Source: Allobaculum mucilyticum
GTDB lineage: Bacteria > Bacillota_I > Bacilli_A > Erysipelotrichales > Erysipelotrichaceae
Length of the DNA: 64,000 nucleotides
Assembly: GCF_022701195.1 (NCBI RefSeq)
Contig: NZ_CP078089.1
Span: forward strand, 1,922,001 to 1,986,000
Direction of reading: 5' to 3'
Positions 1 to 64,000 of the stretch are shown piece by piece. The translations under genes were made by a program, and so were the position numbers. A model generated the notes under the pieces. It did not search any database and was not told the origin of the DNA. It saw only the letters and a list, made by a program, of their open reading frames with translations. The number at the start of each line of letters is the position of its first letter. The stretch's first letter is position 1.

Positions 1-1
1 A

Positions 2-1819
2 GCACTTATGGCAGCAAGCCAGCTTAGTTATCGCCTGCAAACGGGAGGTGCATTTATCGGTCTGCCGACACAGGCGACCGCAAACGGGCTGCTTCCCAGA
101 TTTTTTGACTGGTCAAGCAGAGAAGCCGGCGATCAGGCGGTGACATTTAAACTGTCGCACTCAGCTGCTGGACTGAACGAGATGTATAACAGTCTTCCTG
201 ATGCGCCGGTGAATACAAATAGCGATGATGAGCAACCTGCGCATGGCGGGAAGAGTTCGCATCTTTATGTGCATTCGTGGGTGAACAGCAGCAAGCTTTC
301 GCTGTTTTCTGATTTTGTGATCGGAACGGTTGATCAGGCTTTAATGAGTGGCCTGGACCATCGTTATGTCACGCTGCGCCACGCAGGACTCGCCGGAAAA
401 ATTCTGCTACTTGATGAAGTTCATTCATACGACACCTATATGAGCAGATATATGGAAAAGATGCTGGAATGGATGGGGGCGTACCATACACCGGTTATTC
501 TTCTGTCGGCTACCCTTTCCAGAACGCAGAAAAATATGCTGATTTCCAGTTATCTCAAAGGATATGGGATGAAAAAAAGCGCCATCAGACAGGCACTTGA
601 AAAAACAGATACTGGTGATTATCCGGTTCTGACCTGGACTGAAAGAGGTCAGGTCTGTATGCAAGCTCTTCCTTATACTGGAGACCATCTGCAGGTAAAA
701 GCTGATACGGCTGTGTGCAAAGACCTTCAGCAGGAACTGGAAGAAATAGTGAATGCGCTGGATGTTCATCTGTCACAGGGCGGATGCGCCGGAATTGTGG
801 TGAATACGATCCAGACTGCTCAGCGAGTTTATGAGCATGTTAAGCAGCATCTTGAAGGGGAGATTGTGCTGATCCATTCCGGATATACCGGGACAGACCG
901 GCGAAAAAAAGAGCAATGGATTCTGGATCATGTCGGCAAGAGTTCGGATGCACGAATGCGCGACCGCGTTATTGTGGTCGGAACGCAGGTTATCGAGCAA
1001 TCTCTGGATATTGATTTTGATTATATGATTTCTGAACTTGCGCCAATGGACCTTCTTCTGCAGAGGATGGGGCGGCTGCACCGGCATCCAAATCGAACTC
1101 GGCCTGAAAAACTCTCTGTCCCAGAGATGCTTGTTCTGAGACCTGAATCTGTAACCGAACGGACAATGAAGACTGTGTACTCAGAGTGGCTTCTCTACCG
1201 TACGATGCATGCACTGCCAGCGTCGATCTGTCTGCCTGATGATATTTCTGAGCTGGTGAATAAAACATATGCTGATCCGGATGTGGACAGCCTGAGGGCG
1301 GATGAGAAACGCCTCTATGAACAGCGGCTGATTCATGATGGAAATCGGCAGGCAAAAGCGGATTCTCATGTGCTCAGTTCCCCTAATACGGGAAGACTTG
1401 CGTATCTAGGTGTGGATGGACTGATGAAAGAACAGGCGATTCGAAGTCCAGGTACTGCAGAAAATGCAGTGCGTGATATCGAACCATCGCTGAATGTGAT
1501 TTTGCTGATGGAAGCTGATGATGAGATTGTTTCTCCTGATACGGAATCTTTCGAGGATAAATGGATACTGAGTCGAGGCGGCTGCCCTGTCAAACCTTCT
1601 CAGATTCTGGCTAAGAAAATCCGCGTTCCTGGAATCTACGATCTTGATCGGGCTGAAGCGGAGGTCCGAAACAGGATGGATAACAGCCGGATCAGATTCC
1701 CGGAAGTGCTGCGTGATGAACTGTTTGTCCTTTTAGATGAGAATCGCGAATTTGAACTGTGCGGGCAGATGTACAGATACAGCTGGGAAAGTGGAATAAC
1801 CAGGCTTGAGAAAGCCTAA
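2..1819 (+). CDS. cas3: Cas3 helicase-nuclease, type I-E (5' end outside window)
   Basis: Cas3 is recruited by target-bound Cascade and unwinds and degrades invader DNA. About 605 codons are visible and the frame is open to the window edge, so the methionine at position 8 is internal. It sits in a context (ALMAAS) typical of the core after helicase motif I. Superfamily 2 motifs are clear: DEVH box around nt 413-424, SAT motif III around nt 508, and the QRMGRLHRH motif VI around nt 1060-1090. The N-terminal HD nuclease domain and Walker A motif must lie upstream of the window. Unlike many type I-E loci, it is separated from cse1 by 515 bp that hold a separate small RNA unit. Confidence 0.95.
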   Translation, partial: ALMAASQLSYRLQTGGAFIGLPTQATANGLLPRFFDWSSREAGDQAVTFKLSHSAAGLNEMYNSLPDAPVNTNSDDEQPAHGGKSSHLYVHSWVNSSKLSLFSDFVIGTVDQALMSGLDHRYVTLRHAGLAGKILLLDEVHSYDTYMSRYMEKMLEWMGAYHTPVILLSATLSRTQKNMLISSYLKGYGMKKSAIRQALEKTDTGDYPVLTWTERGQVCMQALPYTGDHLQVKADTAVCKDLQQELEEIVNALDVHLSQGGCAGIVVNTIQTAQRVYEHVKQHLEGEIVLIHSGYTGTDRRKKEQWILDHVGKSSDARMRDRVIVVGTQVIEQSLDIDFDYMISELAPMDLLLQRMGRLHRHPNRTRPEKLSVPEMLVLRPESVTERTMKTVYSEWLLYRTMHALPASICLPDDISELVNKTYADPDVDSLRADEKRLYEQRLIHDGNRQAKADSHVLSSPNTGRLAYLGVDGLMKEQAIRSPGTAENAVRDIEPSLNVILLMEADDEIVSPDTESFEDKWILSRGGCPVKPSQILAKKIRVPGIYDLDRAEAEVRNRMDNSRIRFPEVLRDELFVLLDENREFELCGQMYRYSWESGITRLEKA

Positions 1820-1842
1820 TAACCGACTCTGATCCGCTCAGG

Positions 1843-1872
1843 TTCAGGCTGTGTAAATGGAATGCGTATAAT
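1843..1872 (+). promoter_or_regulatory. Promoter of the mini-CRISPR-like RNA
   Basis: A perfect -10 TATAAT lies at 1867-1872, with a weak -35 TTCAGG at 1843-1848 and an 18-bp spacer. Transcription would start near 1879, just ahead of the first repeat-like hairpin. The -35 region is partly complementary to the stem of that hairpin (AGGTTCAGG against CCTGAACCT), which may be chance. Confidence 0.55.
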
Positions 1873-1878
1873 AGGAAG

Positions 1879-1996
1879 ATCTGAAGTATTTAGACCTGAA
1901 CCTTCAGGTGTGATCCATTAAAGATCGACGGATCAGACAAATGTCTATTTTTTTGTCCCCGCGGAGCGGGGGTGGCGGAGCAATCCGCTTTTTTTA
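1879..1996 (+). ncRNA. CRISPR-repeat-derived guide-like RNA (CreA/CreR type), two degenerate repeats around one spacer
   Basis: The first repeat-like unit, 1889-1916, copies the array repeat exactly in architecture: 5 nt, 6-bp stem, 4-nt loop, 6 nt, then the handle GTGATCC. Its stem is ACCTGA/TCAGGT where the array has CCCCGC/GCGGGG, so the pairing is kept while the sequence differs. The second unit, from 1952, keeps TTGTCCCCGC and GCGGGGGTG with a 3-nt loop, then runs into a terminator. Between them lie 35 nt (1917-1951), close to the 33-nt array spacers. Known CreA antitoxins and CreR cas-regulating RNAs have this form and direct Cascade to a partly matching promoter. The target and role here are inferred, not shown. 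Confidence 0.7.
1975..1996 (+). terminator. Terminator of the mini-CRISPR-like RNA
   Basis: GCGGA, loop GCAA, TCCGC, followed by seven T residues. It begins directly after the second repeat-like hairpin and ends the unit well before cse1, which shows the RNA is separate from the cas operon. Confidence 0.8.
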
Positions 1997-2042
1997 TTGG
2001 CAAATTTCAATCGTTTTTTCTCATGGCACCAGGAAAAAGCGA

Positions 2043-2111
2043 ATGATTAGAGTAGATGAGCTAACGATTAAGAAAAGTGCCGATAAAGTTGAAAATAAAT
2101 TCAGAGGTTAA
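2043..2111 (+). other. Possible 22-codon mini-ORF in the cas3-cse1 gap
   Basis: An ATG preceded by AGGA at an 8-nt distance opens a 22-codon frame (starts MIRVDEL, ends KFRG). A second 17-codon frame at 2137-2190 is rich in AGA/AGG arginine codons but has no good ribosome binding site. In CreTA modules a tiny toxin gene follows the antitoxin RNA, so these are noted as candidates. Frames this short occur often by chance. Confidence 0.2.
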
Positions 2112-2253
2112 AAACATACTGACTGAATACTGAGAAATGAACGAACAGAGATATATCTACAGGCTCAGAGTATTGAGAGTGGCAGTTTAGCCCCTTTTAT
2201 CATCTGCCCGACAAGCAATTTTTTATTTTCTTCGATATTTAAGTTCTGAAATG

Positions 2254-2281
2254 TTGAAGAAAACTGGATTCCTGATATTGT
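2254..2281 (+). promoter_or_regulatory. Promoter of the cse1-cas2 operon
   Basis: TTGAAG at 2254-2259 and TATTGT at 2276-2281 with a 16-bp spacer lie about 54 bp before cse1. After the small-RNA terminator at 1996 the operon needs its own promoter, and this is the best match in the gap. Confidence 0.5.
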
Positions 2282-2334
2282 TAATTCAACAGTGATGCTG
2301 CCTTTTACAGCAGGCACTTAGAGAGGAGGAAAAA

Positions 2335-4020
2335 ATGGAACGTAAATTCAATTTGGTTCTGGAGCCCTGGATTCAGGTGCGCAGACCCGATGAAACCGTT
2401 GAAACCGTATCGCTGGCAGATTTGTTTGCAAACGCACAGACGTATACAGAACTTGCTGGAGAAACCGCAGCCCAGAATGCCGCGGTTCTCCGGCCCCTTC
2501 TGGGGATTGTCCATAAGGCGATTTTAGAAAATGACCCAGATGGAGATCCGGATTTGCTGGAAGAGAAGGATAAATGCTATGACCGCTGGCAGGAAATCTG
2601 GGAGTCCGGTCATCTGCCGCAGGCGCCCATACAGAATTACCTTAAGGAGCACATTGATGATTTCTGGCTGATTGACGAAAAAAATCCGTTTATGCAAAGC
2701 ACGCTGGCTAAGATCGGCACAGTTTATGGGGCGTCTAAACTTCTTGGAAATGTGGCGGAATCGTCCAACAAAGTACGCTTATTTTCTAGCAGGGCGCTTG
2801 AAGGAAAGGAAAGCGTTAGTTTTGCAGAGGCTGCCAGGTGGTTGCTGAACCTAAATGGCTACGACGACACAAGCGCAAAAGCCAAAAACAAAGAGCAGAG
2901 CGATGGGTCTCCGGGAGCAGGATGGCTGGGCAAACTTGGTCAGCTGTATGCAAAAGGAGAGAATTTATTTGAGACGCTGATGCTCAACTGCATTCTCATC
3001 CGTGACGGAAAAGAAGTGTATCCTCCGGATCATCTCAGCTGGGAGGACAGCCAGACAAGGTGGAAAGAACGTCATCATGTCCCTCAGCCGGGAAATTTCG
3101 GAGAACTCATGACTTTTCGCTCACGACTGATTCTTCTGGAATCTGATGGAGATTGTGTAACAGGATACAAACTTCTTGGCGGGGAGTATTTTGATCGGGA
3201 AAACTGCTTTGCAGAACCTTTCACAGTATGGAGAGCGGGAAAAGAAGTAAAAGACAAGCCGCGGGAATTTACTCCCAAAAGGCATTCTGAAGCCAGGCAG
3301 CTCTGGAGAGATTTTTCGTCAATTGTCGCTCCGGAACAGGAGACTGGTGTTGCAAGACCCGGAATCGTTGAGTGGATTCAATTACTGATCAAGGCAAGGG
3401 CTCTTCCTTCTGATTATCCGATCGTCCTTGAAGCGCCGTTTGTTTCATATGGCGATAAGGACTTCTTCATTACGAATGTCAGCAGTCAGAATCTGACGCT
3501 GCTTTCAGGCATGTTTGCGGATGCTGGCACAGAGTGGATCAAAGAAATTCAGAAGCAAATTAAAACGATTGATAAAATTGCTGCCTGCGCGGGCTATTTC
3601 TATGCCGATGTAGCTGAAGTGCGGGGCGGCAAGAAAGAAACACGCGAAACGGAAAAGGCGCGAGGAATGTCGAAAGCATATGCGCTGCTGGATGAACCGT
3701 TTTCGGCCTGGCTGAGCAGTATCCGCCCGGAAGAAAATGATGAAGCTGCAATCGAACAAAAAGTTGGCGAATGGGCAAGTCAGGCAGCTCTTCTGCTGAC
3801 GCGCTTCCGGCGCAAAAAAATTGAAAAATCTATCAATATGGCAGATCCAGGCGCTGTGTTTGGCCGGATGATTAAAGATCCGGAGAGCGGACAGGATAAA
3901 AGTATTTCGATTCTGCAGGCTGATCAGAAATTCGCTGCTCAGATTCGTAAGTATTATCCGAGTGCAGATCTTTTTACCAGAGATAAGGAAGAGGTGATTC
4001 CGAATGTTGAGCAGGCGTGA
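2335..4020 (+). CDS. cse1: Cse1 (CasA, Cas8e), Cascade large subunit
   Basis: Large subunit of the type I-E Cascade complex. It reads the PAM and recruits Cas3. The 561-residue protein starts in family style (MERKFNLVLEPWIQV) and is somewhat longer than the usual 500 or so residues. The start is supported by GAGAGGAGG 7 to 8 nt upstream. It is the first gene of the operon and its 3' end overlaps cse2 by 17 bp. A 10-nt stretch at 3871-3880, preceded by ATG, equals the first 10 nt of the spacer of the mini-CRISPR RNA (see findings). Confidence 0.95.
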   Translation: MERKFNLVLEPWIQVRRPDETVETVSLADLFANAQTYTELAGETAAQNAAVLRPLLGIVHKAILENDPDGDPDLLEEKDKCYDRWQEIWESGHLPQAPIQNYLKEHIDDFWLIDEKNPFMQSTLAKIGTVYGASKLLGNVAESSNKVRLFSSRALEGKESVSFAEAARWLLNLNGYDDTSAKAKNKEQSDGSPGAGWLGKLGQLYAKGENLFETLMLNCILIRDGKEVYPPDHLSWEDSQTRWKERHHVPQPGNFGELMTFRSRLILLESDGDCVTGYKLLGGEYFDRENCFAEPFTVWRAGKEVKDKPREFTPKRHSEARQLWRDFSSIVAPEQETGVARPGIVEWIQLLIKARALPSDYPIVLEAPFVSYGDKDFFITNVSSQNLTLLSGMFADAGTEWIKEIQKQIKTIDKIAACAGYFYADVAEVRGGKKETRETEKARGMSKAYALLDEPFSAWLSSIRPEENDEAAIEQKVGEWASQAALLLTRFRRKKIEKSINMADPGAVFGRMIKDPESGQDKSISILQADQKFAAQIRKYYPSADLFTRDKEEVIPNVEQA

Positions 4021-4618
4021 GCAGGCAGATCTGGCCTACAGTGCAGTCAGCCGGCAGATTCACGAGCTGAATCAGATCAGAGGCACAGGGGAAGAAAAAG
4101 CGCTCCTTGCAAATCTGCGTAGAGCTGCAGGAAAAAGCCCGGCCGAAGTGCCGGAAATCTGGGGCGCTGTTTTAAGCGGCCTTGAGACGGAAGACAGGGG
4201 ACGTCGTTCTCTTGGAGCAGATGAAAGCGCCGTCTTCCTGACGATGACTCTTTATGCTGTTGCGTCGCAGGGACGGGATAGCCGATCCCAGGAAGTTCAG
4301 CAGAAAGGGGTCAGTCTTGGAAAGGCAGCAGGCCTTGTGGTCCGAAAAGATCCTGAAAAGATGGCGAGCATGCAGACAAGGCTGAAAAGCGTACTTTCCA
4401 GCAGGCAATATGCGGAAATCGGCACGAAACTTCGTACGCTCATCCCTCTGCTGATCGCGGATGGCGGACTGGATTTCCCAATGCTGGCTAAAGATCTCGT
4501 ACTTCTGAGTGATCCTCACACGAAATCGCAGGTCGGAATTTTCTGGGCAAGAGAATTCGTCAGAGCGATGAGCCCTGAAAAAAAGGCCGAAGAAGATTCA
4601 ACTCAGGAAAAGGAATAA
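4004..4618 (+). CDS. cse2: Cse2 (CasB), Cascade small subunit
   Basis: Small alpha-helical subunit; two copies normally line the belly of Cascade and hold the displaced strand and the crRNA. The 204-residue length and basic helical character fit the family. The ATG at 4004 lies inside the end of cse1 and is preceded by GAGGTG, giving a 17-bp overlap typical of translational coupling. The C-terminal tail is charged (EKKAEEDSTQEKE). Identification rests on position as well as sequence, because this family is poorly conserved. Confidence 0.92.
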   Translation: MLSRREQADLAYSAVSRQIHELNQIRGTGEEKALLANLRRAAGKSPAEVPEIWGAVLSGLETEDRGRRSLGADESAVFLTMTLYAVASQGRDSRSQEVQQKGVSLGKAAGLVVRKDPEKMASMQTRLKSVLSSRQYAEIGTKLRTLIPLLIADGGLDFPMLAKDLVLLSDPHTKSQVGIFWAREFVRAMSPEKKAEEDSTQEKE

Positions 4619-4659
4619 TATGAATCTCCTGTTTTATAAACCTAATATTGGAGGAAATA

Positions 4660-5730
4660 ATGAAGAAAAATAATATCTATGTAGACATTAATGTCATTCA
4701 GACTGTCCCGGCCAGCAATATTAACCGGGATGACACAGGCGCTCCAAAGTCATGTATCTATGGCGGTGTAACCCGTTCACGAGTTTCCAGTCAGTCCTGG
4801 AAACGCGCGATGCGCCTTGCGTTTAAAAATATGCTTCCTGATGAAGCGGTTGGTGTCCGGACGAAAAAAATCGTCAGTATGGTTGAGGATGAACTCAGAA
4901 AGATTACCCCTGAACTGACGGATAAAGAACTTGAGAAAAAATCGATGACAGCTCTGACCAATGCAGGTCTGAAGCTCAAAAACGCGCAGGTAGGTACAGA
5001 TGCTCTGACTTTCATGAGCAGAAAGCAAGCCCAGAAACTGGCAGAACTGGCAGCTGCTGGAGAAACAGATAAAAAGGCTTATAAAGCTGCACTGGCTGGA
5101 GAGCCCAGCATTGATATGGCACTCTTTGGACGCATGGTCGCGTCAGACCCCAGCCTGAATTATGATGCCGCCTGCCAGGTGGCGCATGCGGTTTCTACAC
5201 ATGAAGTACAGACTGAGTTTGATTATTTCACGGCGGTTGATGACCTGAGTGCTGATGATACTGCAGGTGCTGGCCATCTTGGTACTTCTGAATTTAATTC
5301 CTCGACGATGTATCGCTACGCTACGGTAAACATCAAAGAGCTTTACCGCAGCCTTGGACTTGAAACTCCTGATGCGGTTACCGCGTTTGCAGAAGCGTTT
5401 ATTACATCGATGCCTACAGGAAAACAGAATTCATACGCCAATGACACCCTTCCAGACGGCGTTTATATTGCTATCCGCACTGATCGGCCTGTATCTCTGG
5501 TGTCGGCATTTGAAAAGCCTGTTCTTCCGTCCGATCAGGGATATGTCGAACGTTCCCTTGAAAAAATGGCAGACTATGCGGAAAAATGCACTGATTATGT
5601 AGACAAACCGTATGCATCTTTTGTAATTGGCAAAGGGCTGGAGGCTCTTGGACAGCCTGAGCGTCTTCCCGAAGTTCTGAAACAGCTTCGCCAGACTGTT
5701 GCTGAACTTCTCCCTGGCGGAGAACAGTAA
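4660..5730 (+). CDS. cas7: Cas7 (Cse4, CasC), Cascade backbone subunit
   Basis: Backbone protein, normally six copies along the crRNA. 356 residues. ATG at 4660 is chosen over an upstream in-frame TTG at 4648 because GGAGG at 4650-4654 is correctly spaced for it and would overlap the earlier start. The N-terminus (VIQTVPASNINRDDTGAPK) and the SRVSSQSWKRAMR segment are typical of type I-E Cas7. It lies 41 bp after cse2 and its stop overlaps the cas5 start by one base. Confidence 0.96.
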   Translation: MKKNNIYVDINVIQTVPASNINRDDTGAPKSCIYGGVTRSRVSSQSWKRAMRLAFKNMLPDEAVGVRTKKIVSMVEDELRKITPELTDKELEKKSMTALTNAGLKLKNAQVGTDALTFMSRKQAQKLAELAAAGETDKKAYKAALAGEPSIDMALFGRMVASDPSLNYDAACQVAHAVSTHEVQTEFDYFTAVDDLSADDTAGAGHLGTSEFNSSTMYRYATVNIKELYRSLGLETPDAVTAFAEAFITSMPTGKQNSYANDTLPDGVYIAIRTDRPVSLVSAFEKPVLPSDQGYVERSLEKMADYAEKCTDYVDKPYASFVIGKGLEALGQPERLPEVLKQLRQTVAELLPGGEQ

Positions 5731-6425
5731 TGTATACCCTGCTGCTGCGCCTTGCAGGACCGCTGCAGAGCTGGGGAGCGGATTCAAAATTCGAAATTCG
5801 ATATACGGAGAACGCTCCGACAAAAAGTGGAATTATTGGAATGATAGCTGCTGCACTGGGCCGCAGGCGAGACGAATCGCTCGAAGATTTGAGCAATTTA
5901 CAGTATGGAGTCCGCATAGATCAGCCTGGAGAAGTTATCGAAGATTTTCATACTGCCCGAAAAGACGAGAAGACATCGTATATCACGCGAAGATATTACC
6001 TGTCTGATGCAGTATTTGTAGTCGGCATTGAATCAGATGACCCGGTGAAACTTGAGGATATTAAAAATGCTCTTCAATATCCGGAGTTTCCGCTCTTTCT
6101 CGGGCGAAGATCGTGTCCGCCTGACCCTAGAATGGTTCTCGGAATTGTTGAAAAGCCTCTTGAGCAGGCTTTGAAGGAGTGCCCGCTGCAGGGACGAAAG
6201 AACGCTTCGTATCAGCCGAGAATTCTTCTCGAAAGCAAAAACGGACGAGCTGTTCGACGGGTAATGGATGATCCAGTCTCGTTTAATCCAACAAAACGGG
6301 AGTATCGTTCACGCCTGGTTTCAAGCGTTATTCTGCCCCCCTCAGAACAGCCTGAATCTTTGAGTACTAACCTGAAAAGCGACAGCGAGCATGATCCGTT
6401 TGCAGAACTGGAGGGTACCCGATGA
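5730..6425 (+). CDS. cas5: Cas5e (CasD), crRNA 5'-handle binding subunit
   Basis: Caps the 5' handle of the crRNA in Cascade. 231 residues. The N-terminus (LLLRLAGPLQSWG) is the Cas5 family signature, and the following region (YTENAPTKSGIIGMIAAALG) matches the type I-E subfamily. The start overlaps the cas7 stop (TAATG) and its stop overlaps cas6e by four bases (ATGA), so translation is coupled on both sides. Confidence 0.95.
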   Translation: MYTLLLRLAGPLQSWGADSKFEIRYTENAPTKSGIIGMIAAALGRRRDESLEDLSNLQYGVRIDQPGEVIEDFHTARKDEKTSYITRRYYLSDAVFVVGIESDDPVKLEDIKNALQYPEFPLFLGRRSCPPDPRMVLGIVEKPLEQALKECPLQGRKNASYQPRILLESKNGRAVRRVMDDPVSFNPTKREYRSRLVSSVILPPSEQPESLSTNLKSDSEHDPFAELEGTR

Positions 6426-7057
6426 TTCTTACACGTGTAAAACTTGATACTGGCCTTCGCAAAACTCTTCAGGCTCTGGCAAATCCGAATATTTTTCACG
6501 GCGCTGTAGAACGGAGTCAGACTGGTGAACGGGACAGACTCTTATGGAGGGTCGACTCTCTCAGAAATCAGTATTATCTGCTGATTCTCAGCACTCATCC
6601 GCTCGATGAAGAAAGTCTGGCTGATCAGTTTGCAAGAAATAGAGCAGATGTGGAATCGAAGAACTATTCTGCATTGCTCGATCGAACTGTCAAAGGATCA
6701 AAATGGAGATTTAAACTGGCTGCAAATCCGACGTTTTCTCTTCCATCGCCTTCACGCAATGAAAGAGGAAAGGTAATTTCTCCATATCGCAGAGAAGAGC
6801 AGGTCGCCTGGCTGAAAAGTCAGGCTGCCAAAAATGGTTTTTCTCTGGAAGATGAACAGTTTGATGTGACTGGAGTACGACAGCTGAAAATTAAAAAATA
6901 CGCGCAGAAAAAAGCCGTCACTCTGCAGGAAGTGGTGTACGAAGGCGTACTCACTGTAACCGATCCTGAGCGCTTCCGATCTATGCTGGTCAATGGTATG
7001 GGTCGTGGAAAGGCTTATGGAATGGGTTTGATGACGCTAGTTTCATATCATGGCTGA
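6422..7057 (+). CDS. cas6e: Cas6e (CasE), pre-crRNA endoribonuclease
   Basis: Cuts the pre-crRNA at the base of each repeat hairpin and stays bound to the 3' hairpin. 211 residues. His26 (in NIFHGAVE) falls at the position of the catalytic histidine of Escherichia coli CasE, and a glycine-rich segment (GMGRGKAYGMG) closes the protein as expected. It overlaps cas5 by 4 bp and cas1 by 8 bp. The same enzyme would be expected to process the mini-CRISPR RNA at 1879-1996, whose first stem differs in sequence from the array stem. Confidence 0.95.
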   Translation: MILTRVKLDTGLRKTLQALANPNIFHGAVERSQTGERDRLLWRVDSLRNQYYLLILSTHPLDEESLADQFARNRADVESKNYSALLDRTVKGSKWRFKLAANPTFSLPSPSRNERGKVISPYRREEQVAWLKSQAAKNGFSLEDEQFDVTGVRQLKIKKYAQKKAVTLQEVVYEGVLTVTDPERFRSMLVNGMGRGKAYGMGLMTLVSYHG

Positions 7058-8033
7058 TATTGCATCTGATCAATACAGCAAGTTCCCGGGGGCGGAAAAA
7101 GCCGCCCTCCAGGAACTGCCTGCCATCAAAGACCGCCTGACTTTCATATATCTGGAGCGCTGTAAAATCTCCAGACAGGACAGTGCCTTTACCGCCACGG
7201 ATCAGCAGGGACAAGTTATGATCCCGGCACATTCTTTTGTGACGGTTTTATGTGGACCTGGTACTACAGTCACTCATCGAGCAGTGGAGCTGGCGGCTGA
7301 GGCAGGGACCACAATAGTCTGGGTGGGCGAGGGAAATCTGCGCTTCTATTGCCAGGGAAGACCGCTGACAGACGGAACGACATTACTCGTTAGACAGGCA
7401 AAGTATGTAAGTACTCCCCGTCTCCATATTGAGGTTGTTAAACGCCTCTATTCTCTGCGCTATCCTGGCGAAAATCTGACAGGACTGACCCTTCAGCAGC
7501 TTCGCGGCAAAGAAGGAAGCCGAATGAGACGGACTTACAGGGAGCAGGCGGACCGCTGGGACGTCGACTGGAAAGGGAGAAATTATGATACCGAGCATTT
7601 TTCTCAGGGAGATCCAGTCAATCGAGCGCTATCTGTGGCAAATACATCTTTATACGCTTTATGCCTGTCAGTTATCTACGCGATAGGACTCTCGCCAGGC
7701 CTGGGATTTATTCATGTAGGACATCAGAAATCGCTGGTATACGATATTGCTGATTTGTACAAAGCTGAGATTACGATTCCCCTGGCGTTTCGAATTGCAG
7801 CAAAAAATCCGCCTCAGCTGGAAAAAGAAGTACGGACTGAACTCAGAAAAGAGTTCTATACCCAGCATCTGATTGAGCGGATGATTCGAGATTTAAAATT
7901 CATTTTCGATGCTCAGGATGAGGAATTTCTGCAGAATGCTCCTTTATGCCTGTGGGATAGTCATCGCCCCTGCGTAGAGGCAGGCATCCAGTATTTTCCA
8001 AGAGAAACGGAAAACGAGGAAACAGACGAATGA
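7050..8033 (+). CDS. cas1: Cas1, spacer integrase
   Basis: Integrase of the adaptation complex. 327 residues. Glu155 (in GKEGSR), His222 (in GFIH) and Asp235 (in YDIAD) align with the metal-binding Glu141, His208 and Asp221 of the E. coli enzyme, including the exact 13-residue spacing from His to Asp. The start overlaps cas6e by 8 bp and its stop overlaps the cas2 start by 4 bp. All catalytic residues are present, so adaptation should be active. Confidence 0.97.
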   Translation: MADIASDQYSKFPGAEKAALQELPAIKDRLTFIYLERCKISRQDSAFTATDQQGQVMIPAHSFVTVLCGPGTTVTHRAVELAAEAGTTIVWVGEGNLRFYCQGRPLTDGTTLLVRQAKYVSTPRLHIEVVKRLYSLRYPGENLTGLTLQQLRGKEGSRMRRTYREQADRWDVDWKGRNYDTEHFSQGDPVNRALSVANTSLYALCLSVIYAIGLSPGLGFIHVGHQKSLVYDIADLYKAEITIPLAFRIAAKNPPQLEKEVRTELRKEFYTQHLIERMIRDLKFIFDAQDEEFLQNAPLCLWDSHRPCVEAGIQYFPRETENEETDE

Positions 8034-8887
8034 TCATCATCGTTCTCTCTGTAACCCCTCCTTCCGTAAAAGGTGATATTACAAAATGGCTGTTTGAAAT
8101 CCATCCAGGCGTATATATCGGAAACCCAACAAGACTGGTTGCAGACAGACTGTGGAAACGGATTGAGCGGACAATTAAAAGCGGGAAAGCAGTTATGGTT
8201 CGCTCTGCTCATAATGAACAAGGATTTATCATCCAATCACATAACTCAGATTGGGAAATTGCAGATTTTGATGGACTGCAGCTCATGAGACGGCTGCCCC
8301 GGGAGCGTCCGAAAAGAGAAAGTCCTTCGGTTTCTAATCAGACCAAAACCAGTTCAACTCCATGCATCTCGGAGTTTCGGCTTCCCAAGGAGTTTGTCAT
8401 TCTTGATTTGGAAACGACCGGGCTCGACCCAGAGGCGGATTCTATTCTGGAAATAGGGGCTTTAAGAATCAGAAACTGGAAAATTGAAGATGTGTTCCAT
8501 ACGTTTGTTGCTTCTGAAATAGACATTCCAGAGAAAATTTCCGCTTTGACTGGCATAACAGCAGATTTGCTGCAGGGCGGAGCGACGGAAAGTGAAGCAT
8601 TATACAGCCTGGAACAATTCATTAATGGCAGTCCCATTGCTGGATATAATACTGAGTTCGATATCAGTTTCTTAAAAGAGGCGAGTACACACTATGAACT
8701 CAAATTTAATTTTGATGATGTCATTGATGTGTTGGAACTTGCTCGAATGAAAATTAATGATGTTGTAAACTATAAATTAACGACGGTTGCTTCGCGTTTT
8801 GGGATCAAATGTGAAACAACTCATCGTGCTCTAAGTGATTGTAAAACAATCCTATCTGTGCTTGAAAAATTGAACAAAAAGAAATAG
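8030..8887 (+). CDS. cas2: Cas2 fused to a DEDDh (DnaQ/RNase T-like) exonuclease
   Basis: 285 residues. Residues 1 to about 92 are a type I-E Cas2 (MIIIVLSVTPPSVKG start), followed by a polar linker of about 25 residues. Residues 120-285 are a DEDDh 3'-5' exonuclease: Asp126 and Glu128 (DLETTG), Asp211 (NTEFD), His265 and Asp270 (HRALSD). Cas2-DnaQ fusions are known in type I-E systems such as that of Streptococcus thermophilus, where the exonuclease trims 3' overhangs of prespacers before integration. All catalytic residues are intact. It ends only 41 bp before the first repeat. Confidence 0.96.
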   Translation: MIIIVLSVTPPSVKGDITKWLFEIHPGVYIGNPTRLVADRLWKRIERTIKSGKAVMVRSAHNEQGFIIQSHNSDWEIADFDGLQLMRRLPRERPKRESPSVSNQTKTSSTPCISEFRLPKEFVILDLETTGLDPEADSILEIGALRIRNWKIEDVFHTFVASEIDIPEKISALTGITADLLQGGATESEALYSLEQFINGSPIAGYNTEFDISFLKEASTHYELKFNFDDVIDVLELARMKINDVVNYKLTTVASRFGIKCETTHRALSDCKTILSVLEKLNKKK

Positions 8888-8928
8888 ACGTACGAGATAG
8901 GCTTCGATACCTAAAGCATTCACTTAGA
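8888..8928 (+). promoter_or_regulatory. CRISPR leader (very short)
   Basis: Only 41 bp separate the cas2 stop from the first repeat. The repeat orientation (handle GTGATCC at its 3' end) and the degenerate repeat at the far end place the leader here. Leader function and the array promoter may extend back into the cas2 3' end, where a weak TTGAAC is followed by GAGATA-like sequence. No strong promoter is visible. Confidence 0.55.
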
Positions 8929-11213
8929 CTTGTCCCCGCGTATGCGGGGGTGATCCCGCTGATCGATGCGCAGGATACAAAGATTTCCACTTGTCCCCGC
9001 GTATGCGGGGGTGATCCTCAACGGCCATGTCGTACAGCTGTTCAATGGTCCTTGTCCCCGCGTATGCGGGGGTGATCCTCAAGCGAACAACACGACCGGG
9101 AGGAAGGGGTACTTGTCCCCGCGTATGCGGGGGTGATCCTCAAGCGAACAACACGACCGGGAGGAAGGGGTACTTGTCCCCGCGTATGCGGGGGTGATCC
9201 GCCATTGTGTAGGCGTTGCCGTTTAAATACGTGCTTGTCCCCGCGTATGCGGGGGTGATCCTGGCAAAAAGCGCCTGATCATGGATGAAGCTTGCTTGTC
9301 CCCGCGTATGCGGGGGTGATCCTCTTTTCAAGACATCTGATAATCCGCATCCTTACTTGTCCCCGCGTATGCGGGGGTGATCCTATCATCCCATCTACCG
9401 CCGTAGAGACTCAGAACTTGTCCCCGCGTATGCGGGGGTGATCCCCGGCCTATGGACTGAACGGCCCGTTTGAATATCTTGTCCCCGCGTATGCGGGGGT
9501 GATCCCAAGAAAGTGACAGGCGCTGCATATATTCGGGACTTGTCCCCGCGTATGCGGGGGTGATCCCTGGTCACCGGCATTCGATCGGGTGTAAACCACC
9601 TTGTCCCCGCGTATGCGGGGGTGATCCTAATCCCCTTCAACCAAGATCCAACGCTGGCGGCTTGTCCCCGCGTATGCGGGGGTGATCCCTAAAACGCTCG
9701 CTTCGCCTACATCCGTAGGAACTTGTCCCCGCGTATGCGGGGGTGATCCTCGAAGTCCGGCTGATCTTTGTCACCATAAAAACTTGTCCCCGCGTATGCG
9801 GGGGTGATCCTCAGATGCTCAATGAGCTGACCGCCGTTATTGACTTGTCCCCGCGTATGCGGGGGTGATCCCCCACTTTGCGGATGTTCTGGCGGCCGCG
9901 TCGTCTTGTCCCCGCGTATGCGGGGGTGATCCTTACTTCCCCTGCGGGTCGGCGCCCTATACATGCTTGTCCCCGCGTATGCGGGGGTGATCCCCAAAGT
10001 CCATGCATCGGCTACCTACATGCGCACTTGTCCCCGCGTATGCGGGGGTGATCCTACGGCGGGCTGGCAGAGGACGTTCTTGAAAAACTTGTCCCCGCGT
10101 ATGCGGGGGTGATCCACTTCCAGAACCCAGAAGCGCCGGTTTCCCGTACTTGTCCCCGCGTATGCGGGGGTGATCCTAAATACGCTAATCCAAGAAGTAA
10201 GCCATCATCCTTGTCCCCGCGTATGCGGGGGTGATCCTAAGCTATTCGGACGGAAGCTCACTGATCACTACTTGTCCCCGCGTATGCGGGGGTGATCCTG
10301 TCTTGAAAAGCGCTTCGAGCGCAGTCGTTACCTTGTCCCCGCGTATGCGGGGGTGATCCCGCAGAGTTGAAGCCAATCAGGAGCATCTCGAACTTGTCCC
10401 CGCGTATGCGGGGGTGATCCTTTCAGAAGCGCTGGATTATCGCAGAGAGCTAACTTGTCCCCGCGTATGCGGGGGTGATCCTCGTACCACTTTGAGTTTT
10501 TCTGGCGATGGATACTTGTCCCCGCGTATGCGGGGGTGATCCCGCCCTCAATCCGCGCGAGCTCTCTTTTAGTCTCTTGTCCCCGCGTATGCGGGGGTGA
10601 TCCCAAGCATGCGGACGACTGGCAGGACCTGATCCGCTTGTCCCCGCGTATGCGGGGGTGATCCTTCAGAACGTACGAGCGTGGCAAAGAGACCAGGCTT
10701 GTCCCCGCGTATGCGGGGGTGATCCCCTGATGGGTCGCCAAGATGGAAAAATTTGTTCCTTGTCCCCGCGTATGCGGGGGTGATCCCAAGTTCTTATAAT
10801 GTGACAAGTTAGAGTAACACTTGTCCCCGCGTATGCGGGGGTGATCCTAGGACAATACGTATAATATAATTTACGTAAACCTTGTCCCCGCGTATGCGGG
10901 GGTGATCCTTCCCGACATCGTGGACAAGGCGGCCAAAGTCGCTTGTCCCCGCGTATGCGGGGGTGATCCCTGTATTACCTGCTCAATGTCCGTCCAAACC
11001 CGCTTGTCCCCGCGTATGCGGGGGTGATCCTGTACAACCCGAAGAGCGGCGCGCATATCCTGACTTGTCCCCGCGTATGCGGGGGTGATCCCACTGGTGA
11101 TGCTGATGATCCGATCCCTTATGACTTGTCCCCGCGTATGCGGGGGTGATCCTATCGTTTGCGATTTGCAGATCGACCAGTATGCCTTGTCCACGCAGTT
11201 GGGGACCCTCCAT
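8929..11213 (+). CRISPR. Type I-E CRISPR array, 37 identical repeats plus one degenerate terminal repeat, 37 spacers
   Basis: Repeats begin every 61 bp from 8929 to 11125. Each is 28 bp: CTTGT, stem CCCCGC, loop GTAT, stem GCGGGG, handle GTGATCC, closely similar to type I-E repeats of Firmicutes. Spacers are 33 bp. The last copy at 11186-11213 is degenerate (CTTGTCCACGCAGTTGGGG), marking the old, distal end, so the newest spacers lie at 8957 onward. Spacers 3 (9079-9111) and 4 (9140-9172) are identical. The even spacing and lack of repeat decay suggest a maintained, working array. Confidence 0.98.
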
Positions 11214-11292
11214 ATATTTAAGGGGATTGCGCTTCCATATCCTGTCATTATCAAGAGATGAAGAGATATTCGCACATTGCTTGGTAGTGTAA

Positions 11293-12965
11293 CAATGTCA
11301 TTAAGTTTAGTTGATTGAGGCCTTTCCTCCTTGATTGGAGGAGAGGTCTCTTTTCTTTTGTCTTTTTTCTTAGCAGAACATATCGGTTACTTGTTTGTAA
11401 TATTCGGTTTTTCGGGAATATCAGGTTGTTTTATACCTCAAATCGTGCGGCCGCTTCGCGGCCCGTTAAGTGACGGAAAGGAAAAATCTTATGCCCTCAC
11501 TTAACACATTCTGCAACCTGCAGTCGGCTGCTCTCAAGCGCTTCATCAAAGAAGAAGCATCCAATTCTGACAATCTGCTCCACCCGGATTCTGACTTCTC
11601 TCGCTCCCGCAGGCTTTCCGCTGTCGATCTGGCAGCCGTGGCCTACCAGACGGAAGATCGCTCGATCAACCGATCTCTTCCCATTCTTCCTGATTCTCTG
11701 TCCGACGTTTCTTTATCTGCCATTTCCCAGGGCAGACAGAAAATCAGGTTCTTGCTTTACTCTCACGTCTTCTATCGCATGAACGATTTGTTCTCTTCGG
11801 AGGATGACAAAACGTTTCATGGATGGCGACTATTGAGCGTCGACGGTTCTGAACTATCAGTCAGCCCCGATGGGAATGACATGTCTACCTATGGCGGATC
11901 GAAAAAGGGATCCAAGCACCATTTTTACCTTGCGAATCCGCTGTATGACGTGCTCAACCATGTTTATCTCGATCTGGTGATGCAGCCAGGTTCTCAGAAG
12001 AACGAGGACTCAGCTTTTCTGGAGCTGGCTCAGCGATACGAAGGAGAAAAGGCGATCTTCATTTGCGACAGAGGCTATGAAGCGCTTATGACTTTCTATC
12101 GTCTGAATCAGACCGATAAGCATTTCGTCATCCGAATCAAGGACGAATCTTCCTCTACCAGTATTCTGAAGCACTATCCAACACCAGATACTGAAGAATA
12201 TGACATTCCATTCGATGTGACTTTGACGTGTAAAAACAACTCCCATGTCAAGGCAAACTGGGAAACCTACAAATACATCTCGTCCTATTCAAAACATCCG
12301 GAATTCCAGAATGGAGTGACTGAACTGCCGCTCCACGGCAGAGTCGTACGCTATAAAACGGTCTGCGAAGGGATTGAGTCTTTCATCACACTTTTTACCA
12401 ACCTGCCGTTTGATGAATTCACCACCGAGGATCTCTGTGAAATCTACCGACTCCGCTGGCAAATTGAGCTCTCGTATCGAGATATCAAAGAGCGGATTGG
12501 ACTGAAGGATGTGCATGGACGCAAGAAGGAACTGGTCATTGGAGAAGTCTTCGCGAAAATGACGCTCTACAACCTGTATTCCCGGATCAGAAACAAGGTT
12601 GAAAACAGTCAGGAATTCGCTGAACGCTGCCGAAATGCCATGAAGAGGAAGTGGGAACAGAAGGCAGATTACGCATTTCTGATCACTGCGGTTCACGCGT
12701 TTCTATGGGACAGCGGAGTTTATACCGCAGACAAGCTGATCAATTTGATCCTTCATAAGACGCAGTCCGTTCGTCCAGGGCGAGCGGATAAGCGCAAAAA
12801 GAAGCGCTGACCAAAAGTTCTGAGAATCGAGAAAGCCACCAGGTGATTTTTTTAAACAGGTAAATAATCACCCTTTTCGTCGTGCTCGACAGAAATCTGG
12901 ACGCCAAAAATCACATGTAAGCTTAACGTTTGAGTGGACCTACCTTATCTAACTTAATGACATTG
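11293..12965 (+). mobile_element. IS4-family insertion sequence, copy 1 (intact)
   Basis: 1673 bp, bounded by inverted repeats beginning CAATGTCATTAAGTT, and flanked by a perfect 9-bp target duplication GTAGTGTAA (11284-11292 and 12966-12974). A long hairpin (about 11325-11360) followed by a T-rich stretch near the left end looks like a terminator that would block transcription entering from outside. It lies 80 bp beyond the end of the CRISPR array and next to the tRNA-Ala terminator. A second copy lies at 21086-22745. Confidence 0.93.
11491..12810 (+). CDS. IS4-family DDE transposase
   Basis: 439 residues. ATG at 11491 is preceded by AAAGGA; a GTG in frame at 11470 lacks a ribosome binding site. 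The catalytic triad is visible: Asp118 (SVDGSEL), Asp193 (ICDRGYE) and Glu326 within the IS4 signature Tyr319-Arg322-Glu326-Lys333 (YRLRWQIELSYRDIK). The reading frame is intact, in contrast to the copy at 21278-22592, which differs mainly by single-base losses in homopolymer runs. This copy is probably able to move. Confidence 0.93.
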   Translation: MPSLNTFCNLQSAALKRFIKEEASNSDNLLHPDSDFSRSRRLSAVDLAAVAYQTEDRSINRSLPILPDSLSDVSLSAISQGRQKIRFLLYSHVFYRMNDLFSSEDDKTFHGWRLLSVDGSELSVSPDGNDMSTYGGSKKGSKHHFYLANPLYDVLNHVYLDLVMQPGSQKNEDSAFLELAQRYEGEKAIFICDRGYEALMTFYRLNQTDKHFVIRIKDESSSTSILKHYPTPDTEEYDIPFDVTLTCKNNSHVKANWETYKYISSYSKHPEFQNGVTELPLHGRVVRYKTVCEGIESFITLFTNLPFDEFTTEDLCEIYRLRWQIELSYRDIKERIGLKDVHGRKKELVIGEVFAKMTLYNLYSRIRNKVENSQEFAERCRNAMKRKWEQKADYAFLITAVHAFLWDSGVYTADKLINLILHKTQSVRPGRADKRKKKR

Positions 12966-12978
12966 GTAGTGTAAATAC

Positions 12979-13013
12979 AAAAAAGTCGGAGACAAGTTGT
13001 TGTCTCCGACTTT
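12979..13013 (-). terminator. Terminator after tRNA-Ala
   Basis: Read on the minus strand: AAGTCGGAGACAA, short loop, TTGTCTCCGACTT, then a T run. It follows the tRNA-Ala gene directly. Confidence 0.85.
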
Positions 13014-13023
13014 GATTTCATTC

Positions 13024-13099
13024 TGGTGGAGCGTAGGGGGCTCGAACCCCTGACCTCTTGCATGCGAAGCAAGCACTCTCCCAGCTGAGCTAACACCCC
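13024..13099 (-). tRNA. tRNA-Ala, anticodon CGC
   Basis: 76 nt with encoded CCA. The anticodon loop TTCGCAT gives CGC, reading GCG. The acceptor stem GGGGTGT/ACGCTCC contains the G3-U70 wobble pair that is the main alanine identity element, and the T arm GGTTCGAGCC is standard. It points away from the tRNA-Glu gene 140 bp to its right. Confidence 0.95.
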
Positions 13100-13188
13100 A
13101 ATTCATTAGGATTATATCAAAAAACAGCAAGAGGTGAATAACAGAATGAAAAAATCTAATTTTAATACGGAAAATATAAGATTTTAAG

Positions 13189-13216
13189 TTGCGTTCTATG
13201 GAAGAGATGCTATTAT
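13189..13216 (+). promoter_or_regulatory. Promoter of tRNA-Glu copy 1
   Basis: TTGCGT at 13189-13194 and TATTAT at 13211-13216 with a 16-bp spacer, 25 bp before the tRNA. Confidence 0.6.
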
Positions 13217-13241
13217 ATTTAAGCACTGAACGAGAAAAACT

Positions 13242-13317
13242 GGCGCGTTGGAGAAACGGTTAACTCATATGCCTTTCACGCATACATTCACGGGTTCGAA
13301 TCCCGTACGCGTCACCA
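13242..13317 (+). tRNA. tRNA-Glu, anticodon TTC (copy 1)
   Basis: 76 nt with encoded CCA. Loop CTTTCAC gives anticodon TTC. Acceptor stem GGCGCGT/ACGCGTC pairs fully, with one G-U. The sequence is identical over its full length to the copy at 18309-18384, on the same strand about 5 kb away; the two flank the GH84 gene. Each copy has its own promoter and terminator. Confidence 0.96.
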
Positions 13318-13330
13318 TTTAAAAATAACA

Positions 13331-13356
13331 CCCGGAGAAATCCGGGCTTTTATTTT
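13331..13356 (+). terminator. Terminator after tRNA-Glu copy 1
   Basis: CCCGGA, loop GAAA, TCCGGG, then a T-rich tail. Confidence 0.85.
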
Positions 13357-13370
13357 GGGCTAGAGAAAAT

Positions 13371-13385
13371 ATGAAAACGCATCCA
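13371..13385 (+). promoter_or_regulatory. CcpA cre box upstream of the GH84 gene
   Basis: ATGAAAACGCATCCA fits the consensus WTGNAANCGNWWNCW at every position. It lies 122 bp before the GH84 start codon. This predicts carbon catabolite control of the glycosidase. A second perfect box precedes the lipoprotein gene at 23449. No clear -35/-10 pair was found for the GH84 gene. Confidence 0.6.
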
Positions 13386-13506
13386 AACGACCAAAAAAAG
13401 GGCGCTGTCATTTGTTAAACTAAAGTAATAATTCTCTTTTCGGGCGAATTTTGAAGAGAAAGGATGGAGGCATTTACGGGAAAATAGCCTCCTGGAAAGG
13501 AAAAAA

Positions 13507-16500
13507 ATGAGAAAGAAAAAAACCAGGCTGCTTGCTGCGCTGTTGAGTTTTTCTCTGTGCCCGCTCCCTTCAGCGGTTCTTGCAGAGCAGGCAGAGACAG
13601 ATCAGCTCCCTGAGGAACTTCGATACGAGATCTACCCAGTACCACATTCAATAGAATACGCATCAAATCCAGAGGAGTTTACTGTATCAGCAGAGGTAAA
13701 TGTCGTTGCTGACTCACAGATCGATCAGTATACAAAAGATTATCTTGAAGAGATTCTTGCTGAAAATGGGCTGACAGCAACGGAGTCAGAAAAGGTTGTA
13801 GCGGGAAAGACTAACATTTTACTTGGTGTAGATAACTCGGATGAGTTTGTAGATGAGTGGTTCGACGCTGCGCTCGAGGTCAGTGACGATCTTTTTGAGA
13901 AGAATGATGCCTATACACTGGATGTTGATGCAGAAGGAAACACCCAGATTATCGGAATTCTTGGAAAAGATACGGATGCAGCATTTTACGGCTTATCCTC
14001 CCTTGAAATGATGTTCTCGTCTTTTGAGGGGAATAAGCTGGTTGAAGCTTACATCGAAGACTATTCGGACATGGAACTGCGCGGCTTTATTGAAGGGTTC
14101 TATGGCGGATTCAGCTATGAAGGACGCGAAACTCAGATCCGCTTTTTGCGGAAAGTAAAGGGAAACATGTACGTCTTTGCCTCAAAGACAGATCCATATC
14201 ACGGCGGATCGCAGTGGGAAAACGTTTATCCACAAGAGGAGCTTGGCCAGATCGCCCATCTCGTCGATGTTGCTAAGGCGAATAAGGTGCGCTATGCCTG
14301 GTCCTTCCATGCTGGAAAATCGGGTTTTCTGAATGGTGTGTCAACCGATCCTCAGTCTTCTACATACTCGGAATATCAGCGAAGACTGACAGCACTTGAG
14401 GCGAAGTTCGAACAGCTGTATGAAATCGGCGTGCGTGATTTCCACATTCTGAATGACGATTATAACTCAGGGACTTATTCGGATATTGTGAATTTCCTTA
14501 ACGACATGAACGAATGGATCAAAGGCAAGGGAGACTGTGGCCCATTGGTTTTCTGTCCAATCAACTACAACATTACCTGGGGTAACACGGCTGCAGAAAT
14601 GGCAGCCTACAAAGACTCTCTGGATAAAGATATCCTTCTTTACTGGACGGGTGAAAAGGTAAACTGCCCTGTAACACAGAGCGACGTTGACTGGATCTAC
14701 TCCCGGACGGGCAATGAAATCGTCAACTGGCTCAACTATCCGTGTTCAGAGCACGATAAAGCCGGAATTTATCTTGGCTCGATCAATAACTATTTTTCTA
14801 CAGCAGATGGTCTTCAGCATTCCAAAGGTCTGATGTCCAATCCGGTTAACTATCCGGAAGCTAACAAAGTGGCGTACTTCCAGCTGATGTCCTGGCTCTG
14901 GAACAATGAGAACTACTCTGAATATGCAGATGAGCTCTGGCAGAACAGTTTCAAGTATATCGAGCCTGAAATTGCGGACAGCTATGCTACCGTAGCTCGC
15001 CATGTTTCCAACTGCCCGGATTCCGGCCGCTACGCCGGTGTTGGCTTCCCTGAATCAGAGGCGCTGAAAGCCAATCTTGAAGCAGCTCAGGAAAAACTTC
15101 TCGCTGGAACAGCCGGAAAGGACGATCCAGACGTCAAAGCTGTTTACGACGAGATGGAGAATGTTATCACGGCGGTTGTGGACATGAAAGAAAACGCATC
15201 CGACGAGCTGAAAATGGATCTGATGCCGTGGCTGGATTCATTGGAGAGTGTAGCAACCGCTATCGTTAATGAAATTGACTGCCTGGAAAGCCTGAATGAC
15301 GGCGATCTGGCATCTGCATGGGCGTACTTCTCGAAAGGTGCCGCTGCTCTTGATAGCTGGGATGCCAACATTACTCCGCAGTATGCGGATAAAAAAGCGA
15401 AAGCTGGAAGCAAACGACTTCAGCCGTTTGCGCAGAGAATCGAGAGCCATCTTTCGAATCTGATGATGCCAGCTCTTGATCCATCGTACGATAAAGTGAC
15501 ACCTACAGGCATTTCGTCTTTCAATACCAACACTAATATTGACAAGATGCTGGATGGAGATGAAACGACCTTTGCATCGTGGAATGAAGTGCAGACTGAA
15601 GGCGATTACTACGGTGTCGATCTTGGCCGTGTAGCGGATGTCCATGATATTACGATTATCCAGGGCGAAACGGATACGCATCATGATCGTTTCCATGAAT
15701 CAACTCTTGAGTATTCCGTAGACGGAACAAACTGGACCCCGATTGAAGAAAACATCAACAAATCCAACATTGTATATACTGGTCTGTCGATCCAGGCACG
15801 TTACGTACGTCTGCGTGTAACTGGATTTACGGAACCGTCGAATCCATCCAAAACGGATTTTTGGACCCGTGTGCGCGAGTTTGTGGTCAATAAGCCTGCA
15901 GAGCAGAGAACGGATCTCTATACGAACCTTGCTGACGATGAGGTTGGAACGGTAGTCACCGACCTGGGAGAGACGACTGAACGACTTGAACACCTGGGCA
16001 GTATCACTCTGAAACCCGACCAGTACATTGGTCTTCAGCTGCCGGCACCCGCGTTCGCTGCCAGCGTAACAGGCGAAAGCCTGCCTGAAGGCGTTGTTGC
16101 TGAATATTCACTTGACGGATCGACATGGTCTTCAGGTACCATCGATGGACGGGCCACCATTCTGTATGCCCGCCTTCGCAACACTGGCCAGTCTGCTGCG
16201 GCACTGACAGCTTCTTCTGCTTTGGCGATCACTAAAACGACTGGTGCTTCCGCAACTGCAACGTCCGACCTGCCGCTCAAAGAGGGCAGCTGGGCAAATC
16301 TGATTGACGGTAATCGAGATACCTATGCCTGGACAAGCGTGAATCAGGCTGCTGGTCAGGTGATTAATATTGATTTGGGCCGCGAACTGCCGTTTAATGC
16401 CCTGTCGATTTATATGGCAGAAAACCGTCCCCGTCTCTATCATGGAACAGTTTCTGTATCCGCTGATCAGGCCTTGTGGACACCTGTTTTGACGATTGAT

Positions 16501-18093
16501 GCTTCAAATGATGATACGACGATTGACGGAACCACACGCTATAAACGGGTAACGGGCGATAGCTCCATGATCCGCTATATCAAGCTTGAAGTAACCGACA
16601 GCGCGAAAGAAGAAACAACAGAAGGTGCAGCTTTCCTGAAGCTGCATGAAATCATGCTCAATGACAGTGCGCTTCCAGTTGATATTCCATCTCTCTTTAC
16701 GGGAACGGAAGAAAATATGGATGGAGCCGCCGACCAGAATCTGTCTACGGCTTTTACGGCACAGAATGAAACCGGAAGACTTGAGTATGTGGTTACCAGA
16801 AATGCTGAACAGAAAAATGTGCGGATTGTACAGGATGCTGATGCAATCTCCGGAGCAAAAGTCAGTGTCCAGATGGCTGGACAGACAGGCTGGACAGAAC
16901 TTGGTGTACTGGATCAGGCTGTAAAAGACCTGCCTGTATCGGTTGATGGATCCGTCTCCCGTGTCAGAATCGACTGGGATGCTAACTGCCAGAAGCCAAA
17001 GATTTATGAAATTATTCTGACTTCGAGTCAGAAAGACGCAGAGGATGTTGACGTTGCGTCAGTCGCCGCTCTTAGTGCGGTTACAGGTGAAACTGGTTCG
17101 ACGATCGCCGCACTAAATCTGCCTTCTTCCGTTCTTGTGACAATGGATAACGGCTCGACCCGCCGTCTTGGCGTTACCTGGAATACAGACGGGCTGGACC
17201 TTTCAGTTGCTGGTACATATCGCCTTGAAGGAACACTGACTCTTCCAGCAGGAGTAACGAACACAAACTCTGTCAAAGCCACAGTGTCTGTAATCCTGAC
17301 TGAACCGGTTGAGACAGTTGAGAACCTCGCCCTTTCTGAAGGAAAGACGGTTACAAGTTCCGGAGTTGAAGTTGAAGGATCTTGGACTGCTGATCTTGCC
17401 TTTGATGGCATTCATGATACTGATGAATCACGATGGAGTTCGCCGCTCCTCAAGAATGGAACTGCGGCTGATCAGACTCAGACGCCGCAGTGGCTGCAGA
17501 TTGATCTTGGAAAGACCTGTGAAATTCAGTTTGTTCATACCTACTATTTCAAAAAGGTATATGCGACTGATTATGACATTTCCGTCTCGACTGATGGCTC
17601 ACAGTGGACTGTAGTGAAGGAAGGTGCAGGTCTGGCAGCCAGCAGCGATACGATGAATCCAGAAGAAACGATCGTGTTCTCTACACCTGTCATTGGACGC
17701 TATGTGAAGTTCGACTACAAAGCAATTAACCACTTCGCAGCAGGAAACGCTCTGAGCGTGCGCGATATTGAGATAATGGGTAAAGAATCTGCCGCCGCCG
17801 CTTCCTATACAGCTCCAGCCGTTTCGGTAAAAGAGTGGAATAGAAATGAGAAAGCGAGCCCTGCTCTGATTCAGATGGCATATGACTACGCGAAGACGCT
17901 TCAAATGAACGACTTCAGCAATTCGACTATGAACGAAAGCGCATGGACGCTGAAAGTGAACGTCGGAGAAGCTCTGGCTCTTGTTCCAACAACCCAGAAA
18001 GCAGTCGATACCTATGCCAGCCAGCTGAACGCTCTTGTGCTCGATCTGCGTTTTGCTCCATCCAGCCAGAAATTTGAGGATTTAGCTGAATAG
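13507..18093 (+). CDS. Secreted GH84 beta-N-acetylglucosaminidase with discoidin-like domains
   Basis: 1528 residues. Signal peptide at residues 1-26 (lysine-rich start, hydrophobic core, cut near VLAEQ). An N-terminal hexosaminidase-type domain (about 37-190) precedes the GH84 barrel, which begins at RGFIEGFYGG (192-201). The catalytic aspartate pair is Asp317-Asp318 (ILNDDYN). Three discoidin/CBM32-like domains lie at about 664-791, 926-1051 and 1271-1426, with a bacterial Ig-like domain at about 1176-1264 and a helical FIVAR-like C-terminus. No LPXTG anchor is seen. Relatives are clostridial NagH/NagJ enzymes that release GlcNAc from mucin or hyaluronan. AAAGGA precedes the ATG. It stands alone between two tRNA-Glu genes. 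Confidence 0.9.
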   Translation: MRKKKTRLLAALLSFSLCPLPSAVLAEQAETDQLPEELRYEIYPVPHSIEYASNPEEFTVSAEVNVVADSQIDQYTKDYLEEILAENGLTATESEKVVAGKTNILLGVDNSDEFVDEWFDAALEVSDDLFEKNDAYTLDVDAEGNTQIIGILGKDTDAAFYGLSSLEMMFSSFEGNKLVEAYIEDYSDMELRGFIEGFYGGFSYEGRETQIRFLRKVKGNMYVFASKTDPYHGGSQWENVYPQEELGQIAHLVDVAKANKVRYAWSFHAGKSGFLNGVSTDPQSSTYSEYQRRLTALEAKFEQLYEIGVRDFHILNDDYNSGTYSDIVNFLNDMNEWIKGKGDCGPLVFCPINYNITWGNTAAEMAAYKDSLDKDILLYWTGEKVNCPVTQSDVDWIYSRTGNEIVNWLNYPCSEHDKAGIYLGSINNYFSTADGLQHSKGLMSNPVNYPEANKVAYFQLMSWLWNNENYSEYADELWQNSFKYIEPEIADSYATVARHVSNCPDSGRYAGVGFPESEALKANLEAAQEKLLAGTAGKDDPDVKAVYDEMENVITAVVDMKENASDELKMDLMPWLDSLESVATAIVNEIDCLESLNDGDLASAWAYFSKGAAALDSWDANITPQYADKKAKAGSKRLQPFAQRIESHLSNLMMPALDPSYDKVTPTGISSFNTNTNIDKMLDGDETTFASWNEVQTEGDYYGVDLGRVADVHDITIIQGETDTHHDRFHESTLEYSVDGTNWTPIEENINKSNIVYTGLSIQARYVRLRVTGFTEPSNPSKTDFWTRVREFVVNKPAEQRTDLYTNLADDEVGTVVTDLGETTERLEHLGSITLKPDQYIGLQLPAPAFAASVTGESLPEGVVAEYSLDGSTWSSGTIDGRATILYARLRNTGQSAAALTASSALAITKTTGASATATSDLPLKEGSWANLIDGNRDTYAWTSVNQAAGQVINIDLGRELPFNALSIYMAENRPRLYHGTVSVSADQALWTPVLTIDASNDDTTIDGTTRYKRVTGDSSMIRYIKLEVTDSAKEETTEGAAFLKLHEIMLNDSALPVDIPSLFTGTEENMDGAADQNLSTAFTAQNETGRLEYVVTRNAEQKNVRIVQDADAISGAKVSVQMAGQTGWTELGVLDQAVKDLPVSVDGSVSRVRIDWDANCQKPKIYEIILTSSQKDAEDVDVASVAALSAVTGETGSTIAALNLPSSVLVTMDNGSTRRLGVTWNTDGLDLSVAGTYRLEGTLTLPAGVTNTNSVKATVSVILTEPVETVENLALSEGKTVTSSGVEVEGSWTADLAFDGIHDTDESRWSSPLLKNGTAADQTQTPQWLQIDLGKTCEIQFVHTYYFKKVYATDYDISVSTDGSQWTVVKEGAGLAASSDTMNPEETIVFSTPVIGRYVKFDYKAINHFAAGNALSVRDIEIMGKESAAAASYTAPAVSVKEWNRNEKASPALIQMAYDYAKTLQMNDFSNSTMNESAWTLKVNVGEALALVPTTQKAVDTYASQLNALVLDLRFAPSSQKFEDLAE

Positions 18094-18170
18094 GAAAGCT
18101 ATACAGATGAAGCGGACTGAATGGCTAGCTCAGACAGTCTGACTGAATCCGAAAATTATATAGAACTACG

Positions 18171-18218
18171 AGGTTTTGAATCTGGCATGCCCGTGCCGGG
18201 TTCAAAACCTTTTTGCTT
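18171..18218 (+). terminator. Terminator after the GH84 gene
   Basis: AGGTTTTGAA pairs with TTCAAAACCT around a 20-nt loop that itself can fold (GGCA/TGCC), followed by TTTT. Confidence 0.8.
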
Positions 18219-18242
18219 TCTAAAATTTTTTTTACAAAATAC

Positions 18243-18270
18243 TTGCAATCCCGATCAGCCATGATATTAT
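18243..18270 (+). promoter_or_regulatory. Promoter of tRNA-Glu copy 2
   Basis: TTGCAA at 18243-18248 and TATTAT at 18265-18270 with a 16-bp spacer, the same layout as the promoter of copy 1 although the surrounding sequence differs. Confidence 0.6.
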
Positions 18271-18308
18271 TAGTGAGCCTTAAGCGAAAGGCACACAGAA
18301 AAAAAGAT

Positions 18309-18384
18309 GGCGCGTTGGAGAAACGGTTAACTCATATGCCTTTCACGCATACATTCACGGGTTCGAATCCCGTACGCGTCACCA
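18309..18384 (+). tRNA. tRNA-Glu, anticodon TTC (copy 2)
   Basis: Identical over 76 nt to the copy at 13242-13317, including the encoded CCA. Its flanks differ from those of copy 1, so it is a separate functional gene and not part of a longer exact duplication. Confidence 0.96.
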
Positions 18385-18395
18385 TTTGAAGATTC

Positions 18396-18428
18396 AGCCT
18401 CCGGAGCAGATCCGGAGGCTTTTATTAT
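18396..18428 (+). terminator. Terminator after tRNA-Glu copy 2
   Basis: AGCCTCCGGA, loop GCAGA, TCCGGAGGCT, then a T-rich tail. Confidence 0.88.
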
Positions 18429-18580
18429 GTTTCTGAAATTGATATGGAAAGAAAGTCACATGCTTGGGCTGAATTCGGATCCAGCCGGAAGAATTGCAGT
18501 GCAGATCGAGAATGTCCTGTTTCAGAAATGTGGGACAGTTATGGAAAATCTCAAAAATGCTGTAGTGAAAGCAAAAATGT

Positions 18581-18609
18581 TTGCATTTAGAGGAAAAACG
18601 GCATAGAAT
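18581..18609 (+). promoter_or_regulatory. Promoter of rplK-rplA
   Basis: TTGCAT at 18581-18586 and TAGAAT at 18604-18609 with a 17-bp spacer. Transcription would start near 18616, so the L1-binding structure lies at the very 5' end of the mRNA. The stretch 18429-18580 shows no other feature. Confidence 0.65.
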
Positions 18610-18616
18610 TTCCAAG

Positions 18617-18659
18617 CATGCGTGGGAGGACGGCTACATCAGTCCGTAAACCACTGCAT
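18617..18659 (+). promoter_or_regulatory. Ribosomal protein L1 binding leader
   Basis: GTGG (18622-18625) pairs with CCAC (18651-18654) and ACGG (18630-18633) with CCGT (18644-18647), enclosing an asymmetric internal loop GAGG against AAA. Outer bases ATGC/GCAT extend the stem. This matches the known L1 recognition fold in rplK-rplA leaders and its 23S rRNA mimic. L1 made from rplA would repress its own operon. Confidence 0.7.
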
Positions 18660-18686
18660 AAGACCAAACAGGAGGAGTGTCTTATG
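18657..18686 (+). promoter_or_regulatory. Start-codon hairpin of rplK
   Basis: CATAAGAC (18657-18664) is perfectly complementary to GTCTTATG (18679-18686). The stem buries the ATG, and the Shine-Dalgarno GGAGGAG is in the loop. Its 5' arm overlaps the outer bases (GCAT) of the L1-binding stem, so the two folds could exclude each other. Confidence 0.45.
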
Positions 18687-19112
18687 GCTAAGAAAAAGAA
18701 AAAGATCACTAAGATCGTAAAACTCCAGTTTCCTGCAGGCGGAGCTAAACCAGGTCCAGGTCTTGCAGGTGTTGGAATCAACATGCCTCAGTTCTGCTCG
18801 GCATTCAACGATGCAACTAAAGAGCGCAGAGGCGACATCGTACCAGTAGTTATCACTGCGTACGAAGACAAGAGCTTCGACTTCGTTCTGAAGACGACTC
18901 CGGCTGCTCAGATGATCAAAAAGGCAGCTGGCGTAGCTAAAGCTTCCGGCGACCAGAAACAGACTGCCGGATCGATCACAGTTGATCAGCTTAAAGAAAT
19001 TGCTGAATACAAGATGCCTGACCTCAACGCAAACGATGTTGAGGCTGCAATGAAAATCGTTGCTGGTACCGCTAAAAACATGGGTATCAAGGTTACAGGA
19101 TACGAAGGATAA
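18684..19112 (+). CDS. rplK: 50S ribosomal protein L11
   Basis: 142 residues, full length. L11 binds the GTPase-associated region of 23S rRNA and carries the proline-rich [14 protein letters not shown] linker near its N-terminus. ATG at 18684 follows AGGAGGAG; an in-frame ATG at 18618 would start inside the L1-binding leader and add 22 residues not found in the family. secE and nusG, usually just upstream, are replaced here by tRNA-Glu and the GH84 gene. rplA follows after 14 bp. Confidence 0.97.
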
Positions 19113-19126
19113 GGAGGAGAGAGACA

Positions 19127-19810
19127 ATGGCAAAAACAAGCAAACGTTACAAAGCGGCCAAAGAACAGATCGACCGCTCCAAAGTTTACACCGTTGAAGA
19201 AGCTGTTGATCTGGCTAAAAAAGCCAGCTCCGCCAAGTTTGACGAAACTGTAGAAGTTTCCTTCAACCTGAACGTTGACCCGCGTCACGCTGATCAGCAG
19301 ATCCGTGGTGCTATGGTTCTGCCTAACGGCACTGGCAAATCCCAGACTGTTGCTGTTGTTGCTGAAGGCGACAAAGCAAAAGAAGCTGAGGAAGCAGGAG
19401 CAGATTACGTTGGAAGCGACGAACTGATCCAGAAAATTCAGGGTGGCTGGTTCGACTTTGATGTCCTGATCGCTACTCCGAACATGATGGGCAAACTCGG
19501 CCGTCTTGGTCGTATTCTCGGCCCGAAAGGCCTCATGCCTAACCCAAAAACCGGTACGGTCACAATGGATCTTGCCAACGCTGTTAACGAAGTTAAAAAA
19601 GGTAAAATCACTTACCGTGTTGACAAAGCCGGCAATATCAATGTCCTGATTGGCAAAGTATCCTTTGAAAATGACAAACTCGTTGAAAACTTCAACGCTA
19701 TTTATGATGTCATCAAAAAGGCTCGTCCTTCCAAAGTCAAAGGTACTTACATGAAGAACCTCGTGCTTTCCACAACGATGGGTCCTGGTATCCACGTTGA
19801 AATCAAGTAA
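19127..19810 (+). CDS. rplA: 50S ribosomal protein L1
   Basis: 227 residues, the usual length. L1 forms the mobile L1 stalk that helps release E-site tRNA, and is the translational repressor of this operon. The family core [20 protein letters not shown] is present. It starts after AAGGAGGAG and follows rplK by 14 bp. A 195-bp gap with the L10 leader separates it from rplJ. Confidence 0.97.
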
Positions 19811-19863
19811 GCACGGCTTCTGATTGACAACGGGCGAACAGCCCTTTAAGATTTTGATTGTTT

Positions 19864-19966
19864 CAATATTCCAAAGACAGCAACTGCTCAAAGCTTAATT
19901 CGTTGCCGAGGGATTGACCGCATTTTTACTATGCCGATCAAGCCCGCTCAAGCGGGCTTTCTCTTT
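19864..19966 (+). promoter_or_regulatory. L10 leader with attenuator, upstream of rplJ-rplL
   Basis: The segment AGACAGCAACTGC ... GTTGCCGAGG (about 19875-19911) resembles the conserved L10-binding kink-turn leader of Firmicutes. It is followed by an intrinsic terminator at 19941-19966: AGCCCGC, loop TCAA, GCGGGCT, then TTCTCTTT. Excess L10/L12 complex would favour termination before rplJ. Confidence 0.65.
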
Positions 19967-20005
19967 GAATATTGATGCAATATACAGAAAGTAGAGGAAA
20001 CCTCA

Positions 20006-20527
20006 ATGAACAAAGACATCCTTGCTCAAAAGGAGAAAGATGTTGCTGATCTGTCGAAAAAGATTTCCGACTCTAGTTCTGTTGTCGTTGTCGAATATCG
20101 CGGCCTGAGCGTAGCAGACATCACTGAATTGCGTCATCTGCTCCGCAAAGAAGACGTCGAGATGAAGGTTTACAAAAACACCATCGCTCGCCGTGCTGCG
20201 GATTCACTGAGTCTCTCCGGAATCGATGCTGCACTGACCGGACCGAACGCACTTGTTTTCGGTAAAGATCAGGTTGCACCAGCTCGCGTCCTTGCAGACT
20301 TTGCCAAAACACACGACAAACTGGTTCTCAAGAGCGGAATTGTCGATGGAGCTGTCGTTGACGAAGCAACCATCAAAACACTGGCAAGCCTTCCAAACAA
20401 AGAAGGAATGCTCGCTAAATTTGCATCTACTTTAAATGCACCTGTTATCAAGTTCGCGCTCACCATTAAAGCTCTTGCTGAGAAAAAGGGCGGCGCAAAC
20501 GAAGCCCCTGCAGAAGCTGCAGAGTAA
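20006..20527 (+). CDS. rplJ: 50S ribosomal protein L10
   Basis: 173 residues. L10 anchors the L7/L12 stalk to 23S rRNA. The N-terminal RNA-binding part contains VVVEYRGLSVADITELRHLL, typical of the family, and the C-terminal helix that binds L12 dimers is present, ending in an alanine- and glutamate-rich tail. AGAGGA precedes the ATG. It is 18 bp from rplL and is controlled by the leader and attenuator just upstream. Confidence 0.97.
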   Translation: MNKDILAQKEKDVADLSKKISDSSSVVVVEYRGLSVADITELRHLLRKEDVEMKVYKNTIARRAADSLSLSGIDAALTGPNALVFGKDQVAPARVLADFAKTHDKLVLKSGIVDGAVVDEATIKTLASLPNKEGMLAKFASTLNAPVIKFALTIKALAEKKGGANEAPAEAAE

Positions 20528-20545
20528 CCATGGAGGAAATTAAAA

Positions 20546-20917
20546 ATGGCTAAACTTACCCAGGATGAAATCCTTGCTTACCTCGAGGAAGCAACCATTC
20601 TTGAACTGAACGACCTTGTAAAAGCAATCGAAGACAAATTCGGTGTTGTTGCAGCTGCTGCTGTAGCTGGACCTGCTGTTGCTGCTGAAGACACAAACAA
20701 TGAGCCTTCCGAAGTAACTGTAACTATGACCAACGTTGGCGGAACCAAAGTTGCTGTCATCAAAGCTGTACGTGAGATCACTGGTCTCGGCCTGATCGAT
20801 GCGAAGAAACTCGTTGACGCTGTTCCGGCAGTTATCAAAGAGAATATCGCTCCTGAAGAAGCTGACAAGATCAAAGAAAAACTCATGGAAGCTGGCGCTA
20901 CTGTCGAAGTTAAGTAA
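20546..20917 (+). CDS. rplL: 50S ribosomal protein L7/L12
   Basis: 123 residues. Acidic stalk protein that recruits translation factors. N-terminal dimer domain, alanine- and valine-rich hinge (about 35-52) and C-terminal domain with the conserved KTTLGLIDAKKLVD-type helix (here TGLGLIDAKKLVD). GGAGG precedes the ATG. A strong terminator follows at 20953, so this transcript ends here. rpoB and rpoC do not follow as they do in most bacteria. Confidence 0.97.
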   Translation: MAKLTQDEILAYLEEATILELNDLVKAIEDKFGVVAAAAVAGPAVAAEDTNNEPSEVTVTMTNVGGTKVAVIKAVREITGLGLIDAKKLVDAVPAVIKENIAPEEADKIKEKLMEAGATVEVK

Positions 20918-20952
20918 GTCTTCTCAGAAAAACTTTCAGAAATCTCAAACAC

Positions 20953-20987
20953 AAAAGAGCCGTGGCGAAAACGCTGCGGCTTTTCTT
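20953..20987 (+). terminator. Terminator after rplL
   Basis: AGCCGTGGCG, loop AAAA, CGCTGCGGCT, then TTTCTT. The 98 bp from here to the IS4 copy at 21086 hold nothing else recognisable. Confidence 0.85.
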
Positions 20988-21085
20988 ATGCAGTTCTATT
21001 TAAAAATGACTGACAATCTGGCTGCTTGCCGAGCGCCAGTTTTGTGACGCCAGAGAACGAAAACGTGTCAATAAGAAAAAATGGC

Positions 21086-22745
21086 AATGTCATTAAGTTT
21101 AGTTGATTGAGGCCTTTCCTCCTTGATTGGAGGAGGTCTCTTTTCTTTGTCTTTTTCTTAGCAGAACATATCGGTTATTTGTTTGTAATATTCGGTTTTT
21201 CGGGAATATCAGGTTGTTTTATAACTCAAATCGTGCGGCCGCTTCGCGGCCCGTTAAGTGACGGAAAGGAAAATCTTATGCCCTCACTTAACACATTCTG
21301 CAACCTGCAGTCGGCTGCTCTCAAGCGCTTCATCAAAGAAGAAGCATCAATTCTGACAATCTGCTCCACCCGGATTCTGACTTCTCTCGCTCCCGCAGGC
21401 TTTCCGCTGTCGATCTGGCAGCCGTGGCCTACCAGACGGAAGATCGCTCGATCAACCGATCTCTTCCCATTCTTCCTGATTCTCTGTCCGACGTTTCTTT
21501 ATCTGCCATTTCCCAGGGCAGACAGAAAATCAGGTTCTTGCTTTACTCTCACGTCTTCTATCGCATGAACGATTTGTTCTCTTCGGAGGATGACAAAACG
21601 TTTCATGGATGGCGACTATTGAGCGTCGACGGTTCTGAACTATCAGTCAGCTCCGATGGGAATGACATGTCTACCTATGGCGGATCGAAAAAGGGATCCA
21701 AGCACCATTTTTACCTTGCGAATCCGCTGTATGACGTGCTCAACCATGTTTATCTCGATCTGGTGATGCAGCCAGGTTCTCAGAAGAACGAGGACTCAGC
21801 TTTTCTGGAGCTGGCTCAGCGATACGAAGGAGAAAAGGCGATCTTCATTTGCGACAGAGGCTATGAAGCGCTTATGACTTTCTATCGTCTGAATCAGACC
21901 GATAAGCATTTCGTCATCCGAATCAAGGACGAATCTTCCTCTACCAGTATTCTGAAGCACTATCCAACACCAGATACTGAAGAATATGACATTCCATTCG
22001 ATGTGACTTTGACGTGTAAAACAACTCCCATGTCAAGGCAAACTGGGAAACCTACAAATACATCTCGTCCTATTCAAAACATCCGGAATTCCAGAATGGA
22101 GTGACTGAACTGCCGCTCCACGGCAGAGTCGTACGCTATAAAACGGTCTGCGAAGGGATTGAGTCTTTCATCACACTTTTACCAACCTGCCGTTTGATGA
22201 ATTCACCACCGAGGATCTCTGTGAAATCTACCGACTCCGCTGGCAAATTGAGCTCTCGTATCGAGATATCAAAGAGCGGATTGGACTGAAGGATGTGCAT
22301 GGACGCAAGAAGGAACTGGTCATTGGAGAAGTCTTCGCGAAAATGACGCTCTACAACCTGTATTCCCGGATCAGAAACAAGGTTGAAAACAGTCAGAATT
22401 CGCTGAACGCTGCCGAAATGCCATGAAGAGGAAGTGGAACAGAAGGCAGATTACGCATTTCTGATCACTGCGGTTCACGCGTTTCTATGGGACAGCGGAG
22501 TTTATACCGCAGACAAGCTGATCAATTTGATCCTTCATAAGACGCAGTCCGTTCGTCCAGGGCGAGCGGATAAGCGCAAAAAGAAGCGCTGACCAAAAGT
22601 TCTGAGAATCGAGAAAGCCACCAGGTGATTTTTTAAACAGGTAAATAATCACCCTTTCGTCGTGCTCGACAGAAATCTGGACGCCAAAAATCACATGTAA
22701 GCTTAACGTTTGAGTGGACCTACCTTATCTAACTTAATGACATTG
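21086..22745 (+). mobile_element. IS4-family insertion sequence, copy 2 (transposase frame broken)
   Basis: 1660 bp, same CAATGTCATTAAGTT inverted repeats as copy 1, flanked by a perfect 9-bp duplication AAAAAATGG (21077-21085 and 22746-22754). It is 13 bp shorter than copy 1; nearly all differences are one-base losses in homopolymer runs, plus a few substitutions. It was inserted beside the poly-A/T tract of the terminator of the minus-strand 6S-like RNA. Confidence 0.93.
21278..22592 (+). pseudogene. IS4-family transposase, broken by several one-base deletions
   Basis: Near-identical to the intact gene at 11491-12810. Compared with it, single bases are missing from CC near 21346, AAAAA near 22020, TTTTT near 22178, GG near 22396 and GGG near 22437. 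The frame is split into pieces; the largest open piece, 21424-22104, covers the first two catalytic aspartates. As every loss shortens a run of identical bases, base-calling or polishing error in a repeated element is as likely as true decay. Confidence 0.85.
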
Positions 22746-22756
22746 AAAAAATGGGT

Positions 22757-22784
22757 AAAAAAAAAGGACCGGATCACTCCGGTC
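22757..22784 (-). terminator. Terminator of the 6S-like RNA
   Basis: On the minus strand GACCGGA, loop GTGA, TCCGGTC, then C and nine T. Confidence 0.88.
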
Positions 22785-22949
22785 ACCCAAGAAACGAGAT
22801 TTTTGCCTGTTGTATATCCAGGTGGGTTTTCTGTCTTTACATTCAGGATACCGATGCCTCTCGCAAGCAAGAGATAACGGTCTTCGACATGTGTAAAAAG
22901 CATCCGAAATCCCATATCTCAAGTGTAGGAAAAATGTAATTCCTTGAGC
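22757..22949 (-). ncRNA. ssrS: 6S-like structured RNA with own promoter and terminator
   Basis: No protein frame explains this unit. On the minus strand a near-consensus promoter places the start at 22949. The first ten bases GCTCAAGGAA pair with TTTCTTGGGT (22794-22785), closing a rod of about 165 nt. Inside, GGGATTTC/GAAAACCC, TTTACA/TGTAAA, ACCG/CGGT and a terminal CTCTTGC/GCGAGAG stem alternate with internal loops, and a large open bubble lies next to the closing stem. A terminator with nine T follows at once. Size and rod-with-bubble shape fit 6S RNA, which binds the housekeeping RNA polymerase. The assignment rests on shape, not on recognised sequence. Confidence 0.5.
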
Positions 22950-22955
22950 GACTTC

Positions 22956-22984
22956 ATTATAGCAAAACACCATGAAGATGTCAG
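22956..22984 (-). promoter_or_regulatory. Strong promoter of the 6S-like RNA
   Basis: On the minus strand, CTGACA (22984-22979), a 17-bp spacer and perfect TATAAT (22961-22956). It is one base off the sigma-A consensus and among the strongest promoters in the window. Confidence 0.8.
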
Positions 22985-23010
22985 TCTGAGCCCGCTTTTT
23001 TGAAAGGCCG

Positions 23011-23151
23011 TTTCTGCGAATAAAATCGTGCAGTTTGGATTATAAAATACGGGCTTATGGATTGACGGAATGGATATTCCATCACCTGGTCAGAGCAGTG
23101 GAAAAGGAGTGCCAGCTGGTTGTCCGGATTAAGGAAGACGCATATGACTGA
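23011..23151 (+). pseudogene. Transposase remnant
   Basis: An open stretch without its own start encodes a segment (RAYGLTEWIFHHLV ... QLVVRIKEDAYD) resembling the region after the second catalytic aspartate of IS4-type transposases (compare DRGYEALMTFYRL ... HFVIRIKDE in the intact IS4 here). The expected aspartate is not present. Nothing else recognisable lies between 22985 and 23320. Confidence 0.3.
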
Positions 23152-23320
23152 CCCTCAGAAAGCAAATTGCCATTAATGAGAGGTGCTGCTCGGTAAGCCG
23201 CACTTCCGAAGGCTGGAAATATCCAAACAGATTGGAAATCTGAAGGATCCAAGAGGACAGATCAGCAGCAGAAAAACAGTAAGCGCTTATTTCTAGTGAA
23301 TAAAGCAGTTGGCTTTTTTA

Positions 23321-23335
23321 ATGAAAACGATAACA
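23321..23335 (+). promoter_or_regulatory. CcpA cre box upstream of the lipoprotein gene
   Basis: ATGAAAACGATAACA fits WTGNAANCGNWWNCW at all fixed positions. It lies about 52 bp upstream of the -35, a distance at which CcpA can activate, and 114 bp before the start codon. Confidence 0.6.
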
Positions 23336-23388
23336 TTAGTAAACCTAATTATGATACACTGTAATAGATAAAATGTTAAGTATATTTT

Positions 23389-23417
23389 GATGACATCTTA
23401 AAAAAGATCTCTATAAT
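23389..23417 (+). promoter_or_regulatory. Promoter of the lipoprotein gene
   Basis: Perfect -10 TATAAT at 23412-23417. The -35 is either GATGAC (23389-23394, 17-bp spacer) or TTGATG two bases earlier (19-bp spacer). A small inverted repeat ATCTT-AAAA-AAGAT lies between them and could bind a regulator. Confidence 0.6.
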
Positions 23418-23448
23418 AAGGACGAAATAAAAAAAGGAGATACTTAAC

Positions 23449-23931
23449 ATGAAAAACGTATTTAAGATTTTAGCTTCAGCAGTACTCGCGGCAGGACTTG
23501 CAGGATGCTCTGCTGCAGCCGGAGATACAGTAGATTTTGAGTCCGGCCAGGCAATTGTCGATGAATTTGGAAAACAGGATTTTACCGTTGAGAATTTCTC
23601 GAAATCTGAAGAAGGCCAAGTTTCATTTAAAGTTGCTGGTGAAAACGGCGGTGCAAATGTAAGAATTCAGAGCTTTGATTCAATCACAGAAGCACTCGAT
23701 CAGTACGATCAGACCAAAGCCGCAATGACACAGTCTGATTACTACATGATCGGCGAAAAAGAGAATGGCATGGGCAGCATGGCTGCATTCAACAACTCCA
23801 TTAACTATAACTATGCAATTGTGGCTTTTGATGCCAGAAGTAATACAATGGTCGTCGTCAGCGAAATTGCTCAGGACAATCTTGATGAAGTCTACGATGT
23901 TCTTGCACAGTACGGATTTGATTTTCAGTAA
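23449..23931 (+). CDS. Predicted lipoprotein of unknown function
   Basis: 160 residues. Lipoprotein signal peptide with lipobox LAGC, cysteine at position 20, so the protein is expected to be anchored on the outer face of the membrane. The mature part is acidic, with no domain I recognise; it has mixed alpha-beta character and two hydrophobic strands near the C-terminus (YAIVAFDARSNTMVVVSEIA). AAAGGAGA precedes the ATG. It is a single-gene unit with a strong promoter, a cre box and a terminator. Confidence 0.85.
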   Translation: MKNVFKILASAVLAAGLAGCSAAAGDTVDFESGQAIVDEFGKQDFTVENFSKSEEGQVSFKVAGENGGANVRIQSFDSITEALDQYDQTKAAMTQSDYYMIGEKENGMGSMAAFNNSINYNYAIVAFDARSNTMVVVSEIAQDNLDEVYDVLAQYGFDFQ

Positions 23932-23944
23932 CTTCCAGAATTGA

Positions 23945-23972
23945 AGAGCCCGCAATGCGGGCTTTTTCTTTT
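23945..23972 (+). terminator. Terminator after the lipoprotein gene
   Basis: AGCCCGC, loop AAT, GCGGGCT, then TTTTCTTTT. Confidence 0.88.
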
Positions 23973-24131
23973 GGAAGCCTGGAATTGTAATTGTTTGGCA
24001 AAGAGGCTTGCTGGCTGATCGGGCGTTCGGATGACTAAGAAATTCGCATGAGACATATCCTCAGAAACATGTTCTTTACGCTCAGACAATTGAGAGCTTG
24101 ATCGGATACAATGATTCGAGGAGGACGTGCC

Positions 24132-24800
24132 ATGAATTCTGCTCTCTGTGAATCTCAACTCAATGAATCAAAAAAGCCTGGTCTTCTGGTTGGTCTGCAG
24201 AATGTCAGTGTCGTGATCGATGAGAAAGTGATTCTTCGTGATCTTTCTTTGCAAATCTATACAGGGGACAGAATCGCACTGGTGGGTCCTTCAGGAATTG
24301 GAAAAAGCACATTGCTGAAAACAATTGCCGGTCTTCTTACTCCAGCAGAAGGAAAGATCAAGGTCTGCGGCAACGTATCTTTTGTGTTTGATGACAATAA
24401 GCTTTATCCGCTTCTGAGTGCTCTGGAAAACATTGAGCTCGGAGTAGACTTCTCGAGGGTCACTGGAAAAGAGCGAAAGAAAAAAGCTGCCCGCTGGGCA
24501 TCTGTATTCTCCTGTACGGCGTTTCTGCAGCAGAAGTGTCAGACTCTCTCTGCTGGTCAGAGAAAAAGAACGGCTCTTGCTAGGGCAATGATGAAAGAGC
24601 CACAGATCCTGCTGCTTGATGAGACGTTTCATGCACTGGATCCAGAGCTCCGGCTTGAGCTCATCGATGCGCTTCTGAAACTGCAGAAAGAGATGGGCTT
24701 TGCGATTGTCTTTGCTACACACGATCTTCGGGAAGTCGATCTGCTCCATGCAGATCTGCTGACGCTTGAAGAAACGGAAGAAGGGCGAAATAGCCTTTAG
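24132..24800 (+). CDS. ABC transporter ATP-binding protein, no partner permease nearby
   Basis: 222 residues. ATG at 24132 is chosen because GAGGAGG (24118-24124) is correctly spaced; an ATG at 24111 precedes it without a ribosome binding site. Walker A GPSGIGKST, a Q-loop region with FVFDDNKLYP, signature LSAGQRKRTALARAM, Walker B LLLDETFHALD and H-loop THD are all present, in the style of the nitrate/taurine importer ATPases (TauB/SsuB). The usual Walker B neighbour EPFSALD reads ETFHALD. No permease or binding protein adjoins it, so its substrate is unknown. Confidence 0.88.
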   Translation: MNSALCESQLNESKKPGLLVGLQNVSVVIDEKVILRDLSLQIYTGDRIALVGPSGIGKSTLLKTIAGLLTPAEGKIKVCGNVSFVFDDNKLYPLLSALENIELGVDFSRVTGKERKKKAARWASVFSCTAFLQQKCQTLSAGQRKRTALARAMMKEPQILLLDETFHALDPELRLELIDALLKLQKEMGFAIVFATHDLREVDLLHADLLTLEETEEGRNSL

Positions 24801-24897
24801 GCTGCGTGAAAGATGCTCTTGAATGCAGTGTGAAGACTCAATTTTCATTGAAAAACAGGTTTCATAAAACTTTCAGTATTTTCACAAATATTCCTTG

Positions 24898-24926
24898 TTG
24901 ACAGAAACCGGATGATCTAGTAAGTT
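24898..24926 (+). promoter_or_regulatory. Promoter of rpsL-rpsG-fusA
   Basis: Consensus -35 TTGACA at 24898-24903, 17-bp spacer, -10 TAAGTT at 24921-24926. Confidence 0.65.
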
Positions 24927-24939
24927 ATCAAAGCATGCG

Positions 24940-24959
24940 CGGGATTCTATCCCGTTTTT
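24940..24959 (+). terminator. Attenuator-like hairpin in the rpsL leader
   Basis: CGGGAT, loop TCT, ATCCCG, then TTTTT. It begins only about 7 nt after the expected transcription start and 76 bp before rpsL, so it could stop transcripts early. The CCCG arm is followed by AAAGGG, which offers an alternative pairing. Confidence 0.55.
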
Positions 24960-25035
24960 AAAGGGCGAATCGCGAACCACCCGGATTCGTTCGCATGAAA
25001 TTGGATACAAATTCAAGGAAAGACAAGGAGAAGAA

Positions 25036-25449
25036 ATGCCAACAATTAACCAGCTGATTCGTAAAGGCCGTAAGTCCAGCGAAAACATGTCGAAATCTCC
25101 GGCGCTGAACCGCGGCTACAACTCTCTGAAGTCCAGACCGACCAACCTGTCCAGCCCGCAGAAACGCGGTGTCTGCACCCGTGTCGGTACCATGACTCCA
25201 AAAAAACCGAACTCCGCACTTCGTAAATATGCCCGTGTTCGTCTGAGCAACGGCATGGAAGTTACTGCTTATATTCCCGGAATCGGTCACAACCTTCAGG
25301 AGCATTCGGTTGTCCTCATTCGCGGCGGCCGTGTTAAAGACCTCCCAGGTGTTCGTTACCACATCATCCGTGGAACTCTTGACTGCGCTGGCGTAAATGA
25401 TCGTCGTCAGAGCCGTTCGCTCTACGGAACAAAGAAACCTAAGAAATAA
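25036..25449 (+). CDS. rpsL: 30S ribosomal protein S12
   Basis: 137 residues. S12 lines the decoding centre. The conserved loop [11 protein letters not shown] contains the lysine linked to streptomycin response, and the second loop [14 protein letters not shown] is intact. AAGGAG precedes the ATG. First gene of the str cluster with rpsG 28 bp downstream. rpoC, which usually precedes this gene, is absent. Confidence 0.98.
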
Positions 25450-25477
25450 AAAGTCAATCGTGAAAGGAGAATGAAAG

Positions 25478-25948
25478 ATGCCTAGAAAAGGTCATATTGC
25501 GAAAAGGGACGTACTCCCGGATCCTATTTACAATTCCAAGCTCGTTACTCGTTTAATCAATAAAATCATGATTGACGGAAAACGTGGAACTGCACAGAAA
25601 ATTCTTTACAACGCCTTCGATATCGTCGAAGTTAAAACTGGCAAACAGCCAATGGAAGTTTTCGAGCAGGCGCTCGGAAACATTATGCCTCAGCTTGAGC
25701 TGAAGGTTCGCCGTGTCGGCGGTGCTAACTACCAGGTACCAGTTGAAGTTTCTGAAGAAAGAAGACTGACACTTGGTCTGCGCTGGCTCGTTAACTACGC
25801 TCGCCTGCGCAATGAAAAAACGATGGAACAGCGTCTTGCTGCAGAAATCATCGATGCCGCTAACGGTGTAGGTGCTTCTGTTAAACAGCGTGACAACGTT
25901 CACCGTATGGCTGAAGCCAACAAAGCATTTGCTCACTATCGCTGGTAA
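25478..25948 (+). CDS. rpsG: 30S ribosomal protein S7
   Basis: 156 residues, normal length. S7 nucleates assembly of the 30S head and touches the E-site tRNA. Starts [16 protein letters not shown] after AAAGGAG. Conserved segments [11 protein letters not shown] and the helical C-terminus are present. It is followed by a 159-bp gap before fusA in which I see no gene or clear signal. Confidence 0.98.
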
Positions 25949-26107
25949 GCCGAATGCTGATCAGACTGGTCTGGGCGTTCTGCTCAGCCTGTCTCTGTAT
26001 CCTGATTCTATGGCGCTTCTTAGAAGCTGATTATAGAAAGATTTAACCGGTCAGAAGCTCCGGCTTCGGCCAAAAACTGGAAATTCAGTAATGAAAGGAT
26101 GTCGAAT

Positions 26108-28180
26108 ATGCCCAGAGAATACTCACTCCAGGATACCCGTAACATCGGTATCATGGCACACATCGACGCCGGCAAAACAACCACTACTGAACGTATCCTG
26201 TATTACGCAGGTGTAAACCACCGCATTGGTGAAACCCATGATGGTACTTCCACCATGGACTGGATGGACCAGGAAGCTGAACGCGGTATTACCATTACAT
26301 CTGCTGCTACAACCGTTCATTGGAACGGCAACCGCATCAACATCATCGACACTCCGGGTCACGTTGACTTCACTGTTGAAGTAGAACGTTCCCTGCGTGT
26401 CCTTGACGGTGCAGTTACAGTTCTTGATGCTAAAGCCGGTGTTGAACCACAGACAGAAACTGTCTGGCGTCAGGCCTCTGAATATGGAGTGCCCCGTATC
26501 GTTTTCGTCAACAAGATGGACTCGACCGGTGCAGACTTCCTGATGAGCTGCCAGACGATCGTAGACCGCCTCGGTGTTAAATCCACCCCGATTCAGCTCC
26601 CAATCGGTGCTGAGAGCGACTTTAAAGGCGTTATCGATCTGATCGAACGCAAAGCCATCTTCAATGAAGGCGAAAAGGGAATTAAAGTCGTTGAAAAAGA
26701 AATCCCTGAAGATATGATCGACCAGGTAGAAGAGTACAGAATGCAGCTGCTCGAATACCTGTCCGATTATGATGAGGACCTGATGATGCAGGTTCTCGAA
26801 GGCGAAGATCCTTCCGTTGAAGACATCAAACGCGTTCTGCGCAAAGCTGTCATCTCCGGCGAGTTCTTCCCAGTACTCTGCGGATCCGCTTATAAAGACA
26901 AAGGTGTTCAGCCGATGCTGGATGCAGTTGTAGATTATCTGCCTTCTCCGCTTGATGTACCTGCAATCAACGGAACAACCCTTGATGGCGAACCGGATGC
27001 ACGTCACTCTTCCGATGAAGAACCGTTCTCCGCTCTCGCGTTCAAGATCATGACCGATAAGTATGTTGGTAAGCTGACATTCTTCCGTGTTTATTCCGGT
27101 ACCGCTGATTCCGGCAGCTACATCCTCAACTCCACCAAAGATACTAAGGAACGTTTCGGTCGTATCATGCAGATGCATGCTAACAACCGTCGCGAAATCC
27201 CGAAGGTCTACTCCGGCGACATCGCCGCTGCAGTCGGTCTGAAAAACACAACAACTGGTGACACTCTGTGTGATCCGGAACATCCGATCATTCTTGAAAA
27301 GATGGAATTCCCGGAACCAGTTATCGAACTATCCCTCGAGCCAAAAACAAAAGCTGACCAGGACAAAATGGGTCTCGCTCTTGCTAAGCTCGCTGAAGAA
27401 GACCCGACTTTCAAAACCTACACGAACAAAGAAACAGGCCAGACTATCATCGCTGGTGTTGGTGAACTTCACCTCGACATCATCGTTGACCGTCTGCGCC
27501 GTGAGTTCAACGTAGATGCCAAGATCGGTAAACCACAGGTTGCTTACCGTGAAACAATCCGCAAAGCTGCCGAATGCGAAGGCAAATACATCCGTCAGTC
27601 CGGTGGTAAAGGTCAGTACGGTCACGTATGGATCAAATTCGAACCGAACGAAGAAGGAAAAGGCTACGAGTTCGTAGACGCTGTTGTCGGCGGAACCGTA
27701 CCGAAGGAATATATCAAACCGACCAACGAAGGTTTGCAGGATGCCCTTGAAAAAGGTGTCATCGCTGGCTACCCGATGATCGACGTCAAAGCTACTCTCT
27801 TTGACGGAAGCTACCATGATGTTGACTCCTCCGAACAGGCTTATAAGATTGCCGCTTCCATGGCTCTTCGTGAAGCTGCCAAGAAGTGCAATCCTGTTTT
27901 GCTCGAGCCGATCATGCTTGTAGAAGTTACTGCACCGGCGGATTACCTCGGTTCAGTAATGGGCGACGTTTCCAGCCGCCGCGGCCAGATCATTGATCAG
28001 GAAGAACGCGGAAATGCTGTCATCGTCCGTGCGCATATTCCTCTGTCGGAAATGTTCGGATATGTTACCGACCTCCGTTCCTTCACTCAGGGACGCGGCA
28101 ACTACTCGATGAAATTCGACCACTACTCTGAAGTGCCGAAATCGATTTCCGAGAAGATTATCGCAGAATCCGGCAAGTAG
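26108..28180 (+). CDS. fusA: Elongation factor G
   Basis: 690 residues. Translocase of the ribosome. ATG at 26108 ([12 protein letters not shown]) is preferred because AAAGGA at 26094-26099 is spaced for it; the ATG at 26099 overlaps that signal. G-domain motifs [17 protein letters not shown] and NKMD are present, followed by domains II-V ending in the usual [12 protein letters not shown] region. tuf follows 74 bp downstream with its own promoter. Confidence 0.98.
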
Positions 28181-28191
28181 AATTCTCTATA

Positions 28192-28220
28192 TTGCTTTTA
28201 AAACACGAATAAACTAGAAT
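28192..28220 (+). promoter_or_regulatory. Promoter of tuf
   Basis: TTGCTT at 28192-28197, 17-bp spacer, TAGAAT at 28215-28220, ahead of a strong AGGAGG 8 nt before tuf. This would allow EF-Tu to be made in excess over EF-G. Confidence 0.6.
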
Positions 28221-28254
28221 AATCACAGTCTGAAAGAAACTCTAGGAGGATATA

Positions 28255-29439
28255 ATGGCTAAGGCAAAATTTGACAGAAGCAAAACACATGTCAACATTG
28301 GAACCATCGGTCACGTTGACCATGGTAAAACCACTCTGACCGCTGCGATCACATCCGTTCTCTCCGGCAAAGGTATGGCTGAGAAAACTGATTACGATCA
28401 GATCGACGGCGCTCCAGAAGAAAAAGAACGCGGTATTACTATCAACACCGCACACGTTGAGTACCAGACAGATACCCGTCACTATGCACACGTAGACTGC
28501 CCGGGTCACGCTGACTATATCAAAAACATGATCACTGGTGCAGCTCAGATGGACGGCGCTATCCTCGTAGTTGCTGCTACTGATGGACCTATGCCTCAGA
28601 CACGTGAGCACATCCTGCTCGCTCGTCAGGTAGGCGTACCTAAAATGGTAGTATTCCTGAACAAATGCGACATGGTTGATGACGAAGAACTTATCGACCT
28701 CGTTGAAATGGAAATCCGTGAACTGCTCGATGAGTACGAATTCGACGGTGACAACACTCCAATCATCCGTGGATCCGCACTGAAAGCTCTCGAAGGCGAT
28801 CCAAAATGGACTCCAGCTATCGAAGAACTGATGAATGCAGTTGACTCCTGGATCGACGATCCAGTTCGTGACGTTGACAAACCATTCCTGATGGCTGTCG
28901 AAGATGTTATGACTATCTCCGGCCGTGGTACTGTAGCTACAGGTCGTGTAGAGCGTGGTACAGCTCACCTGTCCGACAACGTTGAAATCGTTGGTATCAA
29001 ACCAACCCGTACAACTGTTCTGACTGGTCTTGAAATGTTCCACAAACAGCTCGACGAAGCTCGTGCTGGTGACAACATCGGTGCTCTGCTCCGTGGTGTT
29101 GCACGTGACGAAGTACAGCGTGGACAGGTTCTTGCTAAACCAGGATCTGTACATCCTCACACAAAATTTAAAGCTCAGGTTTACGTACTGAGCAAAGAAG
29201 AAGGTGGACGTCATACTCCATTCGTTTCCAACTATCGTCCTCAGTTCTACTTCCGTACAACTGACGTAACTGGTGTTATCACTCTGCCAGAAGGCGTTGA
29301 GATGGTTATGCCTGGCGATAACGTTGAAATGAACGTTGAGCTGATCGCTCCTATCGCTATCGAAAACGGTACTACATTCTCCATCCGTGAGGGCGGACAT
29401 ACTGTAGGTGCTGGTAACGTTACTGAAATCGTTGAGTAA
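28255..29439 (+). CDS. tuf: Elongation factor Tu
   Basis: 394 residues. Delivers aminoacyl-tRNA to the ribosome. G-domain motifs [17 protein letters not shown] and NKCDMVDD, effector region ERGITI, and the C-terminal barrel domains are all intact. Start follows TAGGAGG. It ends the str cluster with a strong terminator. No other tuf gene is in this window. Confidence 0.99.
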
Positions 29440-29462
29440 TCGTTGCACTCACAACTGTTATT

Positions 29463-29497
29463 AACAGGGGATCTGAAAAGATCTCCTGTTTTTTTTG
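29463..29497 (+). terminator. Terminator after tuf
   Basis: AACAGGGGATCT, loop GAAA, AGATCTCCTGTT, then eight T. Confidence 0.92.
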
Positions 29498-30051
29498 CGT
29501 TTACCAGAACAGAAGATTCAGAAAGCAGCCGGAAGAATGCGACGGCTTTATCCAGCGCCGATCACTCCGGATCGGATACCAGCTTTCCTTGATTCCCCGG
29601 ATCTCTCAGTCGAAGCTTCTTGTTAGAGAGAATCTGGCTCTAAATGAAGGAAGAACACGATAAAGATGGCTGAATCACCGCTGCAATGGCATGAGGAAAC
29701 TTCTCTTCCTGGCTTCGAAGCTTAAAGATCTGTACCAGAGGGATTCGATACAGCTTTATCGAAGAAAATGCAAGAAAAGGGCAGAAACTGACGTTGACAG
29801 CATCGTTCCAGACATTTCATCGGAAGATTGCCGTTAAATCACAGCTGAATTATGTGTAAGGGTTTACAACGCATAAATGATTCAAAAGTACTCTAATAAG
29901 AATGCAAATATGTACAAATATAGATTCAATGTTTTTACATCAAATCAAGCATTTAGAACGACAAGGAAAAAACTTTCCTGAAAATTAATGAATTTCAAAT
30001 AATTTTCGTTATTTATGGGATAATAGGGCGGAAAGGAGTGTTTCTCACATT
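29498..30051. other. Intergenic region without recognisable gene
   Basis: 554 bp between tuf and the permease. No frame longer than a few dozen codons looks coding. A GATAAT at about 30019-30024 could be the -10 of the permease promoter, but I see no good -35. The rest may be eroded sequence. Confidence 0.5.
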
Positions 30052-31518
30052 ATGAATTCATCAACAACCTCAGCCGGTTCTGATGCTAAAAAGATCACCT
30101 GGCTGACTTTGGCGTTCATGGCGTTCTCCACAGTCTGGGGCTTTGGTAACGTCGTTAATGGATTCGGTTACTTTAACGGTACGCAGGTCATTTTCTCCTG
30201 GATCATGATGTTTGCGCTGTACTTCGTACCGTATGCTCTGATGGTCGGTGAACTTGGATCCGCCTTCAAGACAGCAGGCGGCGGAGTTACCAGCTGGGTA
30301 CTCGAAACCACGAACCCAAAACTCGCGTATTACGCGGGCTATACCTACTGGGTAGTCCATATTCCTTACATCGCTTCGAAAGGAAGCGGCGGTCTGAAGG
30401 CTCTTGCCTGGATGACTCTGCAGAATGACTGGTATGATTCGCTGCCAGCATGGCAGGTTCAGCTTGCCACTGGTGTTGTCTTCGTGATCTTCCTCTGGGT
30501 TGCATCCCGCGGTCTGACAACGCTGAAAGTTCTTACCTCCCTTGCCGGAACAAGTATGTTCATCATGTCCCTGCTCTACATCGTCATGATGTTCGCTGCA
30601 CCTGCAATTAACCCAGGCGCTACGTTCGCACCGCTCGACTGGAGCTGGGAACACCTGATTCCACAATTTAACTGGCAGTACTTTACTTCACTGTCGATTC
30701 TCGTATTCGCAGTTGGCGGATGTGAAAAGATTTCCCCATATGTTAACAAAGTTAAAGACCCAGGCAAAGACTTCCCGAAAGGCATGATCGCTCTTGCAAT
30801 CATGGTCGTTGCCTGCGCGATCCTCGGAACCATTGCAATGGGTATGATGTTCGACTCTCACCTGATCGAAACAGATGCTGAGTTCCAGCAGAACTTTATC
30901 GCAAACGGTGCATATGAGTGTTTCCGCAAACTTGGCGAATACTACCACGCTGGTGACCTGTTCGTTATCTTCTACGGTGCCTGCAATGCGATTGGTCAGT
31001 TCTCTACTCTGGTTCTTTCCATTGATGCTCCTCTGCGTATGCTGCTTGATGACGAAAGCGCACGCCAGTTCGTTCCGAAATCCCTGCTCAAAAAGAACAA
31101 ATACGGAACTTACACAAACGGTATTATCCTCGTTGGTATCCTCTCCGGATCCATCATTGCGATTCAGCTCCTCGGCAAAAACGCTGCCGATATCATTACC
31201 TGGCTTACAAAGCTGAACTCTGTCTGCATGCCGATGCGTTACCTCTGGGTATTCTTCGCATACATCATGCTGCGCAAAGCTGCTGCCGGACGCTTCCACA
31301 GCGATTACGTCTTTGTTAAAAACAAAAACTTCGCAATCGTCTGCGGTGCATGGTGCTTCTTCGTTACAGCATTCTGCTGCATCCTCGGTGTTTATGTTGC
31401 TGGTGATACAACACGTACAATCCTCAACATCGCTGCTCCGGTTGTCCTCCTTCTCTTAGGTCTGATCATGCCGGAAATCCGCAAAGCTCAGGACGCAAAA
31501 GAAGCTGCTAAAAAATAA
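30052..31518 (+). CDS. Amino acid permease, APC superfamily
   Basis: 488 residues with about 12 hydrophobic segments, the standard APC layout. The first helix carries WGFGNVVNGFGY, where APC proteins bind the amino acid backbone, and the following GELGSAFKTAGGGVTSWV segment matches the helix 2-3 region. It most resembles the YjeM/GadC-type branch; the substrate cannot be told. GGAAAGGAG lies about 12 nt before ATG, slightly far. Monocistronic, with a terminator downstream. Confidence 0.88.
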   Translation: MNSSTTSAGSDAKKITWLTLAFMAFSTVWGFGNVVNGFGYFNGTQVIFSWIMMFALYFVPYALMVGELGSAFKTAGGGVTSWVLETTNPKLAYYAGYTYWVVHIPYIASKGSGGLKALAWMTLQNDWYDSLPAWQVQLATGVVFVIFLWVASRGLTTLKVLTSLAGTSMFIMSLLYIVMMFAAPAINPGATFAPLDWSWEHLIPQFNWQYFTSLSILVFAVGGCEKISPYVNKVKDPGKDFPKGMIALAIMVVACAILGTIAMGMMFDSHLIETDAEFQQNFIANGAYECFRKLGEYYHAGDLFVIFYGACNAIGQFSTLVLSIDAPLRMLLDDESARQFVPKSLLKKNKYGTYTNGIILVGILSGSIIAIQLLGKNAADIITWLTKLNSVCMPMRYLWVFFAYIMLRKAAAGRFHSDYVFVKNKNFAIVCGAWCFFVTAFCCILGVYVAGDTTRTILNIAAPVVLLLLGLIMPEIRKAQDAKEAAKK

Positions 31519-31551
31519 TCCGGATTAACTGCTTAATCCCTGAATTTCAAA

Positions 31552-31606
31552 AACAGAAGACGGAACTTTCTTCCTTTACAGAAAAGGAAAAGGCTCTGTC
31601 TTTTTT
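31552..31606 (+). terminator. Terminator after the permease gene
   Basis: An imperfect long stem (ACAGA ... TTCCTTT, loop, AAAGGAA ... TCTGT) followed by six T. Confidence 0.65.
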
Positions 31607-31740
31607 CGTTTGATAGTAAAGACAGTCTCACAGCCAGAGCGGATAAAAGCTCACACCTGGAACAGCCGCTCTGGAAGGACTCGCGTTTTTTGTCTGTGCT
31701 GTGAATATGTTAAAGTCTTTCTAAAGGAGGAAGTATTTCA

Positions 31741-33060
31741 ATGTCCTATACAGATTTTGCTCACAGCCTGACCGCCTTTATTCAGGACTGCCCGAGCATG
31801 TTCCATTCAGTTGCTGCTATTGCCAAAGAACTCAAAGCCAAAGGGTTCAGCGAACTGCGTGAAAAAGATTCCTGGAACCTCGAAGCAGGCAAGGGATATT
31901 ACACAATCCGCAACAACAGCTCCATCATCGCATTTGCTATTCCAGAAAATTTAACCGACTACCATTTCCAGATGAGCGCCGCCCATACCGACTCTCCTAC
32001 ATTCAAAATCAAAGCCGTTCCGGAACTGAACGGACCAGCTGAATACCTTCGACTGAATGTAGAAGCCTACGGCGGAATGATTGATTCCACATGGCTTGAC
32101 CGTCCGCTGACAATCGCTGGCCGTGTACTCGTCGAGAACGAAGACCGCCTTGAAAGCCGTCTGTTCTATATGGATGAAGATATTCTGACTATCCCGAACG
32201 TACCTATTCACTTTAACCGTCAGGTCAATGACGGCTATGCATTCAACCGTCAGATCGATCTGATGCCTCTGTTCTCCTGTGGAGAAATGAAAAAAGGTTC
32301 CTTCGATGCAATGGTTGCTGATGTCCTCGGTGTTAAAGTCGAAGACATCAAAGGAAAAGACCTGTTCCTGGTTAACCGTCAGAAAGGTCTGCTCTGGGGA
32401 TACAAAGATGAGTTTGTCTCCAGCCCGAAACTCGATGACCTCGAATGCGCCTATACAACACTGCAGGGCTTCCTGGCTTCCGCACACAAAGACAAAATTG
32501 ATGTCTACTGCTGCTTCGATAACGAGGAAGTCGGATCCAACACCAAACAGGGAGCAATGTCCACATTCCTGAAAGATACGCTTCGCCGGATCAATGCAGG
32601 ACTTGGAAAGAGCGAAGAAGACTACATGCGCGCAGTATCCAAGAGCTTCCTTGTTTCTGCTGACAATGGTCATGCTGTTCATCCAAACCATCCTGAAAAG
32701 ACTGATGAAGGCAACACTGTCTTCATGAACAAAGGTCCGATCATCAAAGAAGCTGCAAACCAGAAGTACACAACCGATGCCTTCTCCAGAGCTGTCTTTG
32801 TACGCATCTGCGAAAAAGCCGGTGTACCTGTTCAGTTCTTTGCCAACCGTTCGGATATCGTCGGCGGTTCCACTCTTGGCAACCTGTCCAATACACAGGT
32901 GTCTGTTCATGCAGTAGACATCGGACTGGCTCAGCTCGCTATGCACTCTTCTTTTGAAACAGGCGGAGCCAAAGACCCGTACTACCTCTATGAGGCTTTG
33001 AAGACTTACTTCAACACTGTCATCGATATCGATGGTGCAGATACGGTAACCTTCCGTTAA
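31741..33060 (+). CDS. apeB: M18-family aminopeptidase
   Basis: 439 residues. Cytosolic zinc aminopeptidase that removes N-terminal residues, often acidic or neutral. Metal ligand region SAAHTDSP (His82), the FDNEEVGS motif with the catalytic glutamate, and the NGHAVHPNHPEK segment are all present. AAAGGAGGA precedes the ATG. Its stop overlaps the start of the next gene by one base (TAATG), which implies co-translation with the membrane protein that follows. Confidence 0.94.
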   Translation: MSYTDFAHSLTAFIQDCPSMFHSVAAIAKELKAKGFSELREKDSWNLEAGKGYYTIRNNSSIIAFAIPENLTDYHFQMSAAHTDSPTFKIKAVPELNGPAEYLRLNVEAYGGMIDSTWLDRPLTIAGRVLVENEDRLESRLFYMDEDILTIPNVPIHFNRQVNDGYAFNRQIDLMPLFSCGEMKKGSFDAMVADVLGVKVEDIKGKDLFLVNRQKGLLWGYKDEFVSSPKLDDLECAYTTLQGFLASAHKDKIDVYCCFDNEEVGSNTKQGAMSTFLKDTLRRINAGLGKSEEDYMRAVSKSFLVSADNGHAVHPNHPEKTDEGNTVFMNKGPIIKEAANQKYTTDAFSRAVFVRICEKAGVPVQFFANRSDIVGGSTLGNLSNTQVSVHAVDIGLAQLAMHSSFETGGAKDPYYLYEALKTYFNTVIDIDGADTVTFR

Positions 33061-33722
33061 TGGCACTGTTTGGATCCAAAACCAGGAAAGAAAAACCTGA
33101 TACATCCTGGAATACCAAAGCGCTGATCCGTAAGACCGAGTCGCTGGCTGATGATACGCAGTTTTCCAATGCGTTCTCTCAGATCGAGCGCTCACCGGAA
33201 TCTGCCGGCATGAAACATCTGCTGATAAACTGGGTTGCCGACGAGCGGCTTGACGGACGGAAAGTCCCCGACAAGCTGTTCTCCCGGAAAAAGAGTCTTT
33301 CGTTCCGCGAAAGCGTAAAACGCTATATGACGGAAGACAGAGGAACATTCCGGATCAGCGGTATCGTTGCAGCGTTCTCGATGGTTCTTGTTTGTTCATT
33401 CTTTCGCAACTGGATGATGGACAGCTATCTGGTGAACTTCTCCGTAGATGCCATTGTGGCTGCCATTGGTGCAGGACTTGCACTGATCAACCTGCGTACG
33501 CAGTTCATGATTGCCGGCTGGTATGGCAAAGTGCTGGACTACGAGCTGACCGACGGCGTCGCGCTTCTGCTCTGGTTCATGCTCACACAGGTGTTCCACG
33601 GCTTTGATACATCGATTCTTGTTTTCCTGGCTGCTTATATCTTTAATCTGGTCCGCTTCAGAAAAGCGCAGAACAAGTTTATTGAAGAAAACCATTTCGA
33701 CGTCACGCTTCCTAAGCGCTGA
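33060..33722 (+). CDS. Membrane protein of unknown function
   Basis: 220 residues. A charged cytosolic N-terminal region of about 100 residues is followed by three to four hydrophobic segments (about 101-120, 128-145, 163-180, 184-197) and a short charged tail. I do not recognise a family. It starts at the overlapping ATG of the aminopeptidase stop and ends before a strong terminator, so the two genes form an operon. Confidence 0.8.
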   Translation: MALFGSKTRKEKPDTSWNTKALIRKTESLADDTQFSNAFSQIERSPESAGMKHLLINWVADERLDGRKVPDKLFSRKKSLSFRESVKRYMTEDRGTFRISGIVAAFSMVLVCSFFRNWMMDSYLVNFSVDAIVAAIGAGLALINLRTQFMIAGWYGKVLDYELTDGVALLLWFMLTQVFHGFDTSILVFLAAYIFNLVRFRKAQNKFIEENHFDVTLPKR

Positions 33723-33782
33723 GACTGAAGAGATGCTCTTCAGATACGTTCTGCAGCATCAGAAACAGATCTGCCCGTACAG

Positions 33783-33818
33783 AACCCCGCAGGGATGCTC
33801 TCTGCGGGGTTTTGCTTT
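33783..33818 (+). terminator. Terminator after the aminopeptidase operon
   Basis: AACCCCGCAG, loop, CTGCGGGGTT, then TTGCTTT. Confidence 0.9.
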
Positions 33819-34266
33819 CTCAGGGAAGTCTATGCCCTTAATCTTTTTTCTCGCCTGGATCCGCCGGATCTGCAGGGCTGCCGGATTGATTGAATCGGCA
33901 CGCAGCATCCGGGCTTCCGTCTCTTTTTATCTCTATATATAAGAAGAGATGCAGAGAACCTGTATAAGAGGGCTGTGGTACAGGCGGACAGCGGCAGATC
34001 AAGAGGGGAATTTTCATAGAGAACCGGGTAAATGGACCCTAAAGCCGACAATACGCGGAGCAGACTGAGCGGATTTGCAAAATATCGGAAATTACAGCAG
34101 AAAAGGACAATGATTTGCCTCTCAAAACCCATCTGCGATATCTTTATAGAGTTCTGACAGAACCCTGTGCAAAACAGGACAGGAATTGAACCGCTAAGGA
34201 CAAATACGACGTCCTTTGCGACGACATTCTGGAAGACGGTCATTACACGGGAGTGGGAATGAAAAA
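33819..34266. other. Intergenic region without recognisable gene
   Basis: No frame on either strand has start, ribosome binding site and plausible protein character. A 137-codon minus-strand frame here is cysteine-rich and of low coding quality, and I do not accept it. Confidence 0.5.
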
Positions 34267-34298
34267 CCCCCTTTCAGAATACTGAAAGGGCTTTCTTG
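34267..34298. terminator. Hairpin upstream of the S10 operon, possibly bidirectional
   Basis: CCCCTTTCAG, loop AATA, CTGAAAGGG, followed by CTTTCTT on the plus strand and preceded by AAAAA, which is a T run on the minus strand. It may insulate the S10 promoter from upstream transcription. Confidence 0.6.
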
Positions 34299-34365
34299 GA
34301 GCATAAACCGGATTTGTGCTTAATGTACGGGCAAAAACATGAAAAAAATTGTTTGAGAATGCGTG

Positions 34366-34401
34366 TTGACAGTTGTAATGGCCTGTTTCGTCTGTTAGAA
34401 T
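34366..34401 (+). promoter_or_regulatory. Promoter of the S10-spc operon
   Basis: TTGTAA at 34373-34378, 17-bp spacer, TAGAAT at 34396-34401 with an extended -10 (TGT before it). A second consensus hexamer TTGACA at 34366-34371 overlaps upstream but is too far to pair well. The following 115-nt leader has a small hairpin GCACT/AGTGC (34408-34424) and an ACCCA/TGGGT pair (34435-34465). Confidence 0.65.
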
Positions 34402-34516
34402 AATCCGGCACTGCGAAGAAGTGCGAGGTTGCTGACCCACTGAAATACGTTGTCATGGAATGGGTTGGGGAATTCGCATGGAGCATGTTTATCAAGAATA
34501 AACGAAAGGAGTAACC

Positions 34517-34828
34517 ATGGCAAAAAACACAATGAGAATCCGCTTGAAAGCGTACGAGCATCGCATTCTGGACGACAGCGCCAAAAAGATTGTCGAAGCC
34601 GCTCAGAAACACGGTGCCAAGAAAGTGGTTGGACCTGTACCTCTGCCAACAGAAAAACAGGTCGTGACCATCCTTCGTGCGGTTCACAAGTACAAAGATT
34701 CCCGGGAACAGTTCGAGATTCGCACTCATAAGCGTCTGATCGAAATTGTTTCGCCCAACAAGGAAACCATCGATGCACTGCAGAGACTGGAACTGCCCAG
34801 CGGCGTTGACATCGAAATCAAACTTTAA
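34517..34828 (+). CDS. rpsJ: 30S ribosomal protein S10
   Basis: 103 residues, full length. S10 belongs to the 30S head and also to antitermination complexes with NusB. Conserved [13 protein letters not shown] start and the GVDIEIKL end are present. GAAAGGAG precedes the ATG. First gene of the S10 cluster; its stop overlaps the Shine-Dalgarno region of rplC. Confidence 0.98.
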
Positions 34829-34842
34829 TGGAGGAAGTCATC

Positions 34843-35532
34843 GTGAAAGGTTTGTTAGGAAGAAAGTTAGGGATGACACAGGTCTTCACGGAAGACGGAG
34901 TCCTGATTCCTGTAACTGTAATCGAAGCCGAACCCAACATCGTACTGCAGGTTAAAACCGTTGATTCCGACGGATACAACGCTGTACAGCTTGGTTTCGA
35001 AGACGTAAAAGAAAAACGCTCGACAAAACCTGAAATCGGCCACGCTAAAAAAGCTGGAACCGGTCCAAAACGTTTTGTCCGCGAAGTACGCGACTGTGAC
35101 CTGACCGTTCAGCCAGGCGACGCAGTCAGCGTAGATATCTTTGCTGCTGGTGAGCAGGTTGACGTAATCGGCACATCCAAAGGTAAAGGTTACATGGGTA
35201 CCATCTACCGCAACAATGCGCACCAGGGCCCAAAAACACATGGTGGATCCAAGAACATCCGTCACATCGGATCTCTTGCTACCAACGGTATTACTTCCCG
35301 TCAGGGACGCATCATGAAAGGCACTGCAATGCCTGGTCATGAAGGTCACAAGCGTACAACCGCTCAGAACCTGACTGTTATCAAAGTTGATCCGGAAAAC
35401 AACTACGTCCTGATTAAAGGAAATGTTCCTGGACCAAAAAAAGGCATGGTCATGATCCGTACGGCCAAAGCCTCCAAAGGCGATAAGGAACCTGTTGTTC
35501 TGATCAACCGCAAAGAGGAGGGAGCAGAATAA
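34843..35532 (+). CDS. rplC: 50S ribosomal protein L3
   Basis: 229 residues. The start is taken as GTG at 34843 ([15 protein letters not shown]) because GGAGG at 34830-34834 is spaced 8 nt from it. An in-frame ATG at 34828 overlaps the rpsJ stop and lies upstream of that signal. L3 reaches the peptidyl transferase centre; the loop [11 protein letters not shown] and [15 protein letters not shown] match the family. Its stop overlaps rplD by one base. Confidence 0.96.
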
Positions 35533-36161
35533 TGGCACTCATCGATGTAATCAACCAGAAGGGCGAAGTTGTCGGCTCCTACGATCTCAAGGACGAAATC
35601 TTTGCCATTGAACCGCATAAAGACGCGCTCTACGAAGCCGTTAAAATGCAGCAGGCCGGCAAGCGTCAGGGTACTCACTCTGTAAAAGGCCGCAGCGAAG
35701 TTTCCGGCGGCGGACGCAAGCCATACCGTCAGAAAGGCACAGGCCGTGCCCGTCAGGGTTCGATCCGTGCAGCTCAGTGGAGAGGCGGCGGAATTGTATT
35801 CGGCCCGACTCCAAGAGACTATTCCTACAGAATCAACAAGAAAGTTCGCCGTCTGGCTCTGAAATCTGCTCTTTCCAGCAAAGTTCTTGATAAAGAGTTC
35901 GGCGTTCTCGACCAGATCCTGATCGAACAGCCCAAAACTAAAGAGTTTACCGCAATCATCAAAGCAATCGAAGCTCCAACCAAGACACTGTTTGTTGTTG
36001 GAATGGATGAGGACAGCGACAACGCTTACCTTTCCGCCCGTAACATTCCGGATGTCATGATGATGAACTCGAAGGGCATCAATGTTTACGATCTGCTGAA
36101 TGCTAACAAAGTCTTCATGACTCAGCAGGCTGTAAAAGAAGTAGAGGAGGCTCTCGCGTAA
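35532..36161 (+). CDS. rplD: 50S ribosomal protein L4
   Basis: 209 residues. Lines the peptide exit tunnel. The tunnel loop [19 protein letters not shown] is intact. GAGGAGGG lies before the ATG, which overlaps the rplC stop; its own stop overlaps rplW by one base. In some bacteria L4 represses this operon; I see no proven L4 site in the leader. Confidence 0.97.
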
Positions 36162-36454
36162 TGAAAGACTACAGAGACGTCCTGATCCGTCCGGTCATCA
36201 CCGAGCAGTCGGTAGCCGCGATGGACAAAGACCGCAAATACACCTTCGAAGTTCCCAAAACAACCAATAAAATTGAAGTCCGCCAGGCTGTTGAAAACCT
36301 GTTCGGCGTCAAGGTTGAAAAGGTGAACATCTCCAATACGAAACCTCACACAAAACGCAGAGGCCGTTCGGTCGGCGTTGTCGGCGGTTTCAAAAAAGCA
36401 GTCGTTACTCTTAAAGACGGCGAAACAATCGATATCTTCGGCGAAGAAGAGTAA
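36161..36454 (+). CDS. rplW: 50S ribosomal protein L23
   Basis: 97 residues. Sits at the tunnel exit and docks the signal recognition particle and trigger factor. Conserved RPVITEQS and TFEV segments and the KVEKVNISNTKPH turn are present. GAGGAGG precedes the ATG, which overlaps the rplD stop. A 112-bp gap before rplB is unusually long for this cluster and contains no clear signal. Confidence 0.97.
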   Translation: MKDYRDVLIRPVITEQSVAAMDKDRKYTFEVPKTTNKIEVRQAVENLFGVKVEKVNISNTKPHTKRRGRSVGVVGGFKKAVVTLKDGETIDIFGEEE

Positions 36455-36566
36455 TCTGCTGCAAAGCAATCGGTCTGGCATCTGAGTGATACACAAAGAT
36501 GCAGGGCCATCAGGAAGAAGCCGCTATTTCCTGAATAAATATCGCGAATGAGAGGAGAAAACGTTT

Positions 36567-37400
36567 ATGCCGATCAAAAAGTATAAACCGACTACACCCG
36601 GCCGCCGCGGAATGTCCAGTCTCACTTTTGAGGAAATCACAAAGAAGACTCCGGAACGCAGCCTGACTGCTCCGCTGAAATCCAAAGGCGGACGCAACAA
36701 CACAGGCCGCATCACCACCCGTCACCAGGGCGGCGGTCATAAAAGAACCTACCGTATCATCGACTTCAAACGTAACAAAGATGATATTCCAGCAACTGTA
36801 AAAGCGATCGAATACGATCCAAACCGTACCTGCAACATCGCACTTGTTGCTTATGCAGACGGTGAAAAACGCTACATCCTTGCACCGAAAGGTCTGCAGG
36901 TTGGAGCAAAAATCGTTTCCGGACCGGAAACAGATATCAAAGTCGGAAATGCCTGCGAACTGCGCAGCATGCCTGACGGAACCATCGTTCACAACGTTGA
37001 GCTCAAACCTGGCAAAGGCGGTCAGATGGCACGCGCTGCTGGCGCTTCCGCTCAGATCCTGGGTCAGGAAGGCAAATACGTTACCCTGCGTCTGACTTCC
37101 GGCGAAGTTCGTAAAGTACTCGGCACCTGCCGCGCTACTGTTGGAACAGTTGGCAACGAAGACCACGCTCTGGTTAACCTCGGCAAAGCAGGAAGAACCC
37201 GCTGGAAAGGCATCCGCCCGACAGTCCGCGGTTCTGTAATGAACCCGAATGACCATCCGCACGGTGGTGGTGAAGGCCGTACGCCGATCGGCCGCAAAGC
37301 TCCAATGACTCCCTGGGGCAAGAAAGCTCTTGGCGTGAAGACCCGCGCTAAGAAGAAAGCGTCGAACAAACTGATCGTACGCAGAAGAAACGGCAAATAA
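36567..37400 (+). CDS. rplB: 50S ribosomal protein L2
   Basis: 277 residues, full length. Needed for subunit joining and peptidyl transfer. The family C-terminal motif [13 protein letters not shown] with the key histidine is present, and the basic tail [15 protein letters not shown] is complete. GAGAGGAG precedes the ATG. rpsS follows after 18 bp. Confidence 0.98.
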
Positions 37401-37418
37401 GACAAGGAGAACGTTGAA

Positions 37419-37697
37419 ATGAGTCGTAGTTTGAAAAAAGGACCTTTCGTCGACGAAAGCCTTATGAAAAAAGTTCAGGCTCTGAACGCTTCAAACAAAA
37501 AAGAAGTCATTAAGACCTGGAGCCGCCGTTCAACCATTTTCCCTGAATTTGTTGAACACACATTTGCCGTATACAACGGCAAGGAACACGTACCTGTATA
37601 CGTAACCGAAGACATGGTCGGCCACAAGCTCGGTGAGTTTGCTCCGACCCGCAAATATACCGGACATGCGTCCGACGACAAGAAAGGCAAGAAGTAG
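37419..37697 (+). CDS. rpsS: 30S ribosomal protein S19
   Basis: 92 residues. Starts [15 protein letters not shown], the standard form, and contains [21 protein letters not shown]. Part of the 30S head near the A-site finger. AAGGAG precedes the ATG and rplV follows 8 bp after the stop. Confidence 0.98.
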
Positions 37698-37705
37698 GAG
37701 GAAAT

Positions 37706-38041
37706 ATGGAAGCAAGAGCAACAGCAAAAACACTCCGCATTCAGCCTCGCAAAGCTAGACTTGTCCTGGATCTGATCCGCGGTAAGAATGTTGAAGAAGC
37801 TGCAGCTATCTGCAAATTCACCCCGAACAAGGGCGGCAAGATGGTCGGCGATGTACTGAAAAGTGCAGTTGCCAACGCAGTAAACAACCACGAAATGGAT
37901 GAAGAAAAGCTTTACGTTAAAGAATGCTACGCAAATGAAGGCGTAACACTCAAGCGCTTTATGCCCCGTGCGAAAGGCAGCGCAAGCCCGATTCACAAAC
38001 GTACCAGCCATATCACAGTTGTTGTGGCTGAAAAGGACTAA
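37706..38041 (+). CDS. rplV: 50S ribosomal protein L22
   Basis: 111 residues. Extends a beta-hairpin into the exit tunnel; the hairpin tip region [19 protein letters not shown] is intact. TAGGAGG precedes the ATG. Normal position between rpsS and rpsC. Confidence 0.98.
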
Positions 38042-38052
38042 GGAGGAACACC

Positions 38053-38922
38053 ATGGGTCAGAAAGTCAGCCCGATTGGAATGCGGACCGGTATCATCCGT
38101 GACTGGCAGTCCAGATGGTATGCAGATGATAAAGAATTCTCGAAACTCCTGATGGAAGACGTAAAAATCCGCGACTTTGTCGAAGGATATTACGACAAAC
38201 TCTCCAAAGCAGCTGCCGACAAGAGAAAAGCAGATCCTCAGATTTCCAGAATCGAAATTGAAAGAACGCAGAACCGTATGACACTGATCATCCGTACTGC
38301 GCACCCAGGCGTTGTTATCGGCCAGGATGGAAAATCCATCGAAGGTCTGAAAAAAGCTCTGCAGAAAATGACAGATGTTAAAAACCTGCAGATCAACGTT
38401 GTCGAGATCGCTAACCCGAACCTCGATGCTCGCCTGGTAGCACGCTGGATTGCGAACGAACTTGAAAACCGTAAATCCTTCCGTGCAACTCAGAAAAAAG
38501 CCATCCAGAACACAATGCGTTCTGGTGCAAAAGGTATCAAAACTTCTGTTTCCGGCCGTCTTGGCGGAGCAGATATCGCTAGAACTGAAGGATACTCCGA
38601 AGGTGTTGTACCACTGCACACACTGCGTTCGGATATCGACTATGCCCTTGAAGAGGCTGCTACGACTTACGGCCGCCTCGGTGTAAAAGTATGGATCTGC
38701 CGTGGAGAAGTTCTCCCGGGCGAAATGGTTAAAGAACCAGAAGCTCCGAAGCAGAGACGTACCCGTCCGGCAAGAGGCCGCAACGGACGCCAGGGCAATG
38801 ACCGCCGTCAGGGCGGAAGAGGCGCTGGACGCGCTCCCCGCAGAGACGGAGGACGCAGAGAAGGTCAGGCTAATGCCCGTCCAGCTCAGGCGGCTGCCGC
38901 TCCTAAAGGAGGTAACGAATAA
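38053..38922 (+). CDS. rpsC: 30S ribosomal protein S3 with long RG-rich tail
   Basis: 289 residues. The first 220 or so are a normal S3 with KH domain ([16 protein letters not shown]) and the mRNA-entry helices. The last 65-70 residues form a low-complexity tail rich in Arg, Gly, Gln and Ala (for example [17 protein letters not shown]). Typical S3 is about 210-230 residues, though tails of this kind are known in some lineages. AAGGAGG precedes the ATG. Its stop overlaps the rplP start by one base. Confidence 0.97.
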
Positions 38923-39338
38923 TGTTAATGCCAAAGCGTACCAAGTACCGTCGTCCGCACCGTCTTTCCTATGAAGGACGTGCGAAAGCCGGCCGTAATG
39001 TAGAATTCGGCGAATACGGACTTGTTGCAGAAACCGGTAACTACGTATCCAACCGTCAGATCGAAGCTGCACGTATTGCCATGACTCGTTACATGAAACG
39101 TGGCGGTAAAGTCTGGATCCGTATCTTCCCGCATCTGGCAAGAACCAAAAAACCTCTCGAGGTACGTATGGGTTCTGGTAAAGGTGCTCCGGAAGGATGG
39201 GTAGCAGTCGTTAAACCTGGACGCGTTATGTTCGAGGTTGGCGGCGTACCTGAAGAAGTAGCCCGTGAAGCACTTCGTCTTGCAGGACACAAACTGCCTG
39301 TTAAAACCCGGTTTGTTAAGAAAGGAGAAACTGAATAG
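38922..39338 (+). CDS. rplP: 50S ribosomal protein L16
   Basis: 138 residues. ATG at 38922 gives the family start [14 protein letters not shown] and lies 9 nt after AGGAGG; ATG at 38928 is too far. L16 helps position A-site tRNA. The segment [24 protein letters not shown] is conserved. It ends with GAAAGGAG inside its 3' end serving rpmC. Confidence 0.97.
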
Positions 39339-39340
39339 TC

Positions 39341-39532
39341 ATGAAAGCCAGCGAACTTCGCACAAAATCGGAAGCTGAACTGCAGCAGGAACTTAACCTG
39401 CTCAAAGATGAGCTGTTCAATCTCCGTTTCAAACAGGCCACCGGCCAGCTTGAGAACACTGCGCGTCTCAAAACCGTTAAGAAAGACATCGCCCGTGTCA
39501 AAACCGTCCTGGGCGATATGAAAAAAGCGTAA
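39341..39532 (+). CDS. rpmC: 50S ribosomal protein L29
   Basis: 63 residues, two-helix protein at the tunnel exit. The [15 protein letters not shown] start and the [19 protein letters not shown] core are typical. It lies 2 bp after rplP with the ribosome binding site inside that gene, and 18 bp before rpsQ. Confidence 0.96.
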
Positions 39533-39550
39533 GTCAGGGAGGACGAAATC

Positions 39551-39811
39551 ATGGAAGAAAGAAACAACAGAAAAGTTTACCGTGGCAGAGTCGTTTCTGA
39601 CAAAATGGACAAGACTGTTACGGTTGCAGTAGATACGATGAAAAAACATCCACTCTACGGCAAACGCGTTAAATACACGAAGAAATTCAAAGCCCACGAT
39701 GAAAAGAACGTCGCACGTGAAGGCGATCTCGTAGAAATCATGGAAACGAGACCTCTTTCCAGAACCAAACGCTTCCGTCTGGTCAGCGTCGTTGAAAAAG
39801 CACGCGGCTAA
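39551..39811 (+). CDS. rpsQ: 30S ribosomal protein S17
   Basis: 86 residues, OB-fold primary binding protein of the 30S body. Contains [18 protein letters not shown] and the [10 protein letters not shown] segment. GGGAGG precedes the ATG. Confidence 0.97.
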
Positions 39812-39832
39812 TCGAGTCAGGAGGAAGAGCAA

Positions 39833-40201
39833 ATGATTCAAAATGAAAGCCGTTTGCGCGTAGCCGACAACACGGGTGCCAAGGAAGTCCTGGTTATCCG
39901 TCCTCTTGGCGGCAGCAAGCGCAAATTCGCCAACATCGGTGACATCGTTGTCTGCGCTGTTAAACAGGCAGCTCCTGGCGGAGCTGTTAAGAAAGGCGAC
40001 GTTGTAAAAGGCGTCATCGTACGTTCCAAATACGGCGTACGCCGCGACAACGGCACCTACATCAAGTTCGACGACAACGCAGTCGTACTGATCAAAGATG
40101 ACAAAACCCCACGGGGAACACGTATTTTCGGCCCGGTAGCCCGCGAGCTTCGTGATCATGACTTCATGAAGATCGTTTCTCTCGCTCCGGAAGTACTGTA
40201 A
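39833..40201 (+). CDS. rplN: 50S ribosomal protein L14
   Basis: 122 residues, full length. Forms an intersubunit bridge. Starts [18 protein letters not shown], and [24 protein letters not shown] closes it. AGGAGGAAG precedes the ATG. rplX follows 12 bp later. Confidence 0.98.
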
Positions 40202-40213
40202 GGAGGATTTTTC

Positions 40214-40546
40214 GTGAAGATCAAAAAAGGTGACAAAGTTCAGGTAATGACCGGAGCTTACAAAGGAACCGTCGGCGAAGTCCTCGTCGCTTTCCCCAAA
40301 GAGAACAAGGTCATTGTTGAAGGCGTCAACATCGTCAAAAAGCATGCAAAACCGTCCCAGGCTGATCCTGAAGGCGGCATCAAGGAAAAGGAAGCTAAGA
40401 TCCATGTTTCCAACCTTGCACTCTATGACGAAAAAGCCAAAGAAGCCGGAAAAGTCGGCTACAAATTCGTAGAAGACAAAGACGGCAACCAGAAAAAAGT
40501 CCGCTACTTTAAAAAGAGCGGCAACGAAATCAAGGAAAAGAAATAG
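40214..40546 (+). CDS. rplX: 50S ribosomal protein L24
   Basis: 110 residues. GTG start at 40214, 7 nt after AGGAGG. KOW motif at the N-terminus ([18 protein letters not shown]) and the [21 protein letters not shown] segment identify the family. L24 starts assembly of the 50S subunit. Confidence 0.97.
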
Positions 40547-40557
40547 GAGGATAGAGA

Positions 40558-41100
40558 ATGAACCGGTTAAAAGAAAAATACCAGTCCGAGGTCGTACCGG
40601 CCCTGATGAAAGAGTTCAACTATTCTTCCATTATGCAGGTTCCAAAGCTCGACAAAGTTGTTATTAACATCGGTGTCGGCGACGCGATTCAGAACTCGAA
40701 ACTTCTTGATGAAGCCGTAGAGGAACTCGGTGCAATTACTGGTCAGAAGCCAGTAATTACCAAAGCCAAGAAATCCATCGCGAACTTCAAAGTCCGTGAA
40801 GGCATGCCTATTGGCTGCAAGGTCACCCTGCGTTCTGAGAGAATGTACGAATTCCTGGACAAGCTGTTCAACATTTCCCTGCCGCGTGTACGTGACTTCC
40901 GCGGTGTTTCCGATACGGCTTTCGACGGCCGCGGAAACTATACCCTTGGCGTTAAGGAACAGATCATTTTCCCTGAAATCGACTTTGATAAAGTCAACCG
41001 TTCAAGAGGTATGGATGTTGTAATCGTTACAACTGCAGAAACCAACGAAGAGGCTAAAGAGCTCCTTACAGGACTCGGAATGCCCTTCGTGAAGAAATAG
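40558..41100 (+). CDS. rplE: 50S ribosomal protein L5
   Basis: 180 residues. Binds 5S rRNA and contacts P-site tRNA. Conserved [27 protein letters not shown] and DFRGVS segments. AGGAGG precedes the ATG. Confidence 0.98.
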
Positions 41101-41111
41101 GAGAAACGCGC

Positions 41112-41297
41112 ATGGCAAAAAAAGCGATGAAGCTCAAACAGCAGCGTCCTCAGAAATTCAAAGTTCGCGAGTACACTCGCTGTGAAAGATGCGGCCGTCC
41201 GCATTCTGTTCTGAAGAAGTACGGCATCTGCCGAATCTGCTTCAGAGAACTGGCTTACAAAGGCCAGATCCCAGGCGTTAAAAAAGCCAGCTGGTAA
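41112..41297 (+). CDS. rpsZ: 30S ribosomal protein S14, zinc-binding form
   Basis: 61 residues. Short S14 with two CxxC pairs (CERCG and CRICF), the zinc-containing type usual in Firmicutes. ATAGGAG precedes the ATG. It sits between rplE and rpsH as expected. Confidence 0.98.
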
Positions 41298-41314
41298 GCA
41301 AGGAGGAAACAAGC

Positions 41315-41713
41315 ATGACAATGTCCGATCCGATCGCGGATATGCTCACCCGCATCCGCAACGCTCTTGCACAGAAGCATGAAACTGTCTCCATGCCTTC
41401 CAGCAAAGAGAAAGAAAGAATCGCCAAAATCCTGGTCGATGAAGGCTACATCAACGGCTTTTCTACAGAAGCTGACGGTGTTAAGAAAACCCTCACCATC
41501 GATCTGAAATACGGCAAGAACGGAGAAAAAGTTATCTCCGGTCTGAAAAGAATTTCCAAGCCCGGATTCAGAGTTTACGCAAAAGCGGAAAATCTCCCGC
41601 GTGTACTCAACGGTCTTGGCACTGCGATCATCTCTACATCCAACGGTGTAATGACTGACCGCGACGCGAAGAAAGCCAATGTAGGCGGCGAAGTGCTCGC
41701 ATACATCTGGTAA
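41315..41713 (+). CDS. rpsH: 30S ribosomal protein S8
   Basis: 132 residues. Primary binder of the 16S central domain. Starts [17 protein letters not shown] after AAGGAGG, and contains the [21 protein letters not shown]-terminal signature. In E. coli S8 represses the spc operon; no such site was sought in detail here. Confidence 0.98.
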
Positions 41714-41738
41714 GAGTCAAGCAGGAGGAAAACCAGGA

Positions 41739-42284
41739 ATGTCACGTATCGGCAATAAACTGATTACCATTCCGGCTGGAGTAACTGTAGAAGTTGCTCC
41801 AGGGAATGAGGTGACTGTCAAAGGCCCGAAAGGCACTCTGACAAGAAAATTTTCCGATATCCTCACCATTGAGGTAAACGGAAACGAAGTAACCGTAAAA
41901 CGTCCAAACGACCAGAAAACAACCAAACAGCTCCACGGAACAACCCGTGCTCTGCTGCACAACATGGTTGTCGGCGTATCCGAAGGCTTCCAGAAAGACC
42001 TCGAACTCGTCGGTATCGGTTACCGTACTGCAGTGAAGGGAAACAAGCTGACTATGAACATCGGCTTCTCTCATCCTGTAGAAGTAGAAATCTTCGATGG
42101 ACTCGAAGTAACATGCCCAAGTGCAACTACAATCACTGTTAAAGGCATTGACAAACAGCTCGTCGGCGAGTTTGCAGCGGAAGTCCGCGCACACCGCAAA
42201 CCTGAGCCTTACAAAGGAAAAGGTATTCGCTACAAAGGCGAACATATCCGTCGTAAGGAAGGTAAGACAGCTGGTAAGAAATAG
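41739..42284 (+). CDS. rplF: 50S ribosomal protein L6
   Basis: 181 residues. Lies near the sarcin-ricin loop. Starts [15 protein letters not shown]; the C-terminal signature [22 protein letters not shown] is complete. AGGAGG precedes the ATG. Confidence 0.98.
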
Positions 42285-42302
42285 TGGGAAAGGAGCAGGA
42301 CT

Positions 42303-42659
42303 ATGATCAAAAAACAGTCTAGAAACGACGCAAGACAGAAACGTCATCTTCGTCTTCGCAAAAGAGTAAGCGGAACTCCTGAATGCCCACGTCTGAACGT
42401 ATTCAGAAGCAACGCCAACATTGAAGCTCAGGTCATCGACGATACAACTGGACGCACACTCGCCCATGCATCGTCCGTGGCTATGAAGCTCGAAAACGGC
42501 GGAAACGTCGAAGCTGCTAAGAAGGTCGGAGCTGAAATTGCACGCAAGGCCCTCGAAGCCAATATCAAGAAAGTCGTCTTTGACCGCGGCGGATATCTTT
42601 ACACCGGCCGTGTAGAGGCTTTAGCTGATGCCGCTCGCGAAGGCGGCCTGGAATTCTAG
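42303..42659 (+). CDS. rplR: 50S ribosomal protein L18
   Basis: 118 residues. Binds 5S rRNA. The [20 protein letters not shown] segment and the [25 protein letters not shown] end are typical. AAAGGAG precedes the ATG. rpsE follows after 9 bp. Confidence 0.98.
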
Positions 42660-42668
42660 GAGGTCGCC

Positions 42669-43178
42669 ATGGCAAACGACAGAAGACAGAGAAGAGAACC
42701 GAAAGAGTTCGATGAACAGGTAATCTCCATCAACCGCATCACCAAGGTCGTTAAAGGCGGACGCAGAATGCGTTTTGCTGCCCTGGTTGTTGTTGGAGAC
42801 CGTAAAGGCCGTGTCGGTGTCGGAACCGGCAAAGCCAAAGAAGTACCCGAAGCAATCCGTAAAGCTACGGAAGCTGCCCGCAAGAACATGTTCACCGTAC
42901 CAATCGTGGGAACAACCATTCCTCACGAAGTTGTCGGCGAATACGGCGCTGGCGCTGTATTCATGAGACCTGCAACAGAAGGTACCGGTGTTATCGCCGG
43001 CGGCGCATCCCGTGCTGTACTTGAACTTGCAGGTATCACGGATATCCTGACCAAAAACCTCGGAAGCCGTACAAAAATCAACACTGTACGTGCAACTGTA
43101 GAAGGTCTGAAATCCCTGAGAACCCTTGAGCAGGTAGCTGAACTTCGCGGCAAAAAGCCCGAAGAAATCCGCGGGTAA
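42669..43178 (+). CDS. rpsE: 30S ribosomal protein S5
   Basis: 169 residues. Part of the mRNA entry channel, with a double-stranded RNA-binding fold. Conserved [19 protein letters not shown] and [14 protein letters not shown] segments. TAGGAGG precedes the ATG. The next gene is rplO with a 15-bp gap, so rpmD (L30), usually found here, is missing. Confidence 0.98.
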
Positions 43179-43193
43179 GAAGGAGGAAACGAA

Positions 43194-43631
43194 ATGAAAC
43201 TGCATGAACTTTCCCAGACTCAGTCCCGCAAATCCAGAAAAAGAGTAGGACGCGGACCTGGATCCGGTCTTGGCAAAACTGCCGGACGCGGACAGAAAGG
43301 CCAGAAGGCCCGTTCCGGCGGCGGCGTTCGTCTTGGATTTGAAGGCGGACAGACCACGCTGGCAAGACGTCTGCCGAAGCGCGGCTTCACCAACTTCAAC
43401 CGTAAAGAGTACGCCATCATCAACGTTAAAGACCTTAACCGTTTCGAAGATGGAACAAACGTAACTCCGGAACTTCTGAAATCCACAGGCATGCTGAAAA
43501 AACAGCTTGCAGGTGTCAAAGTTCTCGGTGAAGGACCACTTGAGAAAAAGCTCAATGTAACTGCAGCAAAATTCTCGAAATCGGCTGAAGAAGCCATCGT
43601 CAAAGCAGGCGGAACCGTAGAGGTTCGTTAA
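43194..43631 (+). CDS. rplO: 50S ribosomal protein L15
   Basis: 145 residues. Starts [10 protein letters not shown], followed by the glycine-rich [21 protein letters not shown] arm. AAGGAGG precedes the ATG. secY starts 1 bp after its stop, so the two are translationally coupled. Confidence 0.98.
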
Positions 43632-43632
43632 T

Positions 43633-44925
43633 ATGAAAACAATCAGGGCAATGTTTGAGAACAAGGATATCCGTAACCGGATCCTGTTCACACTCCTTGC
43701 CTTCCTGGTGTACCGTCTGGGATGCGCAATTACCGTCCCGGACGTCAACACCGCAGGACTGGTCGGCAGTCTTGAAAATAACAGCCTGTTTGCGATGATG
43801 AGCCTGCTGGGAGGCGGCGGTCTTGAGCAGTTCTCCGTTTTCGCAATCGGAGTTACGCCTTACATCACCGCATCCATCATCATTCAGCTCTTGAGCATGG
43901 ATGTTATTCCAGCACTTACCGATCTCTCCAAGCAGGGAGCAACCGGACGGAAGAAACTGGATCAGTACACCCGCTATCTTGCGGTTGTCTTCGGTTTCGT
44001 TCAGTCGATTTCCCTGACATACAGCTTCAACAACATGTACAGCGGTCTGTTCTATAACGGACTGACTACTGCACGACTTCTGTATGTTGCAACAATCTTT
44101 ACCGCAGGATCCATGTTCCTGGTCTGGTTAGGCGACCAGATCTCGATGAAGGGTCTTGGAAACGGTATGTCCATGATTATCATGGCAGGTATCGTCGGCC
44201 GTATGCCCCAGCAGTTCTCCTCAGCATGGACTTCGCTGGTCGGCGGCGATGTAGCCAATGGTGAATGGATCTTTGCAGCATACTGTCTGATCTATCTGCT
44301 GATTGTTATCTTCGTTGTTCTGATCAATACAGCAGAGCTGCGAATTCGCATCCAGTACACATCGTCTTCCGTGTCGCTTTCTAAGAAAGCAACCATGAAC
44401 TACCTCCCGCTGAAGATCAATTCGGCATCCGTAATCCCTGTCATTTTCGCCAGCTCGATCATGATGGCTCCGATTCAGGTTGCCAGCTTCTTCGCCAACG
44501 GTGCTTCCTGGTACACAACGATGCAGAACTGGCTTGGTCTGCGCACCTGGTATTCGGTAACGATCTACGTTGTTCTAATTATCCTGTTCACCTTCTTCTA
44601 TTCGAAGATGCAGGTTAACCCGGAACAGATCGCCGAGAACCTCGGTAAATCCGGTGCTTACATTCCCAGTGTCCGCCCCGGCAAGCAGACAGAGACCTAT
44701 ATTGACAAGGCTCTTTCGAGGATCACTGTTCTTGGAGCTCTGGCCCTTGCGGCAATTGCGGTTCTTCCGCACCTCATGCCGCTGCTCTGGCCGGAAATGC
44801 CAACGTCCATGGCGCTTGGCGGAACCGGTATGATCATCGTTGTTGGTGTCGCAATCGAAACGGTGCGTCAGCTCCAGGGCCTGGTAACACAGAAGGCTTA
44901 CAAAAAGTATTATGATTTTGATTAG
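43633..44925 (+). CDS. secY: Preprotein translocase subunit SecY
   Basis: 430 residues with ten transmembrane segments. Channel of the Sec secretion machine in the cytoplasmic membrane. GGGLEQFSVFAIGVTPYITAS (43813 onward) is the helix 2 signature. A GAGGTT inside rplO serves as ribosome binding site. The large secreted glycosidases in this window would leave through this channel. adk follows 41 bp later. Confidence 0.97.
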   Translation: MKTIRAMFENKDIRNRILFTLLAFLVYRLGCAITVPDVNTAGLVGSLENNSLFAMMSLLGGGGLEQFSVFAIGVTPYITASIIIQLLSMDVIPALTDLSKQGATGRKKLDQYTRYLAVVFGFVQSISLTYSFNNMYSGLFYNGLTTARLLYVATIFTAGSMFLVWLGDQISMKGLGNGMSMIIMAGIVGRMPQQFSSAWTSLVGGDVANGEWIFAAYCLIYLLIVIFVVLINTAELRIRIQYTSSSVSLSKKATMNYLPLKINSASVIPVIFASSIMMAPIQVASFFANGASWYTTMQNWLGLRTWYSVTIYVVLIILFTFFYSKMQVNPEQIAENLGKSGAYIPSVRPGKQTETYIDKALSRITVLGALALAAIAVLPHLMPLLWPEMPTSMALGGTGMIIVVGVAIETVRQLQGLVTQKAYKKYYDFD

Positions 44926-44966
44926 AACGGCAGGGAATCCTGCCGTTCCTTTGTTAGGAGCACAAT

Positions 44967-45617
44967 ATGAATATTCTGATCATGGGAGCACCAGGATCCG
45001 GAAAGGGAACTTTCTCGAACCGGCTCAAAGACGAAATTAAACTTGACCACATTTCCACGGGAGATCTCTTCCGCGAGAACATTTCCAACGACACAGAACT
45101 CGGCCGTGAAGCCAAATCCTATATGGATGCCGGCCATCTGGTCCCTGATGACCTGGTGAACCGTATGGTTCTCGACTATCTGAAGAACAAAATGGATCCG
45201 GAAGCCGATGGCTATCTGCTCGACGGCTATCCACGAACCCTTGCACAGGCAGAAGCCTTCGAAGAAGCGACAAAGGGAACAGACCTTGCGGTCGATCATA
45301 TTCTCTACCTCGATGTTCCGCATGAAGTACTCAGCAAGCGGATCCTCGGCCGCCGCTCCTGCCCGCAGTGCGGAGAAATCTACAATATCTATTTCAAGGC
45401 TCCAGCCACAGAAAACGTCTGTGACAAATGCGGTCACGAACTGACTTACCGCTCGGATGACAACGCAGAAAGCCTGAAAACCCGCCTGGAAGACTATGAC
45501 AGACTCACCCAGCCTGTTATCGACTTCTACAACGATCGCGGCCTTGTTGCCAGTATCAGCGCTGACCGCGACTTTGAACCCATCTGGGCCGATATTGTAA
45601 AAGAACTGAAGAAGTAA
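44967..45617 (+). CDS. adk: Adenylate kinase
   Basis: 216 residues. Interconverts AMP, ADP and ATP. P-loop GAPGSGKGT at residues 7-15, and LID domain with two CxxC pairs (CPQCG, CDKCG), the zinc-binding form common in Gram-positives. TAGGAG precedes the ATG. A terminator follows; map and infA, which normally continue the operon, are absent here. Confidence 0.97.
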   Translation: MNILIMGAPGSGKGTFSNRLKDEIKLDHISTGDLFRENISNDTELGREAKSYMDAGHLVPDDLVNRMVLDYLKNKMDPEADGYLLDGYPRTLAQAEAFEEATKGTDLAVDHILYLDVPHEVLSKRILGRRSCPQCGEIYNIYFKAPATENVCDKCGHELTYRSDDNAESLKTRLEDYDRLTQPVIDFYNDRGLVASISADRDFEPIWADIVKELKK

Positions 45618-45684
45618 GCTTCGCAGCCACCCTGCAAAGCTCGCCCCTTCAGCGAGTCTGGAACAATTCAGAAACCATACGCTC

Positions 45685-45719
45685 AAAGCTCTTGTTCATT
45701 TATGAACCTGAGCTTTTTT
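45685..45719 (+). terminator. Terminator ending the S10-spc transcript after adk
   Basis: AAAGCTC and GTTCAT pair with ATGAAC and GAGCTTT (two stacked stems), followed by TTTT. It shows that rpmJ onward needs a separate promoter. Confidence 0.85.
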
Positions 45720-46421
45720 GATGCCATCTCTAAAGCGACAGACGTCAGAATTCGCACAGACAGCAGCTGCGCAAGCCGCTCAAAGATCAGGCAGATCAAC
45801 GGCACAATAAATACAAACAGGCATACGCAAAGGCATAGCAAAGCTGTGTATAGCCTGGAGCAGGGAAGCTGTTTGACAGCTGACAGTCAGCTGACTGATA
45901 GTACCCTTCTCTCCAGAACGAAGCGCCTGCTTCATCAATGAAAGAATTAGAAAATTCTGTCATTACCCTGCACAAACCGGTGCAGGCAAGTACACAACAG
46001 AACCACCAAAAACAGAACCACCATAGAAATAGACACAAACAAAAACATTGAACGGAAACGAGAAAGAATCTCCGGCTTATAAGAAGACCTGTCAGACCGA
46101 ATGGAGAAGACCCGACTCTGACCGATCAGTTCAGGCAGAGCCAGCAAAGAAGAGCTGCAGCTCAGATGTTCTGCAGCAGCTAAGATCTTCCGTGTAAACA
46201 ACCTGCACGGACTGTATAGACAGCACAGGCTGCCAAGCCTGGATCCGCATGTTACAGCCAGTATGCAGTAGTGCGCGTTTAACTTAACGCCCTCAGAAAG
46301 AGTGCCCGGCTGGCGGAGAGCAAAAAAGAGCGTTACCTTAGGCAAAACGGGATTTTGTCAGGTAAAATGCAAAAACATGGACAGCCCAAACTTTCACAAA
46401 ATTTTTGGGCGGTATCATAAC
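45720..46421. other. Long gap where map would be expected; possible eroded membrane-protein gene on minus strand
   Basis: No intact gene. On the minus strand, hydrophobic stretches appear in different frames (MFLFVSISMVVLFLVVLLC about 46040-45980; LLCLCVCLFVFIVPLICLIF about 45840-45780), as if one membrane-protein gene had been broken by frameshifts. This is weak evidence. No trace of map was recognised. Confidence 0.25.
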
Positions 46422-46450
46422 TTGAATCCATACGGAATACCGTCTATACT
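46422..46450 (+). promoter_or_regulatory. Promoter of the rpmJ-rplQ (alpha) operon
   Basis: TTGAAT at 46422-46427, 17-bp spacer, TATACT at 46445-46450. Confidence 0.7.
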
Positions 46451-46455
46451 TACTA

Positions 46456-46569
46456 GGCGCAATTTGTTTTACATGGTTCATATATATGAGCAATCAGGGA
46501 GTTTTCCCTCAGCCGTCCGGCCCGCGGTCAGTGCCCGAAAGGGAATTCCGCCACAAGGCGGATCGCGCC
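46456..46569 (+). other. Structured leader of the rpmJ operon
   Basis: Several hairpins occur in series: GTTCAT/ATGAGC, AGGGA/TCCCT, CCC-GAAA-GGG and TCCGCC-ACAA-GGCGGA, with GGCGC (46456-46460) able to close the set with GCGCC (about 46565-46569). It lies at the 5' end of the mRNA and overlaps the infA-like frame. No known riboswitch core was recognised. Confidence 0.35.
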
Positions 46570-46647
46570 GAAGATTCTCAACTCCACGTTTCTGCTAAAA
46601 TACGTTCAGCATTCGAACCTCGCTTTGAGCGGATTTTAGAAGGTTGA
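46486..46647 (+). pseudogene. 53-codon ORF resembling a degenerate infA (IF-1)
   Basis: Encodes a 53-residue peptide with no good ribosome binding site. Residues 21-40 (starting FRHK, ending LHVSAKIR) align without gaps to the IF-1 core (FRVK ... HISGKMR), followed by a 4-residue insertion and RILEG where IF-1 has RILPGD; the frame then stops, so the C-terminal third is missing. It lies exactly where infA is expected, just before rpmJ. It may be a relic, or a chance match in a structured leader. Confidence is limited because IF-1 is short and the match is by eye. Confidence 0.35.
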
Positions 46648-46674
46648 ATACGTGAAAATGAAAGGGGTAACCAC

Positions 46675-46788
46675 ATGAAAGTAAGACCATCCGTGAAGCC
46701 CATCTGTGACAAGTGCCGTGTTATCCGCCGCAAAGGCAGAGTCATGGTTATTTGCGAAAACCCGAAACACAAACAGAGACAGGGTTAA
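46675..46788 (+). CDS. rpmJ: 50S ribosomal protein L36
   Basis: 37 residues. Starts [16 protein letters not shown] and ends KHKQRQG. The zinc ligands are Cys11, Cys14, Cys27 and His32, the zinc-binding form. AAAGGGG precedes the ATG by about 8 nt. First intact gene of the alpha operon in this genome, 22 bp before rpsM. Confidence 0.96.
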
Positions 46789-46810
46789 TAAGGATTAACA
46801 GGAGGAAGAA

Positions 46811-47176
46811 ATGGCCCGTATCGCAGGAGTAGACATTCCAAACAACAAACGGTCTGTCATTGCCTTAACGTATATTTATGGAATCGGCAAACCCACTGCC
46901 GAAAAAATTCTCGCTGGCTGCAATATCAGCGAAGATACTCGCATTAAAGATCTCAGCGAAGCAGAACTGAACGCTCTGCGTAAAGCTGTTGACCAGATTA
47001 AAGTTGAAGGCGACCTTCGTCGTGAAGTTCAGCTCAACATCAAACGTCTGATGGAAATCGGATGCTACAGAGGTATCCGCCATCGTAAAGGTCTGCCAGT
47101 TCGCGGACAGAGAACCAAAACTAACGCAAGAACCCGTAAGGGCAAGGCTAAAACAGTAGCCAACAAGAAGAAGTAG
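46811..47176 (+). CDS. rpsM: 30S ribosomal protein S13
   Basis: 121 residues. Starts [15 protein letters not shown]-terminal [16 protein letters not shown] is typical and reaches toward P-site tRNA. AGGAGG precedes the ATG. rpsK follows 22 bp later. Confidence 0.98.
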
Positions 47177-47198
47177 AAAGGACAGGTGAAATACTGAT

Positions 47199-47588
47199 AT
47201 GGCAAAGAAACAGCAGATCAGAAAACGTCGCGTTAAAAAGAATGTTGCCAGAGGTATGGCGCACATCCATTCTACATTCAATAACACGATCGTTACGATT
47301 ACCGACGAAGGCGGAAACGCCATTTCCTGGAGCTCCGCAGGCGCTCTTGGATTCAAAGGAAGCCGTAAAAGCACACCGTATGCCGCTCAGATGGCTGCGG
47401 AAGCTGCAGGCAAAGCCGCTATGGATCACGGTATGAAATCCGTAGCAGTTGAGGTGAAAGGACCTGGTCCTGGACGTGAAGCCGCTGTCCGCGCTCTTCA
47501 GGTTGCCGGACTTGACATCACCATGATCAACGACGTAACACCAATTCCCCACAACGGCTGCCGCCCGCCGAAAAGACCGCGCGGCTAA
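47199..47588 (+). CDS. rpsK: 30S ribosomal protein S11
   Basis: 129 residues. Part of the 30S platform. Contains [20 protein letters not shown] and ends with the conserved [18 protein letters not shown]. The ribosome binding site (GAAAGGACAGG) lies farther upstream than usual. A 107-bp gap without clear signals precedes rpoA; rpsD is not in this cluster, as in most Firmicutes. Confidence 0.98.
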
Positions 47589-47695
47589 TTTGCTCGATTC
47601 TTGCCTCTTCCGCCACGATTCCGGCAAGATGTCGGCACTGTGATTAAGAGGAAAGAATTGTTCAGAGTTCTGGGTAAATAAGGAGGCCGTACAGA

Positions 47696-48655
47696 ATGGC
47701 ATTATACGAGATTACAACGCTGGAAGAATCGCAGACTTCAGGCAAGTTCAGAATGTCTCCGCTTCCGGATCAGTTCGGAATCACCCTGGGAAACGCGCTC
47801 AGGCGTGTTCTGCTCTCGGCGATCCCGGGCGGAGCTGTCTTCAGCATCCGCATTGACGAGGTTTATCACGAGTTTACAGGTGTTGAAGGTGTGTCGGAGG
47901 ATGTCTCCGCCATCATCCTGAATCTGAAGAAACTCGTGCTGAAGATCGATATCAGTGACAACGAGATTTACACATTGCGCATTCATGAAACTGGACCATG
48001 TGTTGTTACTGCCAGGGATATTCAGTGCCCTGAAGGGGTAGAAGTTCTCAATCCCGACCTTGTCATCTGTACACTTTCGGCAGGCAAGGATTTCTCGATG
48101 GAAATGCAGGCTAAACTTGGTCGCGGTTTTGTCACTGCTGATGTAAACAAGCATCGCCAGGCTGGAAACAGCGCACCGATCGGTGTGATCTATACCGACT
48201 CGATTTTCTCCCCGGTTACCCGTGTTGCCTATGCAACCGAGTCCATGATCGGCGAGGATTCGAAACCGTACGATGTTCTCACTATGGACATCGATACAGA
48301 CGGTACACTCACTCCATCGCAGACACTTTCCATCGCTTCCAAGATCCTTCGTGATCATCTCGAAATCATCGCACAGGCTAATAATGAGGTTGTTGATGTC
48401 GAGACGGAAGAAGAAGAGCTCGAACGCGAGCGCAGCCAGTCCCTCAAATCCAAGATGATTGAGGACCTGGAGCTGTCCGTACGCTCTTACAACTGCCTCA
48501 AGCGCGCCGGCATTTCTACAGTCGACGAGCTGACCCAGAAGACCGAATACGAAATGCAGCATGTCAGAAACCTTGGCAAAAAATCGCTGCAGGAAATCAA
48601 AGACAAAATCTACTCCCTTGGCCTTCACTTTAAGGCCGGCGGAGACAACCAATAG
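47696..48655 (+). CDS. rpoA: RNA polymerase alpha subunit
   Basis: 319 residues. N-terminal assembly domain with the TLGNALRRVLLSAIPG signature, a flexible acidic linker (about 230-250), and the C-terminal DNA-binding domain with the LELSVRSYNCLKRAGI helix. AAGGAGG precedes the ATG. rpoB and rpoC are not in this window. rplQ follows after 9 bp. Confidence 0.98.
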   Translation: MALYEITTLEESQTSGKFRMSPLPDQFGITLGNALRRVLLSAIPGGAVFSIRIDEVYHEFTGVEGVSEDVSAIILNLKKLVLKIDISDNEIYTLRIHETGPCVVTARDIQCPEGVEVLNPDLVICTLSAGKDFSMEMQAKLGRGFVTADVNKHRQAGNSAPIGVIYTDSIFSPVTRVAYATESMIGEDSKPYDVLTMDIDTDGTLTPSQTLSIASKILRDHLEIIAQANNEVVDVETEEEELERERSQSLKSKMIEDLELSVRSYNCLKRAGISTVDELTQKTEYEMQHVRNLGKKSLQEIKDKIYSLGLHFKAGGDNQ

Positions 48656-48664
48656 GAGTCGAAG

Positions 48665-49027
48665 ATGAAAAACCGCAAACTCGGCCGTACTTCCGATCAC
48701 CGCAAAGCCCTGCTTCGCAACATGGCCACTTCGCTGATCGAAAACGGCTCTATGGAAACCACTGAAATGAAAGCCAAAGAGCTCAGCTCAGTGATGGATC
48801 GTCTTGTCACTCTCGCAAAACGCGGCGATCTTCACGCCCGCCGTCAGGCGGCTGCGTTCGTTCGCAACGTTGAAGTTGACGAAGATGGAACCACTGCTCT
48901 GCAGAAGCTTTTCAACGAAATCGGACCTGCTTACGCAGATCGTACAGGCGGCTACACACGTGTTGTTAAAACCCGTATCCGTCGCGGCGATGCTGCTCCG
49001 ATGGCAATCGTTGAATTCGTAAAGTAA
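48665..49027 (+). CDS. rplQ: 50S ribosomal protein L17
   Basis: 120 residues. Starts [19 protein letters not shown], the family pattern, and ends [22 protein letters not shown] precedes the ATG. Last gene of the cluster, followed by a strong terminator. Confidence 0.98.
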
Positions 49028-49044
49028 ATCTTTAAGATTGATCC

Positions 49045-49082
49045 AGGAAGAAGATCGAAAGGTCTTCTTCCTTTTTTTTTTC
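49045..49082 (+). terminator. Terminator after rplQ
   Basis: AGGAAGAAGATC, loop GAAA, GGTCTTCTTCCT, then a run of nine T. Confidence 0.92.
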
Positions 49083-49338
49083 ATTTTCATTTTGCTTTGG
49101 AGGAACGGACATTTCTTCGTACCGGACCCTATCCGCCGGAATACAGCTGCAGGCACTCCAGACCATCTCATAATGCCTGGCCATCCATTCACTCTGTTCA
49201 ATAAGGTGAAGAAATTATGACGAAAGCGGCATTTTAATTTCCAATTTGTATAACGTCTCATGACATGTTGACCCGTATGCAGGAGTAAGGAAAAACTATT
49301 ATTCATATCAAATAATCGACCAGATCAGAGAGGCGCGA

Positions 49339-49461
49339 ATGATAAAGAAAACTGCAGCTCTGCTGGCATCTGTTCTGATGACTCAGGTCTCCTGTTTTCC
49401 GGTTTTGCCAGAGAACTCTCTGATCAGGGAAACCAGGAACGTTCAGCCAGACCGTATATAA
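49339..49461 (+). CDS. Short ORF with signal-peptide-like start, probably a gene fragment
   Basis: 40 codons. GAGAGG stands 5 nt before the ATG, and the product begins with lysines and a hydrophobic stretch (KKTAALLASVLMTQ) like an export signal. The frame ends soon after; an overlapping frame continues for about 30 more codons (SSLKKSAFKSSGPSEK...). It could be a tiny secreted peptide or the 5' end of a lost secreted protein. The rest of 49083-49673 shows nothing recognisable. Confidence 0.3.
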   Translation: MIKKTAALLASVLMTQVSCFPVLPENSLIRETRNVQPDRI

Positions 49462-49673
49462 AAGTTCATTGAAGAAATCCGCTTTTAAATCGTCTGGTCC
49501 GTCTGAAAAGCTCAGCGAAAGCTCTGATGCCCTGCTCATCAGGCAGCATTAAAACGCAAAACAACTGGACAGACAGAGTCAGCTGTCTGTTTCAGCTGTA
49601 GGCAGAAGATCCCGCCGGTCAGAAAGATGAGAGTGCATAAAAAGGGAAATCTGAATTGTGTTACCATAATGCC

Positions 49674-50261
49674 ATGAGTACGTTTGAAAAACTGACGCAG
49701 TATGGACATGAGCATCAGATTCCGATTCTGATGGATGAATCGATGGAGTGGCTGGAAAAGATCCTTCTTGAGCAGAAGCCGTCTTCCTTTCTGGAAGTAG
49801 GCAGTGCGATCGGCCGGACGTCGATCACAGCGGCACAGCTCCTTCCGGAACTGCGCGTCGTCACCATTGAGCGGGATCCTGAAATGGCAGCACAGGCCCG
49901 CAAAAACATTCAGGAAGCCGGCCTAAGTGACCGGGTTACGCTGATTGAAGAGGATGCCAGGGAGGTCAGTCTTGATGGGCAGACGTTCGATCTGATCTTC
50001 ATCGATGCTGCGAAAAGCCAGTACAGGCGTTTTTTCGAGAAATTCAGTCCTCTCCTTGCCGAAGATGGTCTGATTATTACGGATAACATGTTCTTTCACG
50101 GACTGGTCGAACACCCGGAACGCACACATAACCGGCACACCAAAGGACTGATCCGCAGACTGAAGGCATACTGGGACTTTCTCGAAACCAATGAAGCGTT
50201 TGAAACCGTCATTCTCGACATTGGCGATGGAATCGCTCTGACAAGGAGGAAGCATGTTTAA
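49674..50261 (+). CDS. trmR: SAM-dependent O-methyltransferase, TrmR-like
   Basis: 195 residues from ATG 49674, which is preferred to an in-frame TTG upstream; neither has a strong ribosome binding site. Class I methyltransferase motifs: SAM-binding EVGSAIGRTS, acidic loop TIERDPEMA, and the metal/substrate region FIDAAKSQYRRFF with ITDNMFFHG. This is the O-methyltransferase-3 family; TrmR (YrrM) of Bacillus subtilis makes 5-methoxyuridine at the tRNA wobble position. The next gene starts inside its last codons. Confidence 0.82.
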   Translation: MSTFEKLTQYGHEHQIPILMDESMEWLEKILLEQKPSSFLEVGSAIGRTSITAAQLLPELRVVTIERDPEMAAQARKNIQEAGLSDRVTLIEEDAREVSLDGQTFDLIFIDAAKSQYRRFFEKFSPLLAEDGLIITDNMFFHGLVEHPERTHNRHTKGLIRRLKAYWDFLETNEAFETVILDIGDGIALTRRKHV

Positions 50262-50607
50262 ATTCTTATTGCGTACAGGCGTCGCAGTAGCCGGTGCAGG
50301 ACTCGCCCTTGCTTTAGTCAAACACTTAGAAGAAAAACAGAATGAAGGCAAAGAAGAGCCTGTTCCAGCTAAACCGGAAACGAAAGAAGAACCCGTAAAC
50401 ACACCAGATCCAGCTGAAGAAGATGGCGTGCCGGCAATCGTTCCTGCAGGCAGTGAGTCTGAATCGGCTGAAGAAGCTGATGACTATACAGACGAAGCAG
50501 CTGATGCAGACGACGCACAGACAGACAAAGAAGAAAAAGAAGCTGACGCAGAAGATGCAGCGACGGCTCCATCCGCTTCTCCAGAACAGGCAGAGCACAA
50601 CGAATAA
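50254..50607 (+). CDS. Membrane-anchored acidic protein of unknown function
   Basis: 117 residues. One N-terminal hydrophobic segment (GVAVAGAGLALALVKHL) acts as anchor or uncleaved signal; the rest is a disordered tail rich in Glu, Asp, Ala, Pro and Lys. ACAAGGAGG precedes the ATG, which overlaps the methyltransferase gene by 8 bp, so it belongs to that operon. No family recognised. Confidence 0.75.
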   Translation: MFKFLLRTGVAVAGAGLALALVKHLEEKQNEGKEEPVPAKPETKEEPVNTPDPAEEDGVPAIVPAGSESESAEEADDYTDEAADADDAQTDKEEKEADAEDAATAPSASPEQAEHNE

Positions 50608-50685
50608 AACAGAGCAGTCTGAATCTTACAGACGGACAGTCAATGAACAGCAGTCCGCAGTTCTGAATTAGAAAGAAGGCAGATC

Positions 50686-51144
50686 ATGAAAGGACTCAAT
50701 ACGTTTCTTAAAATTCTGGCAACACTTACCGCAATTGCGGCAGCTGCAGCAGCGATCAGCTGCATCCTGCGCAGAAAGAGCAGACAGATGGATGAACTCG
50801 ATGCCTATCTGATGGGAACAGATGGACAGGATGAGCCGGAAGAATCCATTGAAGAGACTTCTGCACCGCAGGACTATCTCAAGGAGGATTTTGACCAGCT
50901 TGGTTCGCTCGATCAGGGAGAAGTTATCACAATCTCTCTGATGGCCGATCCCGCTTCCGTACAGGCTGTTCAGGAACAGCTTGCTTCTGAGGGCTATTCG
51001 AGTACATACGATCACGAAGGCCGTATTCTGGATCTGACGCTGACTGGTTCGAAAGACGAGCAGGAAATCGACCAGCTCGCTAAAGATATTAAAGCTGTCA
51101 TCAAATCCTACGGAGTCGAATATATCGGCTATGCTCTCGACTGA
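50686..51144 (+). CDS. Membrane-anchored protein of unknown function
   Basis: 152 residues. N-terminal hydrophobic segment (ILATLTAIAAAAAAISCIL), a basic stretch, an acidic spacer, then a folded-looking domain of about 85 residues (DQGEVITISLMADPA ... GVEYIGYALD) with alternating strands and helices like a small ferredoxin-type fold. GAAGGC is a weak ribosome binding site. Same layout as the gene before it (anchor plus acidic spacer), so the two may work together. No family recognised. Confidence 0.75.
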   Translation: MKGLNTFLKILATLTAIAAAAAAISCILRRKSRQMDELDAYLMGTDGQDEPEESIEETSAPQDYLKEDFDQLGSLDQGEVITISLMADPASVQAVQEQLASEGYSSTYDHEGRILDLTLTGSKDEQEIDQLAKDIKAVIKSYGVEYIGYALD

Positions 51145-51217
51145 TTGCCTGTTTCTTTTGACAGCCATGTGAATGGATGCGAAAGAGCAGAGTTTCGAAA
51201 TTGACCGAACACCGATC

Positions 51218-51255
51218 AAAAACGGTGCCTGGAACTTAAATTCCGGCACCGTTTT
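51218..51255 (+). terminator. Terminator after the methyltransferase operon
   Basis: AAAACGGTGCC pairs with GGCACCGTTTT. The ISL3-like element begins immediately after its T run. Confidence 0.85.
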
Positions 51256-51354
51256 GGCGCTCTAAATTTTGTTGAGGTTTTGATACCTGCGAGCTTTTCA
51301 AAAGCTTGAGGTTTCAAAACCTCATTTTTGTTTAAAGGGGAACCTGGACTGTCA

Positions 51355-52800
51355 TTACGTTCCCTTGTCTTCTTTCTCGAACGGCTCCAATCTAAAGGCT
51401 GGCCGATTCAATACGTACAGGACGCGATTTCTGAATCGCTTCCAGTTCGTGTATCCATTCGCGTTGTTCTTGATCTGTTTCACGAGTTTGTTTCGATTTT
51501 CGATCATAGAAGAAGTCAGCCGGTGATCCTTTCTTCGAGCTTTTCCGTTCTTCTTGTCAACGACGTACTCCGTCTTGACGATCTCGAAAGAATTAACGAT
51601 CTCCCTGAACCAGTTGACTACAGTCTGTCCGAATGCGTTAAGTTCCTTAACCTGGGACCGGTTAAGATCTGCGAGAATGACTGCAGCCGATCGGCGGCAT
51701 CCGCCTTTGTTCCATTTCTAAAGAACTCGCTCAGGGTATTTCGCATTTCATAGGCTTCCGTAAGATCATCGCTGATACTCAGCAGAAGCTCACGGAGCTC
51801 ATACTCGTTTAACCACGTCTTGAAGTGGGCATTGCAGGTGCGTTCGCCGTTCGGATCAAATACGTTTACCCAAATATCTTTCTTCTTCGAATATGGATCT
51901 GGATTTTTAATCCTCTTTTTGCATTGGGCTTAATTCCGAGAAGGTGGTTCTGGTGTTTCAGAAGGTAATATTCATCGGACCCTTTCAGGGTGCCTTTCAT
52001 CGTCCGGATGCGGACCTCGGTCAGTCGCCTGTTGAATTCCTGCATCACATGGAACCTGTCACAGGCATAGATCGCGTCTGGAAAGAACCTTTACAGACAA
52101 CCCTGTAAGTCTCGTACATATCCGCTGCAATAAACCGAACTTTTTGTCTCTCTTCCAGCGGGAAACTGCTGAAGAAGTCGATAAGATCCTGCTTTTTCCG
52201 GCTGGGAAGCAGATCAACAGCGGTCTGTGTGTCGTAGTCCAGAAGCATGCATACATAGACTGAGGTTCCCGACTTAAAGGAATAAGTCTCGTCAAGCTGC
52301 AGCACGCGGGGAAGCGTCGTCGCTTTGGGGATCTGGACATGATCGTCGAAGATGTGCTGAACAGTCGTAGGCGAGAGATTATAGCGCTTGGCAACTGATG
52401 TAAATGTTACGGCTGGGTCTCTCATTTCCTCGAGGACGCATACGACAGTAGAGACCGAGATCCTCTGCTTCTTGAAAACGAAGGGATTAAATTCATACCA
52501 GGTACGATTACATACCGGACATTTATAGCGGCGGGCATGATAGTTAATCTGACAGCGGCAGTTATGAAGAATTGAATGAGTTATTGTTTTGTCCACGTAG
52601 TTACAGACATTCGGATGCTCATGTCCGCATCTTGGACAGGGTGGATAATCCGGTTTTAAAGTGACGTTGATAATGACTAAATCACCCAGATTGGTAGACG
52701 AAAGACTCTCGACGGCGTTCTGATCTAGTCCATAGAGCTCAAGAACGGAATTTTCGAGAGAAGTTATCGGTACATTACGGGTTTCTGCCTTCTTGCGCAT
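51355..52800 (-). pseudogene. ISL3-family transposase, frame broken in at least three places
   Basis: N-terminal part (52800-52045) has a zinc ribbon (CPRCGHEH ... CPVC), a helix-turn-helix (TFTSVAKRYNLSPTT) and the first catalytic aspartate (QLDETYSF). A lost T near 52090 shifts the frame; the next part (52048-51866) carries RRLTEVRIRTMKG. A further -1 shift at a five-A run near 51923 is needed to read the C-terminal part with IWVNVFDPNGERT, and a lost C near 51676 breaks it again. The native stop follows KEDKGT at 51355. Confidence 0.85.
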
Positions 52801-52851
52801 AGTCCTTCCTCCTTAGTGATGGCAGATTCTCATAGGAGGAGAAATGACGCG

Positions 52852-53400
52852 TCACGTTATAGGTTGAAAAATCGAAAAATGCAGAAATCCAGGAGAAATC
52901 ATCAGGTAAGGACCGATTTTTACTGCGGAACATGTGAATAGATCGTTGAAAGTGCGCAGTCGTTTAAGAACGGCAGAAAAGCGCTTCTTCATCTGGTTTA
53001 GAAAGCGGTAGGCCGTCGATGCATCAACCAGTCCGTTGGACTGCTTGGAAACTGGCTTTCCACTGTTGTGAAGCTGAATGATTTCAGCAGCGGTGTCGCT
53101 GCAGATCTGGAAGCTGGGAATGAAAAGCGGCAGAACACGATGGGTTCTGCCGCAATGTGGGCAATGGACTCGGTGGATAGTGAGGCTTACTACGGTTTGT
53201 GCCGATTGGATCTTAACACTTCGGTTGCATGTGTCATGGCGGTACAGCCGATGTCCGCAATCAGGGCAGACAGGATGACCAGCCATAAAATGATCGTAGT
53301 CCTGGTTGTATTCAGACTGAAGGTGATGTTGGATAGCAGTCGGATCCGAATCTGTATTCTTAAGGAGATCGTTGTTAAGGGGATGTCCGATTGTTATCAT
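52852..53400 (-). CDS. IS-associated zinc-ribbon protein (DUF6431-like)
   Basis: 182 residues, intact. Two CxxC pairs (CPDCGHRLYRHDTC and HCPHCGR) form a likely zinc ribbon, followed by a helix-turn-helix-like part (VDASTAYRFLNQMKKRF). It lies 51 bp upstream of the transposase on the same strand, inside the element ends. Such small proteins accompany ISL3-like transposases in related genomes as I recall; the function is unknown. The copy at 61458-62010 is frameshifted. Confidence 0.7.
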   Translation of the reverse strand: MITIGHPLNNDLLKNTDSDPTAIQHHLQSEYNQDYDHFMAGHPVCPDCGHRLYRHDTCNRSVKIQSAQTVVSLTIHRVHCPHCGRTHRVLPLFIPSFQICSDTAAEIIQLHNSGKPVSKQSNGLVDASTAYRFLNQMKKRFSAVLKRLRTFNDLFTCSAVKIGPYLMISPGFLHFSIFQPIT

Positions 53401-53557
53401 ATAGATGCCTTTCTGGGCAGGACGAAACCTTTTGTGTCGCCAAACATCAAAGGGGGTTTCGTCCTTTACGCTTTGTTACTCCTAACTGTATTTCGTGCGG
53501 AAAGCTCTTTCAATACTCATAAGCCTCAGAGAGGCGAAAACCTCAAGAAAATGGATA

Positions 53558-53624
53558 GGGAGGTGTCAGCTGAAGGGGGCATGGTCCGAGCTATGTCTAA
53601 TGCCCCCTTCAGCTGACCCCCCCC
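53558..53624. repeat. Large perfect hairpin inside ISL3-like copy 1
   Basis: GTCAGCTGAAGGGGGCAT (53565-53582) is exactly complementary to 53600-53617, with a 17-nt loop. The other copy keeps the same loop, and there the outer stem extends with GGAGGT/ACCTCC. It may shield the transposase promoter from outside transcription. Confidence 0.85.
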
Positions 53625-53724
53625 CCAGCCTCACGAAGCTTTAAAGGTCGCCTTAGTCTTTTGAGGTTCACACCTCAGAAAACTTTATAGGCCAGTGCCC
53701 ACCTCAAGAAATTTTAGATTGTCC

Positions 53725-53868
53725 TATATGGTTCTGAATGAGGTCTGCAGATCCCGGAAAGCTGTGACAGCCGGCCAGCTCGTGGCTGATCCAGGTGCTG
53801 CAGAAGAAGAAATCAAGCGGACTATTACAGAGAGTCACAGAAGAAAGAGGGAAAGAAAAGTTGAGTAA
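53725..53868 (+). pseudogene. 3' remnant of a gene cut by the ISL3-like element
   Basis: Directly after the right end of the element a 47-codon frame (MVLNEVCRSRK ... ESHRRKRERKVE) looks like the charged C-terminus of a protein. It has no ribosome binding site of its own, and the left flank of the element holds an unrelated terminator, so the 5' part has been lost. Protein unknown. 53869-54006 holds nothing else. Confidence 0.4.
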
Positions 53869-54006
53869 ACAGCTTTCTTTTTAACCTGTACTCTGCTTGA
53901 AAACACATCGTTCGTACAATTTGAACAAAAAGTACCGAAAATCAGGAAGCCCTTTCAAAAATTGAGCAGGAGGGGGAATCCTTTCGGGAAGTGCTTACAA
54001 AAAAGA

Positions 54007-54036
54007 TTGAACTGAATACATGATGACCAATATAAT
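54007..54036 (+). promoter_or_regulatory. Promoter of the GH2 gene
   Basis: TTGAAC at 54007-54012, 18-bp spacer, perfect TATAAT at 54031-54036, 58 bp before the start codon. Confidence 0.7.
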
Positions 54037-54093
54037 TTAATAGATTATCTCTGTCCTTTATGAAGAAGAGATGAAAGAAAGGATTGAAACAGT

Positions 54094-57000
54094 ATGAACA
54101 AGAGAAGACTGACCGCTCAGTTCCTCTCTGGTGTATTAGCCGCACAGGCTTTACTGAGTTCCGTACCAATTTCTGCGCAGGGCGAAAGTGCAGAAAATCT
54201 GAGACCGGGCGATGCAGTAAAGCAGGATCCGACTGCGTCTAAATTCACCGGGCTTGAGTGGAGCGGTACCGATTACACTGTCGATGGCAAGACTGAAAAC
54301 TATGTCGACACGTTCGGGGTGAATCGTGAAGATGCTTCAACAATGATCGTTCCGTTCCAGAATGATACAGCTGCAGCAAAGAGTGCTTTTGAGTACAAAG
54401 CCAGAGAAAACTCTGACTACATGCAGATGCTGACAGGAGACAATGAAACCTGGCAGCTGAACGTTGTCCAGAATCCGGAGGCTGCAAAAGCCTTTGAAGG
54501 AGCAAACGGATTTACCACGAAAGATTTCTCCAATGAGGCATGGAAAGACGTTACCCTTCCTTGCTCCTGGACGATGCAGGGATTTGATTTCTCGATCTAT
54601 ACCAACCAGACCATTCCATGGCAGACCAAATACGGCGACAGCTCGTCCCCAAACCTGGCACCTGCTGCTCCGACCCACTACAATCCGGTCGGCATGTACC
54701 GCAAGAACTTCACGCTCAAGAAAGGCATGCTTGATGACAGCCGTCGCGTTTACATCAACTTCCAGGGCGTAGAGTCTGCTTACTTTGTTTATGTCAACGG
54801 CCATGAAGTTGGCTATTCCGAAGATACCTTCTCGCCGCATAAATTTGATATCACTGACTACCTTGTTGAAGGCGACAACCTCCTGGCAGTCAAAGTTCTG
54901 AAGTTCTCCGATGCTGTATGGATGGAAGACCAGGACATGATCTATGACGGCGGTATTTTCCGTGATGTCTTCCTGACATCTGCTCCGCTTGCACAGATTA
55001 AGGACTACAAATACATAACTGACCTCGATAAGAATTATGAGAACGCTGACCTCCAGGTGAAGATGGATCTTCGCAACCTTTCCACTTCCGACCTGGAAGG
55101 CTGGAGTGCTGATATTGCGGTTTACGACGAAGATGGAACCAACATCATCGCTTCCAATACGGATGCCAGCAGCGCTGTGGATCTGCCAAAAGAAGCAGAA
55201 ACACCGCTGACGATTTCAACAACCGTCGCTAATCCGAAACTCTGGAGTGCTGAACATCCAAATCTGTATGCTCTCGTTCTTCATCTGAAAGATGCAGACG
55301 GAAATGTTGTTGAAACCCTGTCTACACAGCTTGGTTTCCGCGAAATTGAATACACGCATACTCAGACCGATGAGGATGGCTGGACCACAACAGACAAGTG
55401 GGATCCAATCAAGATCAACGGTGAAAACCTGCTGCTCAAAGGAACCGACCGTCATGACTCCGATCCGGTTTACGGTAAAGCTACACCGATGAAATCGGTT
55501 GAAGCTGACCTGTCTCTGATGAAGCAGAACAACATCAACGCCATCCGTACATCTCACTACTCCAACGATGACTACCTCTACTGGCTGGCTAACCGCTGGG
55601 GCCTGTACATCATGGCTGAGACCAACGTTGAGTCTCACTGCTTCATGTCCGATGGCTGGCTGGGCGGCGAGTCCGGCATTGCTAACCGGTATAAAGCAAA
55701 ATTCTACAACGTCATCATGGACCGTGAAGAAACGGCTTATGAGCGTCTGAAAAACAACCCGTCTGTTGTTATGTGGTCTCTCGGTAACGAAACCGCAAGA
55801 CCTTACAAACTTGATGATGGAAACAACGTCTTCCGCGATGCGATGCGCTACTTCAAAGCAGAAGACCCGACACGTCCGGTTCTGTTTGAATCCTTCGGTC
55901 CGGATATGGGCGGCGATCTGCACGGCGAACAGTACACCGGCGTAGACGGCATCAAGTACTATGCGGGCGAAGGCAAGATTCCTTACGTTCTGACCGAGTA
56001 TGTTCACTCCATGGGTAACTCGACCGGACACATCTCCGACTACTGGGATGTTATTCGTTCTGCAGACAACATGGCTGGTGCCTTTGTCTGGGACTGGGTT
56101 GACCAGTCGCGTTACAAGAGCCTGGATGACTTCTTCGCAGGCTGGAACTTCAAAGAAGCCGAGCATAACCTGACCGGTGCTGCAGAAGGCGAAAGAGCCG
56201 ACCTGAAGACCGGTCTTGACAGCAGCAAAACCCTCAACGGCGGCGCAGCTTTTGGCGGCTACGTTCTGATCGACCAGAACGATACGATCGATGAAACCCT
56301 CAGCGGCGCAAACCGCACCTTCACGCTCGAAGTCAACGTGAAACCAACATCTGTCGCTAACAATGATGTTTACCTGACCAAGGGCGACTCCCAGGTTGCG
56401 CTGAAGACCAACACGTCCAACGAGATTGAATTCTACGTTTACGATACGACCTGGAGATCCGTAACCTGGCCGATTCCGGAAAACTGGGCAGGCAACTGGC
56501 AGCACCTGACTGTTACCTACGATAAAGGAACCGTTAACCTGTATATCAACGGTGAAAAATACGGTGAAACCAAGTCCACAGGCAATATCACAATCAAAAA
56601 TACCAGTTACCAGCTTGGCGTAGGTGCACAGACTGAAGTCAATCTGCGCCGCGTCAACGGTGATATCTCCATCGCCCGCATTTACAACAAGGCTCTCAGT
56701 GCCGATGAAGTCAAAGGTCAGCACTCCGCTACACCGGCGATCGGCAAAACAGATGACTCTGTTGTCCTCTGGGTTGACTATGCAGACAAAGAATCTACAC
56801 AGCTGACAGAGAGAGACACCGAAGTCTGGGATTACTACAGCACTGACGGCGCTCATGCCGGTATCTATGCGGAAGAAGCCAAAGGCAACTTCCTGGCATA
56901 TGGCGGCGACTGGGGCGATACGCCAAACGACAACTCCTTCTGCGCCAACGGTCTGGTTTCTGCCAACCGCGATCCGCAGCCTGAGCTGAACGAAGTTAAA

Positions 57001-59394
57001 TTCCAGTACCAGAACCTCTGGTTCACCGCAACTGACATGCAGCTGCTTGCGAAGAAAGTCACCGTCTACAACGAAAACAACTTCGCTGACTTCAACGAAT
57101 ACGATGTAGTCTGGGAAGTTCTCGAAGACGGTAAAGTCGTCAAGAGCGGCACCGTGGCTACACCAAGCGTTGCCGGACGTGAAACGCAGGAAATCTCTGT
57201 TCCTTATGAACTCCCAGAGCTTAAAAACGGATGCGAATATCTGCTGAACGTTCGTGCAAACCTCAAGAACGACACTGAATGGGCAGAAGCCGGCCATGAA
57301 CTGGCTTACGCACAGTTTGTACTGCCAACCAACCAGGAACAGTATGCAGCTGCAGCCAATACGAATACCGTAACGGTTACCCCGAGTGATACCAAGTTCG
57401 CCATCAGCGGAGAAGGCTTCTCGTTTGACATCGATAAGACGTCCGGCCAGATGCTCAACTACCAGTTTGGCGACGACACCGTCATCAAGGAAGGTCCAAA
57501 ACCGAACTTCTGGCGCTGCCTGACTGAAAACGATGAGCGCGAAGGTGATTCCTACTTCGACCATGACTGGAGAACCGCAATGAATAACGCCACTGCGGAA
57601 GTTACAGCTTCTGTCGACGAAGATGGCAAGAACGTTATTACTGCTGATCTGACTCTCCCGAGTGCGCAGAATGCAAAAGTCACGATTGTTTACACCATCG
57701 ATGGCAGCGGTGCCGTAACGATGCATATGAAGAGTGATGCGACGAACACCACCATGGGCAACTACATCATGGTCGGTTCGAACATGATTCTTCCGGAAGG
57801 CTACGAAAACGTGACCTGGTATGCAGACGGACCAGATGAAACACTCCTTGACCGTATGACATCCGCCCGTGCAACAACCTTCTCCAAGACCGTTTCTGAA
57901 AACTTCTACCCGTACATCAAAGTCGATGATACCGGTATGTATCCTGGAACTCGCTGGATGCGCGTTTCCTCGGATAACAGTGCTACCGATCTGCTCGTTG
58001 TAGCGAAGAACACCGTTCAGACGAGTGCTCTGCACTTCACACCGGAACAGATGAACGCGGCGAACCATCCATACGAACTGACGCCGATGAAGGATACCGT
58101 TATCGGCATCAACTACGGATCCAAAGGTACCGGCGGCGCCACCTGTGGTGAAGGTACCCGTACAGAATATCGTCTGCCAAACCAGGTTTACGAGTGGGAA
58201 TTCACCCTTGTTCCAGTAGCAAAAAACAAAGAAGACATTTCTACCGAATACCACACCTTCCACAACGCACAGATTCTGACAACCGAAGATATCGTTCAGA
58301 ACGCCGCAGACGCGATGAACGAAAAGATCTCCGCGTTCCTGCCGGCCATGGCTTCTCAGCTTGACGAGGCCAAGGCCCTCAAAGCGGAATACGACGCTCT
58401 GCCAGATTCTGTAAAAGCTAAGATCACCGATGACAACAAGACGAAAGTCAACGGAATTGTCGCTGAAGTCGAAGCCCTTGAGGGCAAGGTCACCGTTCTG
58501 AAAGACCAGTCGAAAAACCATCTCGATGTACAGCTTGAAGATACGATGAAATTCGCACGTGAAGCCGATGGCACGGAAGCCTTTGGCGGTTACGTGTACC
58601 TCGGTCACAACGACGTGATCGCTCCTGTCTTTGCGGCAGGCAAATCCTGGACGATGGAAACCGTGATTATTCCGACAACCATGTCCGGACAGAAAACTCT
58701 GCTTTCCAAAGGCGACTATCTGACCACGCTCCGTCAGCAGAATGCCAACCTCTCCTTCCACATTTCCAACGGAAGCAACTGGTATGCGTCGGATGTAAAT
58801 GACAGCACCGCCTTCACCAGTGAAGAACAGGCCAACTTCGTCGGCAAGGCGCACCGCATTACCGCAATGTATGATTACACGGAAGGAACGATCTCGATCT
58901 ACTACGATGGAGAACTCCATACGACAAAAAATGTCGGCCAGGTAGAAATCGCAAGCTCGGTAAATGAAGCACAGCAGCTTTGTGTCGGTATCGACCCGCA
59001 GAACACGGATCGTATTGGCGATGCGAAGTACGTCTCTGTTCGTCTCTTCAACAAGGCCCTCAGCGCTGACGAAGCCAGAACCGGTCTTAGTGCGGACAGC
59101 GAAAACACAGTGCTCTGGCTTGATGCCAGCAAGCGTGGTGCAGTCAATGTTGATCTGACTTACGCTGAACTTGCAGCTGCGAAAGCAGAAGAAGCAAATG
59201 CACATGCATCCGATTATGCAGAAATTTCGGATATCGTTAAAAACGCATCCAACACTGTCGATGAGCTGAGAACTCAGGCAATCGCCGGAACTGCAACACA
59301 GCAGACAGTTAACGAGAAAGCCGCTGAAATCAACAATGCAGTGCTTGCTCTGCGTCTCAAACCCGTTGCTTCCAAGCTCAACGACCTGAACTAA
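54094..59394 (+). CDS. Secreted GH2 beta-galactosidase with two LamG-like domains
   Basis: 1766 residues. Signal peptide 1-29 (MNKRR start, cut near ISAQ). GH2 sugar-binding and Ig-like domains (about 150-420) lead into the TIM barrel, with acid/base Glu566 (SLGNE) and nucleophile Glu635 (TEYVHSMGNS), as in LacZ. A LamG/concanavalin-like domain (about 714-879) is inserted between barrel and C-terminal domains. A LacZ small-chain-like domain follows (about 1102-1374), then a FIVAR-like helix pair, a second LamG-like domain (about 1469-1686) and a helical end. No LPXTG. It is about 1.7 times the length of LacZ. AAAGGA precedes the ATG. Bracketed by ISL3-like copies. Confidence 0.93.
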   Translation: MNKRRLTAQFLSGVLAAQALLSSVPISAQGESAENLRPGDAVKQDPTASKFTGLEWSGTDYTVDGKTENYVDTFGVNREDASTMIVPFQNDTAAAKSAFEYKARENSDYMQMLTGDNETWQLNVVQNPEAAKAFEGANGFTTKDFSNEAWKDVTLPCSWTMQGFDFSIYTNQTIPWQTKYGDSSSPNLAPAAPTHYNPVGMYRKNFTLKKGMLDDSRRVYINFQGVESAYFVYVNGHEVGYSEDTFSPHKFDITDYLVEGDNLLAVKVLKFSDAVWMEDQDMIYDGGIFRDVFLTSAPLAQIKDYKYITDLDKNYENADLQVKMDLRNLSTSDLEGWSADIAVYDEDGTNIIASNTDASSAVDLPKEAETPLTISTTVANPKLWSAEHPNLYALVLHLKDADGNVVETLSTQLGFREIEYTHTQTDEDGWTTTDKWDPIKINGENLLLKGTDRHDSDPVYGKATPMKSVEADLSLMKQNNINAIRTSHYSNDDYLYWLANRWGLYIMAETNVESHCFMSDGWLGGESGIANRYKAKFYNVIMDREETAYERLKNNPSVVMWSLGNETARPYKLDDGNNVFRDAMRYFKAEDPTRPVLFESFGPDMGGDLHGEQYTGVDGIKYYAGEGKIPYVLTEYVHSMGNSTGHISDYWDVIRSADNMAGAFVWDWVDQSRYKSLDDFFAGWNFKEAEHNLTGAAEGERADLKTGLDSSKTLNGGAAFGGYVLIDQNDTIDETLSGANRTFTLEVNVKPTSVANNDVYLTKGDSQVALKTNTSNEIEFYVYDTTWRSVTWPIPENWAGNWQHLTVTYDKGTVNLYINGEKYGETKSTGNITIKNTSYQLGVGAQTEVNLRRVNGDISIARIYNKALSADEVKGQHSATPAIGKTDDSVVLWVDYADKESTQLTERDTEVWDYYSTDGAHAGIYAEEAKGNFLAYGGDWGDTPNDNSFCANGLVSANRDPQPELNEVKFQYQNLWFTATDMQLLAKKVTVYNENNFADFNEYDVVWEVLEDGKVVKSGTVATPSVAGRETQEISVPYELPELKNGCEYLLNVRANLKNDTEWAEAGHELAYAQFVLPTNQEQYAAAANTNTVTVTPSDTKFAISGEGFSFDIDKTSGQMLNYQFGDDTVIKEGPKPNFWRCLTENDEREGDSYFDHDWRTAMNNATAEVTASVDEDGKNVITADLTLPSAQNAKVTIVYTIDGSGAVTMHMKSDATNTTMGNYIMVGSNMILPEGYENVTWYADGPDETLLDRMTSARATTFSKTVSENFYPYIKVDDTGMYPGTRWMRVSSDNSATDLLVVAKNTVQTSALHFTPEQMNAANHPYELTPMKDTVIGINYGSKGTGGATCGEGTRTEYRLPNQVYEWEFTLVPVAKNKEDISTEYHTFHNAQILTTEDIVQNAADAMNEKISAFLPAMASQLDEAKALKAEYDALPDSVKAKITDDNKTKVNGIVAEVEALEGKVTVLKDQSKNHLDVQLEDTMKFAREADGTEAFGGYVYLGHNDVIAPVFAAGKSWTMETVIIPTTMSGQKTLLSKGDYLTTLRQQNANLSFHISNGSNWYASDVNDSTAFTSEEQANFVGKAHRITAMYDYTEGTISIYYDGELHTTKNVGQVEIASSVNEAQQLCVGIDPQNTDRIGDAKYVSVRLFNKALSADEARTGLSADSENTVLWLDASKRGAVNVDLTYAELAAAKAEEANAHASDYAEISDIVKNASNTVDELRTQAIAGTATQQTVNEKAAEINNAVLALRLKPVASKLNDLN

Positions 59395-59482
59395 GCATCG
59401 TTTTGAACGCTCAAAAAGACGCTTAAACGGCCTTTCAAAAGCATTAGAAGGACCATTAAGCATAATGAATAAATGAATCAGA

Positions 59483-59530
59483 AGAAGCTCTGAATGCCCT
59501 GAAAAGGGGCATACAGAGCTTCTTTTCTTC
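59483..59530 (+). terminator. Terminator after the GH2 gene
   Basis: AAGAAGCTCTG and ATGCCC pair with GGGCAT and CAGAGCTTCTT, followed by a T-rich tail. Confidence 0.88.
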
Positions 59531-59766
59531 TGCCTGATATCTGATCATACGCATCTGCTCGTTTGAACGACAAAGGTTGGGAATGCCTTCAGCCACTGCA
59601 ACGACTGGACGCCAGGCAGAGAAAAAGCTGGCTCATTGAGCCGGCCGCAAAGAGATGAAGAGAGGCAATGGAAAACAGACGATACAAAGTCCAGGGGCAA
59701 GCTGAATACCCTAGATGACGCATACAGGCGCTTTACAGCGCAGAGAAACAGACCCCAGAGAATAGA
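59531..59766. other. Intergenic region without recognisable gene
   Basis: No frame with coding character. A long minus-strand frame through here is only the run-on of the broken transposase of ISL3-like copy 2, which lost its stop by a one-base deletion. Confidence 0.5.
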
Positions 59767-59804
59767 AAAGCTGTCGGAAGATCGAAATCTTCCGGCAGCT
59801 TTTT
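59767..59804 (+). terminator. Terminator-like hairpin at the left edge of ISL3-like copy 2
   Basis: GCTGTCGGAAGAT, loop CGAA, ATCTTCCGGCAGC, then five T. A related sequence occurs at 62451-62496 on the other side of the element. Confidence 0.75.
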
Positions 59805-59956
59805 GCCCGTATGTGGTTGTAAGAATGGCCTGTACAGGCGCATCCGGTTGTTTTTGGGGCGCTCTAAATTTTGTTGAGGTTTTGATACCTACGAGCTTTT
59901 CAAAAGCTTGAGGTATCAAAACCTCATTTTTGTTTAAAGGGGAACCTGGACTGTCA

Positions 59957-61406
59957 TTACTTTCCTTGTCTTCTTTCTCGAACGGCTCCAATCTAAAGGC
60001 TGGCCGATTCAATACGTACAGGACGCGATTTCTGAACCGCTTCCAGTTCGTGTATCCATTCGCGTTGTTCTTGATCTGTTTCACGAGTTTGTTTCGATTT
60101 TCGATCATAGAAGAAGTTAGCCGGTGATCCTTCCTTCGAGCTTTTCCGTTCTTCTTGTCAACGACGTACTCCGTCTTGACGATCTCGAAAGAATTAACGA
60201 TCTCCCTGAACCAGTTGACTACAGTCTGTCCGAATGCGTTAAGTTCCTTAACCTGGGACCGGTTAAGATCTGCGAGAATGACCTGCAGCCGATCGGCGGC
60301 ATCCGCCTTTGTTCCATTTCTAAAGAACTCGCTCAGGGTATTTCGCATTTCATAGGCTTCCGTAAGATCATCGCTGATACTCAGCAGAAGCTCACGGAGC
60401 TCATACTCGTTTAACCACGTCTTGAAGTGGGCATTGTAGGTGCGTTCACCGTTCGGATCAAATACGTTTACCCAAATATCTTTCTTCTTCTTCGAATATG
60501 GATCTGGATTTTTAATCCTCTTTTTGCATTGGGCTTAATTCCGAGAAGGTGATTCTGGTGTTTCAGAAGGTAATATTCATCGGACCCTTTCAGGGTGCCT
60601 TTCATCGTCCGGATGCGGACCTCGGTCAGTCGCCTGTTGAATTCCTGCATCACATGGAACCTGTCACAGGCATAGATCGCGTCTGGAAAGAACTTTTTAC
60701 AGACAACCCTGTAAGTCTCGTACATATCCGCTGCAATAAACCGAACTTTTTGTCTCTCTTCCAGCGGGAAACTGCTGAAGAAGTCGATAAGATCCTGCTT
60801 TTTCCGGCTGGGAAGCAGATCAACAGCGGTCTGCGTGTCGTAGTCCAGAAGCATGCATACATAGACTGAGGTTCCCGACTTAAAGGAATAAGTCTCGTCA
60901 AGCTGCAGCACGCGGGGAAGCGTTGTCGCTTTGGGGATCTGGACATGATCGTCGAAGATGTGCTGAACAGTCGTAGGCGAGAGATTATAGCGCTTGGCGA
61001 CTGATGTAAATGTTACGGCTGGGTCTCTCATTTCCTCGAGGACGCATATGACAGTAGAGACCGAGATCCTCTGCTTCTTGAAAACGAAGGGATTAAGTTC
61101 ATACCAGGTACGATTACATACCGGACATTTATAGCGGCGGGCATGATAGTTAATCTGACATCGGCAGTTATGAAGAATCGAATGAGTTATTGTTTTGTCC
61201 ACATAGTTGCAGACATTTGGATGCTCATGTCCGCATCTTGGACACGGTGGATAATCCGATTTTAAAGTGACGTTGCTAATGACTAAATCACCCAGATTGG
61301 TAGACGAAAGACTCTCGACGGCGTTCTGATCTAGTCCATAGAGCTCAAGAACGGAATTTTCGAGAGAAGTTATCGCTACATTACGGGTTTCTGCCTTCTT
61401 GCGCAT
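59957..61406 (-). pseudogene. ISL3-family transposase, split at a five-A run
   Basis: The N-terminal 312 codons (61406-60468) are open, with zinc ribbon, helix-turn-helix, Asp in QLDETYSF and the second aspartate in FIAADMYETY and DAIYACDRFHVMQEFN. The rest, with the DLTEAYEMRNTLSEFF region expected to hold the catalytic glutamate, is open in the -1 frame. The switch must occur at GCAAAAAGAGG near 60530, as in copy 1. The native stop at about 59957 is missed because of a one-base deletion, so the last frame runs into flanking DNA. Confidence 0.85.
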
Positions 61407-61457
61407 AGTCCTTCCTCCTTAGTGAGGGCAGATCCTCATAAGAGGAGAAATGACGCG

Positions 61458-62010
61458 TCACGTTATAGGTTGAAAAATCGAAAAATGCAGAAATCCAGGA
61501 GAAATCATCAGGTAAGGACCGATTTTTACTGCGGAACATGTGAATAGATCGTTGAAAGTGCGCAGTCGTTTAAGAACGGCAGAAAAGCGCTTCTTCATCT
61601 GGTTTAGAAAGCGGTAGGCCGTCGATGCATCAACCAGTCCGTTGCACTGCTTGGAAACTGGCTTTCCACTGTTGTGAAGCTGAAATGATTTCAGCAGCGG
61701 TGTCGCTGCAGATCTGGAAGCTGGGAATGACGAAAAGCGGCAGAACACGATGGTTTCTGCCGCAATGAGGGCAATGGACTCGGCGGATAGTAAGGCTTAC
61801 TACGGTTTGTGCCGATTGGATCTTAACACTTCTGTTGCATGTGTCATGGCGGTACAGTCGATGTCCGCAATCAGGGCAGACAGGATGACCAGCCATAAAA
61901 TGATCGTAGTCCTGGTTGTATTCAGACTGAAGGTGATATTGGATAGCAGTCGAATCCAAATCTGTATTCTTAAGGAGATCGTTGTTAAGGGCCTGCCCTA
62001 TTGTTATCAT
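61458..62010 (-). pseudogene. IS-associated zinc-ribbon gene, frameshifted
   Basis: Counterpart of the intact gene at 52852-53400. An extra A near 61684 shifts the frame after the SDTAAEII segment, splitting it into 62010-61630 and 61748-61458. One codon (valine in PLFVIPSF) is also added. The zinc-ribbon cysteines are kept. Confidence 0.8.
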
Positions 62011-62338
62011 ATAGATGCCTTTCTGGGCAGGACGAAACCTTTTGAGTGGCCAACTTCAAATGGGGTTTCGTCCTTTTACGCTTTGTTACTCCTAACTGTA
62101 TTTCGTGCGGAAAGCTCTTTCAATACCCATAAGTCTCAGAGAGGCGAAAACCTCAAGAAAATGGATAGGGGAGGAGGTGTCAGCTTCCAGGGGCATGGTC
62201 CGAGCTATGTCTAATGCCCCCTTCAGCTGACACCTCCCCCAGCCTCACGAAGCTTTAAAGGTCGCCTTAGTCTCTTGAGGTTCGCACCTCAGAAAACTTT
62301 ATAGACTAGTGTACACCTCAAGAAATTTTAGATTGTCC

Positions 62339-62818
62339 TGAATTCAGCGGTAAGAGCAGGCAAATCCGTGTACGGCTTCGATCAGAAATCCGCTGGATAC
62401 GTCAGAAACAGAAGGTGTATCCATACCTGGATCCAGGACAGGCCAAATGAAAAGCTGCCGGAAGAAGGGATTCCTCAGACAGCTTTCTGCCCGTATAGAT
62501 CATCGTCCATCCGAAGATGGCAGGTGTGTAAATCTTCATTTCTGCAGACTGTCCCAGGAAAGGGAAATCTGCAAGTTTGTCCGAACACAGGGGATTGACC
62601 CGCAGACAGATCAGACATTCTGTTCTGTTTTGCCCGACAGAACGGAATAGAAACTGAACGGTCCCATTCAGGAGATCCAGTGCGAAACCTGAGGATCGTC
62701 GCTCTTCTTTCTGTTTTGCCCTCCACAAAGAAGAGCCGGCGAAATATGGTTTTTAATCAGACAGATCGAGGTCTGCCAGAAACATCAGCTGATGCTTTGT
62801 GGCAGGGAAAACAAATGA
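62339..62818. other. Intergenic region between ISL3-like copy 2 and the LamG gene
   Basis: A 76-codon plus-strand frame (62368-62598) has no ribosome binding site, and I do not accept it as a gene. A perfect 10-bp inverted repeat GCTCTTCTTT/AAAGAAGAGC (62701-62736) lies downstream of the minus-strand LamG gene but lacks a T run. Confidence 0.5.
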
Positions 62819-64000
62819 TTATTCAGGAAGCTTGTCAGCAGCAGGAGTCTTACGCAGAGCGAGCATTGCATTGTTGAGTGCGATTGCTTTTGCGTTGACT
62901 TCTTCCTGGCTGGAATGTTCGTCAAGTTCTGCATCAGCTGCAGCTTTCGCGGCATTGAATGCTTCTTTGCCAGTTTCGCCAAATTCAGCAAGATTCAGTT
63001 TTCCAGCTTTGTCGCAGGCTGCTTCAAGGAGAGTCAGATCGATTTTGACTGGTTCTGGAGCTTTTTCAAGTCCGGCAAATGCAGCTTCAATTGCGGCCTG
63101 CATGTCGGCTGCGTTCTTGGCGGTCGAATATTTACCGTTGATGCTCGCTGCATTCGTCATTGCTGCGTCGAATGCGTTCCAGGACTCTTCGGTGTAATCT
63201 TCAGCTTTCAGACCTTTGTACATCATTTCCTCAAACTTCGATCCAAGAGACATGCGGGCTGATGCAGCATCTTCCGCAAAGTCCATCCAGAGGGCGACCG
63301 CTTCATTATTCGGGAGGTAGAGGATTGTGCCTTCTGTCAGAGCTTTTACTTCGTCTGCATCCAGAGCGTCAGCAATCACGGCAACATTGGAAATCGTCAT
63401 CTGCGAAGTGCGCAGAGGCTTATCGGACATGTGGCCAAGCTCGAGAACTTTGTTGGAAGCAGCAGGTCCTGCAGTCGCCTCTTTTTCAGCTTTCTCGCCA
63501 TCAACTTTTTCACCGTCGATATACATCGTGAACGTATCGTTGTCGCTGTCGTATACAACTGTGATGTCGTGGAATGCACCGAAGAACGAAGTATCATCCT
63601 TGAGATTCTGCGTACCGATTTCAACCCACTCATTTGTGCCATCCATCTTCAGGTACGCATCGACGGTAATGCGGCCGTCTTTATGGGTAAGAACGCGCAT
63701 TGCGAAGCAGTCATCGCCCAGGGAAACGATTGTGCTGTACTTATCGTTATTTTCCCAGGAGCCTTCGGTTGTGCTCTTAACGGATTCCGGAACGAATACA
63801 CGCGAGCTGACGGTGAAGCTGTTTCCGCTCGTGATTGCTTCTGTGACTTTCAGATCCGGGTCGTTCAGATCCATGGAACCCTTCATTCCGGATTCTGCAT
63901 AGTCGCCTTCGCTGTTGGAGACGATTTCGGCTGTATCCGGAAGCGGTGTACTAAGTCCGTTCGGGCTCTCGTCTTTAATGACGACGGTTTCGCTGACGGT
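62819..64000 (-). CDS. Secreted LamG/FIVAR-type protein, 3' part only (5' end outside window)
   Basis: About 393 codons are visible; the frame is open to the window edge. A LamG/concanavalin-like domain covers roughly the first 240 visible residues (ESGMKGSMDLN ... SFFGAFHDITVVYDSDNDTFTMYIDGE), followed by a FIVAR-like domain (YTEESWNAFDAAMTNAASI ... MQAAIEAAFAGL) and a helical end (AKAIALNNAMLALRKTP). The last part resembles the C-terminus of the GH2 enzyme, so the missing N-terminal part is probably another glycoside hydrolase. No LPXTG at the C-terminus. It is convergent with the GH2 gene, with ISL3-like copy 2 between them. Confidence 0.85.
   Translation of the reverse strand, partial: TVSETVVIKDESPNGLSTPLPDTAEIVSNSEGDYAESGMKGSMDLNDPDLKVTEAITSGNSFTVSSRVFVPESVKSTTEGSWENNDKYSTIVSLGDDCFAMRVLTHKDGRITVDAYLKMDGTNEWVEIGTQNLKDDTSFFGAFHDITVVYDSDNDTFTMYIDGEKVDGEKAEKEATAGPAASNKVLELGHMSDKPLRTSQMTISNVAVIADALDADEVKALTEGTILYLPNNEAVALWMDFAEDAASARMSLGSKFEEMMYKGLKAEDYTEESWNAFDAAMTNAASINGKYSTAKNAADMQAAIEAAFAGLEKAPEPVKIDLTLLEAACDKAGKLNLAEFGETGKEAFNAAKAAADAELDEHSSQEEVNAKAIALNNAMLALRKTPAADKLPE

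Follow-up and report, generated by a model that had tools for sequence, protein, structure and literature searches.

The window analysed here is a stretch of 64,000 bases (1,922,001-1,986,000) of the 3,144,153-base single-contig genome of Allobaculum mucilyticum. It starts within cas3, whose frame opens at L002:6015, and continues with cse1, cse2, cas7, cas5, cas6e, cas1 and cas2 of a type I-E system and with the main CRISPR array. The cas3 stop is at 1819 and cse1 starts at 2335. The gap of 515 bases between them holds a mini-CRISPR that consists of a repeat-like unit, a 35-nt spacer-like stretch and a second, degenerate repeat merging into a terminator (Table 1). Elsewhere in the locus, a DEDDh (DnaQ-like) exonuclease domain is fused to cas2e at the C-terminal end (8030-8887), two adjacent array spacers are identical and reflect a repeat-spacer duplication (9079-9172), and the array ends in a degenerate repeat-like unit (11186-11212), after which an IS4-family transposase gene is found at 11470-12810.

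Table 1. Features of the cas3-cse1 gap and associated loci (window positions)
Feature	Position	Strand	Remarks
Upstream arm	1828-1848	+	Reverse complement of the psiR1 5' stem and loop, 1895-1903 (at 1840-1848), and of guide bases 1929-1937 (at 1828-1836)
Putative -10 of the creR promoter	1867-1872	+	TATAAT, from the sequence; no recognisable -35
psiR1, first repeat-like unit	1889-1916	+	Stem ACCTGA/TCAGGT, 3/6 pairs compensated; handle GTGATCC intact
psiS, spacer-like stretch	1917-1951	+	1917 is position 29 of the repeat unit; guide nt 1 is 1918
psiR2, second repeat-like unit	1952-1978	+	Original stem CCCCGC/GCGGGG with a 3-nt loop; GTGGCGG in place of the handle
Terminator-like hairpin overlapping psiR2	1974-1996	+	Stem 1974-1989, then a T run
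Target	2211-2245	-	PAM AAC 2245-2243; protospacer 2242 down to 2211
Inferred cse1 promoter	2254-2281	+	By eye: TTGAAG (2254-2259), 16 nt, TATTGT (2276-2281); TG at 2273-2274 as extended -10
cse1, first gene of the predicted target (Cascade) operon	2335-4020	+	TIGR02547, 118 bits against a cut-off of 70.05
cas6e, whose product is expected to process both repeat-like units	6422-7057	+	TIGR01907, 74.7 bits against a cut-off of 45.2
Main CRISPR array	8929-11152	+	37 exact repeats, whose crRNAs should compete with CreR

The first repeat-like unit reads TTTAG-ACCTGA-ACCT-TCAGGT-GTGATCC. The initial annotation of this DNA had stated that the unit keeps the 5-6-4-6-7 layout of the array repeat and its full handle, and both can be read directly from the letters. 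According to the same annotation, the psiR1 stem departs from the array stem at all six pairs in a way that keeps pairing. The pairs are CG, CG, CG, CG, GC, CG in the array repeat and AT, CG, CG, TA, GC, AT in psiR1; the compensation holds, since every changed pair is still paired, but only three of the six pairs are changed. Over its whole length psiR1 is identical to the array repeat at only 16/28 positions, short of the near-identical repeats of an array. The claim that psiR2 keeps the original stem and runs into a terminator was borne out. A genome-wide search for the psiR2 core (CCCCGC, 3-5 nt, GCGGGGGTG) returned 38 matches, namely psiR2 and the 37 array repeats, and the reversed control returned 0. 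In psiR1 the handle is kept and the stem is changed, and in psiR2 the reverse is seen.

Is this a gene or the debris of an array? A decaying array remnant, or a one-spacer anti-phage unit whose match to a promoter arose by chance, would also have degenerate repeats such as psiR1 and psiR2. A perfect 6-bp hairpin followed by GTGATCC is found once outside the array, and dinucleotide shuffling of the window without the array produced at least one in 16/200 cases. The combination is not very rare, so that psiR1 taken alone is weak evidence. The compensated changes in its stem argue against decay, as do the target and the second genus discussed below.

The element was also said to have its own promoter and terminator. 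The TATAAT is present, and one terminator-like stem was found in 1780-2345 (shuffles average 0.5); the putative promoter consists of the -10 alone, and a promoter scan of the same region found 0 hexamer pairs (shuffles average 0.9). In the predicted fold of an RNA starting at 1879, the psiR1, psiR2 and terminator hairpins all form. A search of Rfam with 1700-2400, at E up to 1, matched no family. In the 214 bp from the creR terminator to the target (1997-2210) no gene or RNA family was recognised.

The spacing of 35 nt between the two units had been given correctly (1917-1951), but the register of the guide had to be corrected. In type I-E systems, position 29 of the repeat unit derives from the PAM. 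This position is C or T in 35/37 repeats of the window array and in 45/52 exact repeats of a second locus (L014, genome G216), which belongs to another genus of the same family and encodes a Cse1 that is 44% identical to that of the window. Because nt 29 is PAM-derived, nt 1 of the guide itself falls at 1918, which gives a length of 34 nt (32 in the array). Three distinct array spacers, two from the window and one from L014, have 33/33 protospacers, and AA precedes nt 29 in all of them. Both window spacers match a genome of the same genus, after GAA and with T as first base. The L014 spacer (11116) matches after AAAA with G as first base; two genomes were matched with identical flanks and were counted once. 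AAN, preferably AAY, was therefore adopted as the PAM; the partial protospacer matches L044 and L045 were left out of this count. The perfect protospacers were obtained after AAY had been set as the PAM and they agree with it. Six exact spacer patterns had 0 matches in viral contigs, and phage BLAST with the window and L014 arrays returned 22 and 3 records, respectively, with no full perfect spacer among the matches listed. The two protospacers of the window spacers (L028 and L032; G001:C1, about 1,970,600 and 1,980,550) lie in a genome that is 58% complete and has no Cse1 match. They are about 10 kb apart, close to terminase genes and to an integrase gene, and probably belong to one prophage.

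A different register was also considered. With a guide start at 1917 the best seed site is AAG-ATTAATGA at L002:5614, 400 bp upstream of cas3, and it was dropped since nt 29 is PAM-derived. In the 1918 register this site is preceded by AGA and not AAN, and by eye it also lies before the terminator of the upstream gene. The best site upstream of cas3 in the 1918 register reaches 8/10 and lacks an AA PAM.

In the 1918 register the guide is partly complementary, behind a PAM, to the putative promoter of its own cas operon. At the target, which is the best site of the gap, guide nt 1-5 match, nt 6 does not, nt 7-11 match and nt 12 does not, with 20/32 matches overall. The accessible text of PMC5904413 describes every sixth position as flipped out in Cascade. 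It also states that robust interference needs 18-25 bp or more, and the window pairing is below this range and therefore clearly too short for cutting. The PAM and ten seed bases (AAYTTAAANATCGA; 2232-2245, minus strand) occur at one place in the 3,144,153-base genome, and the reversed-pattern control occurs at 0. Guides swapped between the window and L014 reach only 7/10 at the other target; array spacers reach at most 7 in the window (36 distinct spacers) and at most 9 in L014 (one of 52). That the single PAM-flanked target of the genome falls at the putative cse1 promoter speaks against an array remnant. This promoter was not found by the promoter scan of the window and is supported by the similar geometry in L014.

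The cas3-cse1 gap of L014 contains CCCG-ATTGG-CGGG-G-GTGATCC, a guide, a stem and a terminator-like hairpin. The psiR1 stem has about 4 pairs in this locus, and the psiR1 hairpin is absent from the minimum-energy fold. The letters of both guide and target differ from those of the window; the PAM is again AAC and the mismatch is again at nt 6. Guide nt 1-23 match a site upstream of cse1 at 21/23 positions (misses at 6 and 14), and nt 24-32 at 2/9. This pairing is at the edge of the range for interference, and safety from cutting is not assured. Dinucleotide-shuffled gaps reached the 10/10 seed match of the window in 1/5000 cases with PAM AAY and in 15/5000 without a PAM, and the L014 match was reached in 0/5000 and 7/5000 shuffles, respectively; these counts are partly post hoc, as the site had been noticed before register, PAM AAY and the seed rule (nt 1-5, 7-11) were set. 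The PAM lies 9 nt upstream of TTGACG-17-TATCTT, one of 5 promoter-like matches in L014 (shuffles average 3.1), and the corresponding distance in the window is 8 nt. The pairing is the same and the geometry similar although the letters differ, which suggests that selection acts on guide and target as a pair. A remnant would not be expected to recur in this way with different letters in another genus, and we regard that explanation as the least probable of those discussed here.

It could also be that the element is a CreA antitoxin, in which case the targeted promoter would drive a small toxic RNA (creT) in 1997-2334 and not, or not only, cse1. In the I-F CreTA of Acinetobacter the cas3-csy1 gap of about 400 bp holds a target and a mini-ORF, according to the accessible text of PMC10097628. 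The window has the 214 bp between terminator and target, which have no assigned role, and a mini-ORF of 8 codons beginning with ATG (2295-2321, by eye) between the putative promoter and transcription start and cse1. However, no ribosome site was seen by eye for this mini-ORF and no counterpart was seen in L014, where there is little room for a toxin: a terminator-like stem (4017-4044) is followed directly by the target (4050-4081), and from the -10 it is 44 bases to the start of the Cse1 match. This figure refers to the match and not to the exact start codon of cse1 in L014. We consider an antitoxin very unlikely. The PAM-flanked target at the putative cse1 promoter, together with the like arrangement in another genus, favours CreR over CreA.

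The position of the site bears on the direction of regulation. In both genera it lies upstream of the putative -35 and not over it, as would suit a CreR-Cascade complex that activates or fine-tunes cse1 instead of repressing it. Promoter occlusion from such a site relies on the footprint of Cascade. The CreR and CreA examples in the accessible text of PMC8501985, PMC13131331 and PMC10097628 repress, and activation appears less probable still than an antitoxin. Work cited in PMC5904413, as far as its accessible text goes, found that promoter occlusion by Cascade is greatly reduced with 6 PAM-distal mismatches, a point against repression in the window, where guide and target agree at 20/32 positions.

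We conclude that the element at 1879-1996 is very probably a creR gene, whose guide RNA would direct Cascade to the putative cse1 promoter and repress its own cas genes. This interpretation is drawn from the sequence. A short RNA from about 1879 would be cut by Cas6e past the psiR1 stem. Its 5' handle would be GUGAUCC and one further nucleotide, followed by the guide, its 3' end would be the psiR2 hairpin or the terminator, and it would be expected to begin with GUGAUCCA. Cascade may take up this RNA as an unusual crRNA. The CreR-Cascade complex would sit on the AAC-flanked site at 2211-2245 by means of about 10-11 PAM-proximal base pairs, presumably too few for cleavage by Cas3, and the PAM side of the bound complex, 8 bp from the -35, would block the promoter of cse1-cse2-cas7-cas5-cas6-cas1-cas2. 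The predicted result is negative feedback on the Cascade and adaptation genes, which could be relieved by array crRNAs competing for Cascade or by Cascade inhibitors. The proposal in the initial annotation of an independent guide-like RNA gene akin to CreA and CreR is supported by the single PAM-flanked seed target and by the arrangement in the other genus.

The element has a narrow distribution among the genomes searched. Within the family 8/272 genomes have Cse1, including that of the window, and 2 of these 8, the window genome and G216, have the element. Wider searches for Cse1 covered the order (8/315 genomes), the class (4/395) and the phylum (4/392) and added no further genome with Cse1, so that little can be said from the scan about phyla beyond this one; no Cse1 was found in the viral contigs searched. 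Ten loci were scanned on both strands for a handle plus a target, with arrays left out and PAM AAY assumed; the scan recovered the elements of the window and of L014. Under this assumption, no convincing element was found in the 6 other family genomes with Cse1 or at 3 more distant loci. Among the family loci L015-L019, four gave no pair in the scan with PAM AAY and L015 gave one, which is chance-like: the handle is mismatched, the best stem has 4/6 pairs, the match is 13/24, and handle and target are about 8 kb apart. For L005 (G020) the result comes only from reading the sequence and from a scan for the handle. A search for relatives with Cas7 gave 3 loci, in none of which do the order and size of the ORFs leave more than 17 bases between cas3 and cse1.

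Another part of the locus is an upstream arm that is complementary to psiR1 and to the guide. The 9-nt match in the window was reached in 4/2000 shuffles and the 12-nt match in L014 in 0/2000. The L014 arm (L014:3919-3952) has a perfect inverted match of 12 nt across the putative creR TATAAT, with the 5' half of psiR1 as its pairing partner. The letters of the two arms are unrelated. In predicted folds the pair probability of the psiR1 hairpin is 0.30-0.34 for an RNA from 1820 and 0.81-0.92 for an RNA from 1879, and in the longer RNA the 5' half of psiR1 pairs with the arm at about 0.66. Energy tests were significant for L014 (3/500 shuffled arms for the total, 0/500 for the gain); in the window 160/500 shuffled arms were as stable in total and 75/500 for the gain, which is not significant. 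It can be speculated from the folding models that in read-through transcripts from cas3 the arm keeps psiR1 out of reach of Cas6e, while transcripts begun at the creR promoter are processed. If this were true, the creR promoter would be the sole source of the regulator, and cas3 messages would escape cleavage. We hold such a lock to be doubtful, and an operator dyad is another explanation for the arm. The arm is the part of the locus that could be new and is best treated as a lead.

The original CreR paper, with 'Widespread RNA-based cas regulation' in its title, is said to have appeared in Cell Host and Microbe in 2023; the title phrase occurs once in each of three papers on the subject, PMC12948488 among them, presumably in their reference lists. 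CreR RNAs are cas-regulating guides, processed by Cas6 and carried by the Cas effector, with which they repress cas genes. CreR has been reported for type I-E (PMC13131331, accessible text), and PMC12948488 (accessible text) describes a regulatory RNA of the mini-CRISPR kind as a sensor of how abundant crRNAs are; the accessible text of PMC8616872 does not include CreR. The window element is an ectopic mini-CRISPR with repeat-derived units close to cas genes. Like the CreR RNAs of types I-B, I-E and V-A, it has divergent repeats and a limited, PAM-flanked complementarity to a cas promoter, here a putative one. CreR RNAs are generally not coupled to a toxin gene; no toxin was seen here, and L014 has little room for one, but in the window 214 bp and the 8-codon mini-ORF have no assigned role. 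The element differs in that an upstream arm is not mentioned in the accessible CreR accounts and in that autorepression is a prediction here. The resemblance to CreA of CreTA (I-B in haloarchaea, I-F in Acinetobacter) is also close. The two repeats are divergent and degenerate, and the handle is retained in psiR1 and lost in psiR2, as described for haloarchaeal CreA (PMC9458426, accessible text), and pairing is at nt 1-5 and 7-11, as in CreA of H. hubeiense (PMC8501985, accessible text). As in Acinetobacter, the element lies between cas3 and the first Cascade gene. In contrast to CreA, whose targeted promoter drives a toxic RNA or protein, the window target is at the putative cse1 promoter and no toxin gene was recognised.

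An ordinary type I-E array shares the handle and the stem architecture with the element, and the repeat-to-repeat distance is similar (63 nt in the element, 61 nt in the array). The element differs from such an array in having one spacer, a guide of 34 nt (32 in the array), two unlike repeats, its own terminator and a self target. Its Cas6e stem has kept pairing even though half of the pairs have changed. The locus provides a candidate I-E CreR from nature whose target is precisely placed, and L014 adds a second guide-target pair that differs in its letters and resembles the first in geometry. Swaps between the two could probe the minimal pairing for regulation by Cascade, as well as why the organism's own genome is spared cutting. 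If the CreR interpretation holds, a known control circuit is extended to a new place; it opens no new one.
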